Shown piece after piece: positions 1-27,723 of a stretch of DNA of 27,723 nucleotides. The translations under genes were made by a program, and so were the position numbers. Every line of letters starts with the position of its first letter. Positions within the stretch are counted from its first letter, which is position 1. The notes under the pieces were generated by a model. It searched no databases, was not told where the DNA came from, and saw only the letters and a list, made by a program, of their open reading frames with translations. This DNA comes from a virus, in the IMG/VR virus record IMGVR_UViG_3300008107_000519, positions 1 through 27,723 of that record; one strand, written 5' to 3'.

Positions 1-555
1 CAAGCTACTAGAAAAGATAGTTGGAAGGGATTTAAATGGGACGCAATAAGATTTAGTCATAAAGTCTATTCAATTTTTCATGCCGCAGAAAATACTGATG
101 CAGATGTATTAATATGGATGGATGCAGACATGTTTTGTCATAGCCCTATTACTCTAGCACAACTAGATAGATTAATTCCAGTTGACAAAGACATATGTTA
201 TATTGGTCGAGAACGTAAGTGGCCCGAGTGCGGTTTATATAGTATTAATTTAAAAAGTGATGCAGGTAGAAAATTTCTATTTGAATTTGAAAAAGTTTAT
301 CAGGATGCTGAGAACGGAATATTTAAAATGGACGAATGGCACGATAGTTTTGTATTCTACGAAGTATTAAAAAGCATAACTATTAATTCTTTAGATTGGG
401 CAAAAGGATTAGTAAAGGGTGAAGGGCATCCTTTAATTAATTCACCATGGGGTGCATATCTAGATCATCTTAAAGGCGGAAGAAAAAAACAAGGTAAAAG
501 TTTATCTAAAGATCTTCTAAGACCACGAACAGAACCATATTGGAGAAATATATGA
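1..555 (+). CDS. Glycosyltransferase-like protein, 5' end outside the window
   Basis: The frame is open from base 1, so the gene starts upstream of the window; the ATG at 118 is internal. The visible 184 residues contain an acidic DAD motif (in LIWMDADMF) preceded by hydrophobic residues, as in the metal-binding DxD site of GT-A nucleotide-sugar transferases, and a later WHD segment. It is clearly related to the next gene: both have a K(V/G)(Y/F)SI(F/I)HA segment followed by I(I/W)W(M/L)DAD. Such enzymes transfer a sugar from a nucleotide donor to a glycan, protein or modified DNA base; the acceptor here is unknown. The TGA stop overlaps the next ATG (ATGA), so the two are translationally coupled. 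The family call is fairly safe; donor and acceptor are not known. Confidence 0.7.
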   Translation, partial: QATRKDSWKGFKWDAIRFSHKVYSIFHAAENTDADVLIWMDADMFCHSPITLAQLDRLIPVDKDICYIGRERKWPECGLYSINLKSDAGRKFLFEFEKVYQDAENGIFKMDEWHDSFVFYEVLKSITINSLDWAKGLVKGEGHPLINSPWGAYLDHLKGGRKKQGKSLSKDLLRPRTEPYWRNI

Positions 556-1277
556 AATACGCTGCAATTACAAGTATGAACGAAGCTTATTATAACCATT
601 GCGGTAGAACTATGTTAAAAAGTTATAAAAAATATTTTTCAACTATTACACCATTGTATGTTTATAATGAAGATGAATTTGAAATTAAAGTAAAAACTAT
701 TACTTCTATGGGATGGAATTTAGGAATCCAATACAACTCATTTCAGCAACGACATACTAATGACAGGGTTAAAACATTTGCTAAAAAGGGATTTAGTATA
801 ATTCACGCCATGGATAATGTGGAAGCAGACAGAATTATTTGGTTAGACGCTGACATAGTATTTCATGAAGAAATGCCATCACAGTTATTAGATCTTATTG
901 CTCCGGACGATGTATTAAGTAGTCATTTCTCAGTATGGCACGTTGTTGACGGAACAAAATATCACAGTTGCGAAACAGGTTTTTTTATCCTTAATACTAC
1001 ACATCCAGGATACAAAGACTTTTGTGATACATACAAAGACATATACTACCACGATAGAGTTACTGGTTTAAGAAGATTCTACGACGGAGAAGTTTACGGA
1101 AAAACTGTAGATCTTATGGAGGCAAGGGGTTACAAAATGCTTAACCTAAATCCGGCTGATCACAAAACACCAATATCAAGAAGTGTGCTTTCACCATATC
1201 TTTCTCATTACAAAGCAGGCTTAAAAGACGCAATTGATTTTCAAAATCTTGAAACAAATTTAAAAGATGAAGTTTAG
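552..1277 (+). CDS. Glycosyltransferase-like protein, paralogue of the upstream gene
   Basis: A 241-residue protein. I chose the ATG at 552 over the in-frame one at 540 because GGAG lies at 542-545 at good spacing and the start overlaps the upstream stop as ATGA. The sequence RIIWLDADIVF gives a DxD-type metal and nucleotide-sugar site near residue 100, followed by a CETGFFILN stretch typical of GT-A folds that read a donor sugar. Similarity in order and motifs to the preceding gene indicates tandem duplication. The end overlaps the next gene by 11 bases. The role is probably glycan or nucleic-acid glycosylation, inferred only from the fold. Codons are AT-rich (many AGA, TTA and ATA). Confidence 0.75.
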   Translation: MKYAAITSMNEAYYNHCGRTMLKSYKKYFSTITPLYVYNEDEFEIKVKTITSMGWNLGIQYNSFQQRHTNDRVKTFAKKGFSIIHAMDNVEADRIIWLDADIVFHEEMPSQLLDLIAPDDVLSSHFSVWHVVDGTKYHSCETGFFILNTTHPGYKDFCDTYKDIYYHDRVTGLRRFYDGEVYGKTVDLMEARGYKMLNLNPADHKTPISRSVLSPYLSHYKAGLKDAIDFQNLETNLKDEV

Positions 1278-2109
1278 TCTTTGGACACAATACGGAGCTC
1301 TTAATTCAAAACCTGTGTTTGATGCGTTCAAACACAGTCTAATTAAAGCAGGTCACACAGTCTACGAAAACGAATCAAACGCAGACGTAGATGTAATTTG
1401 GAGTGTGCTGTGGAGCGGCAAAATGAGTAAAAATAAACTGATATGGGATACTGCTCGCTCAACTGGTAAATCTGTTATTGTATTAGAAGTTGGCGGAATA
1501 CGTCGAGGCACTACTTGGAAAGTTGGATTAAACGGAATTAACAAAGAATCGTTCTTTAGTACAGGCAATGATGATACTCGCGCTAATTTATTAGGATTAA
1601 ATTTAAAACCTTGGAGAACACAGGGCAGTCACATATTGATATGCGGGCAACACGATCAAAGTTTACAATGGCAAAATATGCCTAACGCAAGTCAATGGTT
1701 CACTGAAATTATTGCAGAACTTAGAAAATACACTGATAGAAAAATAGTAATTAGGCCCCATCCTAGATGTCCAATACTTGCTGTAGAACATAAATTTAAA
1801 AACGTAATTAAACAAATGCCTATAAAACGAGCAGGTACATACGACGATTATGATATACCATTTGATAATGCTCATGCTGTTGTAAGTTGGACTTCAAATC
1901 CCGGTATACGTGCTGTTATAAACGGATACCCAGTGTTTACTGGGCCTGCTAGTCTAGCGTTTCCTGTAGCTAATCATTCTCTAGCAGATATTGAGGTTCC
2001 ACAAATGTTTGATAGACAACAGTGGTTAAATGACATAGCTTGGACAGAATTTACTATTCAAGAAATTTCACAGGGATTACCTTTTAAACACTTGACAGAA
2101 CGGTTATAG
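1267..2109 (+). CDS. Capsule-type (KpsC/KpsS-like) glycosyltransferase candidate
   Basis: A 280-residue protein. The C-terminal half carries IVIRPHPR followed by a stretch containing VVSWTSNPGIRAVINGYPVF, resembling the GT-B-like nucleotide-sugar site of capsule polysaccharide and Kdo transferases (KpsC/KpsS type), where RPHP and S-x4-E/G-A motifs recur. The N-terminal half is a poorly conserved Rossmann-like region with VDVIWSVLW. It overlaps the preceding glycosyltransferase by 11 bases and so belongs to one three-gene sugar-transfer operon. The last codons overlap a strong promoter serving the next gene. The substrate is unknown. A glycan-related role is likely; the exact family is tentative. 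Confidence 0.55.
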   Translation: MKFSLWTQYGALNSKPVFDAFKHSLIKAGHTVYENESNADVDVIWSVLWSGKMSKNKLIWDTARSTGKSVIVLEVGGIRRGTTWKVGLNGINKESFFSTGNDDTRANLLGLNLKPWRTQGSHILICGQHDQSLQWQNMPNASQWFTEIIAELRKYTDRKIVIRPHPRCPILAVEHKFKNVIKQMPIKRAGTYDDYDIPFDNAHAVVSWTSNPGIRAVINGYPVFTGPASLAFPVANHSLADIEVPQMFDRQQWLNDIAWTEFTIQEISQGLPFKHLTERL

Positions 2110-2120
2110 TCTGTTATAAT
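2092..2120 (+). promoter_or_regulatory. Consensus sigma-70 promoter for the 2127 gene
   Basis: TTGACA at 2092-2097, a 17-base spacer and TATAAT at 2115-2120, a perfect match to the bacterial housekeeping promoter. The -35 lies inside the end of the upstream gene. Only six bases (TGTAGT) separate the -10 from the ATG at 2127, so the transcript should start at or next to the start codon. Confidence 0.9.
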
Positions 2121-2126
2121 TGTAGT

Positions 2127-3380
2127 ATGAATCAACGTACTATTGAAGACTATCTTGAATTATTAACCGGACACAAAACCGGTGGCACGTTTCAGCTCGA
2201 AGCAAAAGATGTAACCATCTTGCAAAGCATAGCTAAACAAGTGTACAAAAGTATCCCCCTTACAGACAGACAATATGATCTTCTCAAAGAAAAACTTGTG
2301 CTTTATAAAGATCAGTTTATAACACAGGGATTTACTGATTTAGAGTTAGCACTAGTGACACTACGCATGCCGCTTCGAATAATAGATAGAACTAAAACGA
2401 TAACTGTTATAGAAGATCTAGAAAGAAAAAAATCATTTAACAGTATTGATACTAAAAAGATTCCCTGGATAAAAATTAGATTTCCATTTGCGAAAAAAAC
2501 TATAGTGTTAGTTGAAGAAATTTCTTCAGTTGCTGGCGCTGATTATTATCATGAAAAAGGATCGCACGAACACTATTTTAGATGCACTGAAAAAAATCTG
2601 TTTAATGTAGTAAACCAATTTAAAGATAAAAACTTTGATATAGATCCGCAACTTCTAGAACAATACGAAAAATTAGTAATCATAGATAGCAATAAAGAAA
2701 ATTATATTCCAGGAGTTTATAATTTTAAATTAAAAAATCTTGACAAACGATCAGTTGAATATATGATTAGTTCTGTAGGAGAACCCAGTACAGATAATCT
2801 TTTAATTTATGTAGACAGAAAAGAACAATATGGTCTTAAATATTTTGACCAACAAGACGTAGACAGTAGCTTAAACAACGTAACTTATCTAGCAAAAAAA
2901 ATTGCTCTGCGTACTAAATTTCAAGTGTTCATTAGTAATAAAAAATACAATATAAACCAAATAGTAGAAGCTGTATTAGATCTATACAGATTTCCGTTGT
3001 TAGTAATATTGCCTACAGGTTGTCAGCTAGAACAGCTTCAAAAAATACACAGAGCGTTTGACGGTGTAGTGCCTTCCGATCTTTCTAGCGTAGTTTTTAG
3101 AATGGAAAATAACGAAGAAGGAAGAGAATTCAATAATTATATTAAACGTAACAATTTAAATAATATAGTTGACAATAAAACTAAAATAGTTTATACTGAT
3201 ACTACAAAACTCCCTAAGCCGTTAATCAGATTGAACTGGCGTCCTAGTGCTGTGTTGCTTCTAGACAGTTTTAGACCAAATGGTAAAGTGTTAAATTTTA
3301 TTGAATCTAGTGATTTAATAATTCATTATGATGAAACGCCTAGTAGATTTATGATTAGGGATATGGATATTATTGAATGA
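2127..3380 (+). CDS. Conserved-looking phage protein of unknown function, upstream of UvsW
   Basis: A 417-residue soluble protein with no signal peptide or membrane segment. I do not recognise a domain. The central and C-terminal parts alternate hydrophobic strands and helices (for example LLIYVDRKEQYGL and LLVILPTGCQ), suggesting an alpha/beta fold, but no Walker or other catalytic motif is complete. It is the first gene after a perfect promoter, has no Shine-Dalgarno site and is likely read from a leaderless message. The stop overlaps the UvsW-like helicase start (ATGA at 3377), so the two are co-translated and may work together in recombination or replication restart; that is inference from position only. 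Confidence 0.8.
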   Translation: MNQRTIEDYLELLTGHKTGGTFQLEAKDVTILQSIAKQVYKSIPLTDRQYDLLKEKLVLYKDQFITQGFTDLELALVTLRMPLRIIDRTKTITVIEDLERKKSFNSIDTKKIPWIKIRFPFAKKTIVLVEEISSVAGADYYHEKGSHEHYFRCTEKNLFNVVNQFKDKNFDIDPQLLEQYEKLVIIDSNKENYIPGVYNFKLKNLDKRSVEYMISSVGEPSTDNLLIYVDRKEQYGLKYFDQQDVDSSLNNVTYLAKKIALRTKFQVFISNKKYNINQIVEAVLDLYRFPLLVILPTGCQLEQLQKIHRAFDGVVPSDLSSVVFRMENNEEGREFNNYIKRNNLNNIVDNKTKIVYTDTTKLPKPLIRLNWRPSAVLLLDSFRPNGKVLNFIESSDLIIHYDETPSRFMIRDMDIIE

Positions 3381-4840
3381 CAACTTGTAAATTAATTATC
3401 GAAGATGAAGTAAATTTAAAAATAGAAGGCTTATCCGTTGAAATACGTAGAAAGTTAGCTAATGCTTTAAAATTCGATGTACCCTATGCTAGATATATGC
3501 CGCAATATAAGTTAGGCAGATGGGACGGCAAAGTTGCGTTCTTTGGTATAGGCGGTACTGGATACGTTAATCATCTAGAAACTATATTAGAAATATTGAA
3601 TAACAGCGGCGTTGAAATTGCCCACATTGAAGACCTAAGACAAACTATAGCACTTAATTTTGAACCAGTAACTGAAAATTATTGGGCCGATCAAAATGTG
3701 TGCTGGCCAGTAGGTCATCCTGCCGCAGGTCAACCAATAGTTTTAAGAGACTATCAAGTAGAAGCAATTAACAGTTTTCTTGCCAATCCGCAGAGTTTGC
3801 AACAGATTGCAACAGGTGCAGGCAAAACTATTACTACAGCAACATTAAGTCACTTGGTTGAACCTTATGGACGTAGTTTAGTAATTGTACCTAACAAGAG
3901 TCTTGTAACACAAACAGAAGAAGACTATAAGAACTGCGGTCTTAATGTTGGGGTATACTTTGGTGATAGAAAAGAATTAGGCAAGACACATACTATATGC
4001 ACATGGCAAAGTCTAAACATATTAGATAAGAAATTTAAAGACGGCAGTGGCGTTCTAGGACTAGCAGAATTCTTAGAAGGTGTAAGCTGTGTAATTATTG
4101 ACGAAGTTCATCAAGCTAAAGCAGAAGTTCTTAAAAACTTACTTACACGCAATCTACGTAATGCACCTATTCGCTGGGGATTAACCGGCACAGTGCCTAA
4201 AGAAAAATTTGAATTTGAATCACTGCATGCTAGTATTGGCCCAGTGATAGGGCAGATTACAGCAAAAGAACTACAAGACAAAGGCGTACTAGCACAGTGC
4301 CATGTGAATATTTGTCAACTTATAGATTTACCAGAGTTTCGCGATTATCAAAGCGAGCTCAAATATCTAGTCTCAGACAAAGACAGAATAGCTTATATTG
4401 CCAAACTATGTACTAAAATTAAAGACAGTGGCAATACGCTGATCCTAGTTGATAGAATTGATGCAGGAAAACAATTAGTAGAACTAATACCTAATAGTGT
4501 TTTTATCAGTGGCGGAGTAAAATTAAATGACAGGAAAGAACATTATGACGAAATTAAAGAATCTACTGATAAGGTTATTGTGGCGACTTATGGTGTGGCC
4601 GCTGTGGGTATTAATATTCCTCGTATTTTTAATTTGGTTCTTTTGGAGCCCGGAAAGAGCTTTGTTAGAGTTATCCAAAGTATTGGACGAGGTGTGCGAA
4701 AAGCTGAAGACAAAGACTTCGTACAAATCTGGGACATCACATCGAGCTGCAAGTATGCGAAGAAACACTTGACAGAAAGAAAAAAGTTTTATAAAGAAGC
4801 CCAATACCCATTTACTATAGAAAAAATTGACTGGAACTAA
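3377..4840 (+). CDS. uvsW: UvsW-like superfamily 2 DNA helicase
   Basis: A 487-residue helicase. Motif I (ATGAGKT, about residues 145-151), motif II (IIDEVH, about 240-245), motif III (WGLTGT) and motif VI (QSIGRGVR, about 434-441) are all visible, with an N-terminal extension of about 110 residues before DYQVEAI. This matches T4 UvsW (about 500 residues), a RecG-like enzyme that unwinds branched DNA and R-loops, drives branch migration and shifts T4 from origin-dependent to recombination-dependent replication. It is translationally coupled to the unknown 2127 gene. No key motif is missing. The alternative, a generic type III/DEAD-like phage helicase, is less likely given the length and the T4-type neighbourhood. 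Confidence 0.9.
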   Translation: MTTCKLIIEDEVNLKIEGLSVEIRRKLANALKFDVPYARYMPQYKLGRWDGKVAFFGIGGTGYVNHLETILEILNNSGVEIAHIEDLRQTIALNFEPVTENYWADQNVCWPVGHPAAGQPIVLRDYQVEAINSFLANPQSLQQIATGAGKTITTATLSHLVEPYGRSLVIVPNKSLVTQTEEDYKNCGLNVGVYFGDRKELGKTHTICTWQSLNILDKKFKDGSGVLGLAEFLEGVSCVIIDEVHQAKAEVLKNLLTRNLRNAPIRWGLTGTVPKEKFEFESLHASIGPVIGQITAKELQDKGVLAQCHVNICQLIDLPEFRDYQSELKYLVSDKDRIAYIAKLCTKIKDSGNTLILVDRIDAGKQLVELIPNSVFISGGVKLNDRKEHYDEIKESTDKVIVATYGVAAVGINIPRIFNLVLLEPGKSFVRVIQSIGRGVRKAEDKDFVQIWDITSSCKYAKKHLTERKKFYKEAQYPFTIEKIDWN

Positions 4841-4843
4841 AAT

Positions 4844-5350
4844 ATGAGAATACTAACGCTTGACAATCATTGTTTTTCAATGAATAATTTACCAAATGAA
4901 ATAGAAGACGATATACGATTTAGTGTGCTAGATAATTCGGATCCTAAAAATCCTGATTTTTTCTTTGTGCCTTTAATCTTTATAGAATCGTTTAATGCAC
5001 CTGCAATGGTACTAGAAATTAACGGACATGAAATAACTATGCCTATTGATTGGAGTGTTGCAGTAGGAGATAGTGAGTGCGGAAATGATTTAGAAGTATT
5101 GCCACTAACAAGTATAAACGATAGAGGATTTCAATCGTTCTTGTTTAATCCATTAAGCAGTTTTAAATTTGAATTTGGCACTATAAAAGTTGTTAATTTT
5201 TATAACGACGTTAAATGGTACTTTCCAAAGATGCGTAACGGACAACTATTAAGTGTACCTATCACTACAGGCCCAGCACCACTGTGTGCATTCTTTGTTA
5301 AAGAAATATCAAGACAGAGTGAACTAATTGATTATACTAATTTAATGTAA
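4844..5350 (+). CDS. Phage protein of unknown function
   Basis: A 168-residue, mildly acidic, beta-rich protein (runs such as APAMVLEINGHEITMPIDWS and KFEFGTIKVVNFYNDVKWYF). No transmembrane segment, signal peptide or known catalytic motif is evident. It starts four bases after the UvsW-like stop and is followed nine bases later by the cupin gene, so it belongs to the same plus-strand operon. I do not recognise the family. A small DNA-metabolism accessory is possible from context only. Confidence 0.75.
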   Translation: MRILTLDNHCFSMNNLPNEIEDDIRFSVLDNSDPKNPDFFFVPLIFIESFNAPAMVLEINGHEITMPIDWSVAVGDSECGNDLEVLPLTSINDRGFQSFLFNPLSSFKFEFGTIKVVNFYNDVKWYFPKMRNGQLLSVPITTGPAPLCAFFVKEISRQSELIDYTNLM

Positions 5351-5358
5351 GGAATAAT

Positions 5359-5712
5359 ATGTCTATTAAAGCAGGAAAAGTTTGGGGACAAACAGAATTA
5401 ATTCACGCTAATGGTGTACTAGAATTTCATCGCATTGAGTTTCGTGCAAACTATAAATGTTCTGAACACCAGCATGAATACAAATGGAACGGGTTTTTTG
5501 TAGAGTCGGGCAAAATGCTAGTACGAGTATGGCAAGACGATCAAGGACTAGTTGACGAAACAATTCTAGGACCGGGAGATTTTACACAAATTAAACCAGG
5601 CAAATTTCATCAGTTCGAAGGCATCGAAGACGGTATTGCATTTGAATTGTATTGGGCAGAATTTAATCACAATGATATTGTTCGACGCACATCAGGATCT
5701 AAAAGTGGGTAA
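5359..5712 (+). CDS. Cupin-fold protein
   Basis: A 117-residue single-domain cupin. Motif 1 is seen as EHQHEY (His37 and His39 in register, with Glu49 and Gly51 following), and motif 2 as GPGDFTQIKPGKFHQF, where PGxxH supplies the last metal ligand. Such small cupins bind a metal and act as sugar isomerases or epimerases, dioxygenases or ligand-binding proteins. Given the sugar-transfer genes upstream, a role in sugar metabolism is possible but not shown. A good AAGGA site precedes the ATG. It overlaps the next gene by eight bases if that starts at GTG 5705. Confidence 0.8.
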   Translation: MSIKAGKVWGQTELIHANGVLEFHRIEFRANYKCSEHQHEYKWNGFFVESGKMLVRVWQDDQGLVDETILGPGDFTQIKPGKFHQFEGIEDGIAFELYWAEFNHNDIVRRTSGSKSG

Positions 5713-5968
5713 ATTAATTCAAGGTCAAGCGTTAATATATGAACGTTCTGATGGCGTAGTGTATGCACGTTATAGAGATCCGCCTCACAATGTAGAACCT
5801 AGATGGATTATAGGCGGAGACCCAAGTAGTGTAGTTCATGCTCAAGGCGACTTAATATCTTATTCTGAATGGAAAGAGTTATGTGAACTTTCTTTAGAAT
5901 ATCCTACCCTCAAAAAACTTTTAGATAAGTTAATAGTGACTTACTACACTATAAAAGAAATAAAATGA
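5705..5968 (+). CDS. Small conserved phage-type protein, unknown function
   Basis: About 87 residues when started at GTG 5705, with AGGA seven bases upstream. An ATG at 5672 or 5636 would add residues that read like a shadow of the cupin gene. The core VYARYRDPPHNVEPRWIIGGD looks strongly constrained, and the C-terminus is helical and Lys-rich. It has no membrane segment. I believe similar short proteins occur in marine T4-like phages but know no function. The reading frame ends just before the promoter of the clamp-loader operon. Confidence 0.65.
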   Translation: MGKLIQGQALIYERSDGVVYARYRDPPHNVEPRWIIGGDPSSVVHAQGDLISYSEWKELCELSLEYPTLKKLLDKLIVTYYTIKEIK

Positions 5969-5980
5969 TCCTACAATTAT

Positions 5981-6010
5981 TTGACATTATAATGCAACAT
6001 ATAGTATAAT
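5981..6010 (+). promoter_or_regulatory. Sigma-70 promoter for the 6017-8741 operon
   Basis: TTGACA at 5981-5986, an 18-base spacer and TATAAT at 6005-6010. The ATG of the next gene begins six bases later (ATAGTT between them) and no Shine-Dalgarno site fits, so the message is expected to be leaderless. Confidence 0.85.
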
Positions 6011-6016
6011 ATAGTT

Positions 6017-6478
6017 ATGAGTGATAAATTACCATTAAAAGATATACTAGCAGCCATTGACATGAACGGCAAATCCGTTTGGGATGAGCTGTCTCCAGAA
6101 GAACGTAAACAGATTAGTTTTTGGCTGCTGAATAGATATGTTAGCGCAGTTAAAGGACCTAGAGAAAAACAAGAACTTGCTGTGTTTAAAACTAATGAGT
6201 ATTATAATAAAAACTTTAGTGTGCTAGGCACCAAGCATCCTAAACTGCAATGGCAGCTGATGTGTGTAGCAGGTAACACTGGTAAAATTGAGTACCATGA
6301 ATGGATTGGCTTTAAACAAAAAGGTCAAAGCAATTCTAAAAGTGTTAAGCTCTTACAACAAATTTATCCTAACATGAAAACAGATGAGGTAGAATTACTT
6401 GCTAGAATATCTACAAAAAAAGAACTCCTTGCCCTTGCAGACGAATACGGGTTGGATAAAAAAGATGTCGAACTCTAA
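6017..6478 (+). CDS. Clamp-loader small subunit, gp62-like (DNA polymerase accessory)
   Basis: A 153-residue protein. The segments WDELSPEERKQISFWLLNRY, KQELAVFKTNEYYNKN and HPKLQWQLMC resemble the small clamp-loader subunit of T4-like marine phages, which with gp44 loads the gp45 sliding clamp on DNA. T4 gp62 is 187 residues, so this is a short form, as often seen in cyanophage-type relatives. It opens a six-gene operon in which every neighbour overlaps the next. The assignment rests on remembered family similarity, not a search; the alternative is an unnamed phage protein. Confidence 0.6.
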   Translation: MSDKLPLKDILAAIDMNGKSVWDELSPEERKQISFWLLNRYVSAVKGPREKQELAVFKTNEYYNKNFSVLGTKHPKLQWQLMCVAGNTGKIEYHEWIGFKQKGQSNSKSVKLLQQIYPNMKTDEVELLARISTKKELLALADEYGLDKKDVEL

Positions 6479-7154
6479 ACCCTATGTATGCGAGTACTGT
6501 GGAACAGGATATACCAAAGAAAAAACTTTGGCTGTACACATGTGTGAGCAAAAACGTAGGCATCTACAGAGATCTGAAAAAAGAGTACAGCTAGGTTTTT
6601 ATGCGTTTAATCAATTTTACAAACTTAGTGCTGGTTCTAAAAAAGACAAGACCTATGAAGAGTTTTGTAAAAGTTCATACTATAATGCGTTTGTAAAATT
6701 CGGTAGTTTTCTAAGTAATGTAAAACCACTGTATCCTGAAAAGTATGTTAATTACATTGTAAAGAGTGGAGTTAGACTAGACGACTGGTGTAAAGAATCT
6801 TTATATGAAGCATATGCAATTGATTTAATAATGAAAGAAGGCGTAGAGACTGCGCTAGAAAGATCAATTACCACAATGATGGAATGGGCAGACGAAAACC
6901 CTCCTGCACCTTGGAATCACTACTTTCAACATGTAGGGTTAAATCGAGCAGTATGGCACATCAAAGATGGAAAGATTAGTCCTTGGCTCATATTGAATTC
7001 CAAGACTGGTAAGGACATGCTAAGTAAATTTAACGATGAACAGTTATCACTAGTATACCATATTATGAGTCCAGAACATTGGGCTATGCGTTTTAGAAAA
7101 AGTCCAGCAGATGTTGAGCTTGTCAAAGAAATAACGAAAGAAAGTAATCTATGA
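6465..7154 (+). CDS. C2H2-type zinc-finger phage protein
   Basis: A 229-residue protein started at ATG 6465; an earlier ATG at 6399 would lie deep inside the clamp-loader gene. The N-terminus reads YVCEYCGTGYTKEKTLAVHM, with Cys9, Cys12 and His25 plus Cys27/His33 as candidate zinc ligands, followed by KRRH. The rest is helical and Trp-rich (WAMRFRK near the end) with no catalytic motif. Proteins of this layout occur in marine T4-like phages next to replication genes; DNA or RNA binding is a fair guess. It overlaps both neighbours (14 and 4 bases). Confidence 0.7.
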   Translation: MSNSKPYVCEYCGTGYTKEKTLAVHMCEQKRRHLQRSEKRVQLGFYAFNQFYKLSAGSKKDKTYEEFCKSSYYNAFVKFGSFLSNVKPLYPEKYVNYIVKSGVRLDDWCKESLYEAYAIDLIMKEGVETALERSITTMMEWADENPPAPWNHYFQHVGLNRAVWHIKDGKISPWLILNSKTGKDMLSKFNDEQLSLVYHIMSPEHWAMRFRKSPADVELVKEITKESNL

Positions 7155-7576
7155 AAATATTAATTTTTGGTTTGCCAGGCAGCGGTAAAAGCACCCTTGC
7201 AGAACCATTCGCACAATTAATTGGCGGTATATGGCTCAATGCCGATGCTGTTCGAACAGAATACGACGATTGGGATTTTAGTCCCGAAGGCCGTATGCGG
7301 CAAGCTATGCGAATGAAATTTTTAGCAGACGGTGTAGTCAAGGCGGGCAAGATTGCTGTAGCAGATTTTGTATGTCCTACTGAGAACGCTCGCAAAGAAT
7401 TCAATGCAGACTTTACTGTATGGATGGACACTATTGAAAAGGGTAGATATGAAGATACTAATAAGATGTTTGAAAAACCTAATCATTGCAACTATCACGT
7501 TAGCAAATGGTTTACAGACACACACCTACAGCTAATGGAAGTTGTAAAAGCGTACATGAAAAATGGAAACAAATAA
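7151..7576 (+). CDS. P-loop kinase, adenylylsulfate-kinase-like
   Basis: A 141-residue P-loop protein with GLPGSGKST at residues 7-15, then WLNADAVR and VADFVCPT, which resemble adenylylsulfate (APS) kinase CysC and related small kinases. APS kinase phosphorylates APS to PAPS. This protein is shorter than CysC (about 200 residues), so the substrate may differ. It is the first of three overlapping genes (kinase, DUF2061 membrane protein, HxGH nucleotidyltransferase) that look like one functional cassette. The kinase fold is safe; the sulfate role is inference. Confidence 0.75.
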   Translation: MKILIFGLPGSGKSTLAEPFAQLIGGIWLNADAVRTEYDDWDFSPEGRMRQAMRMKFLADGVVKAGKIAVADFVCPTENARKEFNADFTVWMDTIEKGRYEDTNKMFEKPNHCNYHVSKWFTDTHLQLMEVVKAYMKNGNK

Positions 7577-7769
7577 AAGAAGTATTGTTAAGACTGTTAC
7601 ATGGCGAATAACAGGATCAACTGCAACATTTTTAATAGCATACTTACTGACAGGTAATTTAGCAATTTCAGGTGTAATTGGAATGACACAGATGGTTATT
7701 AATACAATACTGTATTATATGCACGAAAGAATATGGAACTTAATTAAATGGGAAAGAAATAATGTTTGA
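7563..7769 (+). CDS. DUF2061 small membrane protein
   Basis: A 68-residue protein. The N-terminal RSIVKTVTWRITGSTATFLI motif followed by two hydrophobic segments (about residues 20-35 and 38-55) is characteristic of DUF2061, a family of small inner-membrane proteins of unknown function. From memory, in bacteria DUF2061 genes often lie near sulfate-activation genes, which fits the kinase upstream and the nucleotidyltransferase downstream. It overlaps the kinase by 14 bases and the next gene by 8. Confidence 0.85.
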   Translation: METNKRSIVKTVTWRITGSTATFLIAYLLTGNLAISGVIGMTQMVINTILYYMHERIWNLIKWERNNV

Positions 7770-8175
7770 TTCAAAAAAACCTACTACACAGATGCTAGGC
7801 CGTTGGCAACCTTGGCATGCCGGTCATACAGGACTGTTTAAGAAATGTCTATTAGAAACTGGACAGGTCTGCATTATGGTCCGAGACGTCGGCGGTATTG
7901 TTGGCCAGGATGCGGGACAAAGCAGAACCACAACCAAGCAAGACGACAATCCATTTGATTTTCAAACAGTAAAAAGCAATATTATTATTGGGCTAAATGA
8001 AGCAGGCTTTACCTACGGAGAAGAATATATTATAATGTTAGTTCCTAACATTGTAGATATTAGTTATGGCCGAGGCGTTGGTTATACATTTACTCAGCAC
8101 GATCTTGGAGAAGACATCCATAACATTAGTGCTACACAGATTAGAGCACAACTTAGGGCTGAAGGTAAACTCTGA
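7762..8175 (+). CDS. HxGH nucleotidyltransferase (cytidylyl/adenylyltransferase-like)
   Basis: A 137-residue protein with GRWQPWHAGH at residues 13-22, matching the (H/T)xGH nucleotide-binding signature, and ISATQIR at about 122-128, matching the ISxTxIR signature of the same superfamily. The family includes NMN adenylyltransferase, cytidylyltransferases and ATP sulfurylase; all join a nucleotide to a small phosphate- or sulfate-bearing substrate. The 137-residue length indicates a minimal catalytic domain. The position after a kinase and DUF2061 suggests a linked pathway. The stop TGA overlaps the next ATG by one base. The substrate is not determinable from sequence. Confidence 0.8.
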   Translation: MFDSKKPTTQMLGRWQPWHAGHTGLFKKCLLETGQVCIMVRDVGGIVGQDAGQSRTTTKQDDNPFDFQTVKSNIIIGLNEAGFTYGEEYIIMLVPNIVDISYGRGVGYTFTQHDLGEDIHNISATQIRAQLRAEGKL

Positions 8176-8741
8176 TGGATATTGACATAGACTTTGCTGA
8201 CAGAACTTTAATTTTGGATAAATTAAAACATCGTGTTGCTAAACTTGATTCAAACAAGAAACACAACACAGGAGTCTATGTTACTGAAATTCCACACAAT
8301 CCAATTGATAATCTATCTACGATAGATTACAAAGAGGCAGAAGAACGTGGATATTTTAAACTTGATTTTCTAAACGTAAGCATATATAAAAGTATTCGTG
8401 ATGAAGAACATTTAGTTGCTTTAATGAAAAAGGAGCCATTATGGAATTTATTGCAGGAAGACGAATTCGTAAATCTATTATTTCATTTAGCAGGCCATGG
8501 GGAAATTCTGAGGAAGACCTGCCCTACTTCACTGGAACAATTAGCTGCCGTCCTAGCTATGATACGCCCAGCGAAACGATATCTGATTGGGAAATCGTGG
8601 ACGACAATTATGTCGGAGATTTGGAAGAAGCCGGAGAATGATGAATACTACTTTAAGAAGGCCCATGCAGTAAGTTATGCAATGGCTGTTGTTGTACACA
8701 TGAATTTACTGTGTGAGCAGCTTAACGCTTCGGACGCCTAA
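8175..8741 (+). CDS. DnaE-derived protein (fragmentary polymerase III alpha-like)
   Basis: A 188-residue protein. The start MDIDIDFADR resembles the DnaE palm motif PDFDVDF, where two catalytic aspartates lie. The middle (HGEILRKTCPTSLEQLAAVLAMIRPA) resembles the DnaE stretch around residues that bind the incoming strand, and FKKAHAVSYAMAV resembles the DnaE motif FNKSHAxAYA. DnaE is over 1100 residues, so this keeps three short motifs and drops PHP, fingers, tau-binding and most of the palm. It may be a structural or regulatory remnant, not a polymerase. It ends by overlapping a convergent gene by 20 bases. The relationship is by eye and needs a profile search. Confidence 0.55.
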   Translation: MDIDIDFADRTLILDKLKHRVAKLDSNKKHNTGVYVTEIPHNPIDNLSTIDYKEAEERGYFKLDFLNVSIYKSIRDEEHLVALMKKEPLWNLLQEDEFVNLLFHLAGHGEILRKTCPTSLEQLAAVLAMIRPAKRYLIGKSWTTIMSEIWKKPENDEYYFKKAHAVSYAMAVVVHMNLLCEQLNASDA

Positions 8742-9093
8742 CTAACTGTACGTTTTTGCGCTTTACTCGCTTTAGTGTTAGATTATTAAGATTAACACAG
8801 GGTCCTATTGTTACCCTAACATCTTTAGTATTCATAGTCATTAATGAATAACGAAACGCATCCATTTCCTGTCTGAGAAATATATTAATAGGAATCATAC
8901 GATTTGATTCCCACCACCATGCTTCGCCTAATTCAATAAACTGTTGTTTTTCTTCAACAGAACGAATTGACGTGTAAACGTACATAGACGTTACATACTG
9001 GTCTTGATTAATTATAATACCAACGTATTCGTTGCCGCCGTAATTAACAACGCTTATAAATGGAAAGTTTTCTTGTATATCTTTAGTTAGCAT
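8722..9093 (-). CDS. Phage protein of unknown function, convergent with the DnaE-like gene
   Basis: A 123-residue basic protein ending in TLKRVKRKNVQLVRRPKR, so nucleic-acid or membrane-surface contact is plausible. The remainder is beta-strand-rich with WWWESNRMIPINIFLR. No known domain is recognised. It reads against its neighbours: its tail overlaps the 8175 gene by 20 bases, and its start lies eight bases behind the late promoter of the 9112 virion gene. A weak GAG precedes the ATG. I see no clear promoter for it. Confidence 0.65.
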   Translation of the reverse strand: MLTKDIQENFPFISVVNYGGNEYVGIIINQDQYVTSMYVYTSIRSVEEKQQFIELGEAWWWESNRMIPINIFLRQEMDAFRYSLMTMNTKDVRVTIGPCVNLNNLTLKRVKRKNVQLVRRPKR

Positions 9094-9100
9094 GTTCTCG

Positions 9101-9107
9101 ATAAATA
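9101..9107 (+). promoter_or_regulatory. T4-type late promoter for the 9112 virion gene
   Basis: ATAAATA matches the core of the T4 late promoter (TATAAATA), used by host polymerase with a gp55-type sigma factor. The ATG follows after GTGT, and the 15-base block ATAAATAGTGTATGC is repeated exactly at 14468. Transcription should start at or near the ATG. Confidence 0.7.
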
Positions 9108-9111
9108 GTGT

Positions 9112-9921
9112 ATGCAGTTTACCCCAAGATATTTAGTCAATAATAGAATCAATATCATAGCCAATGTGGACCCCACTCGGCTAGAGAGGGCTTTCGTTAC
9201 GGAGTATAGACCAGTGTATCAAAGACAAATACAAGTATACAAAGGCATAGATAATGTCTTACAATTTAAGTTGCTTAATGCTGAGCAAAAGCCCGTCACA
9301 AGTATTGAAGAACTTACTCCTAAGTTTGTAGCATTTGACGAAAACAAAAATATGATAATAGAAAGAGACTGCATTGTTCTACAAGAAACCGATAGTACAG
9401 TTATTACTAATAAGGGATTATTTACAGTCACTATAACTGAAAACGATCTACTAAATGTTAAAGATCAATTTTTAAACTACAGTATCTATCTAGTTGACAA
9501 CACTGGTGCAAAATCGTTAACATATGCTAACGAACATTTTGGTAATAGCAGTATTATGAAAATAAGTTCAGATGCATTTCCAGCACCTGCAAACAGTGAA
9601 GAGTTGCTAGTTTGGCACATAGAAAATAACAATTATTGGGTTACTGACTCATCTGATGCACAACCTACAATAAATGGTAACGAAGCACTACACACAGCAG
9701 TAGTATACTCAACCGGATATGTAGGCACTGTTACGGTGCAAGCAACGCTGGATAATCAGATTGAAGTTGGAACGTATTGGGCAGATATTGCAACATTGAC
9801 GTTTGACGGAACTGAGTCAGAGCCTGTACCAATAAACTTTAACGGTGTGTTTAGTTACGTCCGACTTAAAGCATCTACAAATCCTACAGGAAAAATTACC
9901 AAAGTATTAATTCGCAACTAA
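9112..9921 (+). CDS. Virion structural protein (baseplate or fibre type)
   Basis: A 269-residue protein. The N-terminal TPRYLVNNRINIIANV and YRPVYQRQIQVYKGIDNVL resemble a conserved virion protein of cyanophage-type T4-like viruses, and most of the chain is beta-strand with Thr, Asn and Val, as in baseplate wedge or fibre components. The two halves look like separate beta domains, with a boundary near the Pro/Ala-rich segment around residue 155. It has its own T4-type late promoter and no Shine-Dalgarno site. The exact virion position is unknown. Confidence 0.65.
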   Translation: MQFTPRYLVNNRINIIANVDPTRLERAFVTEYRPVYQRQIQVYKGIDNVLQFKLLNAEQKPVTSIEELTPKFVAFDENKNMIIERDCIVLQETDSTVITNKGLFTVTITENDLLNVKDQFLNYSIYLVDNTGAKSLTYANEHFGNSSIMKISSDAFPAPANSEELLVWHIENNNYWVTDSSDAQPTINGNEALHTAVVYSTGYVGTVTVQATLDNQIEVGTYWADIATLTFDGTESEPVPINFNGVFSYVRLKASTNPTGKITKVLIRN

Positions 9922-9950
9922 TTGACTTCTACGACTAGATCTGCTATAAT
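9922..9950 (+). promoter_or_regulatory. Sigma-70 promoter for the primase operon
   Basis: TTGACT at 9922-9927, a 17-base spacer and TATAAT at 9945-9950. Five bases (ATAGT) separate the -10 from the primase ATG at 9956, so again there is no room for a ribosome-binding site. The sequence around it resembles the 6005-6017 promoter (TATAATATAGT). Confidence 0.85.
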
Positions 9951-9955
9951 ATAGT

Positions 9956-10951
9956 ATGAGTAAAGTCGCTGAAGTTGTAACACAATTCTTGCCGCCTAAG
10001 CGTAAGCATACGCCTAGTGGTTGGACGTCATTCAACGCACCTTGTTGTCATCATAATGGACAAGGTGCTGACACTCGACAGCGTGGCGGTTTAATTGCAA
10101 ATCCAGATGGCGGAGTAAGCTATCATTGTTTTAATTGCGGATTCAAAGCGTCTTGGCAACCAGGTCGCAATGTAAGCAAAGGCCTTCGACGGTTATTAGT
10201 TTGGTTAGGCGTACCCGATGATACCATTAACAAATTAGCTATTGCAGTTATGCAAGAAAATGAAGGCATAAATGTTCAACAAAAATTAGTTAACATACCG
10301 GTATTTCATGCAGTACCTTTGCCTGACGATGCTGTTAATATTGCAGATTATCTTACTGCATCTAATTCAGTAAGTAAACATTTAACAGATGTAGTTGCAT
10401 ATATGCAGAGCCGAAATCTATATCTTGAAGACTACAAGTTTTATTGGAGTCCTAGTATGGGTTATAGAGATCGATTGATAGTACCGTTCTATTACGAAGA
10501 TGCTATTGTAGGTTGGACAGCTAGAACTATTCAACCTAACAAAAATCCAAAATATTTAAGTGAGCAACAGCCTGGCTATGTATTCAACTTAGATAGCCAA
10601 GGATACGACAAAGCATTTTGTATCCTAACAGAAGGCCCTATAGATGCTATCCACATTGACGGCATTGCACTATTGGGCAGTGAAATCAAAGATCAACAGG
10701 CACTGTTAATTAACAGATTAAATAAAGATATAATAGTTCTCCCAGACCGAGATCAGGCAGGTAGCAAATTAGTAGAACAAGCGATCGAATACGGTTGGGG
10801 AGTAAGCATGCCGGAGTGGAAGCCGGGTATTAAAGATGTGAATGATGCTGTGCTGGAATATGGAAAACTATATACTCTATACAGCATTGTGACCGCAGCA
10901 GAAACATCTCCATTAAAAATTAGACTGAGAGCAAAAAAATGGTTTTATTAA
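9956..10951 (+). CDS. DNA primase, gp61-like
   Basis: A 331-residue protein, close to T4 gp61 (342 residues). An N-terminal zinc-binding region has CCHH near residues 29-32 and HCFNC near 56-60. The TOPRIM catalytic part follows with EGPIDA near 226 (the conserved Glu) and LPDRDQAG near 261 (the DxD). The enzyme makes the RNA primers for lagging-strand synthesis and partners the gp41-type helicase encoded two genes on. A perfect-type promoter places its ATG at the expected transcription start. The stop lies inside the start region of a 36-residue peptide gene. Confidence 0.88.
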   Translation: MSKVAEVVTQFLPPKRKHTPSGWTSFNAPCCHHNGQGADTRQRGGLIANPDGGVSYHCFNCGFKASWQPGRNVSKGLRRLLVWLGVPDDTINKLAIAVMQENEGINVQQKLVNIPVFHAVPLPDDAVNIADYLTASNSVSKHLTDVVAYMQSRNLYLEDYKFYWSPSMGYRDRLIVPFYYEDAIVGWTARTIQPNKNPKYLSEQQPGYVFNLDSQGYDKAFCILTEGPIDAIHIDGIALLGSEIKDQQALLINRLNKDIIVLPDRDQAGSKLVEQAIEYGWGVSMPEWKPGIKDVNDAVLEYGKLYTLYSIVTAAETSPLKIRLRAKKWFY

Positions 10952-11049
10952 AAATTATTTGGCACTTTATAATGTTGCCTTATCGAAAATTACAAACACG
11001 TAAAAGATTAAAAGAACTACGTAAACGGGATCCGTTCATATACAAATGA
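10939..11049 (+). CDS. 36-residue membrane/basic micropeptide between primase and carbamoyltransferase
   Basis: The ATG at 10939 lies within the last codons of the primase, and the TGA at 11047-11049 overlaps the next ATG (ATGA), giving a fully coupled chain. The peptide has a hydrophobic N-terminus (VLLKIIWHFIMLPY) and a strongly basic C-terminus (KLQTRKRLKELRKRDPFIYK), the layout of a single-pass membrane-anchored peptide with a cytoplasmic charged tail. The ending RKRDPFIY recalls small phage peptides I have seen. The position and coupling make it likely real; the function is unknown. Confidence 0.65.
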   Translation: MVLLKIIWHFIMLPYRKLQTRKRLKELRKRDPFIYK

Positions 11050-12530
11050 TTACATGGGGTATAAGTGCTAACAGTCACGATGCAGCTTTGGCTGTGTTCA
11101 ATGACAACAATCTGGTGTTTGCTAGTCAAGCGGAACGATACAGCGGAATTAAAAATGATCCGCATCTCAATCACGAATTAATTAATGCAGCAAAAAAATA
11201 TGGACTGCCTGATAATGTTGTTTGGTATGAGCGTCCTTTAAAGAAAACATTTAGGCAATTCTTTGCCGGACAAGGATGGAATTATGCAGAAAATAATATT
11301 AAAAAGTATCTTAGTAATTTTGGGATTAACGTTCCTATCAGCTATGTTGATCACCATCATAGTCATGCTGCCGCTGGCTATTATACTAGCGGCTTTAGGG
11401 ACGCTACTGTGGTATGTGTGGACAGCATTGGAGAATGGGAAACCCTCACAGTATGGAAGGCAAAGGGCAGGGTTCTTAAGAAAGTTCTAACGCAGGGGTA
11501 TCCGCATTCAGTAGGACTGTGGTATTCGGCAATGACTCAAAGAATAGGACTTAAACCCAATGAAGAAGAATATATTCTCATGGGTATGGCTGCTTACGGT
11601 GACTCAAATAGATTCTACAACGAAGTACGCAGAATGGTCGTTATTAATTTTGAGGACGAACTTTTTCCTAAAGAGGACGAGTATCCCTTTGTACACTTTA
11701 CACAAAACTTTCACAAAGGCTGTAAAGAATGGCGTCCTGAACTGACTACAGAACAGGACATGTATGACATAGCAGCCGCAACGCAGAGAGTCTATGAAGA
11801 AGTGTTAGATAATATACTACGCTGGGCCGCCGCAAGAACTCCTAGCAAGAATCTAGTTCTAATGGGCGGATGTGCTCTAAATTGTGCAGCCAATCATTTA
11901 GCCTACAATTACTTTGACAATGTTTGGATCATGCCTAATCCGGGCGATGCAGGCAGCGCAGTGGGCGCAGTATTAGCTAAACAAAACAATTGGATAGCTT
12001 GGCCTGGACCTTATCTAGGTTATGAAATAGAAGGAGAATACCCTGTTAAAAAACTTATTACAGAACTTAAAGCAACCGGCATTGTTGGTGTTGCAAATGG
12101 CAAGGCCGAGTATGGCCCTCGTGCTCTTGGTAACCGCAGTTTGTTTGCTGACCCTCGTGGCGCAGACATTAAAGATAGAGTAAACGCTATCAAGCAAAGA
12201 CAAAAGTTTAGACCGTTTGCACCTGTGATATTAGCAGAACATGCCCATGAATATTTTGACGGGCCTGTAGGGCCTTACATGCAATTCACAGCACGTTGCA
12301 AGCGTCCAGATCTGTATCCTGCTATTGTGCATGCAGACGGCACCAGTAGAGTACAAACGGTAACTCAGCAAGACAATCCGGGACTTAGATCTTTACTAGA
12401 AGAATGGTACAAACTCACAGGCTGTCCAATGTTATTGAACACCAGTCTCAATATCAAAGGCAAGCCAATGGTTAATAATGAAAATGACGCAAAAGAATTT
12501 GCTCTACACTACGGAGTGAGTGTATACTAA
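11046..12530 (+). CDS. NodU/CmcH-type O-carbamoyltransferase
   Basis: A 494-residue enzyme. The N-terminal kinase-like domain has GISANSHDAALAVF and the metal-binding VDHHHSHAAAGY (His cluster about 102-107), then GYPHSVGLWYSAMT and LMGMAAYG. The second part has LMGGCALNCAANH, NPGDAGSAVGAV and YGPRALGNRS (about 356-365), the C-terminal YrdC-like carbamoyl-transfer region. The family makes carbamoyl-adenylate from carbamoyl phosphate and ATP and passes the carbamoyl group to a hydroxyl (TobZ, NodU). Phage copies may act on a glycan or a hypermodified base; the substrate is unknown. It sits between primase and helicase. Confidence 0.9.
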   Translation: MITWGISANSHDAALAVFNDNNLVFASQAERYSGIKNDPHLNHELINAAKKYGLPDNVVWYERPLKKTFRQFFAGQGWNYAENNIKKYLSNFGINVPISYVDHHHSHAAAGYYTSGFRDATVVCVDSIGEWETLTVWKAKGRVLKKVLTQGYPHSVGLWYSAMTQRIGLKPNEEEYILMGMAAYGDSNRFYNEVRRMVVINFEDELFPKEDEYPFVHFTQNFHKGCKEWRPELTTEQDMYDIAAATQRVYEEVLDNILRWAAARTPSKNLVLMGGCALNCAANHLAYNYFDNVWIMPNPGDAGSAVGAVLAKQNNWIAWPGPYLGYEIEGEYPVKKLITELKATGIVGVANGKAEYGPRALGNRSLFADPRGADIKDRVNAIKQRQKFRPFAPVILAEHAHEYFDGPVGPYMQFTARCKRPDLYPAIVHADGTSRVQTVTQQDNPGLRSLLEEWYKLTGCPMLLNTSLNIKGKPMVNNENDAKEFALHYGVSVY

Positions 12531-12534
12531 TACA

Positions 12535-13953
12535 ATGACTAGACAAAATACAGACTACAGTTACGATATACAAAAAGTATATCTAGAAATGATGATGATG
12601 GATGCTGAGAGCTTTATCCGTTGTCAAACAGTTTTTAATCCAGAATTTTTTGATAGAAGGTTGCAGTCCGCGGCTAAGTTTTTGAACGACTATGTTACAG
12701 AACACAACGCCATGCCAACCTTTGACATGATCAATGCGGCAGCGAAAACAGATCTGCACCATCCAGGTGAACTCCGTGAGGAACACTATGATTGGTTACT
12801 CGTAGAGTTCGAAACCTTTAGCAGACACAAAGCACTAGAAGCCGCAATCCTTAAAAGCGCAGACCTACTTGAAAAGGGCGAATATGGTCCTGTAGAAGAT
12901 CTAGTTAAGAAGGCTGTACAGATTGGACTTCAGAAAGATCTGGGCACTGACTACTTTGCTGATCCTAGAAGTCGACTAGAGGCCATCAAAGACAAGAACG
13001 GACAAGTGAGCACAGGCTGGGCCAGTCTTGACAAGAAACTGTTTGGCGGATTCAACAGAGGTGAGTTGAATATCTTTGCAGGCGGTTCGGGTGCAGGTAA
13101 GAGTTTGTTCTTGGCTAACCTTGGTGTTAACTGGGCGCAGGCAGGACTCAATGTGCTGTACTTAACATTCGAACTTTCAGAGAACTTGGTCAGTATGCGT
13201 GTGGACAGTATGATCACAGGCGTTACTACTCGAGACATCTTTAAGAACATTGACGATGTTGAAATGAAGGTTAAGATGATTGGTAAGAAGAGCGGTGCGT
13301 TTCAAGTCAAGTACATGCCATCAGGCAAGACACCCAACGACATACGTTCATATGTTAAAGAGTATGAGATCAAGACCAATCGCAGAATTGACGTACTACT
13401 AATTGACTATTTGGACTTGCTGATGCCCAATGGTGTTAAGGTAAGTGCAGAGAACTTGTTTATCAAGGACAAGTATGTGTCAGAAGAACTGCGCAACTTG
13501 GCTATGGAACTGCGCACAGTATTTGTAACAGCATCGCAGTTGAATCGTAGTGCCGTTGAAGAAATTGAATTTGATCACAGCATGATCAGCGGTGGCTTAT
13601 CTAAGATTCAAACAGCAGACAATGTGATTGGTATCTTTACAAGTCGTGCTATGCGTGAACGTGGACGTTATCAGATTCAGCTTATGAAGACACGTTCATC
13701 AAGTGGTGTAGGATCTAAGGTTGATCTAGAGTTTGATGTAGACACACTGCGTATTATAGACTGCGAACAGGATGAGTCTGGATCGCAATCATCAAGCAAT
13801 GGCTCAGCTAGTTCTATTGTGGCTGCACTACAGCGTAAGAGCGCAGGTGTTATTGCTGAAGCACCCGATGAAGGTGTAGCGGCACCAAAAATCAAAGCTG
13901 ATGTAGACTCAACTAAACTGCGACAGTTCTTAAATAACCTAGGCTCGGAATGA
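12535..13953 (+). CDS. Replicative DNA helicase, gp41/DnaB-like
   Basis: A 472-residue hexameric helicase. Walker A GGSGAGKS is at about residues 183-190 and Walker B LLIDYLDLL at about 288-296, followed by TASQLNR and a late Arg-rich region (FTSRAMRERGRYQIQLMKTRSSS) that fits the arginine finger and motif H4 of the RecA-like DnaB fold. T4 gp41 is 475 residues, so this is full length. I prefer ATG 12535; a GTG at 12520 is in frame but only three bases from GGAG. The last 15 bases overlap a convergent methyltransferase. The protein drives the replication fork with the gp61-like primase. Confidence 0.9.
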   Translation: MTRQNTDYSYDIQKVYLEMMMMDAESFIRCQTVFNPEFFDRRLQSAAKFLNDYVTEHNAMPTFDMINAAAKTDLHHPGELREEHYDWLLVEFETFSRHKALEAAILKSADLLEKGEYGPVEDLVKKAVQIGLQKDLGTDYFADPRSRLEAIKDKNGQVSTGWASLDKKLFGGFNRGELNIFAGGSGAGKSLFLANLGVNWAQAGLNVLYLTFELSENLVSMRVDSMITGVTTRDIFKNIDDVEMKVKMIGKKSGAFQVKYMPSGKTPNDIRSYVKEYEIKTNRRIDVLLIDYLDLLMPNGVKVSAENLFIKDKYVSEELRNLAMELRTVFVTASQLNRSAVEEIEFDHSMISGGLSKIQTADNVIGIFTSRAMRERGRYQIQLMKTRSSSGVGSKVDLEFDVDTLRIIDCEQDESGSQSSSNGSASSIVAALQRKSAGVIAEAPDEGVAAPKIKADVDSTKLRQFLNNLGSE

Positions 13954-14469
13954 GCCTATCCAAGTAAGATTGGTTTTATCTTTAGCTAGAGAAAAACCAG
14001 TTTCATTCCAGCGTTCCCTAAGCAGAGCTGTCCACCATTTTTGAGGTTGTATAGTTAGATGTGCGTTACGCCCATCATTAAGAATTCGGCCAGCAAGTCG
14101 CATACTGATGTTAAAATAGACTCTACGCTGTGCTAAACTTTGGATATGATCCAGCACAGCAATCACACACTCTGGCTCTATGTGTTCCATTACATCTATG
14201 CAAGCCACCATCTCAGCAGGGTTAGGCATAGCAGCACGTTCGGGTATTCCCGGTTCATATTCTCTTAGATCTATTTCAGGTGCGTTCTTAGCAAACCAAT
14301 GTCCTAGTCTACCATGACCACTACCATAGTCCAGTAGTGTACCCAGACCTTCTTGCGCCATGATCTTGTGTACGTGAGGTGCTTGGCCCCACCCAGTGAC
14401 TCCCCACTCGGAGTCAGCGTGTTCCTGTTCTAGTACCTTGCGATATTGTTCAGATAATAATTTGTTCAT
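13939..14469 (-). CDS. Class I SAM-dependent methyltransferase
   Basis: A 176-residue protein with the SAM-binding motif LLDYGSGHGRLGHWF (motif I), an acidic EYEPGIP at the ribose position, and CIDVMEHIEP, typical of the Methyltransf_11/23 group. It lacks any obvious target-recognition domain for DNA, so a small-molecule, protein or glycan substrate is more likely than a restriction-type role. It runs opposite to the helicase (overlap 15 bases), and its start codon overlaps the late promoter of the divergent virion gene. It has no visible promoter or strong ribosome-binding site. Confidence 0.8.
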   Translation of the reverse strand: MNKLLSEQYRKVLEQEHADSEWGVTGWGQAPHVHKIMAQEGLGTLLDYGSGHGRLGHWFAKNAPEIDLREYEPGIPERAAMPNPAEMVACIDVMEHIEPECVIAVLDHIQSLAQRRVYFNISMRLAGRILNDGRNAHLTIQPQKWWTALLRERWNETGFSLAKDKTNLTWIGSFRA

Positions 14470-14474
14470 AAATA
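14468..14474 (+). promoter_or_regulatory. T4-type late promoter for the 14479 virion gene
   Basis: ATAAATA followed by GTGT and the ATG at 14479, within the same 15-base block as at 9101. It overlaps the start codon of the reverse-strand methyltransferase (14467-14469). Confidence 0.7.
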
Positions 14475-14478
14475 GTGT

Positions 14479-16056
14479 ATGCCAAGATTAGCTTCATTAA
14501 CCAGCCAACTGTTGTTGGGCACTATTACTTATACCAGCCCTGAAACTGCGCCTGAATATTTAGGTATCAGTTTGGCACCCACTACTACCAACGAGGGTAC
14601 CACTATCACAGCCACAGTGACCACACTGCGAGTAACTGATGGTGTTACAGTGGGCTATACCGTGACAGGCGTCAGCAGTGGTGATCTAAGCTCAGGATCA
14701 TTAACTGGTACTATAACTATAAACTCAAACACTGGCTCTGCAACATTTGGTATAGCCAACGACGGGCTTACAGAAGGTACAGACGTCTTTACAATAACTC
14801 TTGCAGCCACAGACAGTGCAGGTACCAGCACACTCAGTGCCAGTGCTAGTGCCCTTGTCAACGATACCAGCAACGATCCTACCACAACGCTTTGGTTAGA
14901 TGACAATGACACAGCCACCACCGTGCGCTCAATTATTGGTGGAACCAGCATGCAGATCAACGGTGTGTTTGCATCGAATCCAAGTGTGCCCAGAACCATC
15001 GAAGGCAGAACGTCAGGAACACGCACCACAATCACCGCGATCACCGCTCGCACCAGCACCTATGTAGAAGTGGACGACACGGGAAATTCAACCAACTTTG
15101 TGATCGGTGAGAGCTTGAATATCCTAGTACCCACATACTCTGTAGAACCTGGAATAATTTATTATGATGCTGGTTCAACCCGCAACAATTTGAGTAGCGG
15201 CTTCAATTCATTTACCTTGAGCTCTTCCATACGAGCTGACGACCTATTGGCGATATTAGTGTCGGGCAACTCTGCCGGACCACAAAATACCTTTGTGGGC
15301 GGTACAGGGCAGTTCGCTTGGACTGAGATCCTGGACACACAAACACCACCTAATCTAGTGGTGGCTTATAAGACCGCTGTCACAGGAGATGCGGACAGAA
15401 GCCAATTCGTGTCGTGGGATGGTGTGCAGAGTGCTGCCATGATTACCTTGGGATTTAGGAACGCAGAATGGGACAGTATTGGCGCGGTGGGCACGGCCGC
15501 TGGCACCAGCACGGCCACAGCACCCAGCGTGACTACCTCAGCCAACAATGCTGTGATAGTCAGCTTCGCAGCCAGCCAAAATGCCTCAGGAGCAGCCACC
15601 GCACAGAGCTCACCTTGGACAGCTATAATCTCAGATTTTACCACAGGTGGTTCACCCACGGGTCGCATGGCTGTGTATCGCAGAACACAAGCACTTGCAG
15701 GAGCTTCGGGCACACTGGCTAGCGCATTTCCAGCGGGCAGTTCTGGTACTGCGGGGCATGTGCAGTTTGCGGTCCGACCCAGGACGGTGGACTATGCCTA
15801 CGAAGGCGACACCATAGTATTCCGTGTAAACACCACCGATGTACCCAACAATACCCAGCTGTACTGGACCACAACCAGCACTGACCTAGTGACCACTTCA
15901 GGTTCATTCATCATCACGGACTCTGCGGGATCGTTTTCTACAGCAGTTACATTTGGTGGGGTCACTGAGGGCAACGAAACCATCACAGTAAATCTGCGCA
16001 CAGGCAGTATCGCAGGAACCATAGTAGCAAGCACACAGATAACCCTGCGTGACTAA
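14479..16056 (+). CDS. Calx-beta-like virion protein, probable tail fibre or capsid decoration
   Basis: A 525-residue Thr/Ser/Gly-rich beta protein. About residues 25-130 and 440-525 look like Calx-beta-type domains (NEGTTITATV then GLTEGTDVFTITL; YEGDTIVFRV then GVTEGNETITVNL). The middle part resembles a jelly-roll seen in phage fibre proteins. Such domains bind carbohydrate or cell-surface ligands in phage and adhesins. It has a late promoter and no ribosome-binding site. GC content is higher than in the genes to the left, and long shadow frames on the reverse strand follow from that. There is no cysteine and no signal peptide. Confidence 0.75.
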   Translation: MPRLASLTSQLLLGTITYTSPETAPEYLGISLAPTTTNEGTTITATVTTLRVTDGVTVGYTVTGVSSGDLSSGSLTGTITINSNTGSATFGIANDGLTEGTDVFTITLAATDSAGTSTLSASASALVNDTSNDPTTTLWLDDNDTATTVRSIIGGTSMQINGVFASNPSVPRTIEGRTSGTRTTITAITARTSTYVEVDDTGNSTNFVIGESLNILVPTYSVEPGIIYYDAGSTRNNLSSGFNSFTLSSSIRADDLLAILVSGNSAGPQNTFVGGTGQFAWTEILDTQTPPNLVVAYKTAVTGDADRSQFVSWDGVQSAAMITLGFRNAEWDSIGAVGTAAGTSTATAPSVTTSANNAVIVSFAASQNASGAATAQSSPWTAIISDFTTGGSPTGRMAVYRRTQALAGASGTLASAFPAGSSGTAGHVQFAVRPRTVDYAYEGDTIVFRVNTTDVPNNTQLYWTTTSTDLVTTSGSFIITDSAGSFSTAVTFGGVTEGNETITVNLRTGSIAGTIVASTQITLRD

Positions 16057-16065
16057 GGAGCAATC

Positions 16066-16149
16066 ATGACACCCGTGGAAATTGGCAGTTTAATCATTGT
16101 GGCACTGGCAGCACTACTGATCATTTGGGGACAGTTCACAGATGACTGA
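16066..16149 (+). CDS. 27-residue membrane micropeptide
   Basis: The ATG at 16066 is preceded by AAGGAG at 16055-16060, one of the best ribosome-binding sites in the plus-strand half. The peptide MTPVEIGSLI continues into a hydrophobic helix (IVALAALLIIWG) and ends FTDD. It follows the virion gene by nine bases and overlaps the next micropeptide. A holin-like or lysis-accessory peptide is possible, but nothing beyond hydrophobicity supports this. Confidence 0.6.
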   Translation: MTPVEIGSLIIVALAALLIIWGQFTDD

Positions 16150-16204
16150 GTTCGCTGTTTTACTGCTGGCACTAGCGGCCATCTTCGTAGCCCTGTTCGT
16201 GTAG
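16142..16204 (+). CDS. 20-residue membrane micropeptide
   Basis: The ATG at 16142 overlaps the end of the preceding micropeptide (ATGACTGA). The peptide MTEFAVLLLALAAIFVALFV is almost wholly hydrophobic and could span the membrane once. Its coupling to a well-initiated gene makes translation plausible. At 20 residues the coding call is uncertain. Confidence 0.45.
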   Translation: MTEFAVLLLALAAIFVALFV

Positions 16205-16393
16205 CGCGGAGCGCAGCGGTAAACGCTAGAGCCGCGAAGCGGTACAACGCAAAAAATTTGCGGTACCGACAGCGCAGATAACACATAGTACAAGCCCTCA
16301 TATATAATAGCTGAAACTGCACAACCACCACTGTAGGCTATTTGCATAGCTATAGAATACCCCGCAAATAGCGATTCACAAAAAGATGACGTT
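16205..16393. other. Short intergenic stretch with stacked inverted repeats
   Basis: No gene is seen. The first 70 bases are GC-rich with small inverted repeats: CCGC-GAA-GCGG near 16232-16242, then CGCAAA-AAA-TTTGCG near 16248-16262. These could end transcription of the virion/micropeptide unit, although no long T-run follows. Confidence 0.4.
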
Positions 16394-16600
16394 TTAACAG
16401 CCAGGTGTAATAGGTTCATGGCTTATATCGTGCAGTACGCGACTGTACTTGATATAAACCAATGCATGAGCAGGCACTGTGTCTACATCCAGCCAAAAGC
16501 GTGTGCGATTCAGATGTAGTTCAAATGGTACACCATACAGTTCTAGATCTTTTAGTACTGTGGCTGTGAGTTGGCTAGTGTATATGCAGTAGTGTCGCAT
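16394..16600 (-). CDS. Small protein of unknown function
   Basis: A 68-residue protein with Tyr- and His-rich composition and no membrane helix. Upstream on the minus strand, TTGTGT, 16 bases and TAATAC are followed six bases later by the ATG, so it could be another leaderless gene; there is no Shine-Dalgarno site. I do not recognise it. The alternative is a chance frame. Confidence 0.45.
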   Translation of the reverse strand: MRHYCIYTSQLTATVLKDLELYGVPFELHLNRTRFWLDVDTVPAHALVYIKYSRVLHDISHEPITPGC

Positions 16601-16644
16601 GTTAGAGTATTACTAAATAATTTTTATTACACAAAGGAACACGT

Positions 16645-16854
16645 ATGTTGGTATGGATATTAACAATGCTCACTGCAACTGCAACAGTGAATTTAGGTAC
16701 GTACACTACACAGTATGAATGCGTAGAGCAAATGGCCATAATGCAGCCTGGGCCTGACGCAGATCTAACTTGCAGAAGCCTAAGTTACACTATAACAGAG
16801 CGCAGCCAAGACCAGGATGATGTAGAGCCATCCAAACTTACTCCAATGAGTTAG
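16645..16854 (+). CDS. Small secreted or membrane-anchored protein with paired cysteines
   Basis: A 69-residue protein. AAAGGA lies seven bases before the ATG, and CTAAATAAT upstream resembles a late promoter. The N-terminus MLVWILTMLTATATV is signal-peptide- or anchor-like; two cysteines (residues 26 and 44) could form a disulfide in the periplasm. It resembles the short exported cysteine-paired proteins found in many phages, function unknown. Its 3' end overlaps the reverse-strand 16780 gene by about 75 bases. Confidence 0.55.
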   Translation: MLVWILTMLTATATVNLGTYTTQYECVEQMAIMQPGPDADLTCRSLSYTITERSQDQDDVEPSKLTPMS

Positions 16855-16950
16855 ATCTTGCTCAGTGTATAATCTACAGTAGCAGTCATTGTCTGGATTG
16901 TAGACATACTGCCCTTTGGGTGTTAGAATAATGTTGTGATCGTAGTCCAT
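16780..16950 (-). CDS. Small C-terminally anchored membrane protein
   Basis: 56 residues from the ATG at 16950, preferred because AAGGA lies five to nine bases upstream; an earlier start at 16980 would run into the upstream gene's stop. The soluble N-terminal part (DYDHNIILTPKGQYVYNPDN) is followed by a single C-terminal helix (GWLYIILVLAALCYSV). It is the second gene of a minus-strand pair with the 51-residue membrane protein. The function is unknown. Confidence 0.55.
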   Translation of the reverse strand: MDYDHNIILTPKGQYVYNPDNDCYCRLYTEQDLTHWSKFGWLYIILVLAALCYSVT

Positions 16951-16958
16951 GGTGTTCC

Positions 16959-17114
16959 TTAGTATAATGATGGATCCCAAGGATCGTTTCTACACTGCCA
17001 AGCTAGTCGTACTAGTTGTAGAACAGTAATAACAGCAACAGCTAATCCTAGCAGAGGGCTAGATAATAGCACAGCTAACAGCGTTCCTAGCAATAGAGTA
17101 TACAGTATGTGCAT
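16959..17114 (-). CDS. 51-residue membrane protein
   Basis: ATG at 17114 with AAGGA at a spacing of seven to eight bases. Two hydrophobic stretches (LYTLLLGTLLAVLLSSP and LLGLAVAVITVLQLV) are followed by a polar tail CRNDPWDPSLY. The stop codon sits in the ribosome-binding site of the next gene, as expected for an operon. It has no recognisable family. The size, hydrophobicity and partner suggest a small envelope-acting phage protein. Confidence 0.6.
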   Translation of the reverse strand: MHILYTLLLGTLLAVLLSSPLLGLAVAVITVLQLVRLAWQCRNDPWDPSLY

Positions 17115-17142
17115 GAGCGGATCCTTAAGAGGTGTTATACAC

Positions 17143-17171
17143 TATATATCGAAATAGGTTCTAGTGTGCAA
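17143..17171 (-). promoter_or_regulatory. Possible sigma-70 promoter for the 17114-16780 pair
   Basis: On the minus strand TTGCAC (17166-17171), a 17-base spacer and TATATA (17143-17148), about 29 bases before the ATG at 17114. It is weaker than the early promoters further right. Confidence 0.4.
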
Positions 17172-17198
17172 AAATTTAGAATATGTATGTGCGTACAA

Positions 17199-17206
17199 AA
17201 TAAATA
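17199..17206 (+). promoter_or_regulatory. T4-type late promoter for the hydrolase gene
   Basis: AATAAATA followed by TTAAC and the ATG at 17212. The spacing to the start codon (five bases) matches the other two late promoters in the window. Confidence 0.6.
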
Positions 17207-17211
17207 TTAAC

Positions 17212-17691
17212 ATGAAATTATATGAAATACTAGCTCAAGCTCCAATGGTAATAGCATTTAAAGGGCTAGCGCACGGTGCTGAAGGTAACGGTGCTCTAGC
17301 ACAACTTACACAAAAATTAAACGGTACAATACTGGATCACACACAGGGTGTTAGGGCACTAGAGCTAGTAAAGAAGCAACAGCCTAAACAATTGGTATTG
17401 ATTGGCTATAGTGCTGGTGCAGCCACAGTTATGCAGTTGAATCCGCAGTTACAGCCCGTGTTGAGTATACTCATAGCTGCTTATCCAACAACACTGAACA
17501 GATTGGAAGGCACTATACAGGGTTCATATGTTAACTACTATCAACAGCAAGAATTGGATGGTATACTACGCTCTAAGGGGTTGCCACCCTACAAACCACA
17601 GGGCGGAACGCCCGTGCAAATAAATGCTGATCACAATAAGATAGTGGGTGCTGTGAGTTCAGACATTGCTAGCAGAGTTCAGAGTCTGTAG
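17212..17691 (+). CDS. Alpha/beta-hydrolase (esterase/lipase-like)
   Basis: A 159-residue protein starting MKLYEILAQAP; a GTG at 17164 would place the late promoter inside the gene. LVLIGYSAGAATV (residues about 61-73) is the nucleophile elbow GxSxG of serine hydrolases, and a His near residue 141 (NADHNKIVG) is placed like the catalytic His. It has no signal peptide. It is shorter than typical lipases, so it is a minimal fold. Late expression suggests a virion-associated or lysis-time esterase, possibly acting on host surface polymer; that is inference. Confidence 0.7.
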   Translation: MKLYEILAQAPMVIAFKGLAHGAEGNGALAQLTQKLNGTILDHTQGVRALELVKKQQPKQLVLIGYSAGAATVMQLNPQLQPVLSILIAAYPTTLNRLEGTIQGSYVNYYQQQELDGILRSKGLPPYKPQGGTPVQINADHNKIVGAVSSDIASRVQSL

Positions 17692-17800
17692 TCAAAAAAA
17701 AATACTGCGCAAAAAAATTTAGGGAAGTACTTAGCGTTTTTACTGAGAGTAGATGTGGCCTATATCAAGCAAGAATGTATAGATTTATTGTAAATACTTG

Positions 17801-17822
17801 TACACAGAACTAGAACTGTGTA
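17801..17822. repeat. 7-bp inverted repeat just before a micro-ORF ribosome-binding site
   Basis: TACACAG (17801-17807) and CTGTGTA (17816-17822) flank AACTAGAA. The right arm ends two bases before GGAGGT. It could be an operator or an RNA hairpin that controls access to the ribosome-binding site. Confidence 0.5.
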
Positions 17823-17834
17823 TTGGAGGTTACT

Positions 17835-17906
17835 ATGTATACTGTAGAGTATTTGGATCACAAACCCCAAGCAAAACTATGTCACTGTGAGAATCCACCA
17901 AACTAA
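17835..17906 (+). CDS. 23-residue micro-ORF with a strong Shine-Dalgarno site
   Basis: GGAGGT at 17826-17831 precedes the ATG at 17835. The peptide starts MYTVEYLDHKPQAKL and ends CHCENPPN. The closely spaced Cys-His-Cys could bind a metal. The ribosome-binding site is stronger than chance would suggest, but the reading frame is very short. It may act as a leader peptide for the structured RNA that follows. Confidence 0.4.
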   Translation: MYTVEYLDHKPQAKLCHCENPPN

Positions 17907-17935
17907 TCAAGTTTGATCACTGTTGAACATCTATA

Positions 17936-18010
17936 CGGGACATGCCCGCAACCTTAAGCTCTATTCGTAGGGCTTTTTCTTTGAATAGACTTAGCGTACC
18001 CGAAATGGGT
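17936..18010 (+). ncRNA. Candidate structured RNA: three successive hairpins
   Basis: CGGG/CCCG (17936-17948), an 11-bp stem with one bulged C (TAAG-C-TCTATTC at 17955-17966 with GAATAGACTTA at 17983-17993), and ACCC/GGGT (17998-18010) follow each other closely. No known RNA family is recognised. The strand is assumed plus because the micro-ORF lies just upstream. It may be a regulatory RNA, a 3' processing structure or chance. Confidence 0.35.
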
Positions 18011-18226
18011 CCTGTGAGTAAAAAAATTGGTCGCGCATTTTTTTATATAGAAGTACTTACAGAAGTGAGGTGGTGATTTAGACTCGGTGTGTTTTTAAAA
18101 AGCGGTAAAAAATTTGGCTTAAGGACTGTGGCTTTTTAGCAACACTTTTAATATATAAGCCCCCCACCCCTCGAGAAATTTTTTTTATTTTCTATGCCCC
18201 GACCGTCGAAATATTTTTCAAAAGAA

Positions 18227-18276
18227 ATCCCCCAGTGAGGATCCCAAGCGTGTTGCAGGGCCAGTGACTGGGGGAT
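18227..18276 (-). terminator. Long-stem terminator at the end of the early minus-strand block
   Basis: ATCCCCCAGT (18227-18236) pairs perfectly with ACTGGGGGAT (18267-18276) around a 30-base inner region. On the minus strand it is followed by TTTCTTTTG. It lies 30 bases past the last early gene and could also stop plus-strand transcripts. Confidence 0.6.
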
Positions 18277-18305
18277 AAAACTATACAGCTATATCTATAT
18301 ATCTC

Positions 18306-18500
18306 TTACGCCGGAGCAAACATCTTGCGCCCTGCTGCCATGAACATGCTGTAGGCTACCCTGTCCTCTTTGTCCAAGTCATCGTAACAGCACTCCATGT
18401 CCTGTAGTGCAGCCAGCACATCGCCTGCTGTGTGTATCTCTGCATACTCCTGCACCAAGCGCACAGCACAGCTCATATCCATATACAAAGGCGTACCCAT
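18306..18500 (-). CDS. Small early protein, unknown function
   Basis: 64 residues, acidic, helical, with paired cysteines (MECCYDDLDKEDR) and no membrane helix. GGAGG lies seven bases before the ATG, and the start overlaps the upstream stop as TAATG, so it is the second gene of a two-gene early unit. Not recognised. Early position and small size suggest a host-takeover protein, by analogy with other phages only. Confidence 0.7.
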   Translation of the reverse strand: MGTPLYMDMSCAVRLVQEYAEIHTAGDVLAALQDMECCYDDLDKEDRVAYSMFMAAGRKMFAPA

Positions 18501-18769
18501 TACGCTACCTCCGCATCGTACTCGTAGAACGTAACAGCTGGGTCCAGCTTCTTCAACTGCTTGGCCGCAGTCATTAGTTCTTTGTAGCGACGATTAACTT
18601 CTGCTCTAGGCAGCTCACCATCACAGGTTAAGTTCTCTGGGCTCAGTGCTGAGTCAATCATATCCGCTACAGCCTGACGGCCCTTTGCTGTAGTGATCTC
18701 ATACTGTGTGCCCTTGAAGAAGCTGTTCCAATGATTCTTCTGTGCAATAAAGTTCTCTAGTGCTTTCAT
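18500..18769 (-). CDS. Small early protein, unknown function
   Basis: 89 residues, mixed charge, helical (AEVNRRYKELMTAAKQLKKL). AGAGGG precedes the ATG. Transcribed from the promoter at 18802-18830 and coupled to the 64-residue gene downstream. No domain is recognised. Confidence 0.75.
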   Translation of the reverse strand: MKALENFIAQKNHWNSFFKGTQYEITTAKGRQAVADMIDSALSPENLTCDGELPRAEVNRRYKELMTAAKQLKKLDPAVTFYEYDAEVA

Positions 18770-18801
18770 TTGTGTACCCTCTTACTGTTGAACATGTAAT
18801 G

Positions 18802-18830
18802 ATTATACAGGGCTTTGGGTGCCCTGTCAA
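18802..18830 (-). promoter_or_regulatory. Early promoter (perfect sigma-70 consensus)
   Basis: Minus strand: TTGACA (18825-18830), 17 bases, TATAAT (18802-18807). The spacer ends form an inverted repeat ACAGGGC/GCCCTGT. Drives the 18769-18306 pair. Confidence 0.92.
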
Positions 18831-18841
18831 CCTCTTTTTAA

Positions 18842-19189
18842 TCAATCTAAGCGGCTACCTGCATAGCACTTCTCTAAGCCCAACTGCTCTTTGAGCACCT
18901 TTGCATATGCTTCAGCGCCAGCTTCTAGTACACTAACACTCTGCACACCTGCACCACTTGGGTTCCATAACTGCAAGGATCCTGTGTAGCTCTTGCGGAA
19001 GCCAAACGTCTGAAGTGTCTTGCCCAAGCGGCTGTTTGAACGAACACCGTATACATCTACCCAAGCAAAGCCACAGGCGTCACGATCGCCATATTGATCG
19101 TAGAATGCCTTAGCGGCTTTACGAGCAGCCAGTTGGGCTTGGTTGCATGCGTCTTGGACTAGTTCTGCGTTGAAAGTTTCTACTGTCAT
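18842..19189 (-). CDS. Conserved phage early protein, unknown function
   Basis: 115 residues. The core ACGFAWVDVYGVRSNSRLGK and FGFRKSYTGSLQLWNPSG looks strongly constrained, followed by VLEAGAEAYAKVL. I recall similar small proteins in environmental phages but no function is known. AAGGAG lies at good spacing before the ATG. Single-gene unit from the promoter at 19220-19248. No signal or membrane segment. Confidence 0.8.
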   Translation of the reverse strand: MTVETFNAELVQDACNQAQLAARKAAKAFYDQYGDRDACGFAWVDVYGVRSNSRLGKTLQTFGFRKSYTGSLQLWNPSGAGVQSVSVLEAGAEAYAKVLKEQLGLEKCYAGSRLD

Positions 19190-19219
19190 GTGTCGCTCCT
19201 TTTGTTTAACTTAGCCTAT

Positions 19220-19248
19220 AGTATAGCAAATTGGGCTAGGGTTGTCAA
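19220..19248 (-). promoter_or_regulatory. Early sigma-70 promoter
   Basis: Minus strand: TTGACA (19243-19248), 17 bases, TATACT (19220-19225). Serves the 18842-19189 gene. Confidence 0.9.
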
Positions 19249-19287
19249 CCTTTTTCTAGCCGTTTTAGTGTTGTTTTTATGCCACAC

Positions 19288-19671
19288 TTATACCCAGCTG
19301 TCTACCTGCTGGACGGGCTTCTTAAGGGCTCGCTTAACGAAGTCCTCGGGCTCGTCATCGCAACGAACCATCATAAAGCCCTGGGCATCTACCAAGTCTA
19401 CTTCACATATCTGAAGCTCCACGCCTGCCTTTTCAAAGGCAATGTTCATCTTGCTCAGGGCATACTTGACACCTGCGTCAAATGCTTCAAACTCTTCTTC
19501 AGAGATATCGTAGAAGTCAAAGGCTTCTGTCATCACAGTCTCGTAGTCTGTTCCGTCTGCTACGATGAATGGACGGATCTTCTTCCAGGCTTTCTGATCG
19601 GTACAGTCAAAGTGATCACAGGCTTCGTTGAGATCAAAGCTGGCGAAACGATCATAATTTGCTTTAGGCAT
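19288..19671 (-). CDS. Acidic early protein, unknown function
   Basis: 127 residues, rich in Asp and Glu (DISEEEFEAFDAGVKYALS), likely helical and cytoplasmic, with four cysteines scattered. No known domain. The high negative charge is a property shared with DNA-mimic inhibitors, but no motif supports that role. AAGGAG precedes the ATG. Single-gene unit. Confidence 0.75.
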   Translation of the reverse strand: MPKANYDRFASFDLNEACDHFDCTDQKAWKKIRPFIVADGTDYETVMTEAFDFYDISEEEFEAFDAGVKYALSKMNIAFEKAGVELQICEVDLVDAQGFMMVRCDDEPEDFVKRALKKPVQQVDSWV

Positions 19672-19701
19672 TAGGAGCTCCTTGTTACTGTTTAAGCGTT
19701 A

Positions 19702-19730
19702 ATTATACTGTCTTTGGGCGAGGCTGTCAA
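19702..19730 (-). promoter_or_regulatory. Early promoter (perfect consensus)
   Basis: Minus strand: TTGACA (19725-19730), 17 bases, TATAAT (19702-19707). Serves the 19288-19671 gene. Confidence 0.92.
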
Positions 19731-19745
19731 CCTCTTTTTAACCGT

Positions 19746-20516
19746 TTATGCTACGGCTTTGAGGCGGATTACGAAGCCCGTGTAGTCCTTCTTAGCACGA
19801 CCCTTGGCCTTAAGACCCAGCACCGCACCTTTGGGATCTAGGAAGCGCAGGTCTGTTTCATCTGCATTGAACACAGGGCGACCCTTGTACTCTGCGGGGA
19901 TCTCATCGAACACTGCCGCAACATTCATGCCCTGCTCAATTGCTCGCTCTACATCTGCATCGTTGCCATCAGCGGCACTGAATGTCAAGTGGTAGTTGGG
20001 GATGTCTGCAACCTTGCGTCCCAAGACCTTGGTGTAGTCATAGAACTGAAGTGTACTGAAGGCATCAAAGATGTTCTTGCCATGCATTGGAACTGGATAC
20101 TTCTCCCAGCTCAGATCGCTGGTACCATTGAGGCGGAACACTGGCTTCAATCCCTTGCGGCGAGCGAAGTTCACAGCCTTCATGATGTCAGTGACCAAGT
20201 CCTGCATGAAGCCTTCGCGGTTCTCAAAGAAGTATTTGGTCTTGCGGATGCGAGCCTGCTGGATGACATTGGTGTTCTCGCCTTTGCGGAACATACCACC
20301 GCGCCCTGCGGTGTTAAGACAAGCCTGGGTACAACCGGCAGTCCGTTTAGGGCGCCCTGCGGTGTTAAGACAAGCCTGGGTACAACCGGCAGTCCGTTTA
20401 GGGCAGACTTCACGTCCACTAAGGTCTGCGGGTGCCAAGTGTAGGATGAAAGATAGATAGCCATATTTGGTGCCCTTTTGGATCTTTGGATTTGCGGTAC
20501 TTAATAGTTTGAACAT
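19746..20516 (-). CDS. GP88-like phage protein with an internal 17-residue duplication
   Basis: 256 residues. The N-terminal STANPKIQKGTKYGYLSFIL, the Cys-rich block CPKRTAGCTQACLNTAGR and the central KPVFRLNGTSDLSWEK match the family I know as phage gene 88 (GP88), whose molecular function is not established. The Cys spacing C-x6-C-x3-C suggests metal or iron-sulfur binding. In this copy the block PKRTAGCTQACLNTAGR occurs twice in tandem from an exact 51-bp DNA duplication, adding two cysteines. GAGGG lies at normal spacing before the ATG. It is driven by the promoter at 20550-20578, with three DnaA boxes upstream. Confidence 0.75.
   Translation of the reverse strand: MFKLLSTANPKIQKGTKYGYLSFILHLAPADLSGREVCPKRTAGCTQACLNTAGRPKRTAGCTQACLNTAGRGGMFRKGENTNVIQQARIRKTKYFFENREGFMQDLVTDIMKAVNFARRKGLKPVFRLNGTSDLSWEKYPVPMHGKNIFDAFSTLQFYDYTKVLGRKVADIPNYHLTFSAADGNDADVERAIEQGMNVAAVFDEIPAEYKGRPVFNADETDLRFLDPKGAVLGLKAKGRAKKDYTGFVIRLKAVA
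20301..20402. repeat. Exact 51-bp tandem duplication inside the GP88-like gene
   Basis: Positions 20301-20351 are repeated base for base at 20352-20402. The unit is 17 codons, so the reading frame is kept. It could be a real recent duplication or an assembly artefact. Confidence 0.95.
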
Positions 20517-20549
20517 CGTTTTGCCCTCGTTTGTTTACCCTATGTATCT

Positions 20550-20578
20550 ATTATAAGACCTTTTGGGTGCCCTGTCAA
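20550..20578 (-). promoter_or_regulatory. Early promoter (perfect consensus) next to DnaA boxes
   Basis: Minus strand: TTGACA (20573-20578), 17 bases, TATAAT (20550-20555). The nearest DnaA box begins 20 bases upstream of the -35. Serves the GP88-like gene. Confidence 0.92.
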
Positions 20579-20597
20579 CCTCTTTTTTGCCAAATAG

Positions 20598-20632
20598 TTA
20601 TCCACAGCCCCCTGTGGATAACCTGTGGATAA
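20598..20632. promoter_or_regulatory. Cluster of three perfect DnaA boxes, two forming a hairpin
   Basis: TTATCCACA at 20598-20606, and its complement TGTGGATAA at 20613-20621 and 20624-20632. The first two form a perfect 10-bp inverted repeat around CCCC; the last two are direct repeats 11 bp apart. The cluster lies between the end of one early gene and the promoter of the next, so DnaA binding could regulate that promoter or tether DnaA. Confidence 0.8.
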
Positions 20633-20633
20633 C

Positions 20634-20876
20634 TTAGCCCTCTAGCTCAATGCGATTAGTTCTTAACACGGCAACGGCATCTTGCATTATGCGAGGGAGA
20701 TCTGTAACAGAGATATGCCCGCTTACAAAATCGCATTTTGCCTCAGAGGGGAATATATACTTGCCTGTTACCTCGCTTCTGCGAGTAACATTAAAAGCGG
20801 CAACAAATTTAAATAAGCCCGTTTTTTTAATTTTAACTAGTTTTGCGCGAGCAAGTGTATTAAAAGCAGTTTGCAT
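20634..20876 (-). CDS. Small basic early protein, unknown function
   Basis: 80 residues, basic in the first half (ARAKLVKIKKTGLFKF), then a beta-rich part. More AT-rich than its neighbours, a hint of a separate origin. AGAGGG precedes the ATG. The end abuts the DnaA boxes. No family recognised. Confidence 0.7.
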   Translation of the reverse strand: MQTAFNTLARAKLVKIKKTGLFKFVAAFNVTRRSEVTGKYIFPSEAKCDFVSGHISVTDLPRIMQDAVAVLRTNRIELEG

Positions 20877-20906
20877 TTTGAGCCCTCTTTGTGTTTGTAT
20901 GTAGTT

Positions 20907-20935
20907 ATTATAACCTCATTCTAGCCATTTGTCAA
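20907..20935 (-). promoter_or_regulatory. Early promoter (perfect consensus)
   Basis: Minus strand: TTGACA (20930-20935), 17 bases, TATAAT (20907-20912). Serves the 20634-20876 gene. Confidence 0.92.
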
Positions 20936-20970
20936 CCAATACCCGATCGAAGTGTAGGGTTATTCAAGCC

Positions 20971-21009
20971 AAAAAAAACCCCCTAGGATCGAGGGCACAA
21001 TCCTAGGGG
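20971..21009 (-). terminator. Intrinsic terminator after the AAA+ ATPase gene
   Basis: A perfect 10-bp stem (CCCCTAGGAT at 20980-20989 with ATCCTAGGGG at 21000-21009) followed on the minus strand by eight T residues. This is the clearest intrinsic terminator in the window. Confidence 0.92.
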
Positions 21010-21018
21010 TCCAACAAA

Positions 21019-21128
21019 GGAAGCAGAGCGTTAAGGGCTAAGAGAGCTGCCTGCTTCCCAAACAGTATCTCGGAGGGCACCGAGGAGTACTGTCATTCAC
21101 TGTGCGTGGCATAGAGGGGCTAGCCACG
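21019..21128 (-). ncRNA. Structured 3' untranslated region with three hairpins before the terminator
   Basis: Three inverted repeats are visible: CGTGGC/GCCACG (21105-21128, containing the stop codon), ACAGTA-CTCGG with CCGAG-TACTGT (21062-21093) and GGAAGCAG/CTGCTTCC (21019-21058). Together with the terminator they make four stem-loops in about 160 bases. It may protect the ATPase mRNA or be released as a small RNA. Confidence 0.45.
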
Positions 21129-22133
21129 TTTCATCACAGTGTTCTCCGCCATAGCTTCCCAACGATCGGGGAATGCTTTGGCTAAATCGGCGACCTTAAG
21201 TACTGTGCGCAAGCTCAGTTCACGTAGTCGCTTCTTGTTTGTTTCAATAAACTCTAAGATGTCATCACTCATGCCATCTTCAAACTCATAGGTATCCAAC
21301 ATACCATCTTTGGTGATCTGCTTGATGCGCAGGATCTTATCACGCTCGCTGTCAATGGTCAAGTCAATGTAGTGGCAACGACTCTCCAATGCCTCAAGGT
21401 GATCACGCAGCTTCTTGCTCTTAACGTTATCGAACTTGATGTTGGTAATAAAGATCGCACTGCCTTTGAACTCGAAGCTGTCTGGCACGCCTTCGTTCTT
21501 CAACTTGAAGCTGTCAGTGTTCCAGCAGATGCGTCTATTCTTCTTAGAGTCTAGCGCAGCCTTCAAGATGTTCAAGCTCAGGTCGTCCAGGAGTACACTA
21601 TCACAGTCATCGAACACAATCACACAGTCTTTGTCTGCGTATTGGAACAGCTTGCAATAGAGACCGATTGCACTCATTGCACCCTTGACCACTTCGTACT
21701 TCTTGAGCTTCTGATCGTTAGCAATGTCTGCCAACAGATCGTGCTTGCCCAAGACCTTCTCAACACCAAAGCTCTTGCCAACGCCTGGGGGTCCTGATAC
21801 AATCATTGCTCGCACACTACCCTTCTTGCATGCTCGCGTCATGTCTTCCAGCATCTGGAAACGCTCACGCATGCGTTCGATCACATCTTCATCTGACTCT
21901 TCACGCTTGGTCACACGAGCCGCGCCTGCGTCTTCGTATGCATCCTCGCTGTCGCATGCAATCTTAATATTACGATCTGGGAACCCTGCTACTGACTTAC
22001 CATCAACGGTTACGTACCCGCCCTTAGCACCCACCTTGAAGCCTTCTACTAGTGGAAATACCATACCTGCAAGATCTACATCTTTGCCGCGGATCTTGTA
22101 ACTGCCATTTAAAATACGAATGTTCTTGCCCAT
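21120..22133 (-). CDS. AAA+ ATPase
   Basis: 337 residues. Walker A GPPGVGKS (about 114-121), Walker B VIVFDDCD (about 170-177), a sensor-1-like IFITN and an Arg-containing ESRCHYIDL place it in the AAA+ class. The first 100 residues include a beta-rich region (GYVTVDGKSVAGFPD). Phage AAA+ proteins of this size act as loaders, remodellers or protein unfoldases; the partner is unknown. It is the largest early gene, has AGAGGG before the ATG and its own perfect promoter, and ends in a strong terminator. Confidence 0.85.
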   Translation of the reverse strand: MGKNIRILNGSYKIRGKDVDLAGMVFPLVEGFKVGAKGGYVTVDGKSVAGFPDRNIKIACDSEDAYEDAGAARVTKREESDEDVIERMRERFQMLEDMTRACKKGSVRAMIVSGPPGVGKSFGVEKVLGKHDLLADIANDQKLKKYEVVKGAMSAIGLYCKLFQYADKDCVIVFDDCDSVLLDDLSLNILKAALDSKKNRRICWNTDSFKLKNEGVPDSFEFKGSAIFITNIKFDNVKSKKLRDHLEALESRCHYIDLTIDSERDKILRIKQITKDGMLDTYEFEDGMSDDILEFIETNKKRLRELSLRTVLKVADLAKAFPDRWEAMAENTVMKRG

Positions 22134-22169
22134 GTAAAAATCCCTCTTAGTTAACGTTTACAAGCATTA

Positions 22170-22198
22170 ATTATAACAGCAATTGCCCTTGCTGTCAA
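22170..22198 (-). promoter_or_regulatory. Early promoter (perfect consensus), -35 overlapping a stop codon
   Basis: Minus strand: TTGACA (22193-22198), 17 bases, TATAAT (22170-22175). The TGA stop of the preceding gene (22195-22197) is part of TTGACA. The spacer has an inverted repeat ACAGCAA/TTGCTGT. Serves the AAA+ ATPase gene. Confidence 0.92.
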
Positions 22199-22413
22199 GC
22201 CCCGTGATAGCCAAAAGATTCAACCTTTGGCCAAGCCTCAATCTCGTTCTGCACCAGCTGATGTGCTAGGTTGAACGCCATCTGTGCCACAGTGAAGGCC
22301 ACCGTGCGCTCTGCTCCTGAGAACTGCATCAGATACTCTGCGAAGGCTTCTGCGCTCTCGGGTGTAGCGAACAGACCGTTGCGTGGGATTGGGTTGTCGA
22401 TGATACTAGCCAT
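22195..22413 (-). CDS. Small early protein, unknown function
   Basis: 72 residues, helical, with AEAFAEYLMQFSGAERTVAF and no membrane segment. The start overlaps the upstream stop as TAATG and the stop lies within the next promoter, an extremely compact arrangement. Not recognised. Confidence 0.75.
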   Translation of the reverse strand: MASIIDNPIPRNGLFATPESAEAFAEYLMQFSGAERTVAFTVAQMAFNLAHQLVQNEIEAWPKVESFGYHGA

Positions 22414-22790
22414 TATGCAATCTCCTTAATGAAATAACGATATGGAAGGCCAACTAGGAAGCACAGGTACTCGTCGTCACCATCGCTACCCTCTGCCTCG
22501 TGGATCCAACGCAGGGCCATCTCGCGATCCTTAGCACCTGTCTGGAGCAGGCTCAGCACTCGCATTTCAAAGTCGTGTGCGGCCTTCTCTTGGGATTCCT
22601 TGCGAATGCGGTCTTCCTCGGCAATGACTATACCCAGCTGAACGAACTCAGCTTCGAAGTCAGCTTCAGTCCAGGAGCTGGTATCAATACCGCGTGGGCG
22701 ATGGCCGTAGGCATCCTTGTACATATCCCAGAACTGGCAAGCATACTGTTCCAAAGTGCTCATCTCTTCCCAGCTTTTGAAATCTTCCAT
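22413..22790 (-). CDS. Conserved early protein, unknown function
   Basis: 125 residues, acidic and helical. The motif FWDMYKDAYGHRPRG recalls short proteins found in phages and plasmids, with no known function. AGGAG lies before the ATG. First gene of a two-gene unit driven from 22823-22851. Confidence 0.75.
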   Translation of the reverse strand: MEDFKSWEEMSTLEQYACQFWDMYKDAYGHRPRGIDTSSWTEADFEAEFVQLGIVIAEEDRIRKESQEKAAHDFEMRVLSLLQTGAKDREMALRWIHEAEGSDGDDEYLCFLVGLPYRYFIKEIA

Positions 22791-22822
22791 TTGTTGCTCC
22801 TGTTTTGCTAGTGTATGTGTTT

Positions 22823-22851
22823 ATTATACAACCAAATCAGCTACCTGTCAA
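22823..22851 (-). promoter_or_regulatory. Early promoter (perfect consensus), -35 overlapping a stop codon
   Basis: Minus strand: TTGACA (22846-22851), 17 bases, TATAAT (22823-22828). The TGA of the preceding gene (22848-22850) lies inside the -35, as at 22193. Serves the 22790-22195 pair. Confidence 0.92.
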
Positions 22852-23306
22852 CCGATCTTGCCTTGCAACAATTGGCTCAGCCGACGGCTGGGCTGTGGCT
22901 TTTCTGCCACAGTCACACCCTCTACGAACAGGTCTACGCTCTCGCTGTAGTACCCGTTGGACTCTCCTAACCAACGAACGTCCACGTATCCCTTGCGGGT
23001 AGCGAACTTGTAGAAGGTCCAGGACACAGACTCGTGATAGGCTTCATCGAAGTCTACAGGAGTCTCACCGGATACTTCTTCTGCGATCAGGAGCGGCTCA
23101 CCTACGAGGTCTTCAAGGTCCCCTGTGATGTCGTTGATGTCTACTCTCTCACAGCAGTTCTGATAGTGACCAAACACAAATCGAGCACCCTCTGCGGTTT
23201 CGAACAGCATCTCGTCTGAGCCCACAGCGCCTTCGACCTTGACGAAAGTCAAACCCTTCATCAGCTCTAGTCCTTGTGCGGTGTTCATCATGTTTTCGTA
23301 GTTCAC
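22848..23306 (-). CDS. DUF7448-like early protein
   Basis: 152 residues from GTG 23306, chosen because AAGGAG lies six bases upstream; a frame opening at 23369 would put the promoter inside the gene. The order of motifs LMKGLTFVKVEG, FGHYQNCCERVDINDITGDLEDLVG and SVSWTFYKFATRKGYVDVRW plus GESNGYYSESV matches DUF7448 as I remember it, a phage and bacterial family of unknown function. The tandem Cys-Cys and acidic patch are family features. Its stop is embedded in the next promoter. Confidence 0.75.
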   Translation of the reverse strand: MNYENMMNTAQGLELMKGLTFVKVEGAVGSDEMLFETAEGARFVFGHYQNCCERVDINDITGDLEDLVGEPLLIAEEVSGETPVDFDEAYHESVSWTFYKFATRKGYVDVRWLGESNGYYSESVDLFVEGVTVAEKPQPSRRLSQLLQGKIG

Positions 23307-23336
23307 TTTCTGCTCCTTGTTTCTTACTATGCCTCT

Positions 23337-23365
23337 AGTATAGCACCAAACAAAGACCCTGTCAA
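23337..23365 (-). promoter_or_regulatory. Early sigma-70 promoter
   Basis: Minus strand: TTGACA (23360-23365), 17 bases, TATACT (23337-23342) with TGC just before the -10 (extended -10). Serves the DUF7448-like gene. Confidence 0.9.
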
Positions 23366-23375
23366 CCAAAAGAGT

Positions 23376-23391
23376 GTTGTATTTTTACAAC
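23376..23391 (-). terminator. Possible weak terminator after the tRNA cluster
   Basis: GTTGTA/TACAAC with a four-base loop, followed on the minus strand by ACTCTTTT. A similar GTTGT/ACAAC hairpin occurs at 25449-25464 after another early unit. Confidence 0.35.
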
Positions 23392-23393
23392 AA

Positions 23394-23469
23394 TGGCCTG
23401 CCCGGGAGGGATCGAACCTCCGACCCACAGCTTAGAAGGCTGTTGCTCTATCCACTGAGCTACGGGCAG
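23394..23469 (-). tRNA. tRNA-Arg (anticodon TCT)
   Basis: A 76-base cloverleaf with acceptor CTGCCCG/CGGGCAG, anticodon stem-loop with TCT, T-arm GGAGG-TTCGATC-CCTCC, G73 and an encoded CCA. It reads AGA (and AGG), a codon common in the AT-rich plus-strand genes here. Confidence 0.95.
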
Positions 23470-23475
23470 ATTGGA

Positions 23476-23560
23476 TGGTGCGACTGGCCGGAATCGAACC
23501 GGCACGCCCGAAAGCGAGAGATTTTAAGTCTCTTGTGTCTACCTATTTCACCACAGTCGC
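23476..23560 (-). tRNA. tRNA-Leu (anticodon TAA)
   Basis: 85 bases, with the long variable arm of class II tRNAs (CGCTTTCGGGCG), acceptor GCGACTG/CAGTCGC, anticodon TAA, A73 and an encoded CCA. It reads TTA, frequent in the replication and late genes. Confidence 0.95.
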
Positions 23561-23564
23561 GATA

Positions 23565-23641
<77 letters not shown>

Positions 23642-23746
23642 ATTTGAATTTAAAAGAGCATCGAGGAAGTATTTATAGATTGCCTAGGGTCCCCACCGCT
23701 ACCCTGAGCAGGGAGAGCCGTGAAGCTCTCCGCCCGAGAAGTCCAA
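23642..23746 (-). other. Leader of the tRNA cluster with small hairpins
   Basis: No gene. Contains GGAGAGC/GCTCTCC (near 23711-23730) and AGGGT/ACCCT (near 23686-23705) inverted repeats between the 23747 gene and the tRNAs. I see no separate promoter, so the tRNAs are probably cut from the transcript started at 24149-24177. Confidence 0.45.
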
Positions 23747-24088
23747 TTACATCAACGCAGGTTCTGCGTTCTCTACTTGAACTGCTGTAGCCTTAGGAGC
23801 CTTGGCTTTAGGAGTCTTAGCCTTAGGAGCTTCGACCTTGACATTGCGAGTAACATACTCAGCAATCGCGCCTTGAGCGGCTTCGTTTTGGAACTTGGGG
23901 TGATCCATCAACATCTTGCAGATGTCTTCTTTAGTCAGCTCAGTGTCCAACTCGATCAACTCGATCGCAGTGTGATCGTTCTTCTGCAGAATCTTGATAC
24001 GATTCACGAAGTCATTTGCAAAACGGACCTTGGTCACGCCTTTGTGGGTTGAAACGCCTGCTACGCTATAAGTTTTTGAAGTTGCCAT
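23747..24088 (-). CDS. Early protein with Lys/Pro/Ala tail, paralogue of the 26468 gene
   Basis: 113 residues. The N-terminal 60 residues (TYSVAGVSTHKGVTKVRFAN, then RIKILQKNDHTAIELIEL) match the 26468 gene in order and spacing. The C-terminal tail has repeats of PKAK (KTPKAKAPKATAVQV), likely disordered and basic, as in nucleic-acid-binding tails. AAAGG lies upstream of the ATG, and the tRNAs follow on the same transcript. The function is unknown. Confidence 0.8.
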   Translation of the reverse strand: MATSKTYSVAGVSTHKGVTKVRFANDFVNRIKILQKNDHTAIELIELDTELTKEDICKMLMDHPKFQNEAAQGAIAEYVTRNVKVEAPKAKTPKAKAPKATAVQVENAEPALM

Positions 24089-24148
24089 TTTAGTTTGCCT
24101 TTAAAAGTTAAGTTTGATTTAAAGTGCTATTTCTCAAGCACTGTGTAT

Positions 24149-24177
24149 ATTATGCACTCATTTGGATTGACTGTCAA
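24149..24177 (-). promoter_or_regulatory. Early sigma-70 promoter for the 24088 gene and tRNAs
   Basis: Minus strand: TTGACA (24172-24177), 17 bases, CATAAT (24149-24154). The first -10 base departs from consensus, making this the weakest of the block. Confidence 0.85.
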
Positions 24178-24207
24178 CCTTTTTCTGAAGACAGTCTGTC
24201 CAAAATG

Positions 24208-24663
24208 TTATGCCGTTTCCTTCTCTGCTTCAAAGGCTTCCGCCAATGTCACAAAGTCCGCTGAGTGGCACTTGACATACCAAACACCGTCCGTACGCAG
24301 AATGTAAGCATATTCCTCGTGCTGGAAGTTCTCTACATAGTCCGCATAGTCTTTGAAGCTCTTAGGACCCACGCCTGTTTCGCCGCGATCGCGTCCGTAG
24401 AAGGTAGTCATGTTGCCGTAGAGCTTGTCGTAGGCTTCGCCGTCCATTGGAACTTCAAACTGACTAAAGGCGTGCTTGGTGCCCACAGTAGGCTTGAGTG
24501 AACTAATGTCGCCCAAGTCGATCAAGTCACGCAGTTTGAACGGGTCTGCATAGTGCTCCTGCAGGATCACGCCGTTGTGATCCAAGTAGCCGTCCCAGTG
24601 GCAGTAGACCTGCTGGACTGTGCCGTCTGCGAATTCCAATGCGATTGTGCTTCGTGTTGCCAT
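24208..24663 (-). CDS. Widespread phage protein (MATRSTIA family), unknown function
   Basis: 151 residues. The start MATRSTIALEFADGTVQQVY, followed by CHWDGYLDHNGVIL, the central TTFYGRDRGETG and the late YAYILRTDGVWYV recall a family found in many phages and some bacteria with no known role. It is rich in Trp, Tyr and His, and the His-Trp-Asp cluster could bind a ligand. AGAGGG precedes the ATG. Single-gene unit. Confidence 0.8.
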   Translation of the reverse strand: MATRSTIALEFADGTVQQVYCHWDGYLDHNGVILQEHYADPFKLRDLIDLGDISSLKPTVGTKHAFSQFEVPMDGEAYDKLYGNMTTFYGRDRGETGVGPKSFKDYADYVENFQHEEYAYILRTDGVWYVKCHSADFVTLAEAFEAEKETA

Positions 24664-24695
24664 TTAGATTGCCCTCTTAATGTGTTTAAGTGTTT

Positions 24696-24724
24696 ATTAT
24701 AACAGGGTTTGGATGCCCTGTCAA
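24696..24724 (-). promoter_or_regulatory. Early promoter (perfect consensus)
   Basis: Minus strand: TTGACA (24719-24724), 17 bases, TATAAT (24696-24701). Its spacer has an inverted repeat ACAGGG/CCCTGT. Serves the 24208-24663 gene. Confidence 0.92.
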
Positions 24725-24727
24725 CCA

Positions 24728-24868
24728 TTAACCCTTTTGGGCTACGGGTTTCTGTTTAGCTTCAACGGCTGCAATCTTGCCCGAGTAGGCATTGCCGCTC
24801 TTGTGGATCAAGCCAGTTTTGGTGAAAGTAATAGTGCCGCCAGTGGAGGACGGAATGGACTTTTGCAT
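24728..24868 (-). CDS. 46-residue early protein
   Basis: ATG at 24868 with AAGGAG eight bases upstream, 28 bases after a perfect promoter. The protein begins MQKSIPSSTGGTITFTKTG and is basic, Ser/Thr/Gly-rich near the start and Lys-rich at the end (AKQKPVAQKG), without a hydrophobic helix. Promoter, ribosome-binding site and a stop just before the next promoter make it a convincing gene despite its length. No family recognised. Confidence 0.75.
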   Translation of the reverse strand: MQKSIPSSTGGTITFTKTGLIHKSGNAYSGKIAAVEAKQKPVAQKG

Positions 24869-24895
24869 GATAGCTCCTTTTTTGAACATGTGTTA

Positions 24896-24924
24896 ATTAT
24901 ACGATCAAACTGTGACTTTGTCAA
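24896..24924 (-). promoter_or_regulatory. Early promoter (perfect consensus) overlapping the 3' end of a gene
   Basis: Minus strand: TTGACA (24919-24924), 17 bases, TATAAT (24896-24901). The -35 and most of the spacer encode the last residues (VDKVTV) of the upstream 24905-25159 gene. Serves the 46-residue gene. Confidence 0.92.
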
Positions 24925-25159
24925 CCATTTTGTTTTTAAACTCTTGCGCTTGCCTGTAGAGCCTGTTGCGGTAGTCCGCCCGGCGCTGTTTGGGCAGCTC
25001 TGCGATCACTTCTTTTAGAATAGACCCCAGGAAGCCTGCGGCATACGCATAAGAACCATTCGCATCAAAGCTACGGTCTACCAATTGGTTCACGGAGTCC
25101 CCTGTCTCGCGACATTCGTCCATGTATTCGTTGAACTTCTGCTGTGCGGATTTAGCCAT
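24905..25159 (-). CDS. Small helical early protein, unknown function
   Basis: 84 residues, helical and charged (AQQKFNEYMDECRETGDSV, then QRRADYRNRLYRQAQEFKNK). No membrane segment. AGAGGG lies four bases before the ATG. Its 3' end doubles as the next promoter and its own promoter lies inside the upstream gene. I recall similar small phage proteins but know no function. Confidence 0.75.
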   Translation of the reverse strand: MAKSAQQKFNEYMDECRETGDSVNQLVDRSFDANGSYAYAAGFLGSILKEVIAELPKQRRADYRNRLYRQAQEFKNKMVDKVTV

Positions 25160-25170
25160 TGTGCCCTCTC

Positions 25171-25392
25171 TTAAACAAGCCTAATTATAGCACCAATCGC
25201 ATAGATTGTCAACAACCCTGCGTTCACTGCCACCAAATTCCAGTCCCGAACACGTAGACTCCAGAACAAGTACAGGACAGCGCCTGCGTTCAGAAGCCAT
25301 ATGTTCAGGGGATCCATTGCTAGGCTAGTAGCGATCGCACCGCTTAGGGTAGCGACCAAGCCCAAATTCTTTGCTGTGTTTTCTAAGTTCAT
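25171..25392 (-). CDS. Small multi-pass membrane protein, leaderless
   Basis: 73 residues with three hydrophobic segments (about 9-25, 30-45 and 52-70) and little outside them, so an inner-membrane protein with short loops. The arrangement recalls half-transporter-like small membrane proteins but no family motif is certain. Only six bases separate its -10 from the ATG and no Shine-Dalgarno site exists, unlike most other early genes. Its last codons form the next promoter. Confidence 0.75.
   Translation of the reverse strand: MNLENTAKNLGLVATLSGAIATSLAMDPLNIWLLNAGAVLYLFWSLRVRDWNLVAVNAGLLTIYAIGAIIRLV
25184..25212 (-). promoter_or_regulatory. Early promoter encoded entirely within an upstream gene
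   Basis: Minus strand: TTGACA (25207-25212), 17 bases with TGC before the -10, TATAAT (25184-25189). The whole element is read as codons (LTIYAIGAI) of the 25171-25392 membrane protein. Serves the 24905-25159 gene. Confidence 0.9.
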
Positions 25393-25398
25393 GTGTAT

Positions 25399-25427
25399 AG
25401 TATACTACCGAACTACCAAATTGTCAA
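25399..25427 (-). promoter_or_regulatory. Early sigma-70 promoter giving a leaderless message
   Basis: Minus strand: TTGACA (25422-25427), 17 bases, TATACT (25399-25404), then ATACAC and the ATG at 25392. An A-rich tract (AAAAAAGAG) lies just upstream, like an UP element. Confidence 0.9.
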
Positions 25428-25457
25428 CCTCTTTTTTACCAAGAAGTTGTTGTTTTT

Positions 25458-25706
25458 TTACAACACAGCTCGGATGCGCTTCTGCGGTGTAGCCACAGAG
25501 CTGAACTCCAGGTCTGCATAGTACTCCGACAGCTCTCGGGCTATCAGCGTGGACACAGAGGGTTCGCCGTTGGGCAGAGCAAAGATCACAGGGCAGTCGC
25601 GCCAGGTGCGCACCTTCATAAACTGCCAAGCATAGCGACGGTGCTCTGAGTTGCGCACATTGAATACCACTGTGGGCCGCACCCTGGTGTTCAGGACTGA
25701 GTTCAT
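25458..25706 (-). CDS. Early protein, unknown function
   Basis: 82 residues from ATG 25706, which overlaps the stop of the upstream micropeptide (ATGA). The sequence RVRPTVVFNVRNSEHRRYAW and the following CPVIFALPNGEPS look like a compact alpha/beta domain; it is basic in the first half. No catalytic motif recognised. Last gene of a three-gene unit. Confidence 0.7.
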   Translation of the reverse strand: MNSVLNTRVRPTVVFNVRNSEHRRYAWQFMKVRTWRDCPVIFALPNGEPSVSTLIARELSEYYADLEFSSVATPQKRIRAVL

Positions 25707-25789
25707 GCTATGAATCCCCAATAGGCTCCCAGCAAGACAGCATAGATCACAACGGCCTGCACCAGCATCCTAAGTGTATCCTTAAGCAT
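25703..25789 (-). CDS. 28-residue membrane micropeptide
   Basis: ATG at 25789, with GGAG nearby, overlapping the upstream stop; the stop overlaps the next ATG. The peptide starts MLKDTLRMLV and continues as one hydrophobic helix (AVVIYAVLLGAYWGFIA). Coupling on both sides in an operon supports translation. Confidence 0.6.
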   Translation of the reverse strand: MLKDTLRMLVQAVVIYAVLLGAYWGFIA

Positions 25790-26120
25790 CTTCTTTCTCC
25801 GATTCGCAAACACCATCCCGCTCCATAAGAGCCTCTAGTGCGTCCCGCACACGATCCGAGGTGTCCAAGTAGATCACATAGTCTCCCAGTGTACGGATAT
25901 CCTCAGCGTCGATGTATTCGAAGCCACCGTAATAGTTATAACTGCGAGCACGGTCTGAGTCAACAACGATACAGTCCATGTTCTCGTCTACATAAGCACG
26001 ACCACAACGATTGTCCAGGCCTAACTCGCTAGCACTAACCCAGCGCATCCCCTGCACCTGGCGTTCTACGAGATCCTGCACTTCGTCTGCCAAGTCCTGC
26101 ATACTGTTGAATTCACGCAT
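25782..26120 (-). CDS. Acidic early protein, unknown function
   Basis: 112 residues, very acidic (ENMDCIVVDSD, YIDAEDIR, CESEKEDA), with a helical N-terminus (MQDLADEVQDLVERQV). No domain recognised. AGAGGG lies before the ATG. First gene of the unit driven from 26153-26181. The acidity resembles DNA-mimic phage proteins in composition only. Confidence 0.75.
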   Translation of the reverse strand: MREFNSMQDLADEVQDLVERQVQGMRWVSASELGLDNRCGRAYVDENMDCIVVDSDRARSYNYYGGFEYIDAEDIRTLGDYVIYLDTSDRVRDALEALMERDGVCESEKEDA

Positions 26121-26152
26121 TTTGATTGCCCTCTTAATGTTTCAGTGTTAAT

Positions 26153-26181
26153 AGTATAGCACCGTTCTCAGATGCTGTCAA
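26153..26181 (-). promoter_or_regulatory. Early sigma-70 promoter
   Basis: Minus strand: TTGACA (26176-26181), 17 bases with TGC before the -10, TATACT (26153-26158). Serves the 26120-25458 unit. Confidence 0.9.
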
Positions 26182-26186
26182 CCGTT

Positions 26187-26384
26187 TTAAATCTTGATCA
26201 ATTCAGTGGTGAGTAAAGATTCTGACCGATCGCTAAAACTAGTATCTTCTGCAATTACTTCGGCGCGGAGACGGCCTAGCTTAGTGATAGTACCAATCGT
26301 CATTCCTAGGTTGTGAAAGGAAGCATACGCTATCCGGTCACCCACTGTTACAGTACGGCCTAACTTATCTTTTAATGTAGTCAT
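26187..26384 (-). CDS. Small SH3/KOW-like early protein
   Basis: 65 residues from ATG 26384, with AAGGAG seven bases upstream; the in-frame start at 26447 would lie in the promoter. The pattern DKLGRTVTVGDRIAYASFHN, then MTIGTITKLGRLRAEVIAED resembles small beta-barrels (KOW/SH3-like) that bind nucleic acid or protein. Assignment by pattern only. Confidence 0.65.
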   Translation of the reverse strand: MTTLKDKLGRTVTVGDRIAYASFHNLGMTIGTITKLGRLRAEVIAEDTSFSDRSESLLTTELIKI

Positions 26385-26414
26385 TTTTAACTCCTTGTTA
26401 TTTACTGTACCTAT

Positions 26415-26443
26415 ATTATAGCACGACAAATCCAAACTGTCAA
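26415..26443 (-). promoter_or_regulatory. Early promoter (perfect consensus)
   Basis: Minus strand: TTGACA (26438-26443), 17 bases with TGC before the -10, TATAAT (26415-26420). Serves the 26187-26384 gene. Confidence 0.92.
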
Positions 26444-26467
26444 CCAAAAGCCCTGTGCCCTGTAAGG

Positions 26468-26728
26468 TTATACTACAAAGCCCAAGCGCCGCGCTTCTGC
26501 ACCTATAGCCTCAACCGCAGGTGTATCAAACTCCCCCGCCTCTGCACGGGTCAACAGCAGGTCCACCAAGTCCATCTGGTGTAGTGCTTCCTCTGCGTCT
26601 ACTAGCACCACATCCAAGTGTCCGTTGCGCTCTAGTACACGAGCACGGCCCTTCTCGTTAGCATAGCGCACAGCAGTCACACCGTTCAGTGTACTGACCC
26701 CTACAAATCTGAATGTCTTCTGCGTCAT
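26468..26728 (-). CDS. Early protein, paralogue of the 23747 gene
   Basis: 86 residues. TFRFVGVSTLNGVTAVRYAN, then RARVLERNGHLDVVLVD, aligns by eye with the N-terminal half of the 23747 protein, without its Lys/Pro tail. The conserved GVST-x2-GVT-x-VR(F/Y)AN core suggests a small beta-rich domain. GGAG precedes the ATG. The function is unknown. Confidence 0.75.
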   Translation of the reverse strand: MTQKTFRFVGVSTLNGVTAVRYANEKGRARVLERNGHLDVVLVDAEEALHQMDLVDLLLTRAEAGEFDTPAVEAIGAEARRLGFVV

Positions 26729-26751
26729 AGCTTGCTCTCCTTAGTGTTTAC

Positions 26752-26780
26752 AGTATACTACCTCTAGCCCAAACTGTCAA
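26752..26780 (-). promoter_or_regulatory. Early sigma-70 promoter
   Basis: Minus strand: TTGACA (26775-26780), 17 bases, TATACT (26752-26757). Part of an exact 24-bp direct repeat with 27129-27152. Serves the 26468-26728 gene. Confidence 0.9.
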
Positions 26781-26798
26781 CCAAAATATAAAGACCCT
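26775..26798. repeat. 24-bp direct repeat, copy 1
   Basis: Identical to 27129-27152. It spans a promoter -35, its upstream A/T-rich tract and AGGGTCTTT (minus strand). The two copies flank the AT-rich 26819-27079 gene and its promoter. Confidence 0.9.
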
Positions 26799-26811
26799 CC
26801 GTTGCGAAGGG
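26781..26811 (-). terminator. Probable terminator after the 26819 gene, fused to the next promoter's upstream region
   Basis: Minus strand: CCCT-T-CG-CAA-CG-G-AGGG hairpin (26795-26811), then TCTTTATATTTT, running directly into GG-TTGACA. The T-rich tail may serve both as terminator tract and as UP-like element. Confidence 0.5.
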
Positions 26812-26818
26812 CTATTGT

Positions 26819-27079
26819 TTAGTTTACTGTAAAATGTCCGTCAAATTGACGTTTATTAATATTATAAAACAAAGCATATTGACGACCATTTTGTTGGCTG
26901 TTTTTATTACATTGTACAAATATTCTAATAGCAGGGTTATCTGTATTTTCGTCTACTATACTAGGACTAATAGCTAACACATTAACATAACCTTTTGCGG
27001 GGACAAAGTTATTAACAGGGACCTTATACTGTACATTATTAAATGTAAATTTGATTGGGCTTTTGCGTAGTGCTTGCAT
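26819..27079 (-). CDS. AT-rich early protein between direct repeats
   Basis: 86 residues, rich in Asn, Val and Phe, basic near the N-terminus (MQALRKSPIKFTFNNVQYKV), with a likely beta-rich single-stranded-binding-like layout but no specific motif. It uses more AT-rich codons than all other early genes and is flanked by 24-bp direct repeats, so it may be a recent cassette. The ribosome-binding site is AAAGGAA. Confidence 0.7.
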   Translation of the reverse strand: MQALRKSPIKFTFNNVQYKVPVNNFVPAKGYVNVLAISPSIVDENTDNPAIRIFVQCNKNSQQNGRQYALFYNINKRQFDGHFTVN

Positions 27080-27105
27080 TGTGTTTCCTTTGTTCCGAAG
27101 TGTTA

Positions 27106-27134
27106 ATTATAGCGCAAAGTGCCCCTCATGTCAA
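27106..27134 (-). promoter_or_regulatory. Early promoter (perfect consensus), first of the minus-strand block
   Basis: Minus strand: TTGACA (27129-27134), 17 bases, TATAAT (27106-27111). Divergent from the plus-strand promoter at 27180-27208, with about 45 bases between the two -35 elements. Confidence 0.92.
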
Positions 27135-27152
27135 CCAAAATATAAAGACCCT
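27129..27152. repeat. 24-bp direct repeat, copy 2
   Basis: Identical to 26775-26798; see that entry. Confidence 0.9.
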
Positions 27153-27179
27153 ACACTGGACCTGGACACCAAAAAACGG

Positions 27180-27208
27180 TTGACTCAAAAGCCAAAAGGC
27201 GTTATACT
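27180..27208 (+). promoter_or_regulatory. Plus-strand sigma-70 promoter reading into the DnaA-box region
   Basis: TTGACT (27180-27185), 17 bases, TATACT (27203-27208). Just downstream is a small hairpin ACTGT-AAGA-ACAGT. With no gene following for 500 bases, the product may be an untranslated RNA, for example a replication primer or activator transcript. Confidence 0.75.
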
Positions 27209-27346
27209 GTAAGAACAGTAAGGGCAAGGCACAACAAGAAGACCCCTGCATAGCGTCGAAGGACTACAATTCCGGGGTGGACGTGGAGGGTGGGCGGCGG
27301 TTTAGGACCGAATCCGAACGAACAGGGGCAGGCGCGAGACCCCAGG

Positions 27347-27440
27347 TTATCCACAGGTTATCCACAATGTCAAAGTTATCCACAGCTTATCCACAAGCAC
27401 GGGCCAAAGTTATCCACAGCTTATCCACAGCTTATCCACA
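27347..27440 (+). promoter_or_regulatory. Array of seven perfect DnaA boxes
   Basis: TTATCCACA, the strict DnaA box, begins at 27347, 27358, 27376, 27387, 27410, 27421 and 27432, all in one orientation. Four of the six intervals are 11 bp and the others are 18 and 23. Tight, phased, same-direction boxes are the hallmark of a DnaA filament or a high-capacity DnaA-binding site such as oriC or datA. Confidence 0.85.
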
Positions 27441-27516
27441 GGGCAAATCCGTTGCATAAAAGCCACAAAAAAGAAAGACCTGGTTGACACTAGGGTTAAT
27501 AGTGGTCTAGGTCTAT

Positions 27517-27587
27517 ACAGTATAGTAGAGTCACACAGTGTGATCACAGTATACACTACAGTAGACTTCACAGTAGAGATCACAGTA
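27517..27587 (+). repeat. Iteron-like ACAGTA repeats with 12-bp spacing
   Basis: ACAGTA begins at 27517, 27546, 27558, 27570 and 27582, with the variant ACAGTG at 27535. The last four are exactly 12 bp apart and three of them extend to ACAGTAGA. A palindrome (TCACACAGTGTGA) lies at 27531-27543. Could be binding sites for a replication or regulatory protein. Confidence 0.7.
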
Positions 27588-27590
27588 GAA

Positions 27591-27640
27591 CCACCATTTA
27601 AGGCCGGTTGCAGGGCGTTAAAAACCGTCTACAATGGTGG
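27591..27640. repeat. Nested inverted repeat next to the iterons
   Basis: CCACCATT (27591-27598) pairs with AATGGTGG (27633-27640), with an inner CGGTT/AACCG stem (27605-27609 with 27623-27627). It would fold as RNA or extrude as a hairpin. Confidence 0.55.
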
Positions 27641-27723
27641 GCCTATGGTGAGGTGGTGTATTAGAACCGTCTGATCAAGGACGCAAATCGGCCTCTACAA
27701 GCGTGGAAAAGATTGGCAAGGTC

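Follow-up and report, generated by a model that had tools for sequence, protein, structure and literature searches.

A putative C-terminal half of a split minimal C-family DNA polymerase in a conserved phage replication neighbourhood

Described split polymerases and the 188-residue protein

The closest described system is a minimal Pol III alpha, specific to phages, which Iyer et al. (2021) reported from jumbo phages of group 2.2. It was described as split into an N-terminal NTP-binding protein and a C-terminal metal- and template-binding protein whose genes lie far apart, in genomes that also encode a family-B polymerase, and it was suggested to model ancestral Pol III (PMC7824862). A truncated alpha of 172 aa was also noticed in CBB (PMC5259590) and an alpha subunit in Atu_ph07 (PMC6102473), while the GenBank record of phage fENko-Kae01 notes an HHpred match of the C-terminal half. 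The account of Iyer et al. is a sequence-based description, and no experimental tests of the split polymerase were found in the open-access literature. The DNA analysed here (the window) is a viral stretch of 27,723 nucleotides, positions 1 to 27,723 of IMG/VR record IMGVR_UViG_3300008107_000519, and one of its ORFs (Table 1) is, judging by its sequence, a further member of this split minimal Pol III. It is the C-terminal unit of a family in which NTP binding and metal/template binding are divided between two halves. Compared with the earlier description, the present analysis adds the exact breakpoint, the conservation at residue level, the occurrence in smaller phages and the DnaE-type residue at position D405, as well as a single-origin tree and a neighbouring one-piece polymerase.

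The ORF is intact; its ATG overlaps the stop codon of the preceding gene, lying one base inside it, and its 3' end shares 20 bases with a convergent gene. In the PHROG profile search it matched PHROG 11778, annotated 'DNA polymerase', with E 4.7e-64, and phrog_405, the family of full-size phage Pol III, with a weak but significant E of 5e-5. Its identity to the counterparts in Phosso, PA5oct, RaK2 and other phages is 33-51%. Single-sequence searches of Pfam and PDB gave no match, and those of Pfam, NCBIfam and PDB together gave none or insignificant ones, so the kinship with DnaE is visible only with profiles or structures. An HMM of 63 relatives found only Pol III alpha chains in the PDB (best E 3e-4), in four collinear blocks, namely MPDIDIDF, the GVY.. 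region, the KxDFL-to-RP stretch and the FKKAHAxxYA helix, and the profile-profile comparison with 80 bacterial DnaE sequences (HHalign) gave E 7.4e-12. These matches go far beyond chance and make the protein a homologue of bacterial DNA polymerase III alpha.

The AlphaFold2 model of the protein, for which the alignment of the 63 relatives was the input, has a mean pLDDT of 92.8 and a pTM of 0.80, and it shows the palm and fingers fold of a C-family polymerase. Foldseek placed 15 C-family chains on top. With VIA-align 2, 183-184 of the 188 residues were aligned with Z up to 9.4 and an rmsd of 3.6-4.3 A; the best 16 rows were all C-family polymerases, and the first unrelated row had Z 3.4. This match is convincing because coverage is high and every top row belongs to one family. 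The aligned span is 401-784 in E. coli alpha (with 183 residues of the protein aligned), 420-811 in M. tuberculosis DnaE1, 462-841 in T. aquaticus alpha and 972-1358 in PolC, the enzyme of Gram-positive bacteria, whose structure matches no less well than that of DnaE (Z 9.4). Both profiles and structure therefore bear out the initial annotation in taking the protein for a DnaE relative of miniature size; that reading was incomplete, since the protein is not free-standing but one of two complementary halves, the other having a separate gene in these phages.

The motifs named at the outset, DIDIDF, KxHAxxYA and a central template-contact-like stretch, were all located, the last as a fingers-aligned region at about residues 86-136. 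In addition, KLDFL at residues 62-66, which the first reading had not singled out, bears the third palm aspartate. The catalytic aspartates of E. coli alpha are D401, D403 and D555 (PMC3919608), and all three are present as D2, D4 and D64, while H164 corresponds to H760, which has been proposed to act as the steric gate in E. coli alpha (PMC8485763). Across 104 C-terminal halves (103 at the later positions), the equivalents of D2, D4, D6, K62, D64, R131, K161 and H164 are invariant; they map to E. coli D401, D403, D405, K553, D555, R639, N757 and H760, among which only N757 differs from E. coli alpha, as the split family has Lys (K161) there. The DxD motif, the third Asp, K553, D405, the RP motif and H760 are thus conserved as in bacterial DnaE. 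At the D405 position, Asp occurs in all DnaE groups and Asn in PolC (PMC3919608), and the invariant Asp of the split family is a DnaE-type trait, unlike PolC. Over 59 close pairs the median dN/dS was 0.11, which is purifying selection.

Unlike bacterial DnaE, the split polymerase is divided over two chains and lacks the PHP domain and the thumb region, the greater part of the fingers, and the segments for HhH/clamp binding, OB and tau binding. The split family has no counterpart for E. coli residues of about 424-499 (about 75 residues, in the thumb region), for the greater part of 646-750 or for anything beyond about 767, and the short apparent matches that the global alignment shows outside 279-767 are noise. 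In the thumb region and the GADxLRRAMGKK part of the fingers, the sequence is either largely lost or so divergent that it cannot be aligned. In a C-family polymerase, PHP, palm, thumb and fingers form one polypeptide, and the PHP domain is described as critical for E. coli Pol III, which it serves as a structural scaffold (PMC3666897), whereas the window protein is a chain of 188 aa that begins at the DxD motif.

Table 1. Coordinates of the polymerase gene, its motifs, its neighbours and related loci. Positions are those of the window unless another locus is named; counts refer to loci with enough flanking sequence.
Feature	Position	Strand	Remarks
UvsW-type helicase	3377..4840	+	81/83 loci
phrog_11758, probable clamp-loader small subunit (T4 gp62-like)	6017..6478	+	upstream of the polymerase gene, 99/99 loci
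phrog_11058, possible N-terminal C2H2 zinc finger	6462..7154	+	99/101 loci
Small kinase and nucleotidyltransferase-like ORF	7151-8175		inserted before the polymerase gene, about one locus in six
Putative C-terminal half of split minimal C-family (Pol III alpha-like) DNA polymerase	8175..8741	+	PHROG 11778, 188 aa
DIDIDF, residues 2-7	8178..8195	+	D2, D4 = E. coli D401, D403; D6 = D405
K62-L63-D64	8358..8366	+	D64 = catalytic D555, K62 = K553
I130-R131-P132	8562..8570	+	aligns with fingers ALFRPG motif (R639, P640)
FKKAHAVSYA, residues 160-169	8652..8681	+	H164 = E. coli H760 (proposed steric gate)
phrog_11637	8722..9093	-	convergent, overlaps the end of the polymerase gene, 92/94 loci
Gene with weak match to virion structural family phrog_14467	9112..9921	+	87/90 loci
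DNA primase (T4 gp61-like)	9956..10951	+	81/81 loci
Carbamoyltransferase-like protein	11046-12530		494 aa, inserted between primase and DnaB
DnaB-type replicative helicase (T4 gp41-like)	12520..13953	+	74/77 loci
Protein with tandem internal duplication	19746-20516	-	predicted
Both halves less than 5 kb apart	L202:5543-10576		seen only in L202 and L203
One-piece PHP-less polymerase	L105:1474-3129; L223:7977-9701		L105 is contig IMGVR_UViG_3300023115_000010; also L314-L393
Full-size phage DnaE as two large ORFs	L204:7483-9087, 9941-11464		534 and 507 aa; also L205-L210

The complementary half and the break

The Pol III alpha palm family PF07733 finds a second small ORF, far from the gene of the C-terminal half, in all six named phages, with the match limited to profile positions 19-97. 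The proteins of this N-terminal half (PHROG 11127) are about 165-185 aa long, carry a nucleotide-binding G-x-GRGSS motif and end with EFLN or EFLK. Against the PDB, their profile rose above noise only for Pol III alpha (E. coli 321-392), and HHalign against bacterial DnaE gave E 7e-11. In a structural comparison that barely covers the first 78 residues, the model of the N-terminal half (pLDDT 93.4) aligns with its residues 82-177 to E. coli 279-392 (Z 10-11), to M. tuberculosis 304-412 and to PolC 824-964. The spans of the two halves do not overlap, and the halves therefore tile the palm-fingers core. Moreover, the G and GRGSS residues are invariant in 92 of 92 N-terminal halves and map to E. 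coli G361-S364.

The break lies between the equivalents of FERFLN and PDFDVDF, and in most relatives of the window the C-terminal half begins with M-P-DIDIDF. No natural fusion of the halves occurred among the 223 loci scanned. Cyanobacteria likewise produce Pol III alpha from two genes, with intein halves at the break that rejoin the chains. Unlike that split DnaE, no intein sequence was present in the breakpoint sequences of either phage half, and an intein at the split was rejected, as the C-terminal half starts directly with M(P)DIDIDF and the N-terminal half ends with FLN or FLK.

The C-terminal half was found in 65 phage records and was accompanied by the N-terminal half in 62 of the 63 that could be checked; the lone record without it has 109 kb and is marked unverified, its relatives having about 346-360 kb. 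As many of these records are near-duplicates, the independent cases are fewer, about a dozen lineages. Neither the N-terminal half nor a family-B gene is contained in the window, which is a 27.7-kb fragment, while both halves and a family-B polymerase are present in all five large contigs (180-365 kb) closest to it, including its nearest relative, the 358-kb contig G001, whose C-terminal half is 78% identical. In total, a family-B polymerase was present in 11 of 11 large records tested (these five relatives and the six named phages), and no A-family polymerase was found in six phage records.

In SCTP-2, Phosso and G001 over 100 kb separate the two genes, and in a Vibrio phage, RaK2 and PA5oct the distance is 30-44 kb. 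As well, compared with the jumbo-phage sample of Iyer et al., the halves also occur in 141-kb Alishewanella phages, 11 kb apart in one of them, and on environmental contigs, 4 kb apart in L202. In L202 and L203 the genes between the halves encode a GroES-like protein, a membrane protein and an RFC-type clamp loader.

The replication neighbourhood

The gene for the C-terminal half lies in a conserved order of UvsW, phrog_11279, phrog_11758, phrog_11058, the polymerase half, phrog_11637 on the opposite strand, a virion-like gene, primase and DnaB, and phrog_11279 was found between UvsW and phrog_11758 in 82 of 84 loci with enough flank. The placing of the gene in a phage replication operon, as proposed initially, thus holds, with clamp-loader-like, primase and helicase genes as conserved neighbours. 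Counterparts of the DnaB-type gene in the relatives are annotated DnaB or gp41. The member of phrog_11758 in L202 lies directly 3' of the RFC-type clamp-loader gene and matched phrog_225 (phage clamp loader) with E 5.5e-6, and another member matched PF16790 below the cut-off; from this position and these matches, phrog_11758 is probably a gp62-like clamp-loader subunit. The convergent phrog_11637 is a candidate partner or antisense regulator of the polymerase half.

The neighbourhood in the window also carries two insertions. The small kinase and the nucleotidyltransferase-like ORF before the polymerase gene match two parts of one PHROG, phrog_10255, and a carbamoyltransferase-like protein is encoded between primase and DnaB. 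Further downstream, on the minus strand, a predicted protein with a tandem internal duplication contains PKRTAGCTQACLNTAGR twice.

Proposed activity and further polymerases

The 188-aa protein and its N-terminal counterpart probably form an active two-subunit minimal C-family DNA polymerase. By sequence and predicted structure, the C-terminal half matches the stretch of Pol III alpha that begins at the DxD motif and runs until the O-helix of the fingers ends; the thumb region and much of the fingers are cut out, as is everything beyond the O-helix. The N-terminal half of about 175 aa matches the preceding palm part with GRGSS and stops at FLN/FLK just before DxD. The two proteins would associate so as to share a single palm active site, in which the N-terminal subunit would bind the incoming nucleotide by its triphosphate, whereas both metals, the third aspartate and the steric gate would be on the C-terminal subunit. 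Enzymes of the polymerase-beta fold need both the GS motif, for the triphosphate, and the DxD motif, for the metals. As these motifs sit on different proteins, neither half should be active alone. The heterodimer might extend DNA at the phage replisome alongside the family-B replicase; possible tasks are repair, the filling of gaps or the synthesis of one strand. Ordinary processive synthesis is doubtful, given how little of the thumb region and of the GADxLRRAMGKK part of the fingers is present or can be aligned. As it has no PHP, thumb, clamp-binding or OB parts, other proteins would have to supply clamp binding and processivity. Beyond the homology, complementarity, co-occurrence, invariance and operon position, which are established, we infer that the halves associate and are active.

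The loss of the thumb region and much of the fingers, together with the presence of a dedicated family-B replicase, would also suit a non-catalytic scaffold, in which the halves serve as a palm-like DNA- or nucleotide-binding module of the replisome, e.g., as a sensor of the template or primer terminus. This is unlikely, however, as the strict invariance of the catalytic and steric-gate residues is unnecessary for a mere binder. The initial annotation had suggested competition with the host polymerase. The protein would then be a decoy or inhibitor that binds a partner or the template of host Pol III alpha and thereby blocks the host replicase; in favour of this, it is made by the phage and is similar to the palm and to some of the fingers of that enzyme. 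A decoy does not need three aspartates, the Lys and the steric gate to be invariant across 104 homologues, nor does the C-terminal half have the alpha regions that bind the clamp and tau; moreover, a complementary N-terminal half is retained in the same genomes, the gene is located in a conserved replication operon, and the defence-system search with PADLOC gave no match. The invariance of the catalytic residues in more than 100 homologues and the dN/dS of about 0.11 favour the active two-subunit polymerase over the decoy, which now appears quite improbable, while the other initial suggestion, an assembly piece, would come nearer to the truth as one subunit of a two-part enzyme. The superfamily to which the pol-beta fold belongs includes many non-polymerase nucleotidyltransferases. 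Use of the pol-beta-type site, a fold reported for the split minimal Pol III (PMC7824862), for template-independent addition or protein nucleotidylation would fit the small size and the missing template-guiding parts, but it is the least probable reading: the steric gate, the conservation of the fingers stretch and the replisome genes nearby all speak for DNA synthesis on a template.

If the two-subunit polymerase is active, it would define how little of the bacterial replicase suffices for catalysis and would be a natural split polymerase that could be switched by mixing two small proteins. Whether a group of large phages replicates with two unrelated polymerase families at one fork, a family-B replicase and such a C-family polymerase of about 360 residues, is evenly balanced in our judgement; if so, the active site of the latter would form only when two distantly encoded proteins meet, and no smaller C-family polymerase would be known.

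Some relatives encode, directly or shortly after DnaB, a PHP-less C-family polymerase in one piece, with a length of about 545-575 aa. It is absent after the DnaB gene of the window. Such polymerases occur in at least 80 environmental phage contigs, and a relative of 574 aa occurs in a 484-kb uncultured phage; those of about 545-557 aa match PF07733 with E 1e-42 and PF17657 with E 6e-16. The C-terminal half was also present in 25 of 28 one-piece-polymerase loci with enough upstream sequence; phages of this kind would encode three C-family proteins, in addition to the family-B polymerase in the large relatives. In the tree, which is unrooted, the split clade received a UFBoot value of 96, which supports one origin for the split form, and, having no PolC outgroup, the tree decides for neither an ancestral nor a derived origin. 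The one-piece polymerase was rejected as the parent of the split form, as it has a model of the error-prone (DnaE2) type as its best NCBIfam match and as the tree places it elsewhere, nearer to long-branch cellular DnaE; long branches may have influenced that placement.

Moreover, a full-size phage DnaE occurs as two large ORFs in L204 and similarly in L205-L210. The L204 protein is broken after KxDILGL, which differs from the split between the N- and C-terminal halves, and a 227-aa gene, DnaQ-type exonuclease-like, lies between its ORFs.
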